From Gammaproteobacteria bacterium TMED112 (GTDB lineage Bacteria > Pseudomonadota > Gammaproteobacteria > Magnimaribacterales > TMED112), in the NCBI GenBank assembly GCA_002170245.2, contig NHFN02000001.1, forward strand, positions 1 to 61,455: a stretch of DNA of 61,455 bases, given 5' to 3'. How positions within the stretch are numbered: the stretch's first letter is position 1; each line of letters begins with the position of its first letter. The notes below the pieces were generated by a model. The model searched no databases and was not told where the DNA came from. It worked only from the letters and a program-made list of their open reading frames with translations. The position numbers were made by a program, and so were the translations under genes. Below are positions 1 through 61,455 of this stretch, in pieces.

Positions 1-4
1 CTTT

Positions 5-90
5 GCCGAAGTGGCGGAATTGGTAGACGCGCTATCTTGAGGGGGTAGTAAGCAATGCTTGTGAGGGTTCAAGTCCCTCCTTCGGCACCA
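5..90 (+). tRNA. tRNA-Leu, anticodon GAG
   Basis: A complete class II tRNA cloverleaf can be folded by eye. The acceptor stem pairs bases 5-11 with 80-86, and the discriminator A and an encoded CCA end at 90. The anticodon stem pairs 32-36 with 44-48 around the loop TTGAGGG, which puts GAG at 39-41; it reads CUC and CUU leucine codons. A long variable arm follows and the T loop contains GGTTCAAGTCC. The secG stop codon on the opposite strand starts only one base after the CCA. In E. coli and Pseudomonas this tRNA follows secG on the same strand, so the opposite orientation here is unusual. Confidence 0.97.
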
Positions 91-91
91 T

Positions 92-379
92 TTATTCTAC
101 TGGTGGTTCATTAAATACTTCTTCAATCAACTCTTCACTTACATTTAATGTAAGTTCTTGTTTTGATATGTATGCAAGCAGCAAACAAAGAATAAAGAAA
201 ACAGTTATTAAGCCCCAGGTTAATTTAGAAAAAAAGTTTGAAGGTCCAAGTGGGCCAAACAAAGAATCTGAACTACCGCCGCCAAAAGCAGAGCCTAGGT
301 CAGAACCTTTACCTTGTTGCAACATAATTGAGCCAACAATCATGACAGCCAATATAACTAATAATATCTTGATCAACAT
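92..379 (-). CDS. secG: SecG, preprotein translocase subunit
   Basis: This 95-residue protein is the small, non-essential subunit of the SecYEG channel in the inner membrane, which aids SecA-driven export. Two hydrophobic segments (about residues 2-20 and 51-70) flank a cytoplasmic loop rich in Gly and Ser with the family motif LQQGKG and the repeated GGG/FG residues. It is slightly shorter than the E. coli protein because the C-terminal tail is short. The start overlaps the tpiA stop by 7 bases, so it is the last gene of the carA-to-secG run and is probably translationally coupled to tpiA. Confidence 0.95.
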   Translation of the reverse strand: MLIKILLVILAVMIVGSIMLQQGKGSDLGSAFGGGSSDSLFGPLGPSNFFSKLTWGLITVFFILCLLLAYISKQELTLNVSEELIEEVFNEPPVE

Positions 380-1065
380 AACTGCGCTATCTTACCAAAT
401 TCTTTGGGGTTTAGAGAAGCCCCTCCCACCAAAAGGCCATCAATATCTGTTTTATCTGTGATACTCTGGGCGTTTGATGAATTAACACTACCACCATAAA
501 GAACCTTTACTGTTTTATGAAATTTACTTCTAATAGAATCTACAGCCATTTGAATATCTTCTATTTCAGGCATTAAACCTGTTCCAATTGACCATATCGG
601 TTCGTAAGCTACAATTACATCTTCTTCGTCTGAATCAATTAAATCTAATTGTTCTGAAAGATAATCTATTGTTTTGGCCGCTTCTTTTATTTGTAGTGGT
701 TCTCCAATACATAAGATTGGCTTTATTGATTCTTGTATTAATTGATCAAACTTTTGTTTAATAACCTCGTTTTTTTCCTTCAGAAATTGTCTTGCTTCAG
801 AATGACCAATTAAACAATATTTAGCACCACAGTCTTTTAACATTTGAGCTGAAAGCTGAGATGTAAAAGCTCCAGATTCTTCATTTGAAACATTTTGTCC
901 AGATAAAGTTAAACCTCTATCATTAAAAATTATTAAATAGGGTGATGGTAAGGCAACTACCACGTCATTAGCTGATTCTTGTTCTAAAAAAAAATCTTGT
1001 ATCCAGCTTTCAATGAAATCCTTTGATCCATTCATTTTAAAGTTTGCGATAACCAACTTTGTCAT
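373..1065 (-). CDS. tpiA: Triosephosphate isomerase
   Basis: The enzyme interconverts dihydroxyacetone phosphate and glyceraldehyde 3-phosphate in glycolysis and gluconeogenesis in the cytosol. The catalytic residues are visible: Asn8 and Lys10 in ANFKMNG, the electrophilic His88 in LIGHSEAR and the base Glu155 in AYEPIW. The flexible phosphate-gripping loop follows as GTGLMP, where many homologues have GTG-x-x-A. At 230 residues it is about 25 shorter than the E. coli enzyme, in line with the generally trimmed proteins of this genome. The ATG overlaps the glmM stop by one base (TAATG). The glmM-tpiA-secG order is that of Pseudomonas. Confidence 0.97.
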   Translation of the reverse strand: MTKLVIANFKMNGSKDFIESWIQDFFLEQESANDVVVALPSPYLIIFNDRGLTLSGQNVSNEESGAFTSQLSAQMLKDCGAKYCLIGHSEARQFLKEKNEVIKQKFDQLIQESIKPILCIGEPLQIKEAAKTIDYLSEQLDLIDSDEEDVIVAYEPIWSIGTGLMPEIEDIQMAVDSIRSKFHKTVKVLYGGSVNSSNAQSITDKTDIDGLLVGGASLNPKEFGKIAQLC

Positions 1066-2375
1066 TACGTAATTAAAGTTTCTATTTCACTTAGTATCGA
1101 GTCTTTTTCTTTTTCAGTTTCTGCCTCAACCATAGCTCTTATTTTTGGCTCAGTTCCTGATTTCCTCACTGATATCCTTGCTTCAGGATGATTTTTCTTA
1201 AGCTTCTCAATACTCTTGATAAAGATTTCAGATTCAACAACCTCAACATTAGAAACGGAGAAATTCTTAAGACTTAAAGGTTTATAATCTATATTATCTT
1301 TAATTTCAGCAATAGTAGTATCAAGCTCTTGAAGTGCAGCTAAAGTTTGAATTAATGCAATATTTGCATCACCACTCTCAGAAAATTCTCTCTGAATTAC
1401 ATGGCCAGATGGTTCTGCGCCAAGATTTAAATCATGTTTTACTAATTCTCTAGATATGTATTTATCGCCAACATTTGTTCTTAAGAAGCTAATACCTTGC
1501 TTACTAAGTGCTTCAACCACACCCTGATTGGACATTGTTGTTCCAACGACTTTATCTGACTTTGGTTTACCAATCATTTTATTTCTAGAAGCCAGAGCAT
1601 ATAAAATATCATCACCAGAAAAAATTAAGCCTTTATTATCTGAAAGAACTATCCTATCTCCGTCACCATCAACAGCCACACAAAAATCAAATTTGTGATT
1701 CTTTGCGTATTCTGCAAATAATTTTTGATTAAGAACAGCGCTATTTTCATTTATATTAAAACCATCTGGATTACAATTTACATTTATTGTTCTAGCCCCT
1801 AATTCTCTCAGTAGCATGGGCGTAATTTTATAATTTGCTCCATTAGCCGCATCAACAAGAATCGTTTTATTTTGAAGGCTATAATTACCTTTCAAAGTAC
1901 TTTTACAATATTCAACATATCTCCCTGATGCACTATCTATCCTAAAAGCTTTTCCTAATTCTTTTGCTTTAACTGGTTCGTTTGGGTTTTGAAGCCGATC
2001 CTCTATCTCAAGCTCTAATTCTTGAGAAATTTTTCTTCCATATCTGTTAAAGAATTTTATACCGTTATCGTAATAAGGATTGTGACTTGCGCTAATTACA
2101 ACGCCAAACTGACCTGCGTATGTAGCAGTTAGAAAAGAAACTGCAGGCGTAGGAATTGGGCCTGCTAGTTTTACATCAATACCTGCTGAAATAAAACCTG
2201 CTTCTAAGGCCGCTTCAAGCATGTAGCCTGAGACTCTAGTGTCTTTGCCGATAATTACAGAATCATATCCTTTTTCTTTTATTACAGAACCAGCATGAAA
2301 GCCTAAACTTAGACAAAAATCAGGAGTAATTTTTGTATCAGAGGGTCCTCTGAAACCATCGGTGCCGAATTTCAT
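1065..2375 (-). CDS. glmM: Phosphoglucosamine mutase
   Basis: GlmM converts glucosamine 6-phosphate to glucosamine 1-phosphate, feeding UDP-GlcNAc for peptidoglycan and lipid A. The 436-residue protein has the four-domain alpha-D-phosphohexomutase layout. The N-terminal TDGFRG motif is followed by the phosphoserine loop SASHNP (Ser97 is the phosphorylated residue), the metal loop DGDGDR near residue 236, the sugar-specificity motif EPSGH near 320 and the phosphate-binding RKSGTEPKIR motif near 405. It lies directly after ftsH. In Pseudomonas and E. coli folP sits between ftsH and glmM, and it is absent here. Confidence 0.97.
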   Translation of the reverse strand: MKFGTDGFRGPSDTKITPDFCLSLGFHAGSVIKEKGYDSVIIGKDTRVSGYMLEAALEAGFISAGIDVKLAGPIPTPAVSFLTATYAGQFGVVISASHNPYYDNGIKFFNRYGRKISQELELEIEDRLQNPNEPVKAKELGKAFRIDSASGRYVEYCKSTLKGNYSLQNKTILVDAANGANYKITPMLLRELGARTINVNCNPDGFNINENSAVLNQKLFAEYAKNHKFDFCVAVDGDGDRIVLSDNKGLIFSGDDILYALASRNKMIGKPKSDKVVGTTMSNQGVVEALSKQGISFLRTNVGDKYISRELVKHDLNLGAEPSGHVIQREFSESGDANIALIQTLAALQELDTTIAEIKDNIDYKPLSLKNFSVSNVEVVESEIFIKSIEKLKKNHPEARISVRKSGTEPKIRAMVEAETEKEKDSILSEIETLIT

Positions 2376-4280
2376 TTACGTTCCCTGAATAGGTTTTGAG
2401 GAACTTGAGACTTTAGTTTTCTTTGTTTTATCTTGATCATTATCATCGTTTTTATCTCTTGGAAGTGCGCCTGCCATTATATCTGAAATTTGGTCTTGAT
2501 CTATTGTTTCGTATTTTAATAACGCATCTGCCATGTTGTGTAATTTATCAAGATTTGCTGCAAGGATAGAACCTGCTTTCTCGTAACATGTTTGAATTAT
2601 TGATCTTACTTCATCGTCAATTTGTTTAGCTGTCTCTTCTGAAAAAATCCTTTTTTTAGATCCCGCTGATCTTCCTAGGAATGGATTTTCATCTTCATCA
2701 TCATATTTGAGTGTTCCTAATTTATCAGAGAAACCCCATTTGGTAACCATATTTCTAGCTAAATCTGTTGCTCGTTCAATATCATTGGAAGCTCCAGTTG
2801 TAATACCATCTTTACCATTAATTATCTCTTCAGCTACCCTTCCGCCGAATAAGCTCGTAATTTGACTTTCTAGAGCTGTTTTAGAATAGGTGTATACGTC
2901 TTCTTCTGGCAGAAACATTGTGACCCCTAGAGCCCTTCCTCTTGGTATGATTGTTACTTTATAGACAGGGCTATGTTCGGGGAGATTCAATCCTACAATA
3001 GCATGACCTGCTTCATGATAGGCCGTAAGTTTTTTTTGCTCTTCATTTAGAATCATTGATTTTCTTTCGGAACCCATCATTATTTTGTCTTTCGCAAAAT
3101 CTAATTCAGATTGAGAAACTTTTTTAAGATTTTTTCTTGCTGCCAACAATGCTGCTTCATTTACGAGATTGGCAAGATCTGCACCTGAAAAGCCAGGGGT
3201 ACCCCTTGCTATTACACTTGGTTCAACCGACTTATCTATTGGTACCTTTTTCAAATGTACATTTAATATATGCTCCCTTCCCTTTATGTCTGGCAAACCA
3301 ACCATAACCTGCCTATCGAATCTACCTGGCCTCAGTAGTGCCGCATCCAGGACATCAGGCCTGTTAGTAGCAGCAATAACAATGACTCCTAGGTTTTCTT
3401 CAAATCCGTCCATTTCAACAAGTAACTGATTCAGTGTTTGCTCTCTTTCATCATGCCCTCCACCTAAGCCAGCACCTCTTTGTCTTCCAACTGCATCAAT
3501 CTCGTCTATAAATACAATGCATGGAGAATGTTTCTTAGCTTGCTCGAACATATCTCTAACTCTAGAAGCTCCTACACCAACAAACATTTCTACGAAATCA
3601 GAACCTGAAATAGTGAAAAATGGTACCTTAGCTTCACCAGCAACTGCTCTTGCCAAAAGTGTTTTACCTGTTCCTGGAGGCCCTACCATAAGAATGCCTC
3701 GCGGTATCTTCCCTCCAACCTTTATGAATTTTGCAGGATCTTTAAGGAAGTCAACTAACTCTTTAACATCTTCTTTTGCTTCCTCACAACCAGCAACATC
3801 TGAGAAATTTGTCTTTACATGCCCACCATCCAGTAATTTTGCTTTACTTCTGCCAAAAGTCATTGGACCACCTTTGCCCCCAACGCCTCCTTGCATATTT
3901 CTCATGAAAATAAAAAATATCGCCAACAGAAGTAGTAATGGAAAGGCACCTATAAGGAGTTGTGACCAGACACTTGGTTTTTCTATAGCCTCAAAAGCAA
4001 TTTCTACGTCTGCTTCAGTGAGACTTTCATTTAAATCTTGATCGCTTATGTATGCTGGCTTTTGTGTTGTATATTTTGTTCCGTTGAATCTCTCTACTTC
4101 AACAGTCATCTGATCGCCTTTGTAGATAATTGATTTAACCTTTTTTCCTTTAACCTCTTGCTTAAATTCAGAATATGTTAATTCCTCTTTAAGTGAGGTA
4201 GAAGAATAGTTATCAAGCAGCATGAACATTAAAGTTCCAGCTACCAACCAAAAAAGTATGTTTCTCCCAAAGTTTTTCAT
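2376..4280 (-). CDS. ftsH: FtsH, ATP-dependent zinc metalloprotease
   Basis: FtsH is the membrane-anchored AAA+ protease that degrades damaged membrane proteins and regulators such as LpxC and sigma-32. In its 634 residues two transmembrane segments (about 5-23 and 107-126) bracket a periplasmic domain. Then come Walker A GPPGTGKT (200-207), Walker B with Asp259 and Glu260, the second region of homology with arginines near 317-320, and the protease motif HEAGH at 422-426, with a distal Asp ligand near 500. The length is normal for the family. It follows rlmE by six bases, the conserved rlmE-ftsH pair. Confidence 0.98.
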
Positions 4281-4286
4281 AAATGT

Positions 4287-4865
4287 TTATTTAGGGATTA
4301 ATCCTAACAAATAAACCTCAGCAGAAGAAGTTTTTGAAGCCTCAGGTTTTTCTATGAAAACTTTTTCAAAATAATTTTCAAATCTCATCTTAAGAGTTTT
4401 TAAATTTTGATTCGTAAATGTTTTTATGAGGAGTGCTCCATTCTTATCTAGTATTTTTTTTGATAACTCTAAGCAAAATAAGTTCAATTCTCTATTTGCT
4501 TCATCATCAATTACTCTTATACCAGATAAATTAACTGACATATCGCTTAAAATTAAATCCGCCTTTCTTATTACGGAATTCATACACTCATCAAATTCAG
4601 TGGAGAAAAGATCTAGGTTTTGAAAATGAATGCCTTTTACGTTTTCCATTGGGAGTAAATCAAACGCATAACATTTTGTATTTTTTCTTTTGAGTTTTGT
4701 GATCACTTGTGACCAGCCACCAGGAGCAGAACCTAGTTCAACAATGGTATCTGAGCTTTCAATCAATTTATGCGGCTTGTTAATTTGTATTAATTTATAT
4801 GCGGCTCTAGATCTATACCCTTCTTTTTTTGCCTTTTTAGCCCAAATGTCTTGTATTGCTTTCAA
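4287..4865 (-). CDS. rlmE: 23S rRNA 2'-O-methyltransferase RlmE (FtsJ)
   Basis: RlmE methylates the 2'-OH of U2552 in the A-loop of 23S rRNA during late 50S assembly. The catalytic K-D-K-E tetrad is readable as Lys24 (YRSRAAYKL), Asp108 (ILSDMS), Lys148 (LLIKTF) and Glu183 (SAEVYLLG), with the SAM-binding motif ELGSAPGGW at 44-51. The usual SDMAPN is SDMSVN here. At 192 residues it is short, mainly at the N terminus. The only reasonable start is TTG at 4863-4865, whose bases overlap the greA stop (TTGA), so translation is probably coupled to greA. Confidence 0.95.
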   Translation of the reverse strand: MKAIQDIWAKKAKKEGYRSRAAYKLIQINKPHKLIESSDTIVELGSAPGGWSQVITKLKRKNTKCYAFDLLPMENVKGIHFQNLDLFSTEFDECMNSVIRKADLILSDMSVNLSGIRVIDDEANRELNLFCLELSKKILDKNGALLIKTFTNQNLKTLKMRFENYFEKVFIEKPEASKTSSAEVYLLGLIPK

Positions 4866-5338
4866 ATTAATTTGATTTCAGTGACTTCGTATTCTTTTGT
4901 GCCGCCAGGAGTCTCTACTTCAACAAATTCTCCTATCTCCTTTTTTATCAGTGCCCTTGCCATAGGCGTGGTGAAAGAAATTGTATTCCTAGCAATATCT
5001 GCTTCAGCATCTCCAACAATTTGATAAGTTTTTTCCTCCTCTGATTCTAGATTTTTGATAGTTACAGTTGAGCCAAAAATTACTCTATCTTCAACACCCA
5101 TCGTTTTATATTCAACAACTTGTGAAACTGATAGCACTTCTTCTAATTCTCTTATTCTTGCCTCATTTAGCCCTTGCTCTTCTCTAGCTGCATGATATTC
5201 TGCATTTTCTTTCAAATCACCATGAGCTCTTGCTTCTGAAATGGCGTCTATAATTTCTTGTCTTTTAATATTTTTTAAATGGTCAAGCTCAGATCTAAGT
5301 TTGGTTTGGCCTTCTGGTGTTATTGGTTTCTTTTCCAT
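4862..5338 (-). CDS. greA: Transcription elongation factor GreA
   Basis: GreA rescues backtracked RNA polymerase by stimulating cleavage of the nascent transcript through the secondary channel. The 158-residue protein has the N-terminal antiparallel coiled coil (about 10-75) with the acidic tip residues Asp41 and Glu44 in HGDLKENAEY. A C-terminal FKBP-like globular domain follows, ending in the family-typical GTKEYEV. The length is identical to the usual family length. It lies between carB and rlmE, as in Pseudomonas. The intervening yhbY gene found in some relatives is missing. Confidence 0.97.
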   Translation of the reverse strand: MEKKPITPEGQTKLRSELDHLKNIKRQEIIDAISEARAHGDLKENAEYHAAREEQGLNEARIRELEEVLSVSQVVEYKTMGVEDRVIFGSTVTIKNLESEEEKTYQIVGDAEADIARNTISFTTPMARALIKKEIGEFVEVETPGGTKEYEVTEIKLI

Positions 5339-5340
5339 AT

Positions 5341-8300
5341 TTATGATGATTGAAGAGGTTTATAACCCCAATTCTCAACTCCCTTCTCTAAAGATTCAAC
5401 AATTGCAAAACCACCTGAAATTGTTGTAGTTAAAAAGATGTTATGTTCTAGTGCGGACCTTCTAATTGAGAATGAATCTTTAATAGATTGTCTGCCTTCA
5501 GTAGTGTTTATGATCATATCAATCTCTTCGTTAAGGATAGCATCAACAATATGAGGCCTGCCTTCTAACACTTTATTAATAATTTTTACTTTTACATCTG
5601 TATCTTTAAGTGCTTTGGCTGTGCCTTTTGTTGCAAAAATTTGGAAACCTAGCCGCTGTAATTTAAAACATAGATCTGGTAGATATTTTTTGTCATTATC
5701 TTTAACACTCACGAAGACACTTCCTTGATTTGGAATATCTTCTCCTGCCCCTTTAATAGCTTTACCAAAAGCCTCTCCAAAACAATCACCTCTTCCCATT
5801 ACTTCGCCAGTTGATTTCATTTCTGGACCTAATATTGGATCAACTTTTCTAAACTTATTAAACGGGAAAACAGGAGCTTTTACGGCATAATTTGTAGGCA
5901 TAATTTCGGCGTCTAAACCTAAGTCCTCTAATGATTTTCCAATAATGACTTTGGATGCAATCTTAGCAAGTGAATTACCTATACACTTTGATAGAAAAGG
6001 TATAGTTCTTGAAGCTCTTGGATTGACTTCTATCATATAAAATTTGTCATCTTTAATAGCAACTTGAGCGTTCATTAAACCAATGACATTTAATTTTTTT
6101 GCAACTGCTTTTATTTCTTTTTTTAATGCATGTAATTGTGTGTCGCCAACACTATAGGGTGGAAAGGAACATGAACTATCACCTGAATGTATTCCAGCTT
6201 CCTCAATGTGTTGTAATACACCACCTATTAAAGTTTTTTCACCATCACATATAACATCTATATCTAATTCGACGGCATCATCTAAAAACTTTTCAACCAG
6301 CAAGGGGTTTTCAGCTGAAATATTTGCAACATTTGTTAGGTAGTTGCTTAGATCAGAGTCAGTATAGATGAGTTCCATCGCTCTACCTCCTAAGACATAA
6401 GATGGTCTAACAATTACTGGGTAACTTAACTCTTCAACTGCTTTTTTTGCATCTTCGATAGTCTGAGCAATTCTATTTTCAGGCTGTAAAAAATTGAAAT
6501 CCGAAAGAAATGTTTTAAATTTCTCTCTATTTTCTGCAGTATCAATTGATGAAGGGGGTGTGCCAAGTATCTTAATACCATTTTTTTCAAATTCTTCTGT
6601 CAACTTTAGGGGCGTTTGACCCCCAAACTGAACTACAACTCCATGTGGGTTTTCATGCCTTATGATTTCGAAAACATCCTCAGCAACAATTGGCTCAAAA
6701 TATAATTTATCAGATACATCAAAATCCGTTGAAACAGTTTCTGGGTTGGAATTTATCATTATTGTTTCAATATTCTCTTCTCTAAAAGCTAAAGCTGCTT
6801 GAACACAGCAATAATCAAATTCGATGCCTTGCCCAATACGATTTGGACCACTACCTAAAACAATAATTTTCTTATTACTGGAGGCTTCAGATTCATTAAA
6901 TTCTTCATAAGTTGAGTAAAGATAATTTGTTGTGCTATCAAATTCTGCGGCACAGGAATCAACTCTTTTGAATACTGGATGAATATTTAGTTTATATCTA
7001 TATTCTCTAACACTCTGCTCATTTATTTTGAGAAGATCAGCAATTCTTGCATCAGAGAATCCTTTTTTCTTGTAGGATTTCAGAGTATCAGTTTCAATTT
7101 GTTCTAAGTTTGAATTCGCAATAATTTTTTCATCTTCAACAATGTCTTTTATTTGATGTAGAAACCAACTGTCGACTTTGCACGATACAAAAACTTCATC
7201 CATGGACCAACCCCTTCGAAATGCGTCAGCTATGTACCACAATCGTTTTTCACCTGGTGTTGAAAGCTCGAGTTTTATTGCTCCATTTCCTTCATTTTCT
7301 TTAAGAATACTTGATAAACCATTTAATCCATTTTCCATGGATCGGATGGCTTTTTGAAAAGATTCTTGAAAATTTCTGCCTATCGCCATGACTTCTCCCA
7401 CAGACTTCATTTGAGTTGTTAGTCTTGAGTCAGTCTCTGGAAACTTTTCAAAGTTAAATCTAGGTATTTTAGTCACCACATAATCAATAGTCGGCTCAAA
7501 TGAAGCTGGAGTTTTGCCATCTGTAATATCATTTTTTAATTCATCTAAGGTATATCCAACTGCCAATAGAGCTGCTACTTTTGCTATGGGGAATCCAGTT
7601 GCTTTTGAAGCTAACGCTGAAGACCTACTAACTCTAGGGTTCATTTCTATAACAACCAATCGACCAGTTTTTGGATCTTGCGCAAATTGTACGTTTGATC
7701 CACCAGTTTCAACTCCTATTCGTCGTAAGACTTTGAAAGATGCCTCTCTCATTTCTTGATATTCTTTATCAGTTAAAGTTTGGGCAGGAGCAACTGTAAT
7801 TGAATCACCAGTATGAACACCCATCGGATCAATATTTTCAATTGAACACACAATAATACAATTATCATTTTTATCTCTTACAACCTCCATCTCAAATTCT
7901 TTCCATCCAACTAATGATTCATCAATCAAAAGTTCTTTTGTGGGAGAGAGTTTGAGACCATTCATACATATCTCCTCAAATTCTTTAAGGTTATAGGCAA
8001 TTCCTCCACCCGTACCACCTAACGTAAATGAAGGCCTAATTACACAAGGCAAACCAATATCTTTGTGAATTTTCCAAGCGTCCTCCATCGAATGAGCAAA
8101 GCCTGATCTTGGTGTTTCAAGGCCTAGGTCTTTCATGCATTTATCAAATTTCTCTCGATCTTCAGCATTATCAATGGCTTCTCGATTTGCACCAATCATT
8201 TCAACTGAGTGTTTCTCTAGAATTCCTCTTTTTGCTAACTCTAATGAAACATTTAAACCTGTTTGGCCTCCCATAGTAGGAAGAATTGCATCAGGCTTTT

Positions 8301-8541
8301 CTTTTTCAATAATCTTTTCGAGTGTTTGCCAATCAACTGGCTCTATGTAGGTTGCATCTGCAATTTCTGGATCAGTCATTATTGTTGCGGGATTGGAATT
8401 TACTAAAACGACTCTGTACCCATTATCTCTTAGAGCTTTACAAGCTTGGGTACCAGAATAATCAAATTCACAAGCTTGGCCGATAACAATTGGACCAGAA
8501 CCAACAATCAGTATTGTTTTGATATCCTCTCTTTTAGGCAT
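5341..8541 (-). CDS. carB: Carbamoyl-phosphate synthase large subunit
   Basis: CarB makes carbamoyl phosphate from bicarbonate, ammonia (channelled from CarA) and two ATP, for pyrimidine and arginine synthesis. The 1066-residue protein shows the duplicated ATP-grasp architecture: an N-terminal half starting at [19 protein letters not shown], a second half from about residue 560 starting at [18 protein letters not shown], and a C-terminal MGS-like allosteric domain (about 940-1060) with the KGTA motif. Length and motifs are normal. It overlaps the end of carA by 8 bases, consistent with fixed subunit stoichiometry. Confidence 0.98.
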
Positions 8542-9625
8542 TCATGTCCTCAAAAAATCTTTCAAATAATACTTCAAATTCTTTTGGTCCTGGACTTGCT
8601 TCAGGATGACATTGAATTGAATAGAATGGCTTTTCGTTATGCTCTATGCCTTGTATAGATCCATCAAATAAAGATTTATGTGTAATAGCTATATCTTCTC
8701 TATCATCAACGCCTGCAACAGCAAAATTGTGATTCTGAGAAGTTATAAAAACTAAATTATTTTTCAAGTCATGAACAGGATGATTGGCGCCATGGTGACC
8801 AAAAGTCATTTTTTCTATCTTTAAGCCATAAGCTAAGGACATGATTTGATGCCCCAGACAAATACCAAATATTGGTACTTCCAGTTTCATCATTTGTTTT
8901 ACTTCATAGACAGCTTTAGTTAAAACTTTGGGATCACCAGGACCGTTAGACAAAAAAATACCATCAGGTTTTAGAGCCGCTATTTCTTCTGCTGTTGTAG
9001 TTGGAGGCATTACAGTAACATCTCCACCCATTTGTTTCAGGATACGTAAGATATTTTCTTTAATGCCAAAATCTACTGCTGCAATTTTAAATTTTTTCTT
9101 AGTTTCTGGAGCTCCATAAGCATATGATTTTGAAACAGCTACATTTTCGATGAAGTTTTTACCATCCATTGAACCAAATTTTTTTATTTCAGAATCAGCT
9201 TCTTCGTCCGTAAAGTACTTTGATGGATATATAGCTCCAATTTTACAACCTTCATCTCTTAAAATTCTTGTTAAATGTCTCGTGTCTATATCAGATATAC
9301 AAATTACTTTTTGTTCAAGTAAGAATTTTTCCAAAGACATTTTTGAACGATAATTACTTGGAAAATCACAGAAATTTTTGACAATTAAACCTCTTGCAGA
9401 AATTTTTTTAGACTCATTGTCTTCAAAATTAATTCCGGTATTTCCAATATGGGGATAAGTGAATGTTATGATTTGGCCATCGTAAGACGGATCAGTGAGA
9501 ATTTCTTGATAACCAGTAATTGCTGTATTGAAGACTACTTCACCAACACCAATTTTTTTAAACCCAAAGCCAATACCTTCGAATGAAATTCCATTTTCTA
9601 GTAGGAGCTTTGCTGCAAACTTCAT
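8534..9625 (-). CDS. carA: Carbamoyl-phosphate synthase small subunit (glutaminase)
   Basis: CarA hydrolyses glutamine and passes ammonia through a tunnel to CarB. The 363-residue protein has the N-terminal CarA domain (about 1-140) and a class I glutamine amidotransferase domain with the nucleophile Cys in GICLGHQ near residue 250 and the His/Glu pair in [10 protein letters not shown] near 340. It is slightly shorter than the E. coli protein (382). It is the first gene of the leftward carA-to-secG run and faces map across a 63-base gap that must hold both promoters. In E. coli and Pseudomonas dapB lies immediately upstream; here it does not. Confidence 0.98.
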
Positions 9626-9688
9626 TTTAGCTTCAGAATACTATAAAGAAGTTAGAAGATAATTTATAGATCATTTAGAATTAACCCT

Positions 9689-10447
9689 ATGTCAATTTCA
9701 ATTAAGAGCAAAAACGACATTGAAAAAATGAGAATTGCTGGTCAAAAAGCAACGAGTGTTTTGGAAATGTTGAGAGATCATGTGATACCAGGAATCAGCA
9801 CCGCAAAACTTGATAGCCTTGCTTTTAAATTTATTACTGAAGAACTTCAATGCATTCCAGCTAACATTGGTTATGGTGGGTTTCCAAAAACTTTATGTAC
9901 ATCTTTAAATAATGTGATCTGTCATGGGATTCCTAGTGAAGACAGAATTCTTAAAAATGGTGATATTGTAAATATTGATGTCACAGTTATAGATGATGGA
10001 TGGCATGGCGATACATCTCAAATGTTTTTTGTTGGAAAGGTTGCTCCTCACGCTAAAAGGTTGGTCAATGTTACAAAAGATTGTCTTTATGCAGGCATCG
10101 AGCAAGTTAAGCCTGGAGCGAAGCTTGGAGATATTGGGTTTGCCATCCAGCAACTAGCAGAAGTAAATCACTATTCAGTGGTTCGAGATTATTGTGGTCA
10201 TGGTATTGGCAAAACTTACCATGAGGAACCACAAGTCATGCATTACGGAGAACAGGGACAAGGACTGGAGCTTAAGGAAGGCATGTGTTTCACAATTGAG
10301 CCCATGATCAACCTAGGCAGCTATCATTCAAAGGTACTTAATGATGGTTGGACGGTTGTCACAAAGGATGGAAAACTTTCCGCTCAATGGGAACATACAG
10401 TTGCAGTTACAAATAATGGCTTCGATATATTAACTTTAGGTGAATAA
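9689..10447 (+). CDS. map: Methionine aminopeptidase, type I
   Basis: Map removes the initiator methionine from nascent proteins when the second residue is small. The 252-residue cytosolic enzyme has the pita-bread fold with all five metal ligands in place: the two Asp of NIDVTVIDDGWHGDTSQMF, the His of CGHGIG, the Glu of TIEPMI and the Glu of QWEHT, plus the substrate His in CHGIP. No Shine-Dalgarno sequence is evident, but the ATG gives the expected N terminus. In E. coli and Pseudomonas map faces rpsB and is followed by glnD; here it faces carA and is followed directly by dapD. Confidence 0.97.
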   Translation: MSISIKSKNDIEKMRIAGQKATSVLEMLRDHVIPGISTAKLDSLAFKFITEELQCIPANIGYGGFPKTLCTSLNNVICHGIPSEDRILKNGDIVNIDVTVIDDGWHGDTSQMFFVGKVAPHAKRLVNVTKDCLYAGIEQVKPGAKLGDIGFAIQQLAEVNHYSVVRDYCGHGIGKTYHEEPQVMHYGEQGQGLELKEGMCFTIEPMINLGSYHSKVLNDGWTVVTKDGKLSAQWEHTVAVTNNGFDILTLGE

Positions 10448-10450
10448 CAT

Positions 10451-11320
10451 ATGAAATTACCAGTAAAGGCTGAAGGTATTGCGACATACGATGAAGAGGG
10501 ATTTTTAAGTATAAATTACAAGAGCTTTTCTAAATCAGATAAGCAAATGAATGAATATTCTCTTGAGGGAGATATTGTTACGACACACCTTGTAAATGAT
10601 GAACCAATTTTAGATATACCAACAGCATGGTTGAAACTATATTTGCTATCAATGAGACACTTCCAACCCAATCAATTAAATCTTGAAAATATTTTTTCTG
10701 TTTTACCAAACCTTGTTTGGACCGATAAGGGCCCCATAAGAGTAGAGGAATTGAAAAGCACATTAGACAAGAATAATTTCAGGATTTATTCGATCGATAA
10801 ATTTCCCCGAATGACTGATTATGTTGTACCAGACGGTGTGAGAATAGGAGATTGTTCTCGAGTGAGATTAGGTGCATACCTTGGTAAAGGCACAACGATT
10901 ATGCATGAAGGTTTTGTAAATTATAATGCTGGCACAGAGGGACCTAATATGGTGGAAGGCAGAATTTCAGCAGGCGTTTTCGTCAAAAAAAATTCAGATT
11001 TAGGAGGAGGAAGTTCAACAATGGGAACATTATCGGGTGGCAACAAAAAAATAATTTCAGTAGGAGAAAATTGTCTTTTAGGGGCCAATTCTGGTATTGG
11101 TATTTCATTGGGAGATAATTGCACCGTTGAAGCAGGTTTATATGTAACCGCAGGTACAAAAATCACTATACTGAATGAGAAAGATAAAATTGTGAAAGCT
11201 CTTGAGCTTAGTGGGCAAAATAATATGTTGTATTTTAGAGATTCAGTTTCTGGAAAAGTATGTGCAAAAAATAAAGAAGACGAATTTAAACTGAATAAAG
11301 CTTTACACGAGAATAATTAA
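10451..11320 (+). CDS. dapD: Tetrahydrodipicolinate N-succinyltransferase
   Basis: DapD transfers succinyl from succinyl-CoA to tetrahydrodipicolinate in the succinylase branch of diaminopimelate and lysine synthesis. The 289-residue protein is of the Pseudomonas type. A trimmed N-terminal region is followed by FPRMTDYVVPDGVRI, the left-handed beta-helix part with MHEGFVNYNAGTEGP and the STMGTLSGG segment, and a conserved C-terminal end (ELNxALH). The N terminus is about 50 residues shorter than the Pseudomonas protein. It starts three bases after the map stop and is followed by dapE, so two steps of one pathway are adjacent. Confidence 0.95.
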   Translation: MKLPVKAEGIATYDEEGFLSINYKSFSKSDKQMNEYSLEGDIVTTHLVNDEPILDIPTAWLKLYLLSMRHFQPNQLNLENIFSVLPNLVWTDKGPIRVEELKSTLDKNNFRIYSIDKFPRMTDYVVPDGVRIGDCSRVRLGAYLGKGTTIMHEGFVNYNAGTEGPNMVEGRISAGVFVKKNSDLGGGSSTMGTLSGGNKKIISVGENCLLGANSGIGISLGDNCTVEAGLYVTAGTKITILNEKDKIVKALELSGQNNMLYFRDSVSGKVCAKNKEDEFKLNKALHENN

Positions 11321-11322
11321 TT

Positions 11323-12450
11323 TTGGAAATTCAGATAACACAAGATTTAGTTCAAAAAAAATCCATCACACCGGATGACGCCGGATGCCTACAATACATA
11401 GAAAATTTTTTAACAGAAAAAGGCTTTGTTAATGAAACATTAACATTTGGGAGAGTAAAGAACCTGTGGAGTGTAAAAAAAAATAAGGGGCCTTTGCTCG
11501 TTTTTTTAGGACATGTTGATGTTGTGCCTACTGGTCCGGAAAGCGAATGGGAACATGATCCTTTTTCCGGCTTTGATGATGGCACGTTTATTAACGGCAG
11601 AGGCACAGGAGATATGAAAGGAGGTATTGCTTGTTTCATGTCAGCTCTATCAAAAATAGACGTAGATAATCTTAATTATTCCATAGGTTTTTTAATTACA
11701 GCTGATGAGGAAGGTCCATCCAAAGATGGCACAGTAAAAGTGGTAGAAGAACTGCTCCATAGAAATGAAAAGATCGACTACTGTTTAATCGGTGAGCCAT
11801 CAACATTAGAAACTGTGGGTGACAACATAAGGATTGGGCGAAGAGGTTCTATTAACATCGAGCTTGAAGTATTAGGGAAGCAAGGCCACGCCGCCTACCC
11901 TGCAAGAGTTGATAACCCAATTCATAAAGTTGTTCCTTTCTTGGATAAACTTTTAAGAGAAGTTTGGGATGAGGGTAACGAACATTTTCCACCTACATCT
12001 TTACAACTTACTAATATTACAGCAGGTGTTGGTGCACACAACGTCACACCTAATAATTTATACCTAAAATTCAATCTAAGGTTTTCAACTCAAATCAGTG
12101 GCGAAACAATACAAGAAAAAATTGAAAATTTTCTGAAAAATGAAGGGATCAGACATAAAGTGTCTTTTGATATAAATGCAGAACCATTTTATTCTCAGCC
12201 AAAATTATTTACCGATGTTGTTTGCAAGAGTATAGAAGATGTACAGGGCTTTAAAACAACTTTGTCATGCTCCGGTGGGACTTCAGATGGACGTTTTATT
12301 TCAAAAACTGGGTGTGAAATTGTTGAGCTTGGGCCTAAATTTGAAACTATTCATAAAATTGATGAGAAAATTGAGAAAGTTGAATTGGAACGATTAACTG
12401 ATATTTACCATCAAATCTTATTAAATCTAAATGAGGAAACAATTACTTAA
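11323..12450 (+). CDS. dapE: Succinyl-diaminopimelate desuccinylase
   Basis: DapE hydrolyses N-succinyl-LL-diaminopimelate to LL-DAP and succinate. This M20 metallopeptidase of 375 residues shows the two-zinc site: His in FLGHVDVVPTG (about residue 66), bridging Asp in GRGTGDMKGG (about 98), the Glu pair in TADEEGPS (about 132) and the distal His in FETIHKIDE near the C terminus. The dimerisation domain lies between about 180 and 290 (GRRGS, GKQGHAAYP). The start is TTG at 11323, two bases after the dapD stop; no in-frame ATG gives a full N terminus. Confidence 0.96.
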   Translation: MEIQITQDLVQKKSITPDDAGCLQYIENFLTEKGFVNETLTFGRVKNLWSVKKNKGPLLVFLGHVDVVPTGPESEWEHDPFSGFDDGTFINGRGTGDMKGGIACFMSALSKIDVDNLNYSIGFLITADEEGPSKDGTVKVVEELLHRNEKIDYCLIGEPSTLETVGDNIRIGRRGSINIELEVLGKQGHAAYPARVDNPIHKVVPFLDKLLREVWDEGNEHFPPTSLQLTNITAGVGAHNVTPNNLYLKFNLRFSTQISGETIQEKIENFLKNEGIRHKVSFDINAEPFYSQPKLFTDVVCKSIEDVQGFKTTLSCSGGTSDGRFISKTGCEIVELGPKFETIHKIDEKIEKVELERLTDIYHQILLNLNEETIT

Positions 12451-12480
12451 ACTTTTTGTATAGAATAGACATTGTCAAAT

Positions 12481-14082
12481 ATGAGAGCTAAAAATTTACT
12501 TATTCTTTTTTCACTTTTATTGCTTGCAGCGTGCAGTGACAAAGAGGAACCATTAGAAGAACTTTTTCTTGAGCTAGATGCAAGTTCAGAAAATGTAGAC
12601 TATGGCGATAGTTTTACGCTGACCTGGAACTCCAATGCCAGTCAATGTTATGCCGCTGGTAGGTGGTCTGGTGAAAAACCCATTCAGGGTACAGAAGAAA
12701 TTAGTATCAAGCGTGGCGGTATAAGTTCTTTTGTTTTAGATTGTCGCAGAAATAACGAATTCATTAACCAGGCCGTAGCAATTACTATTGTCAAAAATAC
12801 TGCTGATTATTTTATTTTTGCCGAAAGAGGCGAAGAACCAGATTTCACTATTGAATATGGTGAGAACGAAAAAGTTGTTTTTACAAGTCAAGCACGGGGT
12901 GATGTCAACAACGACACGATCCCGGACATTATTTTTGGCGTGCAAACTCGAAGCACTATAGATAACAGCATTGTACAAACCAAATTATTGCAAATGCTTG
13001 GTGGACCTTTACCAATCATAACTGAAATAATAACTGACGAATGCGATGCAATAAGTACTCTTATTCCTAAAGATCTTGATCAAGATAGCTCAACAGACGT
13101 AATAGGATTGTCTTCCGACTATGAAAGACAAAATCTAAATACTTCAAAAATATGTATATTTAAAGGGACAAGCCTCGGGTTAGTTCTTGACAATGAGCTA
13201 GTTACAAATGAAACCGCTTTGAATTTCAACAATAGTGGTATTAAAGCTGGTGGTCTGGTTGATAGAAATAATAATGTTGCCTTAGATATTTATCTTTTAG
13301 GGGAATCAAAAGAATATTGGATAGAAGTTGGTACAACAGATGGCCCGATATTTGAGGAGTTCGATTATGATAATAGCCTATTAGAAGGCCTAACTCTTAC
13401 AGACCTTCTTGCATTAGATTTTGATTCAGATTCAAATGAAGATATTGTTTTTGCTGCTTATGACAGCGACGGCAACGGAAAATTTGTGACTGTGCCAAGG
13501 TCAGGAGATGGAACTAATTGGGCCGAGGCTCTATTATATGAAAATATTCCTTACGTCAAAGGAATAGATTCCATAGTTTATGATCAAGACGAGGAAATAG
13601 ATGTCCTTGTTATGGGTGATGAAAATCCAAGTAATGGTATTGATCTAAGCCCAACCTCAACTTTAAAAGTTTATGAAACAGGTGAAGTCAATATTCTAGA
13701 AAATGAAGTTGATATAGCCTTTACAAACCAAGCAACAGCATCTTTGAATAATCAGGTAGTGCTGGCTGATTTCGATCAGGATTTTGACGGCGGTGATATC
13801 TTGTATTCTTTTGAGGACTTCGGAGATATTACAGCAAGCTTCTTAATTATAGAGAAACAAGAAACTACTGATGAAGAAGATGTAACAACCTACTCTTATC
13901 TGGCACTTAATAATGAAGAACTTGGTTTGCAAAATGTTCCAACTGAACATGCGCATACAATCTTTGTTGATTACAACAGTGATTTTGATATTGACGCAAT
14001 CTTTGCGGTTAAAGGCGGTCCAAACCCTGAAACTAATTTAAATACCTTGGACTTCTATATTCAAACCAACGAATCAAATTAA
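12481..14082 (+). CDS. Lipoprotein with Ig-like domain and predicted seven-bladed FG-GAP propeller
   Basis: The first residues form a lipoprotein signal (MRAKNLLILFSLLLLAAC, lipobox LAAC), so the mature protein is probably membrane-anchored. Residues about 35-105 resemble the bacterial Ig-like domain with the WSG core and two flanking cysteines (SQCYAAGRWSG ... FVLDC). The rest contains seven acidic D-x-(D/N)-x-(D/N)-type sites at about residues 141, 198, 261, 313, 368, 430 and 497. Their regular 52-67 residue spacing suggests a calcium-binding FG-GAP/VCBS propeller of seven blades. I chose ATG 12481 over the in-frame TTG 12472 because it gives a clean signal peptide. The function is unknown; binding of a surface ligand is inference. 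Confidence 0.8.
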   Translation: MRAKNLLILFSLLLLAACSDKEEPLEELFLELDASSENVDYGDSFTLTWNSNASQCYAAGRWSGEKPIQGTEEISIKRGGISSFVLDCRRNNEFINQAVAITIVKNTADYFIFAERGEEPDFTIEYGENEKVVFTSQARGDVNNDTIPDIIFGVQTRSTIDNSIVQTKLLQMLGGPLPIITEIITDECDAISTLIPKDLDQDSSTDVIGLSSDYERQNLNTSKICIFKGTSLGLVLDNELVTNETALNFNNSGIKAGGLVDRNNNVALDIYLLGESKEYWIEVGTTDGPIFEEFDYDNSLLEGLTLTDLLALDFDSDSNEDIVFAAYDSDGNGKFVTVPRSGDGTNWAEALLYENIPYVKGIDSIVYDQDEEIDVLVMGDENPSNGIDLSPTSTLKVYETGEVNILENEVDIAFTNQATASLNNQVVLADFDQDFDGGDILYSFEDFGDITASFLIIEKQETTDEEDVTTYSYLALNNEELGLQNVPTEHAHTIFVDYNSDFDIDAIFAVKGGPNPETNLNTLDFYIQTNESN

Positions 14083-14152
14083 TTTAAGCGCCTAAGTTAA
14101 GCTGCACTGTCCAGTCCTATATTGCTATGTATTTTTATGTATGATGTCTTCA

Positions 14153-14158
14153 AAGGAG
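14153..14158 (+). promoter_or_regulatory. Ribosome binding site of the 53-residue membrane protein
   Basis: AAGGAG lies six bases before ATG 14165. It selects that start over the in-frame ATG codons at 14141 and 14144, which lie upstream of this site. Confidence 0.7.
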
Positions 14159-14164
14159 TTTGAT

Positions 14165-14326
14165 ATGGAAATATATATTGCTATTGCAGTTACAGCTAAT
14201 TTTTTTTTACTACTACTTAACGAATATGGAAATCTTCAGAGAACCAAGGGTCTAGTTATAGTAATGCAAAGAATTGAAGGTAAGCTCAAGGAAGAATTGC
14301 GTAAGATATCCCCTGCCCCAAAGTAA
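14165..14326 (+). CDS. Small single-pass membrane protein, 53 residues
   Basis: This short reading frame begins MEIYIAIAVTAN and has one hydrophobic segment (about residues 3-18), then a charged amphipathic tail rich in Lys and Glu (IEGKLKEELRK). A good Shine-Dalgarno sequence six bases upstream and a terminator just after its stop support it as a real gene. I do not recognise a family. The tail could be a short coiled coil for contact with a partner protein. Its own promoter must lie in the roughly 80 bases after the lipoprotein gene, where I see no clear -35/-10 pair. Confidence 0.6.
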   Translation: MEIYIAIAVTANFFLLLLNEYGNLQRTKGLVIVMQRIEGKLKEELRKISPAPK

Positions 14327-14327
14327 A

Positions 14328-14359
14328 AAATAGGGCGGTTATCTCAAACTGCCCTATTT
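14328..14359. terminator. Bidirectional intrinsic terminator
   Basis: AAATAGGGCGGT at 14328-14339 pairs with 14348-14359 (12 pairs, one G-T) around an eight-base loop. On the minus strand the stem runs into a U tract (from the A run at 14325-14330), so it should strongly end the peptide-transporter transcript, whose stop lies 14 bases upstream. On the plus strand only UUUC follows, so it is a weaker end for the small membrane protein gene. It is the clearest intrinsic terminator in the window. Confidence 0.85.
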
Positions 14360-14373
14360 CAAATTAAAAAACT

Positions 14374-15891
14374 CTAGGTCTTAGCAGCCTTAGCTTTAGC
14401 ATCATCTGCTGATTTGGCTATACCAAAAACTGCAACTGCAACTAATGCAAGCCCTATGACTAGATAGTATTGAATCATAAACTCGAATACCGGAGATATG
14501 CTTTCCAGTCCAGCATCAAGTGCTTCACCACCAAGCAAGCCTGCCAAAACACCGCCAATTGCTGATGCTAAGAACCACAAGCCAAACATCTGTCCAATAT
14601 ATTTACGCGGCGCATATTGAGCAAAAGCTGACAATCCTATAGGCGATAAAGCTAGCTCACCCCAAGTTTGTAGTAAATAAGTAATGATTAGCCATTGCAT
14701 CCCAACGGGACTAACTTCCATTGCAAGCTGAACTGCATAAAGCATGACCGCAAAACTTAAGGCCATAAAAAATAAACCAATCGCGAACTTGACTGGTAGT
14801 GATGGATCTAAGTTCATCCTTCCCAGATTCATCCAGATACCAGCAAATATCGGGGCAAAAATTACCACAAATACTGGGTTAGCAAATTGCAACCAGCCAA
14901 TTGGAATGACAAAACCACCAACTGACAAATCGGTATAGTCACGGGCAAAGATGCTTAGTGAGCTTGCTGATTGATCAAAGCCTGACCAAAAAGCGGCTGC
15001 ACCAATAAATAATATTAATAGTAAGAAAAGATTTTTCTTCTCAACCTGTGTTAGTCCAGCAAAAAGAAATAAATAACTGAAGTAGACAAAGGCAACACCT
15101 GTTAAAAAGATTGCAAAATTTTCGGCGAATGCTTTTGGTTCAAAACCAATAATACCCATTAAGCCAAGAGCTATGACTACTATCATTAAACCAGCTGTAA
15201 TTTTTGACCATTTAATATATGTATCTCTTTGCGCTTGTGGCATATCATTTGGTTTATTGCCGGCCTCACCTAATAAATGTCTGAAATTCAGATATTGCAG
15301 TACACCAAAGAACATTCCTATTCCAGCAGCGCCAAATCCCCAATGCCAACCAATTTTTTCACCTAAATATGAACAAATAAGGAAGCCTAATGTTGAGCCA
15401 ATATTGATAGACATATAAAAAATTGTGTAACCAGCTTGAACTCGAGAGTCCCCTGGCTTATAAAGTTGACCAACTATAGTGGAAATATTTCCTTTCAATA
15501 GACCAGTGCCCAAGACTACTAGAATCAATCCCAAAAAGAAGGTTTCAGTCAATGGCATAGCTAATGTAAAGTGCCCAAGAGCAATAATTATTGCTCCGAT
15601 AAGTACGGCTTTTTGATGGCCTAGAACGTTATCAGCAAGCCAACCGCCAGGTATGACCATAAAATAGACAAAACCAACATAAATACCATAAATTGCTTGC
15701 GCATCTATTTGAGATAAACCCAAGCCTGGATTAAAGCCGGTTACTGCACCAGTCATATACAAAACTAATAATGCTCTCATGCCGTAATAAGACATTCTTT
15801 CCCACATTTCAGTGAAGAATAAAGTCACCATCCCTTTCGGATGACCAAAAAACCATGTATCGTTTGTTGTAAGATTTTTTTGATTACTCAT
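14374..15891 (-). CDS. POT family proton-coupled oligopeptide transporter
   Basis: This 505-residue inner-membrane protein imports di- and tripeptides with protons. The family signature ExxERxxYYG on helix 1 is intact (Glu28, Glu31, Arg32 in TEMWERMSYYG). The later family signature with GTGLLKGNIS and the GYTIFYMSINIGS segment follow, and about 14 hydrophobic segments span the chain. The C terminus is a short Lys/Ala-rich tail. It faces the RDD gene across 24 bases and ends at the terminator 14328-14359. Sequence features favour the DtpA/B-like bacterial group; substrate range cannot be read. Confidence 0.93.
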   Translation of the reverse strand: MSNQKNLTTNDTWFFGHPKGMVTLFFTEMWERMSYYGMRALLVLYMTGAVTGFNPGLGLSQIDAQAIYGIYVGFVYFMVIPGGWLADNVLGHQKAVLIGAIIIALGHFTLAMPLTETFFLGLILVVLGTGLLKGNISTIVGQLYKPGDSRVQAGYTIFYMSINIGSTLGFLICSYLGEKIGWHWGFGAAGIGMFFGVLQYLNFRHLLGEAGNKPNDMPQAQRDTYIKWSKITAGLMIVVIALGLMGIIGFEPKAFAENFAIFLTGVAFVYFSYLFLFAGLTQVEKKNLFLLLILFIGAAAFWSGFDQSASSLSIFARDYTDLSVGGFVIPIGWLQFANPVFVVIFAPIFAGIWMNLGRMNLDPSLPVKFAIGLFFMALSFAVMLYAVQLAMEVSPVGMQWLIITYLLQTWGELALSPIGLSAFAQYAPRKYIGQMFGLWFLASAIGGVLAGLLGGEALDAGLESISPVFEFMIQYYLVIGLALVAVAVFGIAKSADDAKAKAAKT

Positions 15892-15915
15892 AAGTAGAAT
15901 TTACATTAGCACATT

Positions 15916-16344
15916 ATGGAAAATAAATTGATATATCCAGGCATTTTTTCTCGCCTTATGTCTTTTACATATGATATTTTTCTTGTCGCAGCTTTATGGT
16001 TTCTATTTGGCTTTATCTTTCTTGGTCTGTATAAATTAATAGTGACTGATTCTGATTATTTCCCCCCACCAATAGGTGCCTTAATAATACTAATAACCAC
16101 AGCAAGTTATTACGTCTATTTTTGGTCCGATGGTCGAAATACCTTAGGTATGAGTACTTGGAATCATAAAATTATCAATGATGATGGGTCAAAGCTTTCA
16201 AAAGTAGATGCTTTAAAAAGATTCTTGCTCTACTTGCTCTTAAATATTGTTGGTATGCTTTGGATATTATTTGATAGAGATAACAAATGTTTACCAGATA
16301 AAATTCTTAAACTAAAAATCGTCAAAAGAAGAAACGTTTCCTAA
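15916..16344 (+). CDS. RDD family integral membrane protein
   Basis: The 142-residue protein has the RDD arrangement. An early Arg (FSRLMSFTYDIFLVA) and Asp lie in the first helix, a second helix follows near 48-65, and a conserved charged patch (SDGRNTLGMSTWNHKI) precedes a third helix (about 100-118) and a terminal LFDRDNKCLPDKI motif. Proteins of this family are inner-membrane proteins of poorly defined, possibly transport-related, function. The last 23 bases overlap the 3' end of lptG on the other strand. Confidence 0.85.
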   Translation: MENKLIYPGIFSRLMSFTYDIFLVAALWFLFGFIFLGLYKLIVTDSDYFPPPIGALIILITTASYYVYFWSDGRNTLGMSTWNHKIINDDGSKLSKVDALKRFLLYLLLNIVGMLWILFDRDNKCLPDKILKLKIVKRRNVS

Positions 16345-17224
16345 AGGCGTAATATATAAAAATCAGCAATACCGGGAAGGCTTGCAAGTAATATGGCAAC
16401 ATAAATACAGAAATTGAATCTGCAAAAACCGATTCAACAAACTGATAGATAAGACAAGCACCAAAACCATAAATTAAAATGCGATTTACATTCAAATTTT
16501 TTGAAAAAGATAGAAGGATCTCTAGACCAATTAGGAAGATTACAAAATAAGAAAGGAAATTAAGACTTCTTCTTAGTAATTCTGTTTTAGAAACAAGACT
16601 AAATTTTTCAAATGAAGAGGATGAATTTTCTATCAATTGTGAAAACGATAGTTGCTTAATATTTCTATTAAAATTTAAATTACTGAATGCTTCACTGTAC
16701 TGCTTCTTAATCTCCAGAGTGCCCTCAGCATCAAAACTTAATGACAGTTGCTCTGAAACCATAACAAAATTGCTTTCATTTAATTTTTCAATCTCAATAA
16801 TTACAGGCTGATTATTGTCAAAGGACGATACTTTTGATTTTCTAAAATCCTCAGCATTTTTTGTTAATTCAGGTATAACAAATTCATGTGAAGCTAAGCT
16901 CATTAAGACAATAGGAAAAAATATCATCAGAGTGTATTTTGTTTTGTTGAATCCTGCTTGCCTCACAGTATTAAATGCTCTTAAAAAATTTGCATCCACA
17001 AAAATAGCTAGAAAACCTACAACAGCAGCAAGATAAATAAAGCTTTTCATTCTGTAAGGTTCTGTTGCAACTGAATAAATTAGTGCATCCAGTAAGCTGT
17101 AGTTATCATTTATATTGTCAATTTCAGCAAAAAAATTAAACGAAAAATCGATGGCTGAAATTATTACAAGTGCCCCGAAAAATGACAGCATAGACTTTTT
17201 AAAGATGTATCTATATGCCTTCAT
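16322..17224 (-). CDS. lptG: LptG, lipopolysaccharide export permease
   Basis: LptG and LptF form the membrane part of the LptB2FG ABC transporter that extracts lipopolysaccharide from the inner membrane. Hydrophobic helices lie near both ends (about 10-30, 50-70, 90-110, then 215-300), with a periplasmic beta-jellyroll-like middle. I place the start at ATG 17224 (300 residues) because a GGA-containing Shine-Dalgarno sequence lies seven bases upstream, rather than at TTG 17230. It overlaps lptF by 14 bases. The divergence from reference LptG is large, so the assignment also leans on pairing with LptF and on pepA next door. Confidence 0.88.
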   Translation of the reverse strand: MKAYRYIFKKSMLSFFGALVIISAIDFSFNFFAEIDNINDNYSLLDALIYSVATEPYRMKSFIYLAAVVGFLAIFVDANFLRAFNTVRQAGFNKTKYTLMIFFPIVLMSLASHEFVIPELTKNAEDFRKSKVSSFDNNQPVIIEIEKLNESNFVMVSEQLSLSFDAEGTLEIKKQYSEAFSNLNFNRNIKQLSFSQLIENSSSSFEKFSLVSKTELLRRSLNFLSYFVIFLIGLEILLSFSKNLNVNRILIYGFGACLIYQFVESVFADSISVFMLPYYLQAFPVLLIFIYYAFRKRFFF

Positions 17225-18236
17225 AGCCAAATCCTTTTTTTACTTTCTTACTAGTTAAAACAAAAGCGATAATCAGAACCATCAAATGCATCCAATAGAA
17301 ATTAAATATGAGAGCTTCTACAGTGCTTTCGGTTACATCAAATGAAGATACAGCTGATAAGAGGTAGAGAATATTAAAGATTGCTAAAAAGAAATAGGTC
17401 TTCTCCCTGCCAAAGAATGAACTATAACTGGAAAAAATTACCGAAAAAATAAATGAAATTACACAGAAGATTGGCAAAGTGAATCTTTTAAAAATCTCTT
17501 TGATATTATCTGAATTTAAATCACTAAATAATGTAACTATTGATGTATATTCATCTGAAGAATAATCATCTATGGGGATTTCAGCTATATTAAATTTTGA
17601 AATAAAATTTCTTTCGTTATCAAACAAGAAACCATCATCTAAGACAAGACTCACCCCAGAAGGAGAATCCTTGATTACACCAGTAGTTCCATAAATAAAA
17701 GTTTCTATAGACTGAGAGTTAATAAAAATTAAGTCTCGATAAACATCATTATCTTTATAACCAAAAACATTGAACGTATCTGCTTTCAATGAAACTAAAC
17801 CGCTTGGTGCAAGAATTTTTGAAGCAAAAGAATTATCTTTGTCTAACAAATCTTCACCTTTGCTGTTGAAATAAGGTGATAAAAAAGCACTCAAAAGGAG
17901 AGAAAAAGAAAATATTCCGAGAATTACATATCTTTGACTCGATAAAACTCTACCAGTTGTCATTGATCCAGCTGTTAAAACAGTTTCATGATTTTTAAAA
18001 ATTGGGGTTAAAACAAAGCCCAAAGCCAAAAAAACACTTACTGGAAAAACCAGATTAATTAAACCTGGAGAAAATAAAACCAAAGCAAAAAGTATGTTTT
18101 CAGCTGAGATTTTGCCTACTTCTGCCTGAGAAAGGAACATATTGAACCTAGAAAGCAAAACTAATCCAAAAAGGACTAGAGAAACCCAGCAAATGTTTAC
18201 TATAATTTCCTTACTGATATAACGTGAAATAATCAC
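17211..18236 (-). CDS. lptF: LptF, lipopolysaccharide export permease
   Basis: This is the second permease of the LPS exporter. The 341-residue protein begins with the family-typical MIISRYISKEI. It has three N-terminal helices, a long periplasmic domain (about 125-245, including SGLVSLKADTFNVFGY) and three C-terminal helices. It starts with GTG at 18234-18236, preceded by AAGAG. It is divergent from pepA across 28 bases, the classical lptFG/pepA arrangement of gammaproteobacteria. Confidence 0.92.
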   Translation of the reverse strand: MIISRYISKEIIVNICWVSLVLFGLVLLSRFNMFLSQAEVGKISAENILFALVLFSPGLINLVFPVSVFLALGFVLTPIFKNHETVLTAGSMTTGRVLSSQRYVILGIFSFSLLLSAFLSPYFNSKGEDLLDKDNSFASKILAPSGLVSLKADTFNVFGYKDNDVYRDLIFINSQSIETFIYGTTGVIKDSPSGVSLVLDDGFLFDNERNFISKFNIAEIPIDDYSSDEYTSIVTLFSDLNSDNIKEIFKRFTLPIFCVISFIFSVIFSSYSSFFGREKTYFFLAIFNILYLLSAVSSFDVTESTVEALIFNFYWMHLMVLIIAFVLTSKKVKKGFGYEGI

Positions 18237-18264
18237 CTCTTAAGAATATCAAAAAGGAGAAAAA

Positions 18265-19737
18265 ATGGCATTCTATAAAGCACTTGAAAAAATCGAACTG
18301 AAAAAATATTCAGAAGCATCTGATGACAACTTTGGAGTAGTCTTTTATTCAAAAGGATCATTGAAAACAACAAAACTATTTGACGGTGAAGTCAAAGGAA
18401 AAGTTTCAAACTTTTTTGAAGATGAATCGAAGACATCACTGATGGTCTCAAAAGAATTTTCTGGTTTATCTCGAGATATTCTTTTTGTAAAAGACTTTGA
18501 TAAGAAAAAACCTGAGCACAAAAAAGAAAACTGGTTGATGGGAGTATTTACACAATTAGACAAATATAATGTTGAATCAGCCAGTATTTTTGCTGATACC
18601 TCAATCCATATCAAAGATAAGAGTTTTGCATTCAACATTGCAAAGTACGCAGAAAAATCAGCTTACAGATATACAGATACAAATCCTAATACCAAAAAGG
18701 ATGCCACATTAAAAGAATTAGATATATGTGTTGAAAAAAGTAGTGCTGCATTGAAGCGTTCTGTGGAATTAGGTTATAACGTGGGGCGAGGTGCTAACAC
18801 AGCAAGGAATCTTGGTAATAGACCTGCTAATTATGCCACCCCAACTTACATTGCCAACCAAGTAGTTGAATTAGGCAAGGCCATAGGTGGTTTTAAGGTA
18901 GATGTCTTAGAAGAAAAAGACATGAAAAAACTTGGAATGGGTTCCTTATTGTCTGTCTCAGAGGGAAGCGTCGAACCAGCTAAGTTAGTCACAATGGAAT
19001 ATAAAGGTGGCAAAAAAGGTGCTAAGCCGATTGTTCTCGTTGGTAAAGGTGTAACCTTCGATACCGGAGGCATAAGCTTAAAACCCAGCCCAAAAATGGA
19101 TGAAATGAAATGGGATATGTCCGGTGCAGGGTCAGTAATAGGCACAATGGCAGCGGTAGCAGCTTCCAAGCTTCCAGTAAATTTAGTTTGTGCTGTAGGG
19201 CTCACTGAAAATATGCCCGCCGGCAATGCAACGAAGCCTGGTGATGTTGTGACTTCAATGTCCGGACAAACTATTGAGGTATTAAATACAGACGCTGAAG
19301 GCAGATTAGTCCTATGTGATGTACTAACTTACATTGAAAAGTTTGATCCAAAAGTAGTAATAGATACTGCTACTTTGACTGGTGCTGTAATAGTTGCTTT
19401 AGGAAGTGTTGCAGCTGGAGTAATGGGTAATGATCAAAAGCTGGTAGATAAAATTTTAGAAGCTGGATATGCATCTGGCGAAAAAGCATGGCAATTACCA
19501 TTGTGGGATGAGTATCAAAGTTATTTAGATTCAAATTTTGCGGATATAGCAAATATTGCTCCAGGTAGAGCAGCTGGAACAATCGAAGGAGGTTGTTTCA
19601 TATCTAGATTTACCGAAGACTATAAATGGGCTCACATTGATATAGCTGGAGTTGCAGATATTGGTGATGGTAAAAATAAGGGCTCTACTGGAAAGCCAGT
19701 TGGTCTCTTATTTGAGTACGTAAATAGCAATCGTTAA
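18265..19737 (+). CDS. pepA: Leucyl aminopeptidase PepA (M17)
   Basis: PepA is a hexameric cytosolic aminopeptidase that recycles peptides; in E. coli it is also a DNA-binding accessory factor. The 490-residue protein has an N-terminal macro-like domain (1-165) and the catalytic M17 domain with the metal-binding VGKGVTFDTGGISLKP and the signature NTDAEGRLVLCD. AAGGAG at 18254-18259 sets the ATG start at 18265. Its stop overlaps the holC start (TAATG). The pepA-holC-valS order is conserved across gammaproteobacteria. Confidence 0.97.
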   Translation: MAFYKALEKIELKKYSEASDDNFGVVFYSKGSLKTTKLFDGEVKGKVSNFFEDESKTSLMVSKEFSGLSRDILFVKDFDKKKPEHKKENWLMGVFTQLDKYNVESASIFADTSIHIKDKSFAFNIAKYAEKSAYRYTDTNPNTKKDATLKELDICVEKSSAALKRSVELGYNVGRGANTARNLGNRPANYATPTYIANQVVELGKAIGGFKVDVLEEKDMKKLGMGSLLSVSEGSVEPAKLVTMEYKGGKKGAKPIVLVGKGVTFDTGGISLKPSPKMDEMKWDMSGAGSVIGTMAAVAASKLPVNLVCAVGLTENMPAGNATKPGDVVTSMSGQTIEVLNTDAEGRLVLCDVLTYIEKFDPKVVIDTATLTGAVIVALGSVAAGVMGNDQKLVDKILEAGYASGEKAWQLPLWDEYQSYLDSNFADIANIAPGRAAGTIEGGCFISRFTEDYKWAHIDIAGVADIGDGKNKGSTGKPVGLLFEYVNSNR

Positions 19738-20141
19738 TGACAGCCACTTTTTTTTCAGGCTTTAAAGATGAACAAACAGCCCTAGCATTCTTGTTAGAGC
19801 AAATTTATGAGGGCTTTCAAATGCAAAGCTCCATTTGTGTGATCTTAAAAGATGAAAAGCATTGCAATGGCTTCAAAAAAGCTCAACAGCAAAAGTATTT
19901 TGAGAATGGAAAAATTGAATATCTTTATGATGCCAATATCTACCTGTTAGATAGCAAGCCAGCTGATAGTTTTGACGAAATCCATATTCTGAGTGATAAG
20001 GTTTTAGAATTACCTACCAGTGCTTGCGAAAATGTTTATGTCTATACAACTAAAGCTGATGAAGACATCACTAAGGCATCTCGCGAGCTTTATGCTAATC
20101 TGAAGAAGAATAATTTTGATTTAAGTCACGAAGCAGTTTAA
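19737..20141 (+). CDS. holC: DNA polymerase III chi subunit
   Basis: HolC links the clamp loader to SSB during replication. The 134-residue protein is the usual size and begins with a beta strand plus FFSGF. The Pfam-type middle (LLEQIYEGFQMQSSICVILKDE) is recognisable, with later conservation weak. The position between pepA and valS, with TAATG overlaps at both ends, makes the assignment safe. The ssb gene encoding its partner is also in this window, at 60957-61379. Confidence 0.88.
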   Translation: MTATFFSGFKDEQTALAFLLEQIYEGFQMQSSICVILKDEKHCNGFKKAQQQKYFENGKIEYLYDANIYLLDSKPADSFDEIHILSDKVLELPTSACENVYVYTTKADEDITKASRELYANLKKNNFDLSHEAV

Positions 20142-22366
20142 TGGAAGCACAATATTCACCCATACAAATTGAAGAAAAATGGTCAAAAATTTGGGCTGAT
20201 CGTGAATTAGAAAAACCAGGTTCTGAAGACCACTTTTCTCAGATTATTCCCCCGCCAAATGTGACAGGCACACTACATATGGGCCATAGCTTCCAATATG
20301 CCATCATGGATTTTTACACTAGATTCCACCATATGAATGGCACCGATTCTTATTGGCAAGTTGGGACAGACCATGCTGGGATAGCAACACAAATGGTAGT
20401 CGAAAATAATTTACTGAATGAAGGCAAATCTAAAGATGATTTAGGTCGTGAAAAATTTCTTGAGGAAGTTTGGAAATGGAAAGATTATTCAGAAGGTGAA
20501 ATTTCAGCTCAGATGAAACGTTTAGGTATCACAGTTGAATGGGATAAATACAGATTTACTTATGACGATGATTTTTGCCAAGGCGTAAATAAGGCATTTG
20601 TTGAGCTCTACCGCAAAGATAAAATTTATCGCGGCTATCGTTTAGTCAACTGGGATCCATCTTTGAAGACAGCTGTTTCAGATCTTGAAGTAATACGACA
20701 AGAAAAAGATGGTGTGCTTTGGCATATTTCCTATCCGCTAGCGGATTCAGATGAGGTTCTTATTGTGGCAACAACAAGGCCTGAAACCATGTTTGGCGAT
20801 ATGGCCGTAGCAGTAAATCCAAACGATGATAGATTCAAACATTATATTGGTAAGCACGTTGAACTACCCTTTGTGGGTAGAAAAATTCCTGTGATTGGTG
20901 ACGAATACGTTGATATGGAATTTGGAACTGGTTGTTTGAAGATAACACCAGGCCATGACTTCAATGATTACGATATTGGTAAGAAATATGCTTTGCATGA
21001 AGTGGATGGCGTAGTACAAACTTCGGATAAGCTTGAGGATTTTGCCCCAATAAATATTTTTACTGACGAAGCCTTCTCAAATGACACGGTTCCAGCACCT
21101 TTTAATGACCTTGATCGCTTCAAGGTGAGAAAAGCTGTTCTTGAAGAGCTCAAAAATAAAGAATTACTGGTTAAAGAGGAAAAACATCACATAAGTGTCC
21201 CTAGAGGTGAAAGATCCAACATAGTCATTGAGCCAAAACTTAGTTATCAGTGGTACGTAAAAACAGAAGAAATGGCTCAAAAAGCTAATGATGCTGTCAA
21301 TAATGGTGAAGTTGTTTTCCATCCTGGTAATTGGGATAAAACCTACTTCAATTGGATGGATAATATTCAAGATTGGTGCATTAGTCGACAAATTTGGTGG
21401 GGACACCGCATACCTGCCTGGCATGATAGCGAGGGTAATACTTATGTTGGATACGACGAAGATGAAGTACGTAAATTTTATCAACTTGATTCACGTGAAC
21501 TAACGCAAGAAGAAGATGTTTTGGATACTTGGTTCTCAGCCTCACTATGGCCTTTTGGTTCATTGGGCTGGCCAGAAGATACCGAGGACTTTAAAAAGTT
21601 TTTTCCAACCACTTTGTTGGTTACTGGTTTTGATATTATCTTTTTTTGGGTCGCTCGTATGATGATGATGAGTTTAGAGTTTACTGGCAAAGTCCCATTT
21701 AAAGACGTTTATGTGACTGGTCTGATTAGAGATGAAAATGGTCAAAAAATGTCAAAATCTAAAGGAAATATTATCGATCCAATCGATCTCATCTATGGCA
21801 TTGATTTAGAAGACTTAGTGACTAAAAGAACAACAAACCTAATGCAAGAAGGCTTAGCAGAGAAAATTGAGCGTAAAACCCGCAAACAATTTCCTAATGG
21901 TATCGATTCATACGGTACTGATGCAGTACGTATGACATTTTATTCATTAGCAACTCATACCAGAGATATCAGCTTTGAGCTTGGTCGTCTAAAAGGATAT
22001 AGAAATTTCTGTAACAAAATTTGGAATGCTGCCCGTTTTATCAATAACTACCCTATGGAATCAAAGGAATTCGTTGCTAAAAATGATTCCGATAGATGGA
22101 TTGAAGAAGAATTTAATAAAGTAAGTGAACAAATACAGAAAAATATTGCTGAGTACCGTTTAGATTTTGCGATCAATGAAGTTTATGAATTTTTCTGGGG
22201 CAAATTCTGCGATAAATATATTGAAGATTGCAAAGCATCGGGTGAAACAGCAAATCTTCATCCAATGTTGAAGAGAATTTTAATGATGATGCACCCCTTC
22301 TGTCCTTTTATTACCGAAGAAATTAATGAACTTGTTTTTAAAGATGGTTCTTTGATGGATCTTTAA
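20141..22366 (+). CDS. valS: Valyl-tRNA synthetase, C-terminally truncated
   Basis: ValS charges tRNA-Val. The Rossmann signature HMGH is at residues 46-49 and KMSKS at 536-540, and the editing domain lies between them (TTRPETMFGD, then GTGCLKITPGHDFNDY). The anticodon-binding helical domain starts normally after about 590 but the protein ends at residue 741, shortly after HPFCPFITEE. The E. coli enzyme is 951 residues, so the rest of the anticodon-binding region and the C-terminal coiled-coil arm are missing. The reading frame is intact, the stop is followed within 30 bases by the next gene, and no remnant was seen in another frame. Confidence 0.93.
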   Translation: MEAQYSPIQIEEKWSKIWADRELEKPGSEDHFSQIIPPPNVTGTLHMGHSFQYAIMDFYTRFHHMNGTDSYWQVGTDHAGIATQMVVENNLLNEGKSKDDLGREKFLEEVWKWKDYSEGEISAQMKRLGITVEWDKYRFTYDDDFCQGVNKAFVELYRKDKIYRGYRLVNWDPSLKTAVSDLEVIRQEKDGVLWHISYPLADSDEVLIVATTRPETMFGDMAVAVNPNDDRFKHYIGKHVELPFVGRKIPVIGDEYVDMEFGTGCLKITPGHDFNDYDIGKKYALHEVDGVVQTSDKLEDFAPINIFTDEAFSNDTVPAPFNDLDRFKVRKAVLEELKNKELLVKEEKHHISVPRGERSNIVIEPKLSYQWYVKTEEMAQKANDAVNNGEVVFHPGNWDKTYFNWMDNIQDWCISRQIWWGHRIPAWHDSEGNTYVGYDEDEVRKFYQLDSRELTQEEDVLDTWFSASLWPFGSLGWPEDTEDFKKFFPTTLLVTGFDIIFFWVARMMMMSLEFTGKVPFKDVYVTGLIRDENGQKMSKSKGNIIDPIDLIYGIDLEDLVTKRTTNLMQEGLAEKIERKTRKQFPNGIDSYGTDAVRMTFYSLATHTRDISFELGRLKGYRNFCNKIWNAARFINNYPMESKEFVAKNDSDRWIEEEFNKVSEQIQKNIAEYRLDFAINEVYEFFWGKFCDKYIEDCKASGETANLHPMLKRILMMMHPFCPFITEEINELVFKDGSLMDL

Positions 22367-22395
22367 AAAATAATAAACGCCCTTACAACTGATTG

Positions 22396-23049
22396 ATGGC
22401 AAGCACATTATTAATTGGCGCAAACTCCACAATAGCAAAAGCATTACAAAAAAATTCTGACAGAGAATTTTTAACGTTTTCACGATCAGATGGAACATTA
22501 AATCTAGAAGGTGAATTATCTGAACTAGATGCTATTTCTAATATAAATGGATTGGTATATTTTCCTGGCACAATTAACCTAAAACCTTTCACAATGCTGA
22601 AAGAGGATGATTTTCTAAATGATTTTAAAGTTAATGTTCTAGGTGCCGCTAAAGTCGTAAAAAAAGTTATCAATAAACTCAAAGAAGCTGATGGTGCTAG
22701 TGTGGTATTAATCTCAAGTGTAGCAGCAAATGTTGGCTTACCATTTCATGCCAGCATAGGTGCTTCTAAGTCAGCACTAGAAGGCATGGCTAGATCTCTA
22801 GCAGCAGAATATACCAATGCTAGAGTCTGCTTTAATGTAGTTGCGCCATCGTTAACACAGACTAACCTTTCAACTAATCTTTTGAAAACCGAACGACTAA
22901 TTGAAGCAAGCAAAGAAAGAAATCCAATGAAAGAAATTGGTGATCCAAATAAAATTGCTAAGACGATCGACTTTTTATTAGATGCTCATAATAACTGGAT
23001 GACCGGACAAGTTGTTAGTGTTGATGGCGGCATGAATAACTTAAAGTAA
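22396..23049 (+). CDS. SDR superfamily protein lacking the catalytic tyrosine
   Basis: The 217-residue protein has the Rossmann-fold layout of short-chain dehydrogenases. The glycine-rich loop GANSTIA (8-14) is degenerate. The SDR-like NVLGAAK segment, Ser108 in LISSVAAN and Lys125 in GASKSALEG are present. The position of the catalytic Tyr, four residues before Lys125 and 13 after Ser108, is Ile121. I recall related sequences with a similar HAS-hydrophobic-xASK motif, so this may be a known atypical subfamily rather than damage. ATG 22396 was preferred to the adjacent TTG 22393. It abuts the methyltransferase gene stop to stop. The substrate is unknown. Confidence 0.85.
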   Translation: MASTLLIGANSTIAKALQKNSDREFLTFSRSDGTLNLEGELSELDAISNINGLVYFPGTINLKPFTMLKEDDFLNDFKVNVLGAAKVVKKVINKLKEADGASVVLISSVAANVGLPFHASIGASKSALEGMARSLAAEYTNARVCFNVVAPSLTQTNLSTNLLKTERLIEASKERNPMKEIGDPNKIAKTIDFLLDAHNNWMTGQVVSVDGGMNNLK

Positions 23050-23904
23050 TCAAAGCTTGTTATAGATTATTGCTTCTTTCACCTTAGTTCTTCCCTTTGC
23101 TTTACCTGAAATAAAAGTAGTTTTCTCGGTCTCTCTAAAATGCCAACCATCTTTCTTTTTAAAATAATCTTTTACTAGATCAACTGAGAAATTTGAAATT
23201 AATATAGAGCACTTTGATTTCAATTTATTGGAAATTTCTACCATTCTCTCGAGATCCTCAATCGAAAATTCTTTAGCATTATATTTTCTAAAAGTCTTAT
23301 AGGTTTTACTTTCGTAAGGCCTATCAACATAAGGGGGGTCAAGATATATAAAGTCACCCTTCTTTGCTTTTTTCAAAGTTTCTGAAAAATCACAATTTGT
23401 AAGCTCAAAGTCTTTCAAATTTTTTGCACACTCTTTGAAATACTCTTTGTTCGGAAAGGCAATCTTTTTTCTTCTTCCCACTGGTACATTAAAGCTACCA
23501 GAATTATTTTCTCTATACACACCGTTAAAGCACGTTCGATTTAAATAAATGAATTGGTGTGCGCTGTGCTTTTCCTTAACTCTCTCTGGAATTTCTCCAT
23601 TGAAGGCTTTTCGATTCTCATAATATTGTTCTTCCGTATGATTATTAATTAACTCCATTGAATCTCTATAAACTTTAAGAGGATTGCGTTTCAAAGCTTG
23701 ATAAAAACCGATTAATTTTTCGTTGGTATCAGACAGATATCCCTTTGAAATATTAGGTGCCAATAAATCATTCTGATTATGAAGCGCAAAGAAAAAACTT
23801 CCACCCCCAAGAAAAGGCTCAATATAGTTATTAATTTTAGGAGGAATAAGATCTTGTACTTCCTTATACAACCACTTTTTTCCTCCCGGCCATTTTAGTA
23901 TCAT
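23050..23904 (-). CDS. D12-class N6-adenine DNA methyltransferase
   Basis: This 284-residue SAM-dependent enzyme has the Dam/DpnII-like order. An N-terminal KWPGGK motif precedes the SAM site FLGGG (31-35), the target-recognition region follows with FLNRTCFNGVYRENN-like residues (about 119-134), and the catalytic motif DPPY is at 189-192. All key residues look intact. It has no obvious dedicated operon partner on its strand. It is head-to-head with the 876-residue nuclease/DGQHR gene across 16 bases, which suggests joint regulation of a modification and a nuclease function. The recognition sequence cannot be read from the protein. Confidence 0.93.
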   Translation of the reverse strand: MILKWPGGKKWLYKEVQDLIPPKINNYIEPFLGGGSFFFALHNQNDLLAPNISKGYLSDTNEKLIGFYQALKRNPLKVYRDSMELINNHTEEQYYENRKAFNGEIPERVKEKHSAHQFIYLNRTCFNGVYRENNSGSFNVPVGRRKKIAFPNKEYFKECAKNLKDFELTNCDFSETLKKAKKGDFIYLDPPYVDRPYESKTYKTFRKYNAKEFSIEDLERMVEISNKLKSKCSILISNFSVDLVKDYFKKKDGWHFRETEKTTFISGKAKGRTKVKEAIIYNKL

Positions 23905-23920
23905 AAAAGTACATATTATT

Positions 23921-26551
23921 ATGGAGAATTTTACTTACAATCACTACATAGATTTTTCAATTAAAGAAGATAATGACTTTCTTGAAAAAGATAAGCTTGA
24001 AGTGCGCCCTAATAGCAAAATTAGACAAGCAGAACTTGAAGAAAAAGCTAAAGAGAGACTTCACAAAAAAAGATTATCTAAAAGAAGAGGAGATTTAACA
24101 GATGGCCAATATTTAGGTTACAAATTTGAAAAGGAAATGTGGAACTGGTTACTCAAACTTAAACCACAAATAGTAAACCATCCCGGTTATGATCTAAACT
24201 TAGATCTTAAAGGGTATAAGATTGACTCATCCATCTCAAAACCTTATCAGAACACAAAACAAACAGATGTATTTGCAACTTTTAATGACCATGTTTTTAT
24301 AGTTGAGTGTAAAGCTACTGCGGAAAATGCAAATTTCTCCGTCTTGAAAAAAGAAATGCAACTACTAAGAGCTTTAATGCAACATAAGAATAAACGTGTT
24401 GAAAAACTTTTTGGTGAAAGAGCTATTCCAATACATATTGTTGCTCTAAAAGGGTATGAAATATCAGAAGAACAAAAATCTGAAGAATTATCTAATGAAG
24501 GTGGGTCAATAATCATACTTTCTGAAAAAGAGAGAAAATATATAGATATAGTCCTTGAAAGCAGCACAAGTGAAGAATTTGCATTAAACCAATTTCTTGG
24601 ATTTTTTAGAACCGGAAGACCTGATTTTAATAAATGGGTTTTGAATGGGAAGACCAACACATATCAGAAGAAAAAATTTAAAATTGCTGCATTCTCGTCT
24701 AACTCAGGAACAGGAAGGAAACAAAATGTGTATACATTTTCAATAGAACCAAGAGACATGTTAAAGATTTCAACAGTGTCTCATCAGAAAGCAAAAAATA
24801 TTTTCGAATTTGGACGTTCAAGTGGAAAGTACTATCAAAGATTATTGACAGGTAAAAGATTAAATGAAATTGGTGCTCACCTCACAACACATAAGACCCC
24901 TTTTCCGAACAACATACTTGTTAGCCACAGAGGTAAAAGAAAGCTCACCTTTGAACCTGATCCAATTAATGAAAATACAAACAGTGGGAGAAGACCAGGT
25001 AAATTAGTTTTTGATGGCTGTCCAGGAACATTTCATGTTATTGACGGACAACATAGATTATTTGGATATATGGCAGTTAGCCCTAAAGAAGGCGGCTTGA
25101 GAGATAAACATAGATTGATTGTGACGGTATTTGACGAACTTGAAGTTGGTGAAGAAGCTGATATTTTTCTGGAAGTTAATGAAAAAAGTCAAAAAGTAAA
25201 ATCTGATTTAATAATGGAAATTGAATACGCTGCTGAAACACCCTCGAAATCAAATCTTTGTAATGGGGTAATATTTAACTTGAGAGATGATCCCAATTCA
25301 ACACTTTATGACCGAATAGCTCCAGCAGAGGAAAAAAGAAAAAAAGGTCTTCAGCCATGGGATATTAAACCAACAGATCTTAAAAATATATTAATGAAAT
25401 GCTTGATGATTGGAGGTGAAAATTATGAAAGAGGGTTATTTTGGGATACCAACTATAACATTACAGCTAAAAAAATAGCTCATCATATCAATTCAATGTT
25501 AAAAGTGATCAGAGATAGATCTGGATATTGGCATAATAATATTCCTCCTAGACATAAAAGCGCAGTCTGGTACACCGATGATATGGGGAAAAATAGCAAG
25601 GGCTTTCTACAAAATATTTTAACTAAAGGGCTTTTAAAATTAATTGATCGAATCACAATCTGGTGTGAAAAAAATTACAACCTTAAGAATGAAAAGCTTA
25701 CTAGTAAATGCAATGAAATAATGATGGAAATTACTCAGAACTTTAATAAGAAAAGTCCCAGAGAACGATATACGTTTTTTGAAATGAGAAATAAATACGG
25801 CCAAGGTGAGCAAGCTATTGATCTTGTTAGTTCATTATTTCTTACAGAATTTCTTGATGATGAAAAGTATCCTGGCCTCATAACTGATATCGATAGAAAT
25901 AGGGTTGATAACACTGAAAAGGCATCTGGTAAAGAGTACGAAAATGCTATGCTCAGAATTGAGGAGCTTGAAGCACAAATAAAGGATATGTCTGGACCAA
26001 GTGAGATAGCGCAAGCACTTGAAGGTGTTTTTAGATCAAAAATTCCTTATGTTTTTGCAAAATTATTTGGACCAAAATATTTCAGTGATATTAAAGGAGT
26101 TTTTTATAGAGAAAGAGTGCTTAGAGCAAAACTTGATAAAGCCATGGATAGAGTTAGGGAAGCAGAAAAGGTTTTAAAAGGTGATCCTGATCCGGAAAGA
26201 GGAATGCATGATCATGAGATGGAATATCTTGAATGGGTAGATTGGATTGAGATAATAGCTGAACTAATAAAAAGAAAAGATGTGTATAAAAAAGAATATA
26301 TGAACCCAACTATTAAAGAAGATTTGGAAGATATCATAAGAAGAGTTTTTTATGTAGATAACATCAAAGACACAAAGAGCTGTAATTATAGAGAAGGCAC
26401 AAACTGGATGTCAGTTTATAATGAGCTTAGAAGACCGGGAGTCCACAGAGGAACAGCTAAACTTACACCAACACAAATAAAAAAACTTGAGGAATTAGAG
26501 CCAAAGGTAAAAGAAAAAATTCGATTAATGACTGATTTCTATATGCTATAA
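23921..26551 (+). CDS. PD-(D/E)xK nuclease-like and DGQHR domain fusion protein
   Basis: This 876-residue protein is large and composite. Residues about 55-190 look like a restriction-endonuclease fold: Asp116 in TDVFATF, then Glu129-x-Lys131 in IVECKAT. Residues about 255-480 form a DGQHR (DndB-like) domain, with DGQHR exactly at 375-379 in FHVIDGQHRLFGY and the trailing FLEVNEKSQKVKSDLI. DGQHR proteins are linked to phosphorothioate and 7-deazapurine DNA modification systems. The C-terminal 390 residues hold helical segments with a predicted coiled coil (about 670-760). A motif RRPGVH at 837-842 fits the R-x4-H pattern of HEPN RNases. The combined function is unknown; a modification-dependent nuclease is inference. 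Confidence 0.8.
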   Translation: MENFTYNHYIDFSIKEDNDFLEKDKLEVRPNSKIRQAELEEKAKERLHKKRLSKRRGDLTDGQYLGYKFEKEMWNWLLKLKPQIVNHPGYDLNLDLKGYKIDSSISKPYQNTKQTDVFATFNDHVFIVECKATAENANFSVLKKEMQLLRALMQHKNKRVEKLFGERAIPIHIVALKGYEISEEQKSEELSNEGGSIIILSEKERKYIDIVLESSTSEEFALNQFLGFFRTGRPDFNKWVLNGKTNTYQKKKFKIAAFSSNSGTGRKQNVYTFSIEPRDMLKISTVSHQKAKNIFEFGRSSGKYYQRLLTGKRLNEIGAHLTTHKTPFPNNILVSHRGKRKLTFEPDPINENTNSGRRPGKLVFDGCPGTFHVIDGQHRLFGYMAVSPKEGGLRDKHRLIVTVFDELEVGEEADIFLEVNEKSQKVKSDLIMEIEYAAETPSKSNLCNGVIFNLRDDPNSTLYDRIAPAEEKRKKGLQPWDIKPTDLKNILMKCLMIGGENYERGLFWDTNYNITAKKIAHHINSMLKVIRDRSGYWHNNIPPRHKSAVWYTDDMGKNSKGFLQNILTKGLLKLIDRITIWCEKNYNLKNEKLTSKCNEIMMEITQNFNKKSPRERYTFFEMRNKYGQGEQAIDLVSSLFLTEFLDDEKYPGLITDIDRNRVDNTEKASGKEYENAMLRIEELEAQIKDMSGPSEIAQALEGVFRSKIPYVFAKLFGPKYFSDIKGVFYRERVLRAKLDKAMDRVREAEKVLKGDPDPERGMHDHEMEYLEWVDWIEIIAELIKRKDVYKKEYMNPTIKEDLEDIIRRVFYVDNIKDTKSCNYREGTNWMSVYNELRRPGVHRGTAKLTPTQIKKLEELEPKVKEKIRLMTDFYML

Positions 26552-26971
26552 ATTTACCTCAATAGTTACAAGGCTAAGCTCTTTCCACATTTTTATTAAT
26601 TCGTAATCATTTTCAAATACACAATAGATTTCATCAGATTTGAAGTTTTTTTCAAAAATCTCTTTTTTTATTTCCAGCTTATTTCTTTGATCACCGTCAT
26701 TCCTCATAAGTAATTTAAAGTCAAAGTCAAAGTGTTCTTTTAGCCAAAGCGTCGTACTATATCTGTATCTTTCAGGTCGACCAGTAAGAAAAACTATTTC
26801 TTTATCACTAACCTGTTCTTGAATAACTTTATCAATAATAGTTTGGATCGGTAGATCATTCACTAGTTCTGAAAAAAACCCATCCCAGTCTTTTTTGCCC
26901 TCTAAAAAATGTTGGCGATGATCGTTATTAGCAACAGTGCCATCGATATCACACAGAATAATATTTGCCAT
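26546..26971 (-). CDS. HAD-type polynucleotide 3'-phosphatase-like protein
   Basis: The 141-residue protein resembles the phosphatase half of phage T4 polynucleotide kinase. Motif I is CDIDGTVANNDHR (Asp8 and Asp10), motif II is FLTGRPERYR (about 60-69) and the basic residue region RNKLEIKKEIF follows near 95. The usual motif IV Asp-Asp-Arg is Glu120-Asn121-Asp122 (FENDYELIKMW), which may reduce or alter catalysis. It is convergent with the nuclease/DGQHR gene and overlaps its end by 6 bases. Such enzymes remove 3'-phosphates or 2',3'-cyclic phosphates; the substrate here is not known. Confidence 0.72.
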   Translation of the reverse strand: MANIILCDIDGTVANNDHRQHFLEGKKDWDGFFSELVNDLPIQTIIDKVIQEQVSDKEIVFLTGRPERYRYSTTLWLKEHFDFDFKLLMRNDGDQRNKLEIKKEIFEKNFKSDEIYCVFENDYELIKMWKELSLVTIEVNL

Positions 26972-27020
26972 AAAGTTATTAGTGAAATTGTAGTTTTTTT
27001 ATAGTGATTTAGCTAAAGAT

Positions 27021-27542
27021 TTAGACGCCTAAAGCTACTTTCTTTAATTGAATGCTTCTGTAGAGCTCGTCAAAATCAACTTGGGTAAATTTGTCGTTAT
27101 CCTGTAAAACTGTCTCAAGCATAGCTTCAATTTGTTGGAAATGGTCAGAAGTTTGTGCATCACGCAAAGTTTGTGAAAAAACCCGCCTAACCCAGTCGAT
27201 ATCCGAATAGCTTGAGCTGCCTGAAATTGTCTTCAGAGCTTGTATTTTTGTGTTGAAGTTATGATCTTCCTCCAGCTCAAAAGAATCGTCCTTTGCTTGC
27301 ATTAAAGTATACTTACCCGGGATTGAATATCCATCAGCATTGAGTAACTTAAATTCAACGTTAAACATGATTGAAAGGGTTTGCTCTACTTCCCTAACTG
27401 TAAGATCATCTCTTAATTCAAAATTATCAATTTTATGTGGTTTGCTTGGGGCATTTATTGGAACAAAGCTACATCCCAAAGAGCAATGCTCTTTGAGATG
27501 TTTCTTTATTAGTACTAAGGAAGTATTAACTGATATTAACAC
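27021..27542 (-). CDS. Hypothetical protein, second gene of a two-gene operon
   Basis: I do not recognise this 173-residue protein. Residues about 40-85 (DDLTVREVEQTLSIMFNVEFKLLN) could form a small ubiquitin-like beta-grasp unit, and the C-terminal half is helical and acidic. The only available start is GTG 27542, three bases after the stop of the upstream gene, without a clear Shine-Dalgarno sequence, so its translation is probably coupled. A strong inverted repeat (27471-27501) lies within its first codons. It is not secreted and has no membrane segment. Confidence in the start is low, in the gene moderate. Confidence 0.6.
   Translation of the reverse strand: MLISVNTSLVLIKKHLKEHCSLGCSFVPINAPSKPHKIDNFELRDDLTVREVEQTLSIMFNVEFKLLNADGYSIPGKYTLMQAKDDSFELEEDHNFNTKIQALKTISGSSSYSDIDWVRRVFSQTLRDAQTSDHFQQIEAMLETVLQDNDKFTQVDFDELYRSIQLKKVALGV
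27471..27501. repeat. Inverted repeat of 14-base arms inside a gene
   Basis: The arms ACATCCCAAAGAGC (27471-27484) and GCTCTTTGAGATGT (27488-27501) are complementary with a single mismatch and are separated by three bases. The repeat lies within the 5' part of the 173-residue gene, so it is transcribed and would form a hairpin in its mRNA. There is no U tract directly downstream on either strand. It could be a protein-binding site, an mRNA translation-control hairpin or a relic of an insertion. It is the strongest such structure I found outside RNA genes. Confidence 0.75.
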
Positions 27543-27545
27543 TAA

Positions 27546-28274
27546 TTAGTCGTCTGATGGTACAGGTGTAGCTTCAGCTGTATAAGTCTCAATCGGGACA
27601 AAAACAGATGCCGTTACGTTGATTGTGCCATTTTTAATTTTTCCTGGTTTTAGACCCCAGAAGCTTGGAGTAAAAGTCATTGATGACTTGGCTGGAAGCT
27701 CTCTATAATCCATTGTATCTTCCAACTGCGCGTCTCTTTGATCCATAAGCTTTAGAGTTGTCTGAGCACGGGCTATGTAAGAATCTGAAGTATTTCTGAT
27801 GCTTGTGGTCATTTCAAACTCTGCATCACCATCGTCTGAATTTTTCATTCTTAAAACACTCATTCCCATAATCTCCGCAACGCCACCAATTGAGATATTT
27901 TTCTTTATCTCAGACATGTCGCCTTCATTTTCAGGTATGTCTAAAACACCTACCTTGATAAACTCTCTTCTGTAAGAAGTCATATGTACTAATGCTTTGC
28001 AATCCGCACCAGTTCCAGATCCAAATTTGTCTTTATGAACACTCTGCCAACTCAACAGATCAACATCTCCTGAATCTTTTGAGGCTATAAAAACTCTATC
28101 ATCTTCATTTTCACTACCACCAACAGCTACATCGTTTTCGTTGAGCATGATGATGGAAGTCTTTACAAATTCAACATCGTGATCAGAAGTATTTTCCAGT
28201 ACTCCTGCCATTTCAAAATTAATAGTCCCGTAGTCATTATCGGGTTTATCGTAAGTAAATTTTGTTACTTTCAT
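27546..28274 (-). CDS. Hypothetical protein with two tandem beta-rich repeats
   Basis: The 242-residue protein has no signal peptide or membrane segment. It looks internally duplicated: residues about 5-115 (INFEMAGVLENTSDHDVEFVKTS) and about 120-235 (AEFEMTTSIRNTSDSYIARAQTT) share the pattern of an FEM strand, an N-T-S-D turn and an aromatic or serine core, suggesting two beta-sandwich domains. No family is recognised. It starts with ATG 28274, preceded by GGAG seven bases upstream, and has a promoter at 28314-28342. It heads an operon with the 173-residue protein, so the two probably act together. Confidence 0.7.
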   Translation of the reverse strand: MKVTKFTYDKPDNDYGTINFEMAGVLENTSDHDVEFVKTSIIMLNENDVAVGGSENEDDRVFIASKDSGDVDLLSWQSVHKDKFGSGTGADCKALVHMTSYRREFIKVGVLDIPENEGDMSEIKKNISIGGVAEIMGMSVLRMKNSDDGDAEFEMTTSIRNTSDSYIARAQTTLKLMDQRDAQLEDTMDYRELPAKSSMTFTPSFWGLKPGKIKNGTINVTASVFVPIETYTAEATPVPSDD

Positions 28275-28313
28275 GTGTAATCTCCGTTTGCACTTTTTTA
28301 AGAGCGAAAGATA

Positions 28314-28342
28314 ATTTTATGTATTTTTACAAGACATTGCAA
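28314..28342 (-). promoter_or_regulatory. Sigma-70-like promoter of the two-gene unknown operon
   Basis: On the minus strand TTGCAA (28337-28342) is a plausible -35 and TAAAAT (28314-28319) a plausible -10, separated by exactly 17 bases and lying about 40 bases before ATG 28274. It is among the few well-formed promoters readable by eye here, in a gap of about 100 bases. Confidence 0.6.
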
Positions 28343-28373
28343 TGAAACTGTGAGGGACTAAAGTTAAGAATTA

Positions 28374-29096
28374 CTAATCCAAAAGCTTAGTTGAATCTCT
28401 TTGAGCTACTTCCCAACGCGATTTTAAATAATTGCAATGTGGACAGTTTTTTGCTGATTTTGGCATCTCGCCCTGAAGTGTTTTAAGAGCTGCTAAAATA
28501 GCGTCTTCTACCCAGTCACAATTGCACTCGAGTTTAACTAAATGTAAATCAAACTCTAATCTCTGATTAAACATAGGTTCATTTTTTTTGCCGTTGAAGT
28601 AAACCAGATATGCTTCTGGGGCAACCTCAAAACCATTTTTTTTGAATAGCCATTGATACATTTCTAGTTGTCTTTGATAGCCTTTGGCATATTCCCACTT
28701 AGAATATGTATCCTCCCAGTCAAATATTTTTTTTGCTGTAGCTTTGACATCAACAATAATCAATTCACCAGAAGGCTTTTGCCAAACATCATCGACGGCA
28801 CCACCAAAATTAAAACCTGCAGTCTCATCAATATATCTAATACCTCTATAATTTTCTCGCCATTCATCCATCTTTTCATGAGCAAAAGGGACAGCATCTA
28901 TACCATGCTCAAGAAACATTGGGTGAGGCTCTCCTTTTGCACGATAGTAATCAAACTCATTTTTGCAAAGACCATCGACAGCTGTATTTAATGTAAAGGG
29001 CAAACTAAAAGGTCTAATTTTATGGTTGTAAGCTAAATAAAAGCATTTTTGACAATTTATATGTTGCTCTACTGCGGATCTACTAATTTTTTGCAT
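28374..29096 (-). CDS. PD-(D/E)xK nuclease of the RecB/Cas4-like superfamily
   Basis: The 240-residue protein carries the superfamily residues Asp102 or 103 (GGAVDDVW), Asp116-x-Lys118 (IVDVKAT) and the Gln-x3-Tyr motif (QLEMY, Gln143-Tyr147). Cysteine pairs C15/C18 at the N terminus and C218/C221 at the C terminus resemble the iron-sulfur cluster ligands of Cas4 and AddB nucleases. No CRISPR repeats or other cas genes are in the window. The function is unknown; DNA end processing or defence is inference. The 3' end of the ElaA gene overlaps its start by 14 bases. Confidence 0.75.
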   Translation of the reverse strand: MQKISRSAVEQHINCQKCFYLAYNHKIRPFSLPFTLNTAVDGLCKNEFDYYRAKGEPHPMFLEHGIDAVPFAHEKMDEWRENYRGIRYIDETAGFNFGGAVDDVWQKPSGELIIVDVKATAKKIFDWEDTYSKWEYAKGYQRQLEMYQWLFKKNGFEVAPEAYLVYFNGKKNEPMFNQRLEFDLHLVKLECNCDWVEDAILAALKTLQGEMPKSAKNCPHCNYLKSRWEVAQRDSTKLLD

Positions 29097-29544
29097 CTAA
29101 TAACATCTCAATATGAGGTATATTATCTTCTAAGTATTCGTCACTTGCTTTAAAAAAGCCAAACTTTTCATAATATTTTTCTAAATAAGACTGGGCAGAG
29201 ATTCTAATAGCTTCAGGTTTCTCTGCACAAATATGATTTATTGCTTGCTTAATAAGGTTTTCAGCAAATCCTTTAGATCGATAGTTTTGTTTCGTGACTA
29301 TTCTGCCAAGTGATGGTTCTACAAACCTTAAACCAGGAGGTGTTATTCTTAAATAACTTACAATTTCATTTCCATCTCTTATCCAAACATGCAGTGACTC
29401 TTGATCCATATCATCTAAATCTGGGTAAGGGCAGTCTTGCTCAACAATAAAAACTGCTATGCGAAGCTGAACTATTTGATAGAGTTCAGTCTTGTTTAAT
29501 TCCTCAAAACTTTTTATGATGACTGGTCTTATTTCATTGGACAT
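29083..29544 (-). CDS. GNAT acetyltransferase, ElaA-like
   Basis: A GCN5-related acetyltransferase with the ElaA features: an N-terminal ELNKTELYQIVQLRIAVFIVEQ segment, CPYPDLDDMDQ, then the acetyl-CoA motif near GRIVTKQNYRSKGFAENLI and a C-terminal YYEKFGF. I place the start at ATG 29544 (154 residues) because upstream residues are not conserved; the longer form would begin 19 codons earlier. It is divergent from the glutathione peroxidase across 9 bases. Substrate unknown. Confidence 0.88.
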   Translation of the reverse strand: MSNEIRPVIIKSFEELNKTELYQIVQLRIAVFIVEQDCPYPDLDDMDQESLHVWIRDGNEIVSYLRITPPGLRFVEPSLGRIVTKQNYRSKGFAENLIKQAINHICAEKPEAIRISAQSYLEKYYEKFGFFKASDEYLEDNIPHIEMLLDAKN

Positions 29545-29553
29545 AAAGAAATT

Positions 29554-30042
29554 ATGAAAGAAACTGTTTACGATTACAAAGTCAAAGACATCGATGGTCA
29601 AGATATCTCGATTTCAGATTACAGAAACAAAGTTTTACTGATTGTTAATGTTGCTTCAACTTGTGGATTTACACCTCAATATAAAGGTCTGCAAGACTTG
29701 TATGACAAATATTCTAAAGATGGGTTTGAAGTTCTTGCTTTCCCGTGCAACCAATTTGGTTCACAAGAAAAAGGCAGTGAACAAGATATCAAAGAATTCT
29801 GTACTAATAATTATGCCGTAACCTTTCCAATTTTTAGTAAAGTCGAAATAAATGGCAATAAAGCAGAGCCCCTTTTTAAATTTTTAAAACAACAAATGAA
29901 GGGGTTTATGGGTACTGAAGCTGTGAAATGGAATTTTTCAAAGTTTCTTGTTAACAAGAATGGTGAAGTTGTAAAAAGATATGGATCGCTAGATTTCCCC
30001 GAAAATTTAGAAAGTGAGATTAAGGCCCTTTTAAGCGCATAA
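29554..30042 (+). CDS. Glutathione peroxidase family protein
   Basis: A thiol-dependent peroxidase that reduces organic or lipid hydroperoxides. The 162-residue protein has the catalytic Cys37 in VASTCGFTPQY, Gln71 and the nearby PCNQFGSQE segment, and a Trp in KWNFSKF (about residue 129). These correspond to the Cys-Gln-Trp-Asn tetrad of the non-selenium bacterial enzymes, which use glutathione or thioredoxin. The 3' end overlaps rimI by 23 bases. Confidence 0.93.
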   Translation: MKETVYDYKVKDIDGQDISISDYRNKVLLIVNVASTCGFTPQYKGLQDLYDKYSKDGFEVLAFPCNQFGSQEKGSEQDIKEFCTNNYAVTFPIFSKVEINGNKAEPLFKFLKQQMKGFMGTEAVKWNFSKFLVNKNGEVVKRYGSLDFPENLESEIKALLSA

Positions 30043-30499
30043 TAATAGCATCCTCTCGACCATTCTTGGTTTGGTAATAATCTTTTCTAATTGAAAGTTC
30101 TTGGAAGCCATTTTCGCGATAAAAATCCTGAGCGACTTTATTTGATTTTCTAACTTCAAGCAAGACAACTGTAATACCTGCTAAGTTCATCCTTTTTTTA
30201 AGAATGTCTAACATAAAGTTGCCAATACCTTGTCTGCGCATAGTGTCTGCCACTGAAATATTTTGCAAATGGCATTCATCTAATACCTTGTTTGCAATGC
30301 AAAAACCTACTATTTGTGAATTTAGAATAATGACAAAACTTTGAGACCTTAGTTCTAATATTTTTTCAAAGGTTTGTTTTGTCCATGGAGTCGGGTTGGC
30401 ATGTACTTCAATCTCCATCACATCATCTAAATGATGTTCAGAAAAATTTTCGATTATGTAATTATTCGCCTGTGAAATTTGGTTTTCTTTTCTCAACAA
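30020..30499 (-). CDS. rimI: Ribosomal protein S18-alanine N-acetyltransferase RimI
   Basis: RimI acetylates the N-terminal alanine of ribosomal protein S18. The 159-residue GNAT protein shows the acetyl-CoA loop RRQGIGNFML near 88-97 and the diagnostic C-terminal block EVRKSNKVAQDFY, RKDYYQ and NGREDAIIM. The start is uncertain: no ATG precedes residue 28, so TTG 30499 is taken, inside the crotonase 3' end (38-base overlap). It is the last gene of the leftward array. Confidence 0.93.
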   Translation of the reverse strand: MLRKENQISQANNYIIENFSEHHLDDVMEIEVHANPTPWTKQTFEKILELRSQSFVIILNSQIVGFCIANKVLDECHLQNISVADTMRRQGIGNFMLDILKKRMNLAGITVVLLEVRKSNKVAQDFYRENGFQELSIRKDYYQTKNGREDAIIMRLKGP

Positions 30500-31250
30500 A
30501 AGCTGTTACACCTTCTATATTATCTTTTCGACCAACCATATCTTCTTGTGTCTTGGCTTCGTCTTTAAGATTTTGTTCATAGGATTTATTAAAACTATCT
30601 CTCATTAAATGTTTAGTTTTGAATACTGCCCTTGGAGCTAATTCAGCATAATGCTTTGCTAGTTTCATGGCTGTTTCTAACGCTGCACCATCTTCACAAA
30701 CTTCTGTACACATGCCCAAACTCTGGCACTCTTCTGAGGAAACCCTTTTGGCTTCAGCCGCCATTCTAAACGCTTGTTGATAACCAACAACTTTGGTTAA
30801 TAGCCAATTTGAGCCACCATCTGGGATTAAAGCTATCTTAGAAAAACCGATTTGAAAAAAACTTGATTTTGCCATTACTGCTATATCTGAACTCAAGTAA
30901 TATGCACAACCTATACCGGCACAAGCACCCTCTACCGCAGCTATAACTACTTTATCCATATAAACCATGTTATTTAAACCAACATGATAGCCTTCGTTAA
31001 GAGCTTGTTCGACGCTTTCCCAACCCATGCCATCTTCAGATGCTGCAGCCGTAATGTCAGCTCCGCCACAGAAAGCACTGTTATCTCCTGTCACTACTAC
31101 AGCTCTAAATTTTGGATCTTTTGCTTTTTCTGAGAATTCATTGAACATCATGACCGTTTCAGGATCTAATGCATTTCTTTTCTCAGGCCTGTTCAATTTA
31201 ATCACAGCTATGTTGCCATGATCTTCGAATAATACCTTTGGTTCACTCAT
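30462..31250 (-). CDS. Crotonase-fold enoyl-CoA hydratase/isomerase
   Basis: A 262-residue crotonase. The oxyanion-hole segments SAFCGGADI (about 58-66) and GACAGIGCAYYL (109-119) are present. The first hydratase Glu is replaced by Ala116, while Asp144 is in the place of the second acid (IPDGGSNWLL), a pattern seen in delta3-delta2-enoyl-CoA isomerases such as PaaG. An isomerase is therefore more likely than a hydratase, in fatty acid or aromatic-CoA metabolism; the substrate cannot be read. Its start overlaps the tilS stop (ATGA). Confidence 0.88.
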   Translation of the reverse strand: MSEPKVLFEDHGNIAVIKLNRPEKRNALDPETVMMFNEFSEKAKDPKFRAVVVTGDNSAFCGGADITAAASEDGMGWESVEQALNEGYHVGLNNMVYMDKVVIAAVEGACAGIGCAYYLSSDIAVMAKSSFFQIGFSKIALIPDGGSNWLLTKVVGYQQAFRMAAEAKRVSSEECQSLGMCTEVCEDGAALETAMKLAKHYAELAPRAVFKTKHLMRDSFNKSYEQNLKDEAKTQEDMVGRKDNIEGVTAFVEKRKPNFTGE

Positions 31251-32215
31251 TTTATTTTTTCCGCAGTTAGGTAGTTATTAAATTTACTTAAGATTACTCC
31301 TGTTTTCTGAGCATCTTCTCTATAGAATTTTATAATAGGTTTGGCATCCTGTCTTGATTGAAAGAAAGATTTCTCTAACTCTTTCATTTGACTTTCATTG
31401 GGAGACGCAAAAGACTGTTGATCTAGCCAAATACGAATAACTTCGGATCTTTCGAAATAGTCTAATTTTGATAATTCGTCTAAGAGTAAACCGTCCTTAT
31501 CACAAATTTTCTCCAAACGCTCGAGTAGAAAACGATGATACAGTAAACTTTGCTTTGCAAGAAGATTTGCCATTCTTGCAGTATTTTTCTTTGCACCAGG
31601 CCATCGCTCGGCAATTTGTGGAATAATTTCATTCCTTAAAAAATTTCTACTGTATGTATTATCCAAATTAGAGTGATCCTCAATGAAACTTATTTTTTGA
31701 TCGTCAACATACCTAAAAATTTCTTCTTTAGTTATATTTAGCAGTGGCCTTATAAAATCTTTATTATTAATTTTTATATGTCTTTGCATACCAGTTAAAC
31801 CTTTTAGGCCAGTGCCTCTTAAAACTCTAAAAAAAACTGTTTCCACTTGATCATCTAGGTGATGTCCTAAAATTATTACACTTGTCTCTTTTAAAGAATT
31901 AAAAATTTTAAGTCGAGCCATTCTTGCTGCTGCCTCATAACCTTGTCCTGTTTCTTTTATTTCTACTTTTTTACATAGAAAATTAATACAACGTTTCTCA
32001 CAAAACTTCTCACTATGTTTTTGCCAATGTGTACTATCTTTTTGGGTTTGATGATCAACATATAAGGCTGACAAGTTATTTTTTTTCTTATGTTTTTCAA
32101 GGAATTGTTCTGTGGCGACCAGTGCCAATGTAGAATCAACTCCACCACTGAACCCAACGACAATATTTTTTGCATTTAGCAGAATTGATTGTTCTGATTT
32201 ATTGAAGAAGTCCAT
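31247..32215 (-). CDS. tilS: tRNA(Ile)-lysidine synthase TilS
   Basis: TilS ligates lysine to C34 of tRNA-Ile2 (CAU), so that it reads AUA. The PP-loop motif SGGVDS lies near residue 24 in VVGFSGGVDSTLAL. Downstream GHHLDDQVETVFFRVLRG and the RNFLRNEIIP segment mark the TilS family. At 322 residues it lacks much of the C-terminal domain found in the 432-residue E. coli enzyme. The start is ATG 32215 because GGAG (32222-32225) lies six bases upstream; the longer TTG 32227 start would overlap accA. The AT-rich genome uses AUA codons heavily, so the gene should be essential. Confidence 0.95.
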   Translation of the reverse strand: MDFFNKSEQSILLNAKNIVVGFSGGVDSTLALVATEQFLEKHKKKNNLSALYVDHQTQKDSTHWQKHSEKFCEKRCINFLCKKVEIKETGQGYEAAARMARLKIFNSLKETSVIILGHHLDDQVETVFFRVLRGTGLKGLTGMQRHIKINNKDFIRPLLNITKEEIFRYVDDQKISFIEDHSNLDNTYSRNFLRNEIIPQIAERWPGAKKNTARMANLLAKQSLLYHRFLLERLEKICDKDGLLLDELSKLDYFERSEVIRIWLDQQSFASPNESQMKELEKSFFQSRQDAKPIIKFYREDAQKTGVILSKFNNYLTAEKIK

Positions 32216-32216
32216 T

Positions 32217-33158
32217 CTATACTCCAATGTTTTTGAATTTTTCGTATCTTTTTGCTGTTAAGTCTTCTAAAGAGTGCTTAGAAAGTCCCTTTAGCTCCTC
32301 GAGAAAATATTTTTTCACTACTTTGTAGGTTTCTCCATGATTCCTATGTGCTCCACCGATTGGTTCTTTCACTACATGGTCTATAATCCCAAGTTCTGCT
32401 AAATTTTCTGCATCTAATTTAAGCGCATCTGCAGCTTCTTCAGCATTTTTGGCAGTACGCCACAAAATTGAAGCACACGCTTCTGGTGAAGCGACTGAAT
32501 AAATTGAGTACTCCAACATTCCAATTCTATCTGCAAGACCAATTCCAAAACCTCCTCCTGAACCTCCTTCACCAATTACTAAATTGATTACTGGAGTTTG
32601 TAAATCCGACATAATTTCTAAGCTTTTGGCAATGGCTTCATGCTGTCCAGAATATTCAGCTTTTACACCTGGATAAGCACCAGGAGTGTCTATGAGAGTA
32701 AGAACAGGTATTGAAAATTTTTCAGCTAGTTTCATTAGCCTATTTGCTTTTCTGAATCCGGATGGATGTGGCATACCAAAGTTTCTTGCAACTCTATCTT
32801 CAGTTTCTCTCCCTTTCTCATGACCGATAATAACAACTGGGTAGTTATCTAAGAAAGCAAAGCCACACACTATAGCCTTGTCGTCCTCGCTTAGTCGATC
32901 TCCATGCATTTCCTCAAACCCATCAAAAACATTAGCAATATAATCAAGTGTATGCGGTCTATTTGGATGCCTAGCAACAAGAACCTTTTGCCAAGGACTA
33001 AGATTTGCATATATTTTTTCAGTTTCTTCTTGCGATTGACGTTCTAATTCTGCAATTTCATCAGATAAGTTTGCTGGAGCAGGTATAATTTTCTTGAGTT
33101 CCTCAATTTTTTCAAGGCATGTATAAATTGGTTGCTCAAAATCTAAATGTTGTTCCAT
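32217..33158 (-). CDS. accA: Acetyl-CoA carboxylase carboxyltransferase alpha subunit
   Basis: AccA and AccD transfer the carboxyl group from biotin to acetyl-CoA, making malonyl-CoA for fatty-acid synthesis. The 313-residue protein matches the family: the N-terminal helix starting HLDFEQPI, the PHTLDYIANVF segment, the carboxyltransferase core VVIIGHEKGR, and the two oxyanion loops SGGGFGIG and EGGSGG near 185-205. It lies between dnaE and tilS, as in Pseudomonas and E. coli. Confidence 0.97.
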   Translation of the reverse strand: MEQHLDFEQPIYTCLEKIEELKKIIPAPANLSDEIAELERQSQEETEKIYANLSPWQKVLVARHPNRPHTLDYIANVFDGFEEMHGDRLSEDDKAIVCGFAFLDNYPVVIIGHEKGRETEDRVARNFGMPHPSGFRKANRLMKLAEKFSIPVLTLIDTPGAYPGVKAEYSGQHEAIAKSLEIMSDLQTPVINLVIGEGGSGGGFGIGLADRIGMLEYSIYSVASPEACASILWRTAKNAEEAADALKLDAENLAELGIIDHVVKEPIGGAHRNHGETYKVVKKYFLEELKGLSKHSLEDLTAKRYEKFKNIGV

Positions 33159-33161
33159 AGC

Positions 33162-36100
33162 TTAAAAAAGTTGATAATTTTCTTCTCCAAATAACTCATT
33201 AATTTTTTCGAACGTACTATCCTCTAAGGAAATCTTAAAAGTGTCAACTTTTAATAAACTTGAAATATTAAGTTCATCGTCTTTTAAATTTAAAACTACA
33301 TCGATTCCATTTGGATCATTTAGACTTTTTAACTTATCGAATTGGCCGTTTCCAAGCTCCTTGAGTTTTTTTCTAGATACATCCAACCGGATTCTCGAAG
33401 TTACTGTTTTACGAGCAATTTCAATTGGCACTATATCTGTAGCTCTAATTTTTATGCCAACATCTTCAAGGTTTCCTTTTCGAAAGTCGTCAGCAACAAC
33501 TGTTCCCTTTATCATAACTACCGAATTTTCTTTGAATAATGGCTTCTTTTCATCGTACAATTCAACTGGCACTGAAACATCAATCAGCCCTGTTTCATCA
33601 GATACTTCTAAGAATATAAATATACTAGTTCCTTTTTTTACAATTCTTTTATGATTGATTAGAGCAGGAATATATTTTTCATTTGATGTCGTAATCAATT
33701 TATTGATTGGCTGAATCTTTGAGGACAAAGTTTTCCGCACAAGTGATATTGGGTGTTTGCTGTAATAAAATCCAAATGATTGTAATTCCATTTTTAGTTT
33801 CTCAGATTCTGAAAACATCTGTGATTTATAACCTGTAACTTTTAAATCTTGCTCTTCTGCAAACATTTCCATTACAGCAGATTCTTTTGATCTAAACTTC
33901 TGTTCTGATGCTTCTAAATAATTCTTAATTGAGCTTACAGCTTCATCTCTTGAACAAATTTCATCGAATGTACCTGCCTTTGCCATGCTTTGTAATGCTC
34001 TGATGCCTCCCTTTCTAAGATCAACCCTTGAAGCAAAATCCATGAGACTGGAAAATTTACCATTTTTTCTTTCTTCACAAACTTCCTCTACAAATTTTCT
34101 TCCCACATCTTTGAGTGCTGCTAATCCGTACTCAATTTGATCCTTATCATTAACTATAAATGTTGGGTGAGAGCTATTAATATTTGGCGCTACAATAGCA
34201 ACACCCATAATTGCGCAATCTTTGACATGTGGTTCAAGCTTGTCTGTCTTATCTTGTTCTGATGACAACACTGAAGCAATAAAATGAGATGGATAATGAG
34301 TTTTCAAAAAAGCTGTTTGATAAGCTATCAACGCGTAGGCTGCAGAATGCGATTTGTTAAAGCCATAACCAGCAAATTTCTCAATATTATCAAAAATCTC
34401 ATTTGCCTTTTTCTTCCCGATACTATTGTTTTCACACCCATTAACAAAAACACTTTTTTCTGCTTCCATTACATCAGCTTTTTTCTTGCCCATGGCTCTT
34501 CTTAAATTATCTGCGTCGCCTAGAGAGTAAGCTGCTAAAACTTGAGCTGCTTCCATTACTTGTTCTTGATATACAAAAACACCATATGTTTCGTTAAGAA
34601 CTTTCTTTAAATCGGGGTGTTGATAAGCAATACTTTCTCTACCATTTTTTCTATTTATATAATCGTCTGCCATACCAGAGTTTAAAGGGCCAGGCCTATA
34701 GAGCGCCACTAGAGCTGTAATATCAGAGAAGTTTTCAGGCTTCATCCTTTTAATTAAATCCATCATCCCACCGGATTCAAGCTGAAATATACCTTTTGTT
34801 TTCCCTGAGCTTAATAAATTAAAAACTTTAGAATCCCCATAAGAAATATCGTCTAAATTAAAACTAGGATTAATTTTTTGAACAGATTTAACTGCATTAT
34901 TAATGACTGTTAACGTTCTAAGCCCAAGAAAATCAAATTTTACTAACCCAACGTCTTCAACATCATACATATCGAGTTGTGTAGCCATTGAGTTAGTTTC
35001 CATATCGTAGTGTAAAGGGGTAAATTCATGAATATCATTAGGCGCTATTACTACTCCAGCAGCATGTTTCCCAATGCTTCTTGCACAACCCTCAAGTTTT
35101 AGTGATAAATCCAAAACCTCAGTTGCTTCTTCGTTATCTTCTTTAATTTGTTGTAATTCAGGTGATCCATCAATAGCTTCTTTAAGCTTAATACCTGGCG
35201 TAAGAGGTATCATCTTAGCTATCATATCTCCAAAGCCATACGGCTTTCCTAAAATTCTTGTTACGTCTCTTGTCACTCCTCGAGCTGCCATGGTACCAAG
35301 GGTTCCGATTTGAGCAACAGATTCGACTCCATATTTATTTTGCACATATTCAATAACTTTATCCCTTCCTTCAATACAGAAATCTATATCAAAATCAGGC
35401 AATGACATTCTTTCAGGATTTAAAAAACGCTCAAAAAGTAATCCGTGCTCTAATGGATCTAATGCTGTGATGGATAACATGAATGCAACAAGGGAGCCAG
35501 CCCCAGAACCTCTGCCTGGTCCAACTGGTATTTCTTGACTTTTTGCCCACTTAACAAAATCCATAACGATTAAAAAATAGCCTGGATAACCTTTTTCAGT
35601 AATGATCTTTAGTTCTTTTTCTAATCTTTCGTGATAAAGATTTGTATTTAAATGTTTATTTTTGTTTAAATATTCGTTGAGTTTATTTCTTGAAAGTTCC
35701 TCTAAATGCTCAGATAGCGACTTGTTATCATTCACTTCATAGGAAGGGAGATAATACTGACCTTCATCGAGAAAAACATTACATAACTTAGCTACTTCGA
35801 GAGTATTTTTTAAGGGCTCTAAATCGTGATACTTCCTAAGCTCTTCTTCAGTTTTAAAGTATTGTTCATTTGAAACATTTGGATTATTAATTTCATCTTT
35901 TAAGAGCGTAGAATTATTAATAGCAACTTTAGCTTGATGGGCTAAATGATCTTCTTTTTCTAAAAAAAGGACATCATTAATTGCTACAGTTGGTATATTA
36001 TTTTTTTTTGCCAAATTACATGCTAACGCAGAAGCAGAATCATAACCAAGCTCTGAAACATTTGATACCCCAACAAATAAGTTTTTTGCAAAAGCTTTTT

Positions 36101-36557
36101 GGTATTTTGTATATAAATTTACAATTAAAGATTCTTCTTTTTTTAAAGCCAAGTTTCTTAAATTCATTGATGAAGCAGGAATAATGCAAACCAGATGCTC
36201 TGCATAATCAAGAATGTCTTGCTCTGAAATGCTCTTTTTGTCTAATCCAGAATTTGTGAATGATTCTGTACTAAGTTTAAAAAGACTCTCTAAACCTTTT
36301 TTATTTTTTGCCAGAAGAATTAAGTTTGTATAGCCATCATTCACCCTTACATCAAAATCAACACCACAAATTGGCTTAATACCTTTTTCCAGTGCGTAAT
36401 TGTAAAATTTTACCAGTCCAAAAAAAGTGTTTTTATCTGTAAGCGCAACAGCTTTCATGCCCAATTCTAAGGCTTTATCTATAATTTGATTTGTTTTTGG
36501 CAGCCCACAAGAAATACTGTAATGAGATTTTGTTTGCAAGTGGATAAAATTAGACAT
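33162..36557 (-). CDS. dnaE: DNA polymerase III alpha subunit
   Basis: DnaE is the replicative polymerase. The 1131-residue protein (E. coli 1160) has the N-terminal PHP domain (HLQTKSHYSI), the catalytic palm Asp residues in PDFDIDFCIEGRD (about 393-405), the helix-hairpin-helix segment and the C-terminal OB fold (about 960-1050). The C-terminal tau-binding region is shorter than in E. coli, accounting for the length difference. It is separated by two bases from rnhB and three from accA. Confidence 0.98.
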   Translation of the reverse strand: MSNFIHLQTKSHYSISCGLPKTNQIIDKALELGMKAVALTDKNTFFGLVKFYNYALEKGIKPICGVDFDVRVNDGYTNLILLAKNKKGLESLFKLSTESFTNSGLDKKSISEQDILDYAEHLVCIIPASSMNLRNLALKKEESLIVNLYTKYQKAFAKNLFVGVSNVSELGYDSASALACNLAKKNNIPTVAINDVLFLEKEDHLAHQAKVAINNSTLLKDEINNPNVSNEQYFKTEEELRKYHDLEPLKNTLEVAKLCNVFLDEGQYYLPSYEVNDNKSLSEHLEELSRNKLNEYLNKNKHLNTNLYHERLEKELKIITEKGYPGYFLIVMDFVKWAKSQEIPVGPGRGSGAGSLVAFMLSITALDPLEHGLLFERFLNPERMSLPDFDIDFCIEGRDKVIEYVQNKYGVESVAQIGTLGTMAARGVTRDVTRILGKPYGFGDMIAKMIPLTPGIKLKEAIDGSPELQQIKEDNEEATEVLDLSLKLEGCARSIGKHAAGVVIAPNDIHEFTPLHYDMETNSMATQLDMYDVEDVGLVKFDFLGLRTLTVINNAVKSVQKINPSFNLDDISYGDSKVFNLLSSGKTKGIFQLESGGMMDLIKRMKPENFSDITALVALYRPGPLNSGMADDYINRKNGRESIAYQHPDLKKVLNETYGVFVYQEQVMEAAQVLAAYSLGDADNLRRAMGKKKADVMEAEKSVFVNGCENNSIGKKKANEIFDNIEKFAGYGFNKSHSAAYALIAYQTAFLKTHYPSHFIASVLSSEQDKTDKLEPHVKDCAIMGVAIVAPNINSSHPTFIVNDKDQIEYGLAALKDVGRKFVEEVCEERKNGKFSSLMDFASRVDLRKGGIRALQSMAKAGTFDEICSRDEAVSSIKNYLEASEQKFRSKESAVMEMFAEEQDLKVTGYKSQMFSESEKLKMELQSFGFYYSKHPISLVRKTLSSKIQPINKLITTSNEKYIPALINHKRIVKKGTSIFIFLEVSDETGLIDVSVPVELYDEKKPLFKENSVVMIKGTVVADDFRKGNLEDVGIKIRATDIVPIEIARKTVTSRIRLDVSRKKLKELGNGQFDKLKSLNDPNGIDVVLNLKDDELNISSLLKVDTFKISLEDSTFEKINELFGEENYQLF

Positions 36558-36559
36558 CT

Positions 36560-37099
36560 TTAAATTTTAAAACTTTTTCTGTGAATGTTTGAGAATCCTA
36601 AATAATTAATTGCATTTTTATGATCTTTTGTTGGATAACCTTTATTTTTTTCGAAAAAATAACCTCTATATTCTTTTGCATAATTCAACATGAGTTGATC
36701 TCTAAAAGATTTTGCAATTATTGAGGCTGCTGCAATCTCTTGATGATGTTCATCACCTTTTACAATTGCTTCAGCATGTTTCAAACCTTCAGGAATATAG
36801 ATACCATCTATTATTATTTTATCTGGTATTACAGGAAGATTTTCAATAGCTCTAACCATAGCTAAGTGTGAAGCTTTTAAAACATTTAATTTGTCTATTT
36901 CATGTGGTGAAGCCACACCAATTCCTACGTAAAAATTTTTTTTAATATATTTAGCCTGTATTTCCCTATTCTTTTGAGATGTTTTTTTTGAATCTCTAAA
37001 AAGATATTCTGACTTATTTTTTCCAATTATTACTGCTGCTGCTACCAAAGGCCCTGCAAGACAACCAATACCTACCTCATCAACTCCTGCAATCTTCAT
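36560..37099 (-). CDS. rnhB: Ribonuclease HII
   Basis: RNase HII cuts RNA in RNA-DNA hybrids and excises single ribonucleotides. Asp7 and Glu8 are intact (GVDEVG). The conserved GRG that contacts the RNA-DNA junction is Gly-Ile-Gly (Gly10-Ile11-Gly12), followed by CLAGP instead of PLAGP. Later residues DSKKTS, the Asp of IIDGIYIP and SIIAKSFRD are normal. At 179 residues it is short but complete. The start overlaps lpxB by 20 bases. Confidence 0.95.
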   Translation of the reverse strand: MKIAGVDEVGIGCLAGPLVAAAVIIGKNKSEYLFRDSKKTSQKNREIQAKYIKKNFYVGIGVASPHEIDKLNVLKASHLAMVRAIENLPVIPDKIIIDGIYIPEGLKHAEAIVKGDEHHQEIAAASIIAKSFRDQLMLNYAKEYRGYFFEKNKGYPTKDHKNAINYLGFSNIHRKSFKI

Positions 37100-38153
37100 A
37101 TAATCTATTACTGAAGGAATCCAAGTTTGTTTTTCCTAATTTAGCTTTTACCGCTTGGATCATTTTTTTTCTAAATTTATAGTCAGCCATATTTGAATTT
37201 AAATCATCTGCGATATTCTCAGAAGTGGCATTTGACTGAAGTAATTCAAGGAATATTTCTTCGTCTGCAATTATATTTGGAATACTAACAAATTCACTCA
37301 TCATCATATGTTTTAAAATAAAATGATTTAACCAGTTTGTTTTGTAGATTACAGTGGTTGGTATCTCTGCTAAAAGAGCTTCAAGAGTTGCTGTGCCTGA
37401 ACAAATCACTGCTGCTTTAGCTTTTTTTAAAATTTCCGATGATTCAACGTTAGCAAATGTTATATGTTTATGGCTTTGAATTTTATGCTGAATAAGATGT
37501 TTGTCGTCTTCTTTATAAATTGGAATCACTGCTTTATATTTTTCATCAAAATTGAATTGATTAAAACCATCAATCATTACATCAAGATTATTTTTAATTT
37601 CTGATCTTCTGCTACCTGGCATTAAGCAAATTATGTTTTCTCTTTCGTTATTCTCATAATCAGATTGCTTGTCTAATAAAGGGTGGCCAATGCAAAATGC
37701 TTGTTTGTTGACATTAGTGCAATACTCAAGTTCAAATGGAAACAAGCACAGCATATAGTCAACGTATTTGAACTTCTTTACTCTGCCAGGCCGCCAAGCC
37801 CAAACAGATGGACAAACAACATGAATAGTTTTGACCCCTTTTTTTTGTAGTTTTTTATGTATGTCGAAGTTAAAATCAGGAGCATCGATGCCAATAAAAA
37901 TATCTATTTTTTCATTAATGAAATTTTGAATTAGATCATTTCTATAATTTATTATTTTTCGTAAATTAAGAACTGGGTCAACAAGTCCCATAATCTCAAG
38001 CATTTCTCTATCAGTTGAAATATTATGCTCTTTTAGAGGGCCACCGCCAACTCCAATAACTTCTATATCCTCAAATTTATCTTTTAATTTTGAAAGAATC
38101 TTTGATCCTAGTAAATCACCTGATGGTTCAGCTGCAACAATACCAATCTTCAA
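37080..38153 (-). CDS. lpxB: Lipid-A-disaccharide synthase
   Basis: LpxB condenses UDP-2,3-diacylglucosamine with lipid X to form the lipid A disaccharide. The family signatures AAEPSGDLLG, the VCPSVWAWRPGRVKK block, IGHPLLD and MPGSRRSEI (about 180) are visible. The 357-residue protein is slightly short for the family. Translation starts at TTG 38151-38153, immediately after the lpxA stop. It is part of the lpxD-fabZ-lpxA-lpxB-rnhB set. Confidence 0.97.
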   Translation of the reverse strand: MKIGIVAAEPSGDLLGSKILSKLKDKFEDIEVIGVGGGPLKEHNISTDREMLEIMGLVDPVLNLRKIINYRNDLIQNFINEKIDIFIGIDAPDFNFDIHKKLQKKGVKTIHVVCPSVWAWRPGRVKKFKYVDYMLCLFPFELEYCTNVNKQAFCIGHPLLDKQSDYENNERENIICLMPGSRRSEIKNNLDVMIDGFNQFNFDEKYKAVIPIYKEDDKHLIQHKIQSHKHITFANVESSEILKKAKAAVICSGTATLEALLAEIPTTVIYKTNWLNHFILKHMMMSEFVSIPNIIADEEIFLELLQSNATSENIADDLNSNMADYKFRKKMIQAVKAKLGKTNLDSFSNRLYEDCRS

Positions 38154-38930
38154 TTACCTTAAGACTCCCCTTGAAGAATGTTGAACTGAATCGATGAAGA
38201 TCTTTATTTTATCGTCTAATTTACATTCAATATGAATCTTTTCAATGGCTTCTTCAACCTTTAAACCTTCTCGAAAAAAAATTTTATATGCTTTCTTTAA
38301 ATTCACTATTTCTTCTTTAGTAAACCCTTTTCTTTCTAGACCAACAGCATTCAAGCCTGCTTGTTTTGTTGGTGTCCCTGCGACTCTTGTAAATGCAGGA
38401 ACATCCATAGTTATATGAGAAGCTAAACCTGTAAATGAATAAGAACCTAATTTGCAGAATTGATGGACAAGTGTATAGCCACCCAAAGTTACGTGATCAC
38501 CTAACTCAACATGTCCAGCTAAGGCTGAATTATCTACCAAGATATTTCCATCACCAATTACACAATCATGAGCAACCATAACTCCAGGCATTATTAAATT
38601 ATTATCGCCTATTTTCGTATAACCTAAATCTATTTCCGTTCCTCTGTGCACCTTACAAAACTCCCGAAATGTATTGTTTTGGCCAATTTTAAGTCCTGAT
38701 TTCTCTCCTTTATACTTTAGATCAGGTGTATCTTCACCAATCACACAAAATGAGAAAAATTTATTTCCTGGGCCAATATTGGTTGGTCCCTTCAGCACTA
38801 CATGCGAGTTTAATTGACATTTCTCTGCAATTACGACGTCAGGACCAATGACTGAGTAAGGCCCAATTTTTACACTGTCATGTATTGAAGCTGATGGATC
38901 TATTATTGCTGTTTGATGTATTTCACTCAT
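38154..38930 (-). CDS. lpxA: UDP-N-acetylglucosamine acyltransferase
   Basis: LpxA transfers a 3-hydroxyacyl chain from ACP to UDP-GlcNAc in the first lipid A step. The 258-residue protein is a left-handed parallel beta-helix, seen as the repeated hexapeptides from HQTAIIDPSASI through IGPYSVIG to LGSYSFTG. A catalytic His lies near residue 122 in VMVAHDCVIG. The C-terminal helical part (about 190-258) is normal. The start overlaps the fabZ stop by 8 bases. Confidence 0.97.
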   Translation of the reverse strand: MSEIHQTAIIDPSASIHDSVKIGPYSVIGPDVVIAEKCQLNSHVVLKGPTNIGPGNKFFSFCVIGEDTPDLKYKGEKSGLKIGQNNTFREFCKVHRGTEIDLGYTKIGDNNLIMPGVMVAHDCVIGDGNILVDNSALAGHVELGDHVTLGGYTLVHQFCKLGSYSFTGLASHITMDVPAFTRVAGTPTKQAGLNAVGLERKGFTKEEIVNLKKAYKIFFREGLKVEEAIEKIHIECKLDDKIKIFIDSVQHSSRGVLR

Positions 38931-39363
38931 TTAAACTTCTATCTGCGCACAAAATTTCAGCTGAACAAACTAATTTTTCCTCAGAATATGCAGAACTTTT
39001 GAACTTCCAAATACCTCTTTTTGAATTTATAACTGACGACTTAAATATTAATGTATCTCCTGGTAAAACTTTTTTCTTAAATCTTACTTTTTCAATACCA
39101 CACAATAAATATATTGATTGTTCATTTGCAGATTGGTTCATAATATGCGAGCCAAGCAAAGCACAGCTTTGAGCCATTGCTTCTAATACTAAAACACCTG
39201 GCATTATTGGAAAATTTGGAAAATGTCCTTTGAAAAACTCTTCATCAGGCGAGATAAACCTTATAGCTTCTATAAATTCATCATTTACTTCCAATACCTC
39301 GTCAATAAAAAGGAACGGTTCTCTATGTGGAATGAGTTTTCTTACTTCTATATTGTTGATCAT
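38923..39363 (-). CDS. fabZ: 3-hydroxyacyl-ACP dehydratase FabZ
   Basis: FabZ dehydrates 3-hydroxyacyl-ACP and competes with lipid A acyltransferases for the same substrate. The 146-residue hot-dog fold protein has the catalytic His in FKGHFPNFPIMPG (about 47) and Glu in MPGVLVLEAMAQ (about 61). Its ATGA overlap with lpxD and close neighbours fit one coordinated lipid A and phospholipid synthesis unit. Confidence 0.97.
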   Translation of the reverse strand: MINNIEVRKLIPHREPFLFIDEVLEVNDEFIEAIRFISPDEEFFKGHFPNFPIMPGVLVLEAMAQSCALLGSHIMNQSANEQSIYLLCGIEKVRFKKKVLPGDTLIFKSSVINSKRGIWKFKSSAYSEEKLVCSAEILCADRSLNE

Positions 39364-40256
39364 TTTTTAATTTTTGCGACAAATTTTAATGAATCTTTAT
39401 GTTTTTGTATTGGCATTACACCACTGTAAACACCAGCTTCTTTTAAAGATTTCGTGACAAGAGTTTTAGCCATAACTATAACATTATCAGCTATTTCTAT
39501 ATGACCAACTATGCCAACTTGCCCTGCAATTTGACAATTTCTACCAATTTTCACAGAACCAGCCATACCCGACTGGCCAGCTATAGCAGTGTTTTCACCG
39601 ATGAATGAATTATGTGCCACGTGGACGTGATTATCTATTTTTACACCATCTTCTATAACAGTACTTCCCAACGCTCCTCTATCCACTGTTGATTTAGCTC
39701 CAATTTCAACATTATTACCTATTATTACCCCTCCAAGATGTTCAATTTTATTCCATCCTTGATCAGATGGAGCATACCCAAATCCATCTGAACCGATTAC
39801 AGTCCCTGAATGGATAATAGAATTATTCCCAATTTTTGTGCAAGAATAAATTGAAACATTGTCATGTATAACAACATTATCTCCAATTTCACAATTAGAA
39901 TTTATTACTGTATTTTTTCCTATAGAAATATTTTTTCCAAAAATAGTTTTTTGGCTGCTATTTTGTTGTTTATAATTTTGGTAAAAAACATTTGATGCTC
40001 TAGAGTAAGCAAGATATGGATCATCAACAATAATGAAATTTTTATTATTCACTAACTGTTCAGCTAGCTCCTTAGTTGCAATAACAGCTCCCGCGTCTTT
40101 ACTTAAACTTTCACAAAACTTTTGATCTTTTAAATAACAAATAGATTGAGTATCACATGTCTTAGAGTCTTGAAGGTTGGTGAGTTTTAATTCAAGCAAC
40201 CCCTCAGGAGTTCCACCTAGAATGTTAGCTAGCTTCCCTAGAGTAATTGATTTCAT
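39360..40256 (-). CDS. lpxD: UDP-3-O-(3-hydroxyacyl)glucosamine N-acyltransferase
   Basis: LpxD adds the second 3-hydroxyacyl chain in lipid A synthesis. An N-terminal uridine-binding domain (about 1-100, GAVIATKELAE) is followed by the hexapeptide beta-helix (from about 108), with the catalytic His near 230 in KIDNHVHVAHNSFIG. At 298 residues it is about 40 shorter than the E. coli enzyme, mainly in the C-terminal part. It lies directly after skp, as in E. coli. Confidence 0.96.
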   Translation of the reverse strand: MKSITLGKLANILGGTPEGLLELKLTNLQDSKTCDTQSICYLKDQKFCESLSKDAGAVIATKELAEQLVNNKNFIIVDDPYLAYSRASNVFYQNYKQQNSSQKTIFGKNISIGKNTVINSNCEIGDNVVIHDNVSIYSCTKIGNNSIIHSGTVIGSDGFGYAPSDQGWNKIEHLGGVIIGNNVEIGAKSTVDRGALGSTVIEDGVKIDNHVHVAHNSFIGENTAIAGQSGMAGSVKIGRNCQIAGQVGIVGHIEIADNVIVMAKTLVTKSLKEAGVYSGVMPIQKHKDSLKFVAKIKK

Positions 40257-40268
40257 TAAGATAGATTA

Positions 40269-40793
40269 CTACTCTTCAGACTTTTCGGTCAAAGCATTAT
40301 CAAGATATGCTATAACCTCTTCAGTAATGTCTAAATCAGGATCCGCGTAAAGCAAAGCACCTGGAGCAACTATCATTTCATATTCTTTTTGAGCAATTAA
40401 TTCACCCAGTACCTTTTGGAAGGTAGGTGTTAAGACTCCCACAACTTGCTGTTGGACTTCTTGAGCTTTTGTTTGAAGTTTATTAGATAAGAATTGTATA
40501 TCTGTTTGCTTATCTTGGAGTTGTTGTTGTAGATCTAATTTTTCTTCATCAGATAAAATTTCTTGATCTTTTTGAAATTTTTCAACTAATGCTTGCCCTT
40601 CTGCCTGAAGCAACTCTAATCTTTCTCTGTCAGCAACAAAACTTGAATCTTCATCGAGATTTTTAAACTCTTCTTGTGCGAATTGTGTACTAAGCATAGC
40701 TACTTCAGCATTTAATACCACTATCTTGGCACTAATAGGAGCTGAAAATGCTATAAGCATTAATGTAAAAAATATAACTTTTAAATTGTTCAT
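40269..40793 (-). CDS. skp: Skp/OmpH family periplasmic chaperone
   Basis: Skp holds unfolded outer-membrane proteins in the periplasm before BamA. The 174-residue precursor has a signal peptide (about 1-22, ending SAPISA) followed by a helical chain rich in Gln, Glu and Lys that would make the two tentacle helices (about 45-125) of the trimeric jellyfish-like fold. AAGGA lies seven bases before the ATG. The position between bamA and lpxD is conserved. Confidence 0.93.
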   Translation of the reverse strand: MNNLKVIFFTLMLIAFSAPISAKIVVLNAEVAMLSTQFAQEEFKNLDEDSSFVADRERLELLQAEGQALVEKFQKDQEILSDEEKLDLQQQLQDKQTDIQFLSNKLQTKAQEVQQQVVGVLTPTFQKVLGELIAQKEYEMIVAPGALLYADPDLDITEEVIAYLDNALTEKSEE

Positions 40794-40849
40794 AATAAAT
40801 CCTTAAGTTTCGCTATTTTATATGACTTTTGCGAAAGAATCGACATTTT

Positions 40850-43252
40850 TTAGAACTTATTGCCAACAGTGAATTCAAAACGTTTTGTTCTATCAAGAGG
40901 GTCATTATTAAATGGAATAGCAAAATATACACTTACAGGTCCAAACGGTGTAATAGCTGAACCGCCAAGCCCGTAAGAACCTCGAAGATCTTCAAAATTA
41001 GGTGTAAAACATTGTTCCTGATAGTTGTAGCAGAATGTTGAAAAAACATTTCCTAAGTCAATAAAAAATGCAGTTCTAAACTGGCTTTGATCTTCAATAA
41101 ATGGAACTTTAAATATTAGATTTAAACTTGTTTCTAATAAAACGTTACCGCCAATAGGTCTATTTATACCAAATTGAGCATAAGAGTTATAATATGGTGC
41201 ATCTGGCTCACCATCAAAATTATTATCAATTAATGGAGGGCAGTAATCCTCTGCAGAAACATAAGAATAACAAGGCACAGGTGTTATTCTTGGACCCAAA
41301 CTATTTGTTTCATAACCTTTTATTGAATAAGGTCCGCCCGCATAAAAATACTCAAAATAAGGAGGAACATCACTATCACCAAATGAATCTACGATACCAA
41401 TTCTTGAAGCAGCTTTAAAAATAAGGTCATCCGTAATAGGTTGATAGAATTCATTTTTGAAATCCAATTTAAAATAATTTAGAGATGATCCTGGAACTGT
41501 AGTTTGAAAGGAAACTTGATTGAGTGTTCCATCAGTTGGAAATATACCTCTATTTAAAGTTGCTCGTGTCCAAAAACCTTGAACTTTAAATGTGTCAAAA
41601 ATATCGCCTTCACTTTCTAAGAAATCTAATATCTCCCTTGATGCCAATGAGCCTGACTGTAATTCAGTATGATCTGCAGAAATATTGAAACCAATTCTTT
41701 GAATTTCTGATATAGGAATTCCAAAACTAACAGAGGCACCATAACTAGCAGTATTGTAATCAGTTAAACCGAATGATGAATAGTCAAATTCTCTAAAATT
41801 TAAAGAGTATCCACGACTTGCTCCATCAACTGTAAAGTATGGATTCTCATATTGAAGGAATATATTAGTGGAGTAGTCACTTACTTGTGCACCAATCCCT
41901 ACAGTGTTTCCACTTCCAAGAAAATTTTGCTGTTGAACATTAAAATTAAAAGAGAATCCAAATTGAGAATAACCAAACCCAGCTATAATATTTCCATATT
42001 GTTGTTCTTCAACATCAAATATGACATCAACCAAATCTTCTTCTCCAGCAACTGGTACTGTTTCTACATTTACTGTTTTAAAAAAACCAGTTCTTTCTAG
42101 CAGAAGCTTTGACTGTTCAATCAATTGATTTGATGCCGGCGCTCCTTCAAATTGTCTCATTTCACGCCTTAATACTTCATCAGTTGTGAAATAGTTTCCG
42201 TTGAAGAGTATTCGTCTAGTATAGTTTTTTCTACCAGGGTTAAATACAAAAGTAATATCAGCTGTATTATTTTCTTCATCTATTGTTGGTACACCCTCGA
42301 TCTCCGCAAAAGTATATCCATCATTACCCAGAGCATTTGCATAAAACTCTTCATAACTTGTTATTAGTGATTCTGAATAATATGAATCTTCTTGAATATT
42401 GATAAAACTTTCTAAAAATTCTCTGTCAATGGGTAATTCTCCAGATATTTTTATATCTTTTAACATGTATCTCTTTCCTTCATTTAAAACTAATGTCACA
42501 TATAATTCTTGCAAATCATCGCTTATAGAAACTTGAGAAGAAGAAATCTCGAATTGCAGATATCCTCTGTCCTTATAAAAAGACTCTAAGTTCTCTAGAT
42601 CCGTTCTAAGTTTTTCTTGTGTATATCTGTTGTCATTTGTAAAGATAGAAAGGATTGAGCCTTCGGTTAATTCAAATACTCGCTTAATTTCTCCATCAGT
42701 AAATGCATTGTTTCCAATTATCTCGATGGCTGAAATTGCCGTTGAGGTGCCTTCATCTACCTCAATATCAACTTCGACTCTATTTCTGGGTCTATCTCTC
42801 TGAGTAACTTCTACAGATGCGCCATACCTGCCTTGTTGGGAATATTGTGCTTGCAAACCCCTTGTGATCAGATCGAGTGTTGCTCTTTTTAAAACTGAAC
42901 CTTCGTTAATACCTTCTCCGTTCAATGCTCTAAGGAGATCCTCTGTTTTTATAGCTGAATTTCCATCGATTTCAATACTTGATATTGTTGGTCTTTCTTC
43001 AACTTTAATATAAAGAATATTGCCTTCTGCTCTTAATTGAATATCATCGAATTGCCCGGTAGCAAATAAAGTTTTAATTACACGTTGGTAGTCTCGTTTC
43101 TCAATTCTATCACCGATAGTAATAGGCACTGTGTCTAAAACACTACCTAGCGAAACTCTTTGTAAGCCCTCAATTCGTATATCATCAACCAACATTTCAG
43201 CACTTGCATTCAAAGCTAATGTAAGGACTAAGGTTCTTAGTATTCTTTTCAA
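40850..43252 (-). CDS. bamA: BamA, outer-membrane protein assembly factor
   Basis: BamA is the core of the complex that inserts beta-barrel proteins into the outer membrane. The 800-residue precursor starts with TTG, has a signal peptide (to about Ala18), five POTRA domains (about 20-420) and a C-terminal beta barrel (about 425-800) ending in Phe, with the family substrate motif in strands such as GSYGLGGSAITPFGP. The TTGA start overlaps the rseP stop, so it is translationally coupled. Confidence 0.97.
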   Translation of the reverse strand: MKRILRTLVLTLALNASAEMLVDDIRIEGLQRVSLGSVLDTVPITIGDRIEKRDYQRVIKTLFATGQFDDIQLRAEGNILYIKVEERPTISSIEIDGNSAIKTEDLLRALNGEGINEGSVLKRATLDLITRGLQAQYSQQGRYGASVEVTQRDRPRNRVEVDIEVDEGTSTAISAIEIIGNNAFTDGEIKRVFELTEGSILSIFTNDNRYTQEKLRTDLENLESFYKDRGYLQFEISSSQVSISDDLQELYVTLVLNEGKRYMLKDIKISGELPIDREFLESFINIQEDSYYSESLITSYEEFYANALGNDGYTFAEIEGVPTIDEENNTADITFVFNPGRKNYTRRILFNGNYFTTDEVLRREMRQFEGAPASNQLIEQSKLLLERTGFFKTVNVETVPVAGEEDLVDVIFDVEEQQYGNIIAGFGYSQFGFSFNFNVQQQNFLGSGNTVGIGAQVSDYSTNIFLQYENPYFTVDGASRGYSLNFREFDYSSFGLTDYNTASYGASVSFGIPISEIQRIGFNISADHTELQSGSLASREILDFLESEGDIFDTFKVQGFWTRATLNRGIFPTDGTLNQVSFQTTVPGSSLNYFKLDFKNEFYQPITDDLIFKAASRIGIVDSFGDSDVPPYFEYFYAGGPYSIKGYETNSLGPRITPVPCYSYVSAEDYCPPLIDNNFDGEPDAPYYNSYAQFGINRPIGGNVLLETSLNLIFKVPFIEDQSQFRTAFFIDLGNVFSTFCYNYQEQCFTPNFEDLRGSYGLGGSAITPFGPVSVYFAIPFNNDPLDRTKRFEFTVGNKF

Positions 43253-44532
43253 ATTATTCTCGCTATATCATTCACCATTACAAAAATGAATAAAGTTAGT
43301 ATTAATAAAAAACTTAGATTCATTAAAGTTGCTTTTAGTTTCAAACTTATTGGAGATCCTTTAAGCTTTTCCACTAAGATAAACAAAAATTGCCCCCCGT
43401 CAAGCATTGGTAGTGGTAAGAGATTAAACGCTCCAAGACTAATACTCAATATCCCCAGCAATAAAAGGAAAGGAATTAGACCAGACACTAAAGAATCACC
43501 AGCTACTTTAGCTATTCCAACAGGTCCACTTAAGTTCTCAATTCCCATTGTTCCATTGAGTGTTTTAAAGAGAAATTTAAAAGTATTCTTAATCCAAAAG
43601 ACTGTTTGGTTATAACCAAATACTATAGAGGATGATAAAGAGTTGGCTTCAGGCCCAAAACGCAAACCATATGAGGTTCCCTCTTGTTTTGAGGGAAGTG
43701 CAATATTTAATGCTCTGCCATCTCTTTCTATCTCTACGTCTATTTGCTGACCAAATTTGTTTAAAGCTATAGTGGCCTGATACATTGAACTTATTCTTTC
43801 TTGATTGATTCTAGTAATAGTGTCTCCAGAAATAAAACCAACTTGCTCGGCAGTACTTTCAGTCTCAACATTTTCGATGCGCGGTTTAAAGTCTGCAAAG
43901 GGGATAATTCCAAAAAACTGTGAAGGTGCTTGTCCTTCTTGAAATTTTAGATTAATTACGTCTTCCTGAAGGTAAACTTGGTTTTGATCTGTGTAATCAA
44001 ATAACTCAATATTTACATCGCCTGTGTAACCAGTTAAATCCAGAAGTGCAACTTCTAAGGCCTGAACTGAATTAATCTCTTTATTATTTACTGCAACTAC
44101 CTCATAAAATTTTTGATTATCTATTGCCACAACTTGAGCAGAAACCATATCTGACTGTTTAGGAATGAAAAGACCAACTAGTGTAAATACGAAAAAGGCT
44201 AAGATAAAATTATATATTGGTCCTGCTAAGACAACTAAAGATCTTTCTATTGCTGGCCTATTCGCTAGTACATATTTTTTTTCTTCGGTATTTAATTTAT
44301 TGTAATTTTTTGTGTCAGCTGGATCATGAAATGCAACATAACCACCAAAAGGTATAGCAGAAAGAGAAAATCTTATATTATCTTTATTTTTCCACTTATA
44401 TAAATCAGGCCCAAAACCTATGCTGAATTTGATAATTTTTATTTTGAAGTACCTAGCAACTGAATAATGACCATATTCATGAAAAGTTACCAAGATTAAA
44501 AAAAGTGTTAAAGCTCCAATTAATGAATACAT
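43249..44532 (-). CDS. rseP: RseP, site-2 zinc metalloprotease
   Basis: RseP cleaves the anti-sigma factor RseA inside the membrane during the envelope stress response and removes signal peptides. The catalytic HExxH is His18-Glu19 to His22 in FHEYGHYSVARY and the third ligand motif NLLPLPMLDGGQ is near residue 370. Two PDZ domains lie between about 115 and 290, with four hydrophobic segments. The 427-residue length is slightly short. It is the immediate neighbour of dxr and bamA. Confidence 0.96.
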   Translation of the reverse strand: MYSLIGALTLFLILVTFHEYGHYSVARYFKIKIIKFSIGFGPDLYKWKNKDNIRFSLSAIPFGGYVAFHDPADTKNYNKLNTEEKKYVLANRPAIERSLVVLAGPIYNFILAFFVFTLVGLFIPKQSDMVSAQVVAIDNQKFYEVVAVNNKEINSVQALEVALLDLTGYTGDVNIELFDYTDQNQVYLQEDVINLKFQEGQAPSQFFGIIPFADFKPRIENVETESTAEQVGFISGDTITRINQERISSMYQATIALNKFGQQIDVEIERDGRALNIALPSKQEGTSYGLRFGPEANSLSSSIVFGYNQTVFWIKNTFKFLFKTLNGTMGIENLSGPVGIAKVAGDSLVSGLIPFLLLLGILSISLGAFNLLPLPMLDGGQFLFILVEKLKGSPISLKLKATLMNLSFLLILTLFIFVMVNDIARII

Positions 44533-45678
44533 TTATTTCCCATCTATTAAATTTAAAATCTCAATCCTATTTGACTCTAGTTCTTGAATTGAATTTACTT
44601 CTTTCTTATCAATTAGGTAGTAATTATCTAGTATCAGGTTATAAATATCACCAAATTTTATCTTTTTGTTTAAAAACTTTTTGACTGCGATATCATTCAA
44701 AGTAGCAAAGACTAAACCACTATTATCTTCACTATTCATTACATCTAAAGTTATATCTCTAAGCTTTTTTCGGTCATCTGGAAATTGTTCGAGGCTCAGA
44801 TCAATATTTCTATTTAAAAGATCGAGGGAAAAGTCTTTTTTTATGTCTTGTGAATACCCTCCAAGCAGTCCATATGCAAGAGGAATAATCATGCTTGGCT
44901 GAGACATTTGGGCTTCAACGGAACCATCTTTAAATTCAAGCATTGAGTGGATAACGCTTTGCCTATGAATCTTGATATCCAATAATTCTGGACCTAGAGA
45001 AAAAAGGTGCTTCGCCTCTATTAATTCAAAACATTTATTAACTAAGGTTGCAGAATCAACACTAATCTTTGCTCCCATATCCCAATTAGGATGCTTAAGA
45101 GCTTCTTCAGGTGTTTTATTATGCAATTCACTCAATTTTTGACCAACGAAAGGCCCTCCTGAAGCCGTCAAATAAATCTTAGATATCTCCGATAAATCTT
45201 TATTTTTTAATGCTGTAAATAAAGAAAAATGTTCTGAATCTATTGGTATAACTTCGGTTTTTGCTTGCTTGCACTCATGCATAATCTGCTTACCAAAAAC
45301 CACCAATGCTTCTTTGTTAGCTAGAAGAAGTTTTTTTCCGGATTTTGCAGCTTCAATAGTTAGATCAATGCAATCAAAAGAACTAACTGCAGATAAATAA
45401 ATGTCACTCTTATTAAGTTTAAGGTATTGTCTAAGAGTATGCATAGAATCAAAAAAATTAATTTCGCTAGAACATGAAGCCATTATCTCTGAGCGAGCAT
45501 CAGCATCGGTAACAAATACATTTTTTGGATTATGTCTACCTATAAGCTCAACTGCTAGATTAATATTTTTATTGCAAACTATGACATCAAGTTCAAATTT
45601 TGATTGGTACTTCTCAATCACACTTAAAGCTTGGGTTCCTATTGAGCCTGTGAAACCAAACATTGATATTCGGGTCAT
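44533..45678 (-). CDS. dxr: 1-deoxy-D-xylulose 5-phosphate reductoisomerase
   Basis: Dxr (IspC) converts DXP to methylerythritol phosphate in the MEP isoprenoid pathway. The NADPH-binding motif GFTGSIGTQAL is at about 8-18, the metal-binding region with Asp and Glu is PIDSEHFSLF near 142-151, and the substrate loop ASGGPF and HPNWDMG follow. It is about 17 residues shorter than the 398-residue E. coli protein. The cdsA gene normally found beside uppS and dxr is absent. Confidence 0.97.
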   Translation of the reverse strand: MTRISMFGFTGSIGTQALSVIEKYQSKFELDVIVCNKNINLAVELIGRHNPKNVFVTDADARSEIMASCSSEINFFDSMHTLRQYLKLNKSDIYLSAVSSFDCIDLTIEAAKSGKKLLLANKEALVVFGKQIMHECKQAKTEVIPIDSEHFSLFTALKNKDLSEISKIYLTASGGPFVGQKLSELHNKTPEEALKHPNWDMGAKISVDSATLVNKCFELIEAKHLFSLGPELLDIKIHRQSVIHSMLEFKDGSVEAQMSQPSMIIPLAYGLLGGYSQDIKKDFSLDLLNRNIDLSLEQFPDDRKKLRDITLDVMNSEDNSGLVFATLNDIAVKKFLNKKIKFGDIYNLILDNYYLIDKKEVNSIQELESNRIEILNLIDGK

Positions 45679-46346
45679 TTTCCAAACCTTCGTTGTCTTT
45701 GTTTAAATTCATCAAGAATATTAATAAAATCATCTTTGTTAAATTCTGGCCAAAGTTTTTCTGTAAAAAAGAGCTCTGAGTAACCTATATTAGGCAGCAA
45801 GAAGTTACTTAACCTCATATCACCCCCAGTTCTAATGAAAATATCGATATCACTTTCTCCAATCTGAGTATATTTTAAAAAATTATCTTGATCGAGCTCT
45901 ATACCGGCTGAACTTGCTACTTCTATAGCATTAGCCATATCCCATATTGCACCGTAATTTAATGCAACTGTAAGGGTAAATTCATTTAAGTCTTTGGTTT
46001 GTTCAACACACTTACTAATACTATCTTTTGCTTTTTTTGGCATTGAATTTATGTCTCCAATGAAATTTAATCTAATGCCATTACTTTTTATTTCTGCTAG
46101 TTTTACGTCGACACCAAAATTGATAAGATTCATCAATGCATTTACTTCATAATCCTCTCTATTCCAGTTTTCTGTAGAGAAGGCATAAACAACTAAACGA
46201 TCTAGTGAGTTTTCTTTAGCTGTTTTAACAACCTCAATAAGGGTTTCAATGCCTTTTCTGTGTCCTGATGTTGATGGTAAGTTATTTTTTTTTGCCCATC
46301 TTCTATTTCCATCCATTATGATGGCAGCTACTTTAGGGCCAGACAT
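45675..46346 (-). CDS. uppS: Undecaprenyl diphosphate synthase
   Basis: UppS makes the C55 lipid carrier for peptidoglycan and O-antigen. The catalytic Asp12 lies in IMDGNRRWA; the HRKG and TLIEVV segments and the later RTGGDMRLSNFLL block are intact. At 223 residues it is slightly shorter than the E. coli protein (253). The start overlaps the frr stop by one base (TAATG) and its stop overlaps dxr (ATGA). Confidence 0.97.
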   Translation of the reverse strand: MSGPKVAAIIMDGNRRWAKKNNLPSTSGHRKGIETLIEVVKTAKENSLDRLVVYAFSTENWNREDYEVNALMNLINFGVDVKLAEIKSNGIRLNFIGDINSMPKKAKDSISKCVEQTKDLNEFTLTVALNYGAIWDMANAIEVASSAGIELDQDNFLKYTQIGESDIDIFIRTGGDMRLSNFLLPNIGYSELFFTEKLWPEFNKDDFINILDEFKQRQRRFGK

Positions 46347-46909
46347 TAGATAGTTAAGAGATCCTTCTCCTTGGAAGCCAATGAAGAATCAATAAGATCA
46401 ATAAATTTTGCTGTTATATCCTGAATGTCTTTTTCAGAATCTGAGATATCATCTTTTGTTAACTCGCCCTCTTTCTCTAAATTCTTCATGGCTGATATAG
46501 CATCTCTTCTAATATTTCTTACAGCTATCCGTCCATTTTCTGCTTCAGCTTTAGCTTTCTTTGTTAAATCTACACGCGATTCTTCAGTGAGAGGTGGCAT
46601 AATTATTCGTATAACATCTCCTGCTACCGTTGGGTATATTCCAAGATCTGATTTTTGAATTGCTCTATCTATTTCTTGAACTAGCCCTTTATCCCAAGGA
46701 GATAAACTTAATGTTTTTGAATCTTCTACAGTTATAGAGCAACACTGGTTAAGTGGAGTCAAAGTACCATAATAATCTACCTGAATTCCGTCAAGCATAA
46801 CTGGGTTTGCTCTCCCCGTTCTAATTTTTTTTAAGCTATCATTAAAACTGTTAAGGGATGATTGCATCCTGCTTGTACATGATTCTAAGATTTCTTCGTA
46901 ACTAGCCAT
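46346..46909 (-). CDS. frr: Ribosome recycling factor
   Basis: RRF splits post-termination ribosomes together with EF-G. The 187-residue protein starts [17 protein letters not shown] and has the conserved [32 protein letters not shown] and [20 protein letters not shown]-type C-terminal stretch. Length and motifs are normal. It overlaps pyrH by 8 bases. Confidence 0.97.
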
Positions 46910-47624
46910 TTGATATTAATGTGCCTATTTCCTCACCTTTTACTATACCAAGTAATGCTCCCTCTGACTCATAATTGAATACTTTAATATTCATTTCATT
47001 GTCTCTTGCTAGTGTTAGTGCGGTTGTATCCATTACTTTTAGATTTTTCTGAATAGCTTCATCAAAAGATAAAGAATCAAAAAGCACAGCATCAGGATTT
47101 GTCTTTGGATCGTCAGAATAAACACCATCTACTTTTGTTGCTTTAAGCATTAAATCGGCATTAATTTCTATCCCTCTTAGGCAAGCTGCTGTGTCTGTAG
47201 TAAAGAAGGGATTTCCAGTTCCTGCTGTGAAAATTACAACAAAACCCTCATCTAATAAATGTATTGCCCGTCTTCTATCATAATGCTCAACAAGACCAGG
47301 CATAGGTATTGCAGACATTACTCTTGTTTTAATTCCATTTCTTTCAAGAGAATCTCTTAATGCTATACCATTCATAACTGTAGCCAACATACCCATGTGA
47401 TCCCCAGCTACTCTATCTATCCCATCTTGATTAAGCTCTTGTCCTCTAAATAAATTACCACCGCCAATTACCAAACCAACGGACACATTCTGCTCAACAA
47501 CAGCTTTTATTTCTCTAGACATGAAATGAAGAATTTTAGGATCAATACCCTGACCTGCTGAACCAGCAACTGCTTCACCACTATATTTAAGAAGAATTTT
47601 TTTAAGATGCTTAGTTGTGATCAC
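46902..47624 (-). CDS. pyrH: Uridylate kinase
   Basis: PyrH phosphorylates UMP to UDP. The family marker KYSGEAV, the phosphate-binding [10 protein letters not shown] near 52-61 and the RAIHLL and [16 protein letters not shown] segments (about 115-160) are intact. The protein has 240 residues. It starts with GTG at 47622-47624, overlapping the tsf stop as GTGA. In this array it links translation genes to nucleotide and isoprenoid genes, as in other gammaproteobacteria. Confidence 0.97.
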
Positions 47625-48409
47625 TCACCAACCTTTTTTCTCAAAAAGCCTATAATTTTTGAATCACCCAATAAGTCTTTTATCTTTTTATCGGGATCTT
47701 TAATAAATGGCTGCTCTACAAGAGAGTTTTCCATTTTAAATTTATTTAATTTACCAATTATAATTTTTTCTTTAATTGCTTCAGGCTTGTTTTCGTTTAT
47801 AAGTGTTGCCAATGCAATTTCTTTCTCTTTATTTAGAATAGATTCATCTATATCTTCTGGATATATAGCCATTGGATTATTAGCTGCAACTTGCATAGCA
47901 ATATCTCTGCCAACTGTTTCGTCTCCAGAATCCATTTTTACAATTGCTGCCAATTTATTATCAGAATGTTTATAAGATGCTACCACTCCATCTTGCATTG
48001 AAATTTTTTCGTAATATGAAACCTTAATGTTTTCACCAATTTTTTGAATAATACCCAAAAGCTCATCTTTATATTTTGTATTTAGTTCATCCAGGTCTTC
48101 AGGGTTATTTTGAGCACAGTAATCTGATAATTCACTTAAGAAGGCTTGAAAGCTTGCATCTTTTGCAGCAAAGTCTGTCTCAGTATCAACTTCAACAATA
48201 AAAGCTGAATTTTCAGAAGAACCAAGCACAATAGCTCCTTCGTTAGTTGCTCTGCCTGACTTTTTCTCTGCTTTTAAGACACTCTTCTTTCTAAGAACTT
48301 CGATTGCTTTGTCGATGTCACCATCTGATTCAACTAATGCTGACTTGCAATCCATCATCGAAATGCCAGTTCTGTCTCTAAGTTCTTTGACCAGTTGAGC
48401 TGTAACCAT
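47621..48409 (-). CDS. tsf: Elongation factor Ts
   Basis: EF-Ts exchanges GDP for GTP on EF-Tu. The N-terminal UBA-like domain ([20 protein letters not shown]) and the DFAAKDASF signature (about 80) are present. The chain is 262 residues, about 20 shorter than E. coli. It follows rpsB directly (TAATG overlap), the universal pair of S2 and EF-Ts genes. Confidence 0.97.
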
Positions 48410-49458
48410 TATTTATCTGTTTTTTTTGCTGCTGGCTTTTTGGTTACTGTAGCTTTTTTCGCTGCAGGCTTTTTGGTTGCTGTGGCTTTTTTTGCTGCAG
48501 GCTTTTTGGTTGCTGTGGCTTTTTTTGCTGCAGGCTTTTTGTTTGCAGTGGCTTTTTTTGCTGCAGGCTTTTTGGTTGCAGTGGCTTTTTTAGCTTCTAC
48601 TGAAATTTCTGTCTCTGTTTCAAGATTTTCATCAACTTTTGACTTAGCCTCGACTTCTTCTTCTGGCTTTTCTTCGGTTTTTACTGAAACAGTCTTAGTT
48701 GAAGTGTTTAATGAGAATACTTTTGGCCCTTTATCTCCGTCAAGTTTTTGAACTAAGCCTTGTTTTCTTGCTGAATCTTGACCCAAATTAATGGCCTCAG
48801 CCATAAGATTTAAAACAAACTTGATAGTTTTAGAAGAGTCATCATTTATTGGTATGAAATTTGTTAAATTTGTTGGATTGCTGTTTGTGTCAACGAGACC
48901 ATATACAGGAATACCCATTTTTATTGCTTCCTGAACTGCTATTTTTTCACTCTCAACATCTATAACAAATAAAGCATCTGGCAAACCTTTCATGTCCTTA
49001 ACACCATCGAAAACTAGTGAAAGTTTTTTCATTTCTTTTTCAAGCATTACAGCTTCTTTCTTGATCATGCTATCAAGCTGGCCCGAAGATTTATTTTCTT
49101 CGTATTCAAGTAATTTATTGATCGGCACTTTTATTGTTTTCCAATTAGTTAACATTCCTCCTAGCCACCTATGTGATATGTATGGCATGCCTGTTTTTTC
49201 ACCAAAATCTGAGACATAACTTGAAGCAACTCTTTTAGTGCCAACAATCATGATTTTATTTCCAACAGATGAGAATTTTCTAAAAATTTCGTACAGCTCA
49301 ACAATTTTTTCTTGTGTTTTGTAAAGATCTATTATGTGAATGTTATTCTTTTCACAAAAAATGTAGTCCTCCATATGAGGATTCCAAAACCGCTTCCTGT
49401 GCCCAAAATGAGCACCCAATTCAAATAACTCTTCTATACTTACGTTTACTTTACTCAT
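48409..49458 (-). CDS. rpsB: 30S ribosomal protein S2 with a long Lys/Ala-rich tail
   Basis: S2 helps mRNA and S1 binding on the small subunit. The core (residues about 1-225) is standard: ELGAHFGHRKRFWNP, RWLGGMLTNWKT, ALFVIDVESE. An unusual tail follows, with an acidic Glu-rich linker (about 255-290) and then five 11-residue repeats of the type KKATATKKPAA ending KKTDK. The protein is 349 residues against 241 in E. coli. I place the start at ATG 49458 rather than TTG 49470. The start lies one base after the dapB stop, so there is no room for the usual S2 leader. Confidence 0.96.
   Translation of the reverse strand: MSKVNVSIEELFELGAHFGHRKRFWNPHMEDYIFCEKNNIHIIDLYKTQEKIVELYEIFRKFSSVGNKIMIVGTKRVASSYVSDFGEKTGMPYISHRWLGGMLTNWKTIKVPINKLLEYEENKSSGQLDSMIKKEAVMLEKEMKKLSLVFDGVKDMKGLPDALFVIDVESEKIAVQEAIKMGIPVYGLVDTNSNPTNLTNFIPINDDSSKTIKFVLNLMAEAINLGQDSARKQGLVQKLDGDKGPKVFSLNTSTKTVSVKTEEKPEEEVEAKSKVDENLETETEISVEAKKATATKKPAAKKATANKKPAAKKATATKKPAAKKATATKKPAAKKATVTKKPAAKKTDK
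48427..48591 (-). repeat. Five tandem 33-base repeats in the rpsB 3' end
   Basis: Five copies of a 33-base unit encode five 11-residue repeats of the type KKATATKKPAA. Third copies and codons vary slightly (TANK, TVTK), showing that the repeat is old enough to have diverged but is still regular. A contraction or expansion would keep the reading frame, so repeat number may differ between strains. The pattern is reminiscent of histone H1-like tails of other bacterial proteins. Confidence 0.9.
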
Positions 49459-49459
49459 A

Positions 49460-50179
49460 TTAGTCTTCAATTAAGGTCTGCATATCATAAAGGTTTTTAG
49501 GCTTTTGGTAAAACCATTTAACAACATTTAATGCACCTTGTGCATAAATGCTTCTATTTAAGGCAGAATGCTTAAATTCCAGTTCTTCTAAATGATTTGA
49601 TAATTGAATCTTGTGCCAATTACTACCATCACCTTCCCGAAAACTTTTAATTTTTGATTCTTCTAAGTCTGTTAGTTTTGCAAAACTTAATGCAGTTCCA
49701 GATGGTTTGTCTAACTTTGATTCATGGTGCTTTTCTGAAATTCTTACTTTCAAAGATTTATCATAATTAAACACTTTTTTTAACATATCGTGAATCAAAG
49801 CAATATATATGGATGTATTTGGAGCCATGAAGATAGGCATTGACTGAGAGAGATTTTCAAGATTTTCACGTTCATTCAAATTTAAACCGGTTGTGCAAAA
49901 TAAAACTGGTTTTTTTAATTTGGCATATAGGCTAATTCTGGACTCTATATTTTTTCTTGTAGCAAAATCAATAATGCAATCAAAATCATGATTAATCGAA
50001 GCTGAGAAAGTTTTATTATTAGCTTCTTGAAAATGAAAATTTCCTACGTCTAGATTCAACGCGTTGGAATTAGCATGAACAATAAAATTCGTAATATTGA
50101 TGTCGCTGTGATTATTTGCTTCCTCTATTACAGCTCGACCCATTTTGCCCGACGCACCAATTAGACAAACTTTGATCAT
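49460..50179 (-). CDS. dapB: 4-hydroxy-tetrahydrodipicolinate reductase
   Basis: DapB reduces hydroxy-tetrahydrodipicolinate in lysine and peptidoglycan precursor synthesis. The nucleotide-binding motif [10 protein letters not shown] is at the N terminus (about 8-17), the substrate loop [16 protein letters not shown] near 150-165. At 239 residues it is short (E. coli 273) but complete. It overlaps dnaJ (ATGA). In relatives it is followed by carA; here by rpsB, one base later. Confidence 0.96.
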
Positions 50180-51093
50180 TTAAATTTTTTATTAATTTTT
50201 GAACTGAAATTAGATGCTTCGTGAAAATTTTTTTCAGCATCAATAAATGTGTCTTCTATTAATTTTTTTTGTTTTGAGGATAAGTTAGATGGAGTTTCAA
50301 CAACAACTCTCACAAATAGATCACCAGTTGTTTTACCTCGCAATGAACCTGCACCTAAGTCTTTTAATTTGAATATTTTTCCTGTCTGAGTTTCGGAAGG
50401 AATTTTTAGAAGGACTTTTTTACTTAAAGTTGGTACCTCTATTTCTGCACCCAATATAGCTTGGTCAACACGTATCGGTACTTCGCAGTAGAGGTGATTT
50501 CCTTCTCTTTCAAGAAAATCATGTTTTAAAACTTGAACAACTATAAATAGATCTCCATTTTCCCCACCATATTGACTTACTTCTCCTTCACCAGAAAGTC
50601 TTATTTTATTTCCTGTATCTACTCCAGCTGGGATATTTACTGAAACTTTCTTATTGGACGTGGGTAATCTTATTTCAACATCTTTTCCGAAAACGGCCTC
50701 TTCTAATGACATTTCATAAGCCATTTGAATATTTCTTCCTCTGGGTGGTCTTCTAGCCCCTCCTCTTCCAAATATGTCTCCAAAGATATCACCAAATATT
50801 TCATCACCAAAGATATTATTAAAAATGTCATTAATATCAACATTCTGAAAACCTGATTGTCCAAAGTTGCTATTTACTCCTTGATGACCAAACTGATCAT
50901 AAGTCTGTCTTTTAGATTGATCGCTTAAAACTTCATAAGCCTCAGCGGCTTCTTTAAATTTAGCTTCTGCTTCTTTATCGCCTGGATTCTTATCTGGATG
51001 ATATTTAATTGCTAATCTTTTAAAGGCTTTTTTGAGTTCTGGAGCCGAAATGCTTTTATCAACCCCAAGAACCTCATAGTAATCCCTTTTCAC
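50176..51093 (-). CDS. dnaJ: DnaJ-type co-chaperone lacking the zinc-finger domain
   Basis: DnaJ stimulates DnaK ATPase and delivers clients. The J domain with HPD (residues 32-34) and a Gly/Phe-rich region (about 73-120) are normal, and the C-terminal beta domains match type I DnaJ ([32 protein letters not shown]). The four CxxCxGxG motifs are missing: the chain passes directly from EIRLPT (residue 145) to [12 protein letters not shown]. The result is 305 residues instead of about 375. The start is GTG 51091-51093. It is not a CbpA relative by its C terminus, so it looks like a type I protein that lost its zinc domain. Confidence 0.93.
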
Positions 51094-51095
51094 AA

Positions 51096-53018
51096 TTATT
51101 TATCTTTTTCGTCATCAACTTCTTTAAACTCAGCATCTACTGCATCATCAGCCGATTCTTTGGAATTTTCGTTTTCAGAATTTTCTTGGGCTTGGGTTTG
51201 TTCTTTTTTGAATAACTTATCTGATAGAGGTTGGGCAATTTTAGAAAGCTCTTCAACAGCTTTATCGATATCTTCTTTACTTTCAGCTTTACATGCCTCT
51301 TCAACCTTCTCAATAGCTTCAGTTAAGGACTTTGTCTCATCCTCAGATAATTCTTCTTTATTATCTTCCATAGCTTTTTTCGTGGAGCTTGCTAAGCCAT
51401 CTGCCATATTTCTGGAGGCTATTAATTCTTCAAATTTTTTATCTTCTTCGGCGTTCATTTCAGCATCTTTTACCATTTTTTCAATCTCTTCTTCAGAAAG
51501 ACCACTACCACCCTGAATTGTTATGGATTGTTCTTTATTAGAGGATTTATCCTTAGCAGATACATTGATTATTCCATTGGCATCGATATCAAAAGTAACT
51601 TCAATTTGAGGTGTACCTCTTGGCGCTGCTGGAATATCAGTTAAATTAAATTGACCTAGTGATTTATTGTCTAATGCTTTTTTTCTTTCTCCCTGAAGCA
51701 CGTGAACTGTTACTGCTGTCTGATTGTCTTCGGCTGTAGAGTAGACCTGGGATTTGTTTGTAGGAATAGTAGTATTTTTTTCAATCATAGGTGTCATCAC
51801 TCCACCAAGAGTCTCTATTCCTAAAGTTAATGGCGTTACATCTAAAAGCAATACATCTGATCTTTCACCGCTTAAAACAGCCCCTTGAGTTGCAGCTCCA
51901 AGTGCAACAGCTTCATCGGGATTTATATCTTTTCGTGCTTCTTTGCCAAAAAAGTCGGTGACAGCTTTCTGTACCATTGGCATTCTAGTTTGACCGCCTA
52001 CAAGAATTACCTCGTCTATATCTTTTGGCGTTAATTTAGCATCTTTCAAAGCAGTTTTTACTGGCTCTAAGCTACGTTTAACGAGATCTCCGACCAAAGA
52101 TTCTAGTTTTGCCTTTGTTATTTTATGAACAAAATGTTTCGGTCCACTTGCATCTGCAGTTATGTAAGGCAAATTGACTTCTGTTTGATCAGTAGTAGAC
52201 AGCTCAATTTTTGCTTTTTCAGCTGCTTCTTTGAGTCTTTGTAAAGCCATAGGGTCTGTATTCAAATCAAAACCCGATTCACTTTTGAATTCATCTATAA
52301 AATGTTTAATAAGTATTGAATCAAAATCTTCACCACCCAAATGTGTGTCTCCAGAAGTTGAAATAACTTCAAACTGATATTCACCATCCACATTAGTCAT
52401 TTCAATGACAGAGATATCAAATGTTCCGCCACCTAAATCATAGACAGCTATCACACCATCTTTTTTTAACTTATCTAATCCAAAAGCTAATGCTGCAGCA
52501 GTTGGTTCATTTATTATTCTCTTAACTTCTAAACCTGCTATTTTTCCGGCAGCTTTAGTTGCTTGTCTTTGTGAATCGTTAAAATAAGCCGGTACTGTAA
52601 CTACCGCCCCATCAACTTTTGCGCCCAAATAGTCTTCAGCTGTTTTTTTCATTTTCTTTAGAATTTCAGCAGAAATTTGAGGTGGAGCTATCTTATTACC
52701 ATCTACTTCAACCCAAGCGTCACCATTTTTAGCTTTCACAATACCGTAAGGTGCAGATTTCATATCTGCCTGGATGTATTCGTCTTCAAACTTTCTCCCA
52801 ATTAGTCTTTTTACAGCAAATAGTGTTTTATCTGGGTTTGTCACAGCTTGACGTTTTGCAGCTTGACCAACTAAAACTTGCTTATCAGAGGAATATGCAA
52901 CAACAGATGGTGTAGTTCTACTTCCCTCAGCATTTGATATAACTACAGGTTCTGAGCCTTCCATAACAGAAACACATGAATTTGTAGTTCCTAAATCTAT
53001 ACCTATAACTTTTCCCAT
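51096..53018 (-). CDS. dnaK: Hsp70 chaperone DnaK
   Basis: DnaK is the ATP-dependent Hsp70 for folding and heat-stress protection. The nucleotide-binding domain is intact: [11 protein letters not shown] at the N terminus, [12 protein letters not shown] (about 195) and the linker [14 protein letters not shown] near 390. The substrate domain and lid follow, with an acidic Asn/Glu/Asp-rich C terminus ending near EVDDEKDK. The 640 residues are standard. It follows grpE by 35 bases and precedes dnaJ by two. Confidence 0.98.
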
Positions 53019-53053
53019 ATATGTACCTTTTTATTGTTTTTTAAAAGCGTGAA

Positions 53054-53578
53054 TTATTTTTTATTCACTACGACAAGAGCTGGTTTGACGACCCTTTCAT
53101 TAAGTGTCCAACCCCTCTCAAGGGTATTAGTTACAAAATTGTCTTTCTCCCCAGGGTTGTTAACCGTTGAAACAGCTTCGTGTTTTTCCGGATCAAACTC
53201 TTGCCCTGAGGGATTTATAGGAACAATATTAAAATTCTCAAGGGTTTTCTCAAAAGAATTTAAAATTAGCAAAATGCCCTCTTTGTCAATTTTTTTTGAG
53301 TCTTCTGAATTTTCAATTGATTTTTCTAGAGAAGTGATAAGGGGGATGATTGAAAGCATTAGTTCAGAATTTGCATATTTTAGAGCATTAGTAATTTCAT
53401 TAGTCGATCTCTTTCTAAAATTTTCTAATTCTGCAACGGCTCTTAATGTTTCTTCTTTCTGTTTTTCTACTTGCTCTAGTAATTCCTCATAGGTATGACT
53501 ATTGAGATCACCAGAATCACTTGATTCTATTGTTTGTTCATCTTCTTGTTGATTCTTTGCTTCTTTCTCTTCTGACAT
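53054..53578 (-). CDS. grpE: Nucleotide exchange factor GrpE
   Basis: GrpE releases ADP from DnaK. The 174-residue protein has an acidic disordered start, a long N-terminal coiled coil (about 30-90, KQKEETLRAVAELENFRKRS) and the C-terminal beta wing with the family signature NINPSGQEFDPEKHEAV-type block near 125-140 and TLERGWTLNERVVKPALV. Its ATG shares a base with the fur stop (TAATG), so the chaperone genes read through from fur. Confidence 0.96.
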   Translation of the reverse strand: MSEEKEAKNQQEDEQTIESSDSGDLNSHTYEELLEQVEKQKEETLRAVAELENFRKRSTNEITNALKYANSELMLSIIPLITSLEKSIENSEDSKKIDKEGILLILNSFEKTLENFNIVPINPSGQEFDPEKHEAVSTVNNPGEKDNFVTNTLERGWTLNERVVKPALVVVNKK

Positions 53579-54000
53579 TATTGTTTTTTAACTTTTTTTA
53601 CATAAAGCACAATGCTTTGGTCAAGTAGTTCATAACCATGTTTTGCTGCAATCTCTCTTTGTTTATTTTTAATATCTTCATCATAAAACTCAGTTGTTTC
53701 GCCAGTATCGACACAAACCATATGATCATGATTTAAAGGATCATTAAGCTCATAAACAGATTTGTTCGATTCAAATTGATGCTTAACAACAATTCTGGCA
53801 TTTTCAAATTGTGTCAATACTCTATAAACCGTAGCGAGACCAACATCATAATTATTGAGCACAAGTTCCTTGTATATTTCTTCTGCCGTGAAATGATCTT
53901 CTGTGCCAGAAGTTCTCTGCAATATTTCTAAAATTTTAATCCTTGGTAATGTTGCTTTTAAGCCAGCTTCTTTTAAATTTTTATTGGTTTTATCACTCAT
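53578..54000 (-). CDS. fur: Ferric uptake regulator Fur
   Basis: Fur represses iron-uptake genes with Fe(II). The winged-helix domain (about 1-85, with TAEEIYKELV and ATVYRVLTQFE) and the dimerisation domain with the NHDHMVCVDTGETTEF block are present. The zinc-site CxxC is CVDT, with the second Cys replaced by Thr; from memory Pseudomonas Fur has the same single-Cys form, so it is probably lineage-typical. At 140 residues it is normal. It faces bamE across 19 bases, as in Pseudomonas, but recN is missing between fur and grpE. Confidence 0.96.
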   Translation of the reverse strand: MSDKTNKNLKEAGLKATLPRIKILEILQRTSGTEDHFTAEEIYKELVLNNYDVGLATVYRVLTQFENARIVVKHQFESNKSVYELNDPLNHDHMVCVDTGETTEFYDEDIKNKQREIAAKHGYELLDQSIVLYVKKVKKQ

Positions 54001-54019
54001 AACATTTATTCTATCTCAA

Positions 54020-54331
54020 ATGAAAAAATTTCTGATCATTATTATATCTCTATTAATATTTTCTTGCTCGAATACAAATATATATAGAGTAACTATCACA
54101 CAAGGCACAGTCTTTACTCAAGAAGATCTCGATAAATTAGAAATTGGCATGACAAAAGATCAGGTTTCATTCGTAATGGGACAACCCTCTTTTGAAAACT
54201 TTTTTGAAAAAAACGTATGGAATTACATCTATAAGATAACTACTGGTGATGAGGTAGATGTGGAAAAGAAGGTGAAGCTGATTTTCGATGAGGAGAATTT
54301 GCTTAGTGATGTAGTAATAATAAATATTTAG
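54020..54331 (+). CDS. bamE: BamE (SmpA/OmlA), outer-membrane assembly lipoprotein
   Basis: BamE is a small accessory lipoprotein of the Bam complex. The signal MKKFLIIIISLLIFSC gives a lipobox with Cys16. The rest (GTVFTQEDLDKLEIGMTKDQV, FVMGQPSF, FEKNVWNYIYKI) is the SmpA/OmlA fold. The protein has 103 residues. I reject the upstream extension in the same frame, as it lies in the fur coding region and would place the signal peptide internally. It ends three bases from the transporter on the other strand. Confidence 0.93.
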   Translation: MKKFLIIIISLLIFSCSNTNIYRVTITQGTVFTQEDLDKLEIGMTKDQVSFVMGQPSFENFFEKNVWNYIYKITTGDEVDVEKKVKLIFDEENLLSDVVIINI

Positions 54332-54334
54332 TTA

Positions 54335-55699
54335 TTAAAAAAATCTAATATCGAATAGTATTTGTAAGTTTCCAAGAGTCCAAATTACCATCAAGAAAAT
54401 AGGGCTAATTACTTTTAAGACAAACACCCATAGGCTCATCAAATTTTTGTTATTAATGCCCATTGTGTCTGCATCAACTACCTTTTCAAGCCTCCAACCC
54501 ACAAATATGGACATACCAGTTCCTACTAAAAGTAATAAAAAGTCATCTGCAAAATACTTCATGGCTTCAAATGGATTATCTAAAGCTCCAATTGAAACAG
54601 TGCTCCAAACATTATGGCCTGCCACACTTATAAGCGATAAAAGAAAACAGAATGCTACAACATAGGTCGACGCTTTTGCTCGAGTCATAGAATGTTTTTG
54701 TGTTAAATAGGCAACACTAGGTTCAAGTATTGAAATCATTGAACTGAATGCTGCTACTGCTAAAAGAAAATAGAATAATGGGCCAACAAATTGTCCTACA
54801 GAGCCAAGTTGAGCAAATACTTCTGTCATTGTAACAAAAACTAATGTATCTCCAGCATTTGGCGAGAAACCAAGACCTAAGGCTAGTGGGAAAATTGCCA
54901 AACCTGCTAGTAGAGCCACACCTGTATCAGCTGTTACAACTACTGCTGATGCTTTTGACACTTTTTGGTTAGAAGGCATATATGACCCAAACGCCATTAA
55001 AGTTCCCATTCCTATACTCATTGAGAAAAATGCTTGTCCAATTGCTGCCTGAATTGTTCCTGCTGAAAAATCTTCAGCTTTCCATGAAAATAAGTAATTA
55101 AGTCCACTTGAAAAATCGCCTGCAACTGCTCCATAACCAACCATCGCAATAACAAGGACAAAAAGCATTGGAAGTAAAAACCTCATTGCTTTATCAATCC
55201 CCTTGTCAATTCCATTGGCCACTACAAAACCAGAAGCAAATAGAAATAAAGAAAACCAAAATGTCATTTCCCAGAAATTTGCTTTCTCAGCTTCATAGAC
55301 TGCTGCTGCTGCTCCTGCTTCTAAACCAGTAGCTGATATGAAGCCATAATTAATGACAAAACCTGCAATAACTGCGTAATATCCAGCAATAATTAAACTA
55401 GCAAGGATGCCACCATATCCAACGATGCTCCATTTGGAAGATGATTTTGATTTTTTGGCTAATGTTTCAATCGATGAAACTGGGTTACTTTTTCCCTTTT
55501 TACCAATAAATACTTCAGCCATGAATACTGGGAAACCAAGAGTAATAACAAAGAAGATGTATAATAGGACAAATAATCCTCCGCCATTCTCCCCGGCTTT
55601 ATAAGGAAAACCCCAAATATTTCCAAGACCCACAGCAGAACCTGTTGCAGCTAACAAGAAAGCAGTATTGTTATTCCATTGACTTGATTGTGATGCCAT
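54335..55699 (-). CDS. Sodium-coupled neurotransmitter-family (NSS) symporter
   Basis: An inner-membrane sodium symporter of the NSS/LeuT family, probably importing an amino acid or similar solute. Helix 1 has the substrate- and sodium-binding block ATGSAVGLGNIWGFPY (about 17-32), the following NGGGLFVLLY is typical, and helix 6 carries SMSIGMGTLMAFGSY. About 11-12 helices fit in 454 residues. Substrate specificity cannot be read, although this family commonly takes neutral amino acids. Confidence 0.93.
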   Translation of the reverse strand: MASQSSQWNNNTAFLLAATGSAVGLGNIWGFPYKAGENGGGLFVLLYIFFVITLGFPVFMAEVFIGKKGKSNPVSSIETLAKKSKSSSKWSIVGYGGILASLIIAGYYAVIAGFVINYGFISATGLEAGAAAAVYEAEKANFWEMTFWFSLFLFASGFVVANGIDKGIDKAMRFLLPMLFVLVIAMVGYGAVAGDFSSGLNYLFSWKAEDFSAGTIQAAIGQAFFSMSIGMGTLMAFGSYMPSNQKVSKASAVVVTADTGVALLAGLAIFPLALGLGFSPNAGDTLVFVTMTEVFAQLGSVGQFVGPLFYFLLAVAAFSSMISILEPSVAYLTQKHSMTRAKASTYVVAFCFLLSLISVAGHNVWSTVSIGALDNPFEAMKYFADDFLLLLVGTGMSIFVGWRLEKVVDADTMGINNKNLMSLWVFVLKVISPIFLMVIWTLGNLQILFDIRFF

Positions 55700-55707
55700 A
55701 GTTTTTT

Positions 55708-56148
55708 TTATTGGTTAGTAAATATAAACCCAATCATCAGTAAATGGCAAATTCTGATTGAAAAAGTTAGGTGGAATCTTATTTCTTCATACCACCCTAT
55801 CTTCTCAATTAGTATTCTCTCAGAAAAATAGATGTATTCATAAATCAAAAGAAGAATAAAAAGACAAAGAATTGAATAATTTTGAGCATTAAATGCAATA
55901 AAAAGTGACAAAAGAAGAACCGAAGAAAAAATACTTATTGAGCTTAGAATTGATTTGTTTGATTTAATCGATAACCCCCATAATGTGCCTGCCATGAATG
56001 TGGCCATCATTATTGACCATGTGAAAAAAAACAGAATCAAATAATAATCGAATGCTATTTTTGGCGATATCCAAGATATTATGGGAATAAAAATAAAGGG
56101 TATAAGCCCTGAATAGCAAAATATTTTTACCTGATCTTGTAGAATCAT
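55708..56148 (-). CDS. DUF3429-like integral membrane protein
   Basis: This 146-residue protein has four or five hydrophobic segments and the motifs FMAGTLWGLS (about 52-61) and WYEEIRFHLTFSIRICHL near 118-135, which match the DUF3429 family found beside other housekeeping genes. The function of the family is not established. It is head-to-head with smpB across only four bases. Confidence 0.75.
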   Translation of the reverse strand: MILQDQVKIFCYSGLIPFIFIPIISWISPKIAFDYYLILFFFTWSIMMATFMAGTLWGLSIKSNKSILSSISIFSSVLLLSLFIAFNAQNYSILCLFILLLIYEYIYFSERILIEKIGWYEEIRFHLTFSIRICHLLMIGFIFTNQ

Positions 56149-56152
56149 ATCT

Positions 56153-56608
56153 ATGAATAGTAAAACTGTAGCAACAAATAAGAAAGCCAGATTTGATTTT
56201 TTTCTGGAAGAAACTTTTGTTGCCGGTTTAATGCTTGAAGGCTGGGAAGTTAAATCTTTAAGAGAAGGTAAACTTAATATTAAAGAAGCTTATATTAAAG
56301 ATATAAAAGGAGAGCTTTTTTTAGTTGGAGCAAGAATTGATCCAGCTAGCTTTATTAACCAAAAAGATCAAACAGAACCTGAACGATTTAGAAAGCTATT
56401 ACTAAATAAAAAAGAGTTAAAAAATATTTTATTTGCGATATCAGCTAAAGGGCAAACTTGTGTGCCTGTTAAGCTTTTCTGGAAAGGACATCTTGCCAAA
56501 TTAGAGATAGCATTAGCGAAGGGCAAAAAGAATATTGATAAAAAACAAACCAAAAAAGCTGCTGACATTCAGAGGGATGCAGAAAGGGCTTTAAAAAAGT
56601 TTAAATAA
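56153..56608 (+). CDS. smpB: SsrA-binding protein SmpB
   Basis: SmpB brings tmRNA to stalled ribosomes for trans-translation. The 151-residue protein has the OB-fold core with EEGLMLEGWEVKSLREGK-like residues (about 28-44), the DPASF loop, KGQTCVPVKLFWKGHLAKLEIALAKGKK and a basic C-terminal tail that probes the empty mRNA channel. It is followed directly by the tmRNA gene, its partner. Confidence 0.97.
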   Translation: MNSKTVATNKKARFDFFLEETFVAGLMLEGWEVKSLREGKLNIKEAYIKDIKGELFLVGARIDPASFINQKDQTEPERFRKLLLNKKELKNILFAISAKGQTCVPVKLFWKGHLAKLEIALAKGKKNIDKKQTKKAADIQRDAERALKKFK

Positions 56609-56618
56609 GCTTTATTAT
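56590..56618 (+). promoter_or_regulatory. Possible tmRNA promoter at the end of smpB
   Basis: TTTAAA (56590-56595) and TATTAT (56613-56618) are spaced 17 bases apart, the second ending 10 bases before the tmRNA 5' end. This could be a promoter for ssrA, or the RNA could be processed from the smpB transcript. The assignment is weak because AT-rich sequence makes such pairs common. Confidence 0.3.
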
Positions 56619-56627
56619 TGCCGGTTC

Positions 56628-56972
56628 GGGGGCGTATTAGGCTTTGACGTCTACCACGGAACCCAAAGCGCATATCGAGCAAAAACATAACTCGTAAAAA
56701 TTTGTTTAAAAATTTAGTTGCAGATAACTACAACTATAGATTGGCAGCTTAATGTCAACCTGCTATCATTTGTGACCTACACCATTTGATAGTAGTCATT
56801 TTGTAGGAGTAGCTTTATAGCCTGTCCAACTATAGAGTGAATTTTTGGACTATGCTTAGTATGTCTTGATCATCAGGCTATACTAAAGCTGAAATTAATA
56901 GATGAATCTATATATGTAGAAGCTAGGGGAAAGTGATGACGGACGTGGGTTCAAATCCCGCCGCCTCCACCA
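56628..56972 (+). ncRNA. ssrA: Transfer-messenger RNA (tmRNA), single-piece
   Basis: The 5' end GGGGGCGTATTAGGCTTTGACG and the 3' end with GGGTTCAAATCCC and CCA form the tRNA-like domain: seven acceptor pairs, 56628-56634 with 56962-56968, including one G-U. Ala-type identity is expected but the G-U sits at pair 3-70. The internal tag frame lies at 56720-56752. The RNA is one continuous piece of about 345 bases, not the split form of alphaproteobacteria. It lies between smpB and rpsT. Confidence 0.95.
56720..56752 (+). other. tmRNA tag reading frame ADNYNYRLAA
   Basis: From the resume codon GCA (56720-56722) the frame reads A-D-N-Y-N-Y-R-L-A-A and stops with TAA (56750-56752). The upstream TTAGTT matches the usual pre-tag context (TTAGTC in E. 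coli). The final LAA is the ClpXP degron. The middle differs from E. coli (ANDENYALAA), notably with an Arg before LAA. Confidence 0.9.
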
Positions 56973-56990
56973 AACAAGAGGAAAATATTA

Positions 56991-57248
56991 ATGGCAAATT
57001 CAAAATCGGCTGATAAAAGAGCCAGACAAAATAAAAAAAGGTATGAACTTAAGCATGCCCAGAGGTCTATGGTAAGAACTTCTGTTAAGGCAACAACAAA
57101 AGCAATTGAAACTAAGGATAAGAAAATAGCAGAAGTTTTTAAAACAGCCCAATCATCCATTGATAAAATGGCAAATAAAGGTGTGATTCATAAAAATAAA
57201 GCTGGGAGAATTAAAAGCAGGCTTAATAAGCAAATTAAATCTGCTTAA
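56991..57248 (+). CDS. rpsT: 30S ribosomal protein S20
   Basis: S20 is a helical 16S-rRNA-binding protein. The 85-residue basic protein starts MANSKSADKRARQNKKR, with VRTSVKATTKAI and the C-terminal KNKAGRIKSRLNK, as in the family. AAGAGGA lies eight bases before the ATG. It is 18 bases after the tmRNA 3' end and its own 3' end overlaps obgE by 14 bases on the other strand. Confidence 0.97.
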   Translation: MANSKSADKRARQNKKRYELKHAQRSMVRTSVKATTKAIETKDKKIAEVFKTAQSSIDKMANKGVIHKNKAGRIKSRLNKQIKSA

Positions 57249-58224
57249 ATAGTTCTTCACTAAGAATATCAATACCATTGCCTGAAACCGAAGAAATTGG
57301 ATAAATAGCCGTAGACGAATATTTCCTCTGAAATTCTTGAATTAGGTTAGATAAAGCCTCTTTATCAATAAGATCAGTTTTTGTAATACAAATCCACCTT
57401 TTCTGATTTGAAAAATCTAAATGAAAATCTTCTAATTCATTTTCAACAATGTCAAAAGACTTCAATGCATCTTCAATGGTTTGTGTTCCGTCAACCAAAT
57501 GCAGTAGAAATTTTGTTCTATACGCATGTTTTAAGAATTTAGTCCCTAAACCTAAACCTTTTGAAGCGCCTTCAATAATTCCTGGCAGATCTGCAATAGT
57601 AATTTTTTTGATTTCATTTTCCATTACACCTAATTCTGGATCTAATGTTGTGAACGCATAATTACCTATTTTTGATTTTGAATTAGTAATTTTGCTTATC
57701 AAAGTTGATTTACCCGCATTTGGCAAACCCAATAAGCCAACATCAGCAATTAATCTAAGCTCAAGAAGTATTTCCCTATTGTCTGAAAGTTCACCATTAG
57801 TTGTTTTTCTTGGAGATTGATTAGTTGAAGATTTAAAACGTGCATTTCCTAATCCTCCTTTGCCACCTTTTGCAATTACTATTTCGACTGAATCAGGATT
57901 TATTTCACCTATATGTTCTCCAGTTTCCGTAGCATATATTATTGTTCCGTTTGGTACAGGTATGGACAAATTTTCACCTGACTCACCTTTCATATTTTTG
58001 CCACTACCAGACTGTCCAGCTTTTGCTGCGAAAACTCTTTTGCCTTTTATATGATTTAAAGAATTCAAGTTAGTATCTAATATAACAACTACGTCCCCTC
58101 CATTACCTCCATCACCACCATCTGGACCGCCACGGGGGATATATTTTTCACGCCTAAAACTTGAGCAACCATTGCCACCTTTTCCAGATATTGCTTGAAT
58201 TCTGGCTTCATCAAAAAAAGCCAT
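57235..58224 (-). CDS. obgE: GTPase ObgE (CgtA)
   Basis: ObgE is a ribosome-assembly GTPase. The Obg fold (about 1-158) is full of glycine runs such as GGPDGGDGGNGGD. The G domain follows with GLPNAGKST (about 166), DLPGIIEGA and TKTDL. There is no long C-terminal tail, giving 329 residues against 390 in E. coli. It follows rpmA by five bases, the standard rplU-rpmA-obgE operon. Confidence 0.97.
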   Translation of the reverse strand: MAFFDEARIQAISGKGGNGCSSFRREKYIPRGGPDGGDGGNGGDVVVILDTNLNSLNHIKGKRVFAAKAGQSGSGKNMKGESGENLSIPVPNGTIIYATETGEHIGEINPDSVEIVIAKGGKGGLGNARFKSSTNQSPRKTTNGELSDNREILLELRLIADVGLLGLPNAGKSTLISKITNSKSKIGNYAFTTLDPELGVMENEIKKITIADLPGIIEGASKGLGLGTKFLKHAYRTKFLLHLVDGTQTIEDALKSFDIVENELEDFHLDFSNQKRWICITKTDLIDKEALSNLIQEFQRKYSSTAIYPISSVSGNGIDILSEELFKQI

Positions 58225-58229
58225 GGTAT

Positions 58230-58490
58230 TTATTTAGAAGGGTTAATATTTACGAACTTTCTTTTATTTGGGCCTTTGGTCTTGAACTGAACCTCTCCAG
58301 TTTTGAGTGCAAATAGAGTATCATCTCTGCCTTTCCCAACATTAAGGCCTGCATGAAATTTTGTACCTCTTTGTCTGACTAAAATTTCACCTGCATTCAC
58401 TGTCTGTCCGCCAAATCTTTTGACTCCCAAAAAATTAGGATTCGAATCTCTACCATTCTTGCTTGAACCACCTGCTTTTTTATGAGCCAT
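58230..58490 (-). CDS. rpmA: 50S ribosomal protein L27
   Basis: L27 reaches the peptidyl transferase centre with its N-terminal tail. The 86-residue protein begins [16 protein letters not shown] and has [24 protein letters not shown], the characteristic sequence. There is no N-terminal extension needing processing. It overlaps rplU by 11 bases. Confidence 0.98.
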
Positions 58491-58800
58491 TTTTTATTTC
58501 TTCTATATTTATTGTAGTTACTTTTTTTCTGTGTCCAACAATTCTTTTAGAATCTTTTCTTCTTCTAAATTGAATTGCATAAACTTTATCTTTTTTATCT
58601 TGGCTTACCACTTTTCCAGATACATACGCTTCTTTTACGTGAGGTTGGCCAACATAAGGGGTTTTCCCATCTGAAAGAAGAAGAACTTTGTCGAATTTGA
58701 CTTTATCTCCTTTTTTAGCATCTGCAATGTAATCTACCTCGATTACTGTGCCAACTTCAACTCTTTCTTGTTGATTACCTGTGTCTATAATTGCGTACAT
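58480..58800 (-). CDS. rplU: 50S ribosomal protein L21
   Basis: L21 binds 23S rRNA near L20. The 106-residue protein begins [17 protein letters not shown], with the [13 protein letters not shown] and [20 protein letters not shown] segments and the C-terminal ITTINIEEI, all as in the family. It is the first gene of the rplU-rpmA-obgE operon and faces ispB across 16 bases. Confidence 0.97.
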
Positions 58801-58816
58801 TTCTTAAAATATAATT

Positions 58817-59764
58817 ATGCCAAATATTGAGGAACAAAATTTAACTGAATTTTTGCTGGAAGTAAAGGCAAAAATGGTGAATATCACAACATCTGAGAAT
58901 AATGAAATTAATAATATTAATAAATATGTTCTAGATAATTCAGGTAAATTTATTCGTTCCAAAATTATCTACCTGTATGGATCAGAAATTGGGGTCAAAA
59001 AACTTAAATTAATAGAGCTCGCCTCTGCTGCTGAGCTAATACATTTATCAACACTAATTCACGACGATATTATTGATGAGGCAGAACTTAGGAGAGATTT
59101 GCCAACAGTTGAAAGAAAATGGGGCGTAAAAAAAGCAATTCTCTATGGTGACTTTCTGTACACAAAAACTTTTCAAGAATTAAATACATTTGAAAATATA
59201 TCAATTGCTAATGTTTTGATTAATTGTGCTGAATCATTAATTGAGGGTGAATTCAATCAACTTAAGATTAAAAATAATGCTACTTTTTCTATACAAGATT
59301 ATTTTGACGTTATTGATAATAAGACTGCTGTCTTATTTTCAGGAGTTCTAAAATGTTTAGGAATAGAGGCAAAATTTACAGAAAACGAAATATTAGAACT
59401 TGAGCAACTTGGTTTATCTTTTGGAAGGGCATTTCAAATTAATGATGATTTGAATGATTTCAAAGACTCAAAAATCACTGGTAAAGCAAAATTTAAGGAT
59501 TTAGCGGATGGAAAATTAACATTACCAATGATTTTTTTACTAGAGAGCTTGGAAGAGGAAGAACAAATAGAAATATTAAAAATTGTTGAAAATGAAAATT
59601 TTTTAAAAGTTGAAGAAATTTTAAATAGTTCTGGTTCTTTTGAAAAAGCACGTCGTCAAAGACAAGCTGCAATAAATCAGTGCATTGAATACACAGAGAG
59701 ATTTATTAAACTAGATAAGTTGAATGAATTAAAAATATTTTTAAATAGTACATTGGTTGCATGA
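58817..59764 (+). CDS. ispB: Polyprenyl diphosphate synthase (IspB-like)
   Basis: This enzyme makes the side chain of ubiquinone by repeated addition of IPP. The first aspartate-rich motif is HDDIIDEAELRRD (about 76-88) and the second is NDDLNDF near 213-219; both have the metal-binding Asp residues, although RRG is RRD here. The 315-residue length is normal. It faces rplU, and its 3' end overlaps fabB (ATGA). The chain-length specificity is not readable. Confidence 0.93.
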   Translation: MPNIEEQNLTEFLLEVKAKMVNITTSENNEINNINKYVLDNSGKFIRSKIIYLYGSEIGVKKLKLIELASAAELIHLSTLIHDDIIDEAELRRDLPTVERKWGVKKAILYGDFLYTKTFQELNTFENISIANVLINCAESLIEGEFNQLKIKNNATFSIQDYFDVIDNKTAVLFSGVLKCLGIEAKFTENEILELEQLGLSFGRAFQINDDLNDFKDSKITGKAKFKDLADGKLTLPMIFLLESLEEEEQIEILKIVENENFLKVEEILNSSGSFEKARRQRQAAINQCIEYTERFIKLDKLNELKIFLNSTLVA

Positions 59765-60960
59765 ACAGAGTTGTAGTTACGGGCATAGGCGTTATTTCTT
59801 GCTTAGGAAACAGTAAAGATGAGGTTTTGTCTTCTTTATTAGATAGCAGATCAGGCATAACTTTAAATCCAGAATATAAAGAAAATGGAATGAGGTGCCA
59901 AATTTCAGGTCAAGTTAATCCAAATCTTCAAATTATAGAGAGAAAAATGCTCAGGTTCATGAGTGAAACATCGGCATATGCATTTTTGTCTACTAAAGAA
60001 GCTCTTGCAGATTCAGGGCTGAGTATTGAAGATATTAATAATGATACAACTGGGGTAATTGTTGGATCTGGAACAGGTTCCAGTAGAGAGCTTAAGAATG
60101 TTGTAGATACTGCAAGAGAGAAAGGAATCAAAAGAGTTGGACCATACGCTGTAACAAGAACAATGGGCAATACAACCTCTGCTTGCATTTCCACATTTTT
60201 TGAAACTAAAGGCGTTTCATTTTCTATTGCATCTGCGTGCTCAACAAGTCTTCATTGTATTTCATATGCTTTTGATTTGATTAAAAGTGGAAGACAAAAA
60301 ATAGTAATTGCAGGTGGCTCTGAAGACGATCATTGGACTGGTGCCATGATGTTCGATGCAATGGGAGCATTGAGTACAAAAAGTAATGATGAACCTGAAA
60401 AATCCTCTAGACCTTATGATGTGAATAGAGATGGGTTTATTCCGTCAGGTGGTGGAGGTATTGTAATTTTAGAAGAATATAATGCTGCTAAAAAAAGAGG
60501 GGCACAAATTTATGGTGAAATAATCTCGTGCTACGAAACATCAGATGGATTTTCACTGGTAAGCCCATCTGGTGAAGGTGCAATAAGATGTATGCAAGGA
60601 TTAGAGCATTTAGATAAAGTCGATTATATAAATACTCACGGTACCAGCACACTTGCTGGAGACATAACTGAACTCAAAGCAATAAAAGAAGTTTTTGGGG
60701 ATAAGATTCCTCCAATCTCTTCTACAAAGTCGCTGACTGGTCATTCTCTTGGAGCAGCCGGAGTGCATGAGGTAATTTATTGCTTACTTATGATGGAAAA
60801 TAATTTCTTATGTGGAAGTCATAATATTGAAGAAATTGATCCTGAAGCAGTTGATTTTCCTATTTTAAGAGGAAATGAAGATGCAAAAATTAATTGTTTT
60901 CTATCTAACTCGTTTGGTTTTGGTGGAACCAATGGCTCTATTATTATTAAAAGAGTTTAA
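59761..60960 (+). CDS. fabB: 3-oxoacyl-ACP synthase I FabB
   Basis: FabB elongates acyl chains and is needed for unsaturated fatty acids. The Cys-His-His triad is in ASACSTSLHCI (Cys near residue 161), INTHGTSTLAGD (near 296) and KSLTGHSLGAAG (near 331). The 399-residue protein shares the FabB form of the GIGVISCLG start and the DGFIPSGGGG segment. It lies after ispB, an unusual partner, and overlaps the ssb 3' end by four bases. Confidence 0.95.
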   Translation: MNRVVVTGIGVISCLGNSKDEVLSSLLDSRSGITLNPEYKENGMRCQISGQVNPNLQIIERKMLRFMSETSAYAFLSTKEALADSGLSIEDINNDTTGVIVGSGTGSSRELKNVVDTAREKGIKRVGPYAVTRTMGNTTSACISTFFETKGVSFSIASACSTSLHCISYAFDLIKSGRQKIVIAGGSEDDHWTGAMMFDAMGALSTKSNDEPEKSSRPYDVNRDGFIPSGGGGIVILEEYNAAKKRGAQIYGEIISCYETSDGFSLVSPSGEGAIRCMQGLEHLDKVDYINTHGTSTLAGDITELKAIKEVFGDKIPPISSTKSLTGHSLGAAGVHEVIYCLLMMENNFLCGSHNIEEIDPEAVDFPILRGNEDAKINCFLSNSFGFGGTNGSIIIKRV

Positions 60961-61379
60961 AAAGGGATATCTTCTTCAAACTTATTATTATCTTGAGCTG
61001 GAGCAGGTGAGTCTGAATTAGAACTTGAAGCATCAACACCTCCTCTTGAATCAAGCATCGTCATTTCTCTAGCAATAACTTCTGTTGTATATCTTTTCTT
61101 GCCTTCTGAATCTTCCCAATCTCTAGTTTGTAATTTACCCTCAACAAAAATTTTAGATCCTTTCTTAAGATATTGTTCAGCTATTTCAGCTAGTCTCCCA
61201 AAAATTACAACTCTGTGCCATTCAACTTGTTCTTTTTGTTCTCCAGTAGTTTTATCTTTCCACCTTTCTGATGTAGCAATAGAGAGGTTTGCTACAGGGC
61301 TACCTGCCTGAGTGTATTTAATTTCAGGATCTGCACCAAGATTTCCAATAATTAGGACTTTATTTAAGCCGTTTGACAT
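60957..61379 (-). CDS. ssb: Single-stranded DNA-binding protein
   Basis: SSB coats single-stranded DNA in replication and repair. The OB fold (about 1-110) begins NKVLIIGNLGADPEIKYTQ with ERWKDKTTGEQKEQVEWHR and the KIFVEGKLQTRDWED segment. A short Ser/Asn/Pro-rich linker leads to the acidic tip EEDIPF that docks partners, including HolC. At 140 residues it is shorter than the E. coli protein (178). It is divergent from uvrA. Confidence 0.97.
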   Translation of the reverse strand: MSNGLNKVLIIGNLGADPEIKYTQAGSPVANLSIATSERWKDKTTGEQKEQVEWHRVVIFGRLAEIAEQYLKKGSKIFVEGKLQTRDWEDSEGKKRYTTEVIAREMTMLDSRGGVDASSSNSDSPAPAQDNNKFEEDIPF

Positions 61380-61389
61380 ATATATATTC

Positions 61390-61395
61390 TATAAT
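61390..61395 (+). promoter_or_regulatory. Possible -10 box upstream of uvrA
   Basis: TATAAT is an exact -10 consensus about 27 bases before the uvrA start. No matching -35 with normal spacing was found, so this is weak. TTGACA at 61373-61378 is only 11 bases away. Confidence 0.3.
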
Positions 61396-61421
61396 ACTTT
61401 TTTCCATTTCATGTTATCAAT

Positions 61422-61455
61422 TTGAAGTTTATTGAAATCAAAGGTGCAAAAGCAC
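61422..61455 (+). CDS. uvrA: Start of uvrA (excinuclease ABC subunit A), cut by the window end
   Basis: From TTG 61422 the frame reads MKFIEIKGAKA and is cut at the window edge. It matches the start of UvrA, a dimeric damage-sensing ATPase of nucleotide-excision repair (compare MDKIEVRGART in E. coli). The ssb/uvrA divergent pair is classical. Only 11 codons are visible, so identity rests on position and this short match. Confidence 0.7.
   Translation, partial: MKFIEIKGAKA

Follow-up and report, generated by a model that had tools for sequence, protein, structure and literature searches.

In a 1-Mb SAR86-like marine genome, the gene of a D12-class adenine methyltransferase (MTase) and that of a large PD-(D/E)xK-DGQHR protein probably constitute a two-gene restriction-modification (R-M) defense system of type II-like organization, which is carried by a mobile cassette and whose predicted nuclease bears a probable NTP-binding switch. 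The computational analysis covered the window (the whole stretch of DNA, 61,455 nucleotides), for which an initial annotation had grouped both genes with a neighboring phosphatase gene into one locus. A literature search returned no description of a D12/DGQHR-nuclease pair as an R-M system, parts of it having been noted earlier. The features of the locus are as follows.

23050..23904, (-) strand: D12-class (Dam/DpnM-like) adenine-N6 DNA methyltransferase, 284 aa (PF02086, TIGR00571, 2dpm)
23905..23920: 16-bp gap separating the divergent start codons of the MTase and nuclease genes
23921..26551, (+) strand: predicted restriction nuclease, PD-(D/E)xK + DGQHR (ParB/Srx-type) + helical C terminus, 876 aa
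24098..24565, (+) strand: PD-(D/E)xK nuclease region, residues ~60-215 (motif conservation, CARF_PDDEXK, Foldseek)
24716..25360, (+) strand: DGQHR domain, residues 266-480, with DGQHR at 25043-25057 (TIGR03187, motifs, Foldseek)
25361..26548, (+) strand: all-helical C-terminal part, weakly Swt1-type HEPN-like (HEPN_Swt1, PDC-M34B in relatives)
26546..26971, (-) strand: PNKP-type HAD phosphatase, 141 aa (HAD_PNKP, PHROG_415, 4xrp)
23050..28373: complete insert between an SDR gene and a PDDEXK_1 gene (empty sites in relatives)

The MTase is matched by Pfam MethyltransfD12 (PF02086, E 1.6e-46) and exceeds the cut-off of the TIGR00571 dam model; its nearest solved structure is DpnII methylase 1 (DpnM, 2dpm, E 8e-36). 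The intact DPPY motif reported in the initial annotation is located at residues 189-192 (23329-23340), and the open reading frames of the MTase and of the divergent 876-residue protein, 16 bases away, were both found where they had been placed. Kinship with DpnM and Dam makes a GAT-containing target site plausible; GATC occurs within the window at 0.89 of expectation, i.e., near the expected frequency. The 16-bp gap cannot accommodate two complete promoters, which means that control signals must overlap with gene sequence; a promoter scan found promoter-like sites to be no more frequent than in shuffled sequences.

The N terminus of the large protein had been described as PD-(D/E)xK-like on account of Asp116, Glu129 and Lys131. 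All three residues are intact in the window protein, whose own PD-(D/E)xK signal is weak by sequence (Hjc, 0.053). Across relatives, E70, Q114, D116, E129 and C130 show little or no variation and K131 is the usual residue; profile matches of these relatives include CARF_PDDEXK (3.5e-5, in the relative L106), NERD (0.0019) and Hjc (0.0021). Neither the large protein nor its profile had a significant match when solved structures were searched by sequence. The full-length model of the window protein, in which Foldseek matched the R.BspD6I small subunit (prob 0.99), is weak (pLDDT 62), and L106 was therefore modelled instead. The AF2 model of L106 (pLDDT 80.5) matches Card1/Cdn1 (prob 1.0) and McrC nuclease chains in the PDB, in agreement with the annotated fold.

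Linkage of the MTase and nuclease genes is far above chance and recurs in related genomes, as the initial annotation presumed. A neighborhood search covered 22 non-redundant loci, drawn from the SAR86-like order, other Gammaproteobacteria, G751, the Alphaproteobacteria-type G1072 and G1209 and prophage contigs; in 17 of them, D12 adjoined the full-length nuclease. The pair, whose range also takes in further Pseudomonadota, occurs in three arrangements (divergent, MTase before nuclease and nuclease before MTase). Among 203 genomes of the order, 15 have a D12 match, comprising all six nuclease carriers and 9 of the 197 others (Fisher 5.5e-8). The distances of the MTases and of the nucleases are correlated (r 0.54; 8/20,000 permutations). 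The repeated linkage, the co-occurrence and the correlated distances argue for the R-M reading.

The state of the nuclease motif points only in part in the same direction. D, E and K are intact in 15 of the 17 D12-adjacent nucleases and in none of the three loci with no D12 anywhere in the record (Fisher 0.009), where the changes are D116N and K131R in L105, K131R in pNL1 and K131T in Rhizobium. An intact motif stands beside a damaged MTase at three loci, namely G019, where an internal deletion has reduced the MTase to an ORF of 32 aa and the nuclease gene extends past the contig end, L109, with a single stop codon, and G332, with a single frameshift. These are MAG or viral contigs, in which assembly or sequencing error is possible; if the damage is real, the argument from the D12-less loci is weaker. 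The R-M reading is further weakened by G184, where the nuclease is retained and the sole D12 lies on a different contig, by the poor window-protein model, and by G000 and G008, whose MTases are 76% identical and nucleases only 29%; this mismatch is odd because the partners must read the same site.

The whole insert occupies an insertion hotspot that collects varied genes, which the initial annotation had not recorded. In close relatives (G010, G002, G005, G014 and others), the SDR and PDDEXK_1 genes abut at a distance of 1 bp, and in one relative the slot is occupied by an MrcB_N gene. The insert also holds two uncharacterized genes (27021-27542 and 27546-28274), and no target-site duplication was seen at its ends. 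Prophage contigs carry the pair, L106 and L104 among them. Known phages encode no copy of the window protein, a relative used as query matched short DGQHR proteins only, and further viral scans with clade profiles yielded zero new loci. The hotspot, its MrcB_N occupant and prophage carriage are in line with R-M cargo.

The DGQHR motif assigned to residues 375-379 is supported by the TIGR03187 model (84.5 bits against a cut-off of 58.9, E 1e-23) and is accompanied by YQR and FxxxN motifs. The L106 model matches ParB-N in the PDB (prob 0.90), and GmrSD_N, sulfur-modification and ParB viral models are among the Foldseek matches of the domain. ATP and GTP binding was shown for a DndB-like protein (PMC12704722), which, together with the PD-(D/E)xK and ParB folds of the L106 model, favors the R-M reading with a nucleotide switch.

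The helical C terminus, whose weak HEPN-like character is likewise an addition to the initial annotation, shows HEPN_Swt1 similarity in the pNL1 relative (0.0008, below the model's own cut-off) and PDC-M34B similarity in L106 (1.1e-10). Membership in the HEPN RNases or Abi proteins was rejected, given this sub-cut-off score and the lack of a conserved Rx4-6H. These similarities could nevertheless be read in terms of abortive infection, in which the DGQHR NTPase and/or the C terminus would kill or arrest the cell by NTP depletion or RNA cleavage, the PD-(D/E)xK region acting mainly as a sensor and the MTase silencing the complex at self DNA. ParB/Srx proteins have been proposed as nucleotide-degrading effectors (PMC10853773), and split relatives consist of a short DGQHR gene and one encoding ~300 aa, in some cases accompanied by an MTase. 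This explanation is unlikely, however: the window protein has the catalytic Rx4H, but G080, G186, G184, L104 and L109 have lost it, whereas most MTase-linked members retain the nuclease residues.

A role of the DGQHR protein as a modification helper is quite improbable. It would drive further DNA modification alongside D12, as DpdB, an ATPase aiding base insertion (PMC12839542), does for DpdA, and its nuclease part would serve insertion or repair. DpdB is indeed the best PADLOC similarity in 18 of 18 aligned members (best 1.8e-26), and radical-SAM, HATPase and short DGQHR genes neighbor the large protein in pNL1 and Rhizobium; however, no transglycosylase, sulfur-transfer or other modification gene was found near D12-linked loci, where the nuclease site is mostly intact. 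The initial annotation had left open whether DNA lacking or carrying the methyl mark is cut. Cleavage of marked DNA in the manner of GmrSD, with the MTase as a decoy or regulator, is very improbable: the GmrSD DGQQR domain is the nearest characterized DGQHR relative acting in restriction (PMC4619093), but a nuclease against methylated DNA would attack its own D12-bearing host, and the repeated linkage argues for protection, so that DNA lacking the mark is favored. That an orphan MTase and an unrelated large protein are chance neighbors in a site collecting varied genes is hardly credible, and chance adjacency is refuted by recurrence in distant taxa, the three arrangements and the strong co-occurrence.

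The convergent gene was correctly annotated as polynucleotide-phosphatase-like. Its product matches HAD_PNKP (PF25109; 5.3e-20, 72.4 bits against a cut-off of 27.6), PHROG_415 (4.7e-30) and Pnkp1 (4xrp, 4e-8), and carries the HAD DxDGT motif as CDIDGT at residues 7-12; its 3' end shares 6 bp with that of the nuclease gene. Within the order, three further genomes carry the trio (no fewer than three genomic sites), and at all five of the order's loci whose contig is not cut short the phosphatase adjoins the nuclease. It also occurs without the pair in two genomes, and no match was found near the nuclease loci scanned outside the order, where the core consists of MTase and nuclease. The phosphatase was thus ruled out as a core component, and of the annotated trio only the D12/DGQHR-nuclease pair is repeatedly linked.

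In the proposed R-M system, the D12 enzyme would methylate adenine in the target sequence and thereby mark self DNA. The PD-(D/E)xK-DGQHR protein would recognize incoming DNA by its unmarked target site and cut it. ATP or GTP binding is the most likely activity of the DGQHR domain, which would act as a DNA-engagement switch gating the nuclease. The helical C terminus is probably involved in oligomerization or target contact, and could provide an RNase fallback in some members. The PNKP-type phosphatase, added in the SAR86-like order, perhaps processes nucleic-acid 3' ends. It is suggested only tentatively that the pair represents a separate R-M class whose DGQHR domain, a ParB/Srx-type nucleotide switch, gates a PD-(D/E)xK nuclease sensing absent D12 methylation, the HEPN-like module acting as a fallback in certain lineages and a 3'-end phosphatase having been acquired by the SAR86-like order.

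If the R-M reading is right, this architecture goes unrecognized by PADLOC models, which see an MTase and weak DpdB similarity. It would also provide a testable role, that of a nucleotide switch of a nuclease, for the widespread, poorly understood DGQHR/DndB domain, and even very small, streamlined SAR86-like marine genomes would be seen to exchange R-M-type cargo at one fixed position.

Several known systems share parts with this pair. The tie to DndB drawn in the initial annotation holds for the shared ParB/Srx-type domain, with its QR, DGQHR and FxxxN motifs and sequence similarity to both DndB and DpdB, but does not extend to phosphorothioation; the pair differs in the PD-(D/E)xK fusion, the methylase linkage and the lack of dndA/C/D/E or dpdA/C-K partners. 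Dnd membership was rejected, with no dndA/C/D/E beside any D12-linked locus examined and the window protein below DndB cut-offs, as was Dpd membership (NF041060, 23.7 bits against a cut-off of 300; dpd genes absent nearby). GmrSD and SspE (DUF262-type, DGQQR), models of both of which are among the Foldseek matches, also join a homologous ParB/Srx-type NTP-binding domain to a nuclease; theirs is HNH and responds to modified DNA, whereas here PD-(D/E)xK is combined with a protecting methylase. A GmrSD type IV system (DUF262 DGQQR + HNH DUF1524) was ruled out by the DGQHR rather than DGQQR motif, the lack of an HNH match and the PD-(D/E)xK region.

Earlier records, also beyond the initial annotation, include Saro_3948, described in 2013 as a Swt1-like HEPN-ParB fusion, and MAE_28990 HEPN/ParB/DNA-methylase operons (PMC3710099). 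Saro_3948 is apparently identical with the pNL1 relative of the present analysis; in the part of that account consulted, the ParB part is called a nuclease, and the PD-(D/E)xK region and D12 pairing are unmentioned. PD-Lambda-5 (compact R-M + Abi, PMC9519451) has a related D12-type MTase as its component B (7e-13), the large protein matching none of the other components. The large protein also matched no restriction-enzyme model of the PADLOC library. The closest likeness is to DpnII/Dam-type D12 methylases and classical type II R-M, where a DpnM/Dam-like MTase adjoins a PD-(D/E)xK nuclease; the nuclease described here is far larger, with a DGQHR ParB/Srx-type domain and a helical C terminus.

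The window belongs to contig C14 of a 1.02-Mb genome (92% complete), and this small AT-rich genome looks SAR86-like; one of its close matches is a Gammaproteobacteria MAG. The three gene positions of the initial annotation agree with the coordinates of the open reading frames:

23050-23904, minus strand, D12 methyltransferase
23921-26551, plus strand, 876-residue predicted nuclease (PD-(D/E)xK region, DGQHR region of ParB/Srx type, helical C terminus)
26546-26971, minus strand, PNKP-type phosphatase

Elsewhere in the window, the valyl-tRNA synthetase frame (20141-22366) encodes just 741 residues; its equal length in genomes G008 and G019 makes this seemingly a lineage trait. A tmRNA gene with the tag ADNYNYRLAA lies at 56628-56972.

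The methylase and the nuclease are best explained as a restriction-modification (R-M) pair, since a protecting methylase, an intact nuclease, mobility and natural controls are combined here. Of 22 non-redundant loci, 17 have D12 next to the nuclease. The trio, oriented as in the window, recurs at the same site in G008 and at two other sites in G080 and G186. Tandem pairs occur with the methylase first (genomes G332, G203, G345, split across two contig ends, and G751; loci L104, L106/L107, L109) or with the nuclease first and the genes overlapping (L101, L102, L103, L108, G1072, G1209). D12 is rare in the order (15 of 203 genomes, some matches being weak), and these include all six genomes with the nuclease (6/6). 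The Fisher p-value for co-occurrence, 5.5e-8, or 4e-6 with G019 scored as D12-less, overstates the strength of the association because related genomes are not independent observations. In G184 the nuclease and the phosphatase are retained, the sole D12 match being on a different contig, and the G019 methylase is reduced to a 32-residue frame (the first ~24 and last ~8 residues).

No D12 was found across the whole records of locus L105, pNL1 and a Rhizobium plasmid, and their nucleases carry D116N and K131R, K131R, and K131T, respectively. The nucleases of G203 (E70K, K131R) and G1209 (Q114K, E129Q) are D12-linked yet decayed, as expected under R-M, where nuclease loss is harmless. Contrary cases, intact nuclease motifs next to damaged methylases, are G019, L109 and G332, to be read cautiously since each of them is a MAG or viral contig.

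The SDR and PDDEXK_1 genes that border the insert are separated by just 1 bp in G010, G002 and other close relatives, and the slot holds different cargo in other relatives, e.g., an MrcB_N gene. Identity between genomes G000 and G008 is 76% for the methylase and 29% for the nuclease, which suggests that the nuclease was replaced, or diversified quickly, beside a retained methylase. Across the genus, this junction (window 23050-28373; loci L012-L027) is a cargo hotspot: several species have nothing there, and others carry thioredoxin-like, trypsin-like, OMP or unknown genes. Two further insert genes (27021-27542 and 27546-28274; no Pfam match, one weakly FxLYD) are missing at the equivalent site of G008.

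The large protein scores above the TIGR03187 (DGQHR, NCBIfam) cut-off. Among 18 relatives, little or no variation is seen at E70, Q114, D116, E129 and C130 of the PD-(D/E)xK region or in the middle-region motifs YQR, DGQHR and FxxxN. Nuclease-type matches of relatives include CARF_PDDEXK (3.5e-5), Csx1/ARF nuclease (1.3e-5), NERD (0.0019) and Hjc (0.0021). The AlphaFold model of the window protein is weak (pLDDT 62); its top Foldseek match is the R.BspD6I small subunit (probability 0.99), followed by ParB-N and SspE. The model of the relative L106 (pLDDT 80.5) matches Cdn1/Card1 (1.0), ParB-N (0.90), McrC (0.84) and Hjc in the PDB; among its viral matches are GmrSD N-terminal, sulfur-modification and ParB/sulfiredoxin proteins. 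Foldseek E-values against the PDB reach only 0.002-0.1 at best, so the fold call is based on concordant probability, sequence motifs and the identity of the matches. An all-helical C terminus follows, with weak HEPN_Swt1 likeness in relatives; its Rx4H is not conserved in the aligned relatives.

The methylase belongs to the D12/Dam family, DpnM and E. coli Dam being the nearest known enzymes. Its recognition loop reads NGVYREN...NVPVGRR (Dam: NGLCRYN...NVPFGRY). In Dam, an arginine contacts the first guanine of the site; the window enzyme keeps the equivalent arginine and differs at a later loop position. A target containing GAT, perhaps other than GATC, is therefore plausible by analogy.

The DGQHR part would bind NTP, given its ParB/Srx kinship (PMC4619093) and the binding of ATP and GTP by a DndB-like protein (PMC12704722). 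DpdB has been described as a ParB-like ATPase (PMC12839542).

The HAD domain of the phosphatase is of PNKP type, and the protein is related to polynucleotide kinase/phosphatases of phages, with 35-38% identity in the best matches. It adjoins the nuclease in 5/5 loci of the order where the contig continues, and none was seen outside the order. Only 5 of the 101 nearest relatives carry it, two of them without the nuclease (G077, G095). Our guess is that it processes 3' ends after cutting. Homologues (59%) without the nuclease lie in two genomes of the order (L048 7637-8080; L049 405-848).

Several related gene sets were observed. pNL1 (L007 6869-13367) and the Rhizobium plasmid (L008 6800-13504) have in common a distinct, conserved cluster of four genes that lacks D12: PD-(D/E)xK-DGQHR, short DGQHR, radical SAM and HATPase. 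A short DGQHR gene with a ~300-residue gene of unknown family (L118 7001-8980, L120 5947-7817, L119 5132-7927, L009 427-4303) is found in a Pf filamentous phage, between umuD and umuC on a Providencia plasmid, and in Acinetobacter beside an RsrI-type methyltransferase or a NotI-family enzyme. A Phyllobacterium plasmid gene (L117 7046-7699), adjoining a KAP NTPase, matches only the nuclease C-terminal part (56% identity to G203) and is possibly a remnant or a free-standing module.

Within the open-access part of the literature naming DGQHR, no description of the D12 pair was found; a putative R-M entry in REBASE is possible. PADLOC scores the nuclease relatives as DpdB-like only. The 2013 HEPN survey (PMC3710099) mentions a HEPN family sharing an operon with ParB and a DNA methylase, and lists Saro_3948, which the pNL1 relative appears to be, as a Swt1-type HEPN fused to ParB.

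Follow-up and report, generated by a model that had tools for sequence, protein, structure and literature searches.

A rare two-gene unit carried at an integration hotspot in a genus of marine Gammaproteobacteria, pairing a tandem FxLYD-like protein with a partner of no known family

Proteins with the FxLYD domain (NCBIfam NF038353) are usually exported or lipid-anchored. The gene pair described here lies in a window of 61,455 nt (the whole stretch of DNA that was analysed) from the gammaproteobacterium TMED112, and its first member, gene 1, scores above the curated cut-off of the FxLYD profile but differs from such proteins in lacking a signal peptide, in its tandem duplication and in being paired with a second gene, gene 2. 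In structure, gene 1 is also like LEA14 (PDB 1xo8), with a VIA-align Z of 9.1 and an rmsd of 3.2 over 111 residues; however, the identity is 12%, LEA14 has a single domain and no functional link to gene 1, and unrelated Ig-like sandwiches tie with it at Z 8-10. The double beta-sandwich of arrestin and Spo0M resembles gene 1 in having two consecutive sandwiches, and arrestins head the Foldseek matches by E-value (6e-6). The domain arrangement is nevertheless different, because superposition of the whole chain gives a TM-score of only about 0.2 and an rmsd of about 25 A; the arrestin matches were rejected as homology on this TM-score, and no Spo0M or arrestin profile was found in gene 1 among Pfam matches at E<1. 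Finally, a module of a D12 methyltransferase, a DGQHR protein and a HAD phosphatase, known from a related locus (L024), shares its integration site and flanking genes with the pair of the window, while each of the two occurs without the other.

The earlier note had reported two adjacent reading frames of 242 and 173 residues, three bases apart, and both are present (Table 1). Three copies of the pair are known, namely the window, L006 and G031 (SCGC AAA168-P09), and in all three the two genes are adjacent, with identical gene order, GTG start of gene 2 and 3-nt gap. Compared with the window, L006 is 85% identical for gene 1 and 66% for gene 2, and G031 55% and 32%, respectively; gene 2 evolves faster than gene 1, while the 85% of gene 1 lies above the 61-75% of the flanking core genes. 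Judged from its substitutions, which fall 28/21/100 on the three codon positions, gene 1 is under purifying selection. These data support the view that genes 1 and 2, whose proteins are uncharacterised, are inherited together as a unit; their co-occurrence rests on three observations.

Table 1. Positions of the gene pair, its parts and its surroundings in the window
Feature	Position	Strand	Description	Basis
Gene 1	27546..28274	-	242 aa, ATG start	ORF listing
Gene 1 domains	about residues 1-118 and 119-242		Two tandem FxLYD/LEA14-like beta-sandwiches	Internal duplication, NCBIfam, AlphaFold2
Gene 2	27021..27542	-	173 aa, GTG start	ORF listing
Gene 2 parts (predicted)	residues about 1-84; 85-123; about 96-171		N-terminal alpha/beta domain; conserved low-confidence segment; helical bundle	AlphaFold2
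RNA hairpin	27471..27501	-	14 bp; about codons 14-24 of gene 2, within its first 25 codons	
Promoter TTGCAA-17-TAAAAT	28314..28342	-	9/12 consensus bases	
Accessory insert	23050..28274	.	D12 MTase, DGQHR protein, HAD phosphatase, gene 2, gene 1; in 17 loci of the same genus the interval holds nothing or has other contents	
SDR gene (core flank)	22393-23049			
Cas4-like PD-(D/E)XK gene, PF12705 (core flank)	28374-29096			

Homologues were searched for in 203 genomes of the order, 369 class-level and 398 phylum-level genomes, viral contigs, phages and plasmids. Gene 1 and gene 2 are each found in the same two of the 203 order genomes, this one (1.02 Mb) and G031, which belongs to another family of the order. 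The third copy, L006, comes from a Red Sea MAG that carries the label Woeseiaceae, on a contig of 5.3 kb; this contig may be misbinned, since its neighbouring Cas4-like and GNAT genes share 75% and 61% identity with their counterparts in the window. Apart from the window's own genome, gene 1 was found in none of the class-level or phylum-level genomes, and neither gene has a homologue in the viral contigs, phage records or plasmid records. For gene 2 the class-level genomes gave one weak match (G394, E=8e-5), which was judged to be chance, being to a large sensor/HD-domain-type protein over residues 83-156 only. A family of small two-repeat proteins ('MTVKELKKEF...') was also considered and was dropped as no match was found, and the conserved pattern FWGLKPGK has three matches in viral sequences, all unrelated. 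The pair is a genuine and rare two-gene unit, which these searches place within a single order of marine gammaproteobacteria, save for the contig labelled Woeseiaceae. This order may correspond to SAR86.

The product of gene 1 is acidic (pI 4.55, gravy -0.45), and by inspection its N-terminus, MKVTKFTYDKPDNDYG, has no hydrophobic signal segment. Two tandem beta-sandwich-like repeats had been proposed for it, and the proposal is borne out: the best half-to-half score is 60, against 29 ± 5.2 in shuffled sequences (0/1000 as high), with the same signal in L006 and a weaker one in G031 (10/1000 shuffles), and AlphaFold2 predicts an all-beta protein with pLDDT 81.1 and pTM 0.70. The FxLYD match has E=3e-6 and 27 bits against a cut-off of 23, with its best stretch at residues 157-191. 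Gene 1 is thus an internal duplication of FxLYD/LEA14-like Ig-type sandwiches. Its structural neighbours are assorted Ig-like sandwiches at Z 8-10 (GH2 glycosidase domains, LEA14, transglutaminase), and a fold common to the model and to such a variety of proteins does not indicate a function. A sequence search of the PDB gave nothing, and no PADLOC model matches gene 1. Across the three sequences the highest conservation is at residues 61-70 and 201-210, with nine of ten positions invariant in each.

Gene 2 has no family in Pfam or PHROGs, and the same holds for gene 1, so that the statement that neither protein belongs to a known family stands for these two collections, while the FxLYD score above the NCBIfam cut-off goes against it for gene 1. 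The AlphaFold2 model of gene 2 (pLDDT 78.6, pTM 0.49) shows two successive beta-alpha-beta units over residues 2-67, followed by a helical bundle. A possible ubiquitin-like unit had been suggested here, and it finds no support: no ubiquitin-like family is among the Pfam matches at E<10. As to the beta-beta-alpha-beta-beta fold of a beta-grasp, residues 2-67 of the model read as the two beta-alpha-beta units, and the structure search was dominated by the helical part. Foldseek returned nothing at E<0.001 in PDB or BFVD, there is no convincing structural neighbour, and the best PADLOC model (PDC-S14, E=0.014, 12.4 bits) is counted as no match. Conservation among the three sequences is highest at residues 65-85 and 93-123. 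Several conserved segments of both proteins coincide with low pLDDT, and they may mark an interface, or may reflect only the thinness of a three-sequence alignment.

Close to the start of gene 2 lies an RNA hairpin; when the window was scanned on both strands in steps of 3 nt, no other 36-nt element was as stable. The 121-nt region around it has a z of -6.55, and synonymous shuffles are equally stable in 2/2000 and 0/2000 cases, for a segment chosen post hoc. L006 retains the hairpin, with one compensatory pair of synonymous changes (CAT/GGA to CAC/GGG), and gene 2 of G031 lacks it; in Rfam there are only sub-threshold chance matches. An intrinsic terminator is possible but was not adopted as the explanation; against it stand the weak T tail (AGCTTTGTTC) and the position of the hairpin within a reading frame that no copy interrupts. 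If gene 2 is shorter, the hairpin may instead act like an attenuator between it and gene 1. Between the window and L006, substitutions over codons 1-36 of gene 2 are flat by codon position (11/12/13), whereas those over codons 37-173 are 33/18/78 (chi-square p = 0.01 between the two parts). The GTG is at the same place in the three copies, the first 28 codons are ungapped, no alternative start is common to all of them, and residues 1-30 are modelled with confidence. We keep the GTG start tentatively; the flat substitution pattern of the first 36 codons makes the exact start of gene 2 less certain than the earlier note has it.

Upstream of gene 1, the hexamers and the 17-base spacer of the promoter described in the earlier note as strong and well formed are indeed present. 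Its strength appears ordinary, as it matches the consensus in 9 of 12 bases and the region holds 9 promoter-like sites against 8.8 in shuffles, which is no excess. All three copies, L006 and L005 among them, have the pattern TTGCAA-16/17-TA(N2)AT upstream of gene 1, at a distance of 28-41 nt from its ATG; it occurs in 1-4 of 5000 mononucleotide shuffles per copy, for a motif defined post hoc. In addition, a 10-bp palindrome, CATTGCAATG (28335-28344), contains the TTGCAA -35 hexamer and is also found ahead of gene 1 in L006; the window has a second copy of it at 19860. The palindrome is possibly an operator.

The surroundings of the pair were compared with 17 loci of the same genus. The Cas4-like gene is present in all 17, and in nearly all it is flanked, within the reach of the contigs, by GNAT-GPx-rimI-tilS-accA-dnaE and by SDR-valS, so that it belongs to the core genes of this genus. 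The pair had been placed between the phosphatase and this nuclease, inside an accessory block, and it does lie in a variable insert, but the Cas4-like gene is outside it. Between SDR and the Cas4-like gene the interval is directly closed in six loci (L010, L012, L014, L015, L017 and L020), while others hold an MrcB-N protein (L011), D12-DGQHR-HAD (L024, 3500-7810), a C5 DNA methylase (L023 and L026, where the Cas4-like gene has moved), or single exported- or redox-type proteins (L016, L022, L025; exported-type in L016 and L025). This interval (22393-29096 in the window) is an integration hotspot in the genus, with defence-type cargo in relatives. Among its other contents, DUF4116, a DUF2201 VWA protein and a MoxR-like AAA protein are found in both L013 (2561-9607, with WYL in addition) and L019 (9282-13809), and are a candidate multi-gene conflict or stress system. 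The D12-DGQHR-HAD set recurs as a unit in L024, with DGQHR proteins only 30% identical, which suggests a modification module.

Both the window and the L006 copies of the pair directly adjoin the Cas4-like gene at this hotspot. The neighbours in L006 are an ion channel, an M48-TerB protein and a PDDEXK_3 protein; the M48 peptidase with its C-terminal TerB domain occupies 3354-4673 of the contig. In G031 the pair sits elsewhere, next to GmrSD, a Cas4-like/RNase H nuclease, an NT5C HAD protein and DUF4116. The best reading of these contexts is that the pair moves horizontally between variable islands as self-contained cargo.

As for function, our leading explanation, held tentatively and with a little less than even confidence, is a self-contained mobile pair with its own promoter, carried at a hotspot, whose products probably form a complex in phage conflict or stress. 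The pair would be transcribed from this promoter and carried as cargo next to the core Cas4-like gene, in a chromosomal hotspot that collects restriction, modification and MoxR/VWA-type genes. Its products would be cytoplasmic and would most likely work jointly. In this view gene 1, through its FxLYD duplication, would form a rigid scaffold of two Ig-type sandwiches for binding, and gene 2, the faster-evolving partner, would dock with its segment 85-123, conserved though modelled with low confidence, onto two conserved loops in gene 1 (61-70 and 201-211). Their most likely role would lie in conflict with phages or in a stress response associated with it. The defence-type contents of the hotspot in relatives argue for this role, as do GmrSD and the Cas4-like/RNase H nuclease in the G031 island; against it are the lack of an enzymatic motif, of a toxin or defence family in PADLOC and of phage-borne copies, and the non-defence cargo (exported-type proteins) at the hotspot in L016 and L025. 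It is rather doubtful that the pair is a new two-protein anti-phage or stress module made of a cytoplasmic tandem FxLYD sandwich and a no-family partner, with the output of gene 2 set by the hairpin in its 5' coding region.

Among the alternatives, a Ter-like or MoxR/VWA-associated stress module (metal, envelope or protein quality) that has no more than its place in the hotspot in common with defence genes would fit the M48 peptidase-TerB protein and ion channel beside the L006 copy, the DUF4116 beside the G031 copy, and the DUF4116, DUF2201 VWA, AAA and WYL genes in the same hotspot of L013. We consider it unlikely, with no TerD, TerB, AAA or VWA gene in the window island and different neighbours in every copy. 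The two-gene organization with a 3-nt gap, the different islands and the patchy distribution are also what a type II toxin-antitoxin-like pair with one fast-evolving partner would show; such a pair is improbable here, as no toxin or antitoxin domain was found in either protein in Pfam, NCBIfam or PADLOC, a DNA-binding antitoxin domain included, both proteins are larger than usual, and the well-conserved gene is an Ig-type sandwich and no enzyme. About as improbable would be passive passengers, or a housekeeping-type binding protein without a conflict role, which the mere three copies, the weak structural leads and the mixed cargo of the hotspots would allow, while purifying selection on gene 1 and a linkage kept across two families of the order speak against them. 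The weakest is the proposal of the earlier note that the pair is an accessory part of the neighbouring D12-DGQHR-HAD locus, which it adjoins in the window with HAD, gene 2 and gene 1 on one strand: it is very improbable, because L024 lacks the pair but has D12 (74%), DGQHR (30%) and HAD (61%) at this site, and L006 (a contig of 5.3 kb, so that the rest of its genome may carry D12/DGQHR) and G031 have the pair without D12 or DGQHR at the locus.

With the mobile pair preferred as cargo of the hotspot, the analysis sets an uncharacterised two-gene unit apart from its neighbours and locates a cargo site of the host lineage. Since the hosts are mostly uncultured, streamlined marine bacteria, and the hotspot holds restriction genes, VWA/MoxR genes and unknown pairs, it is a defined place in which to seek phage-resistance genes.
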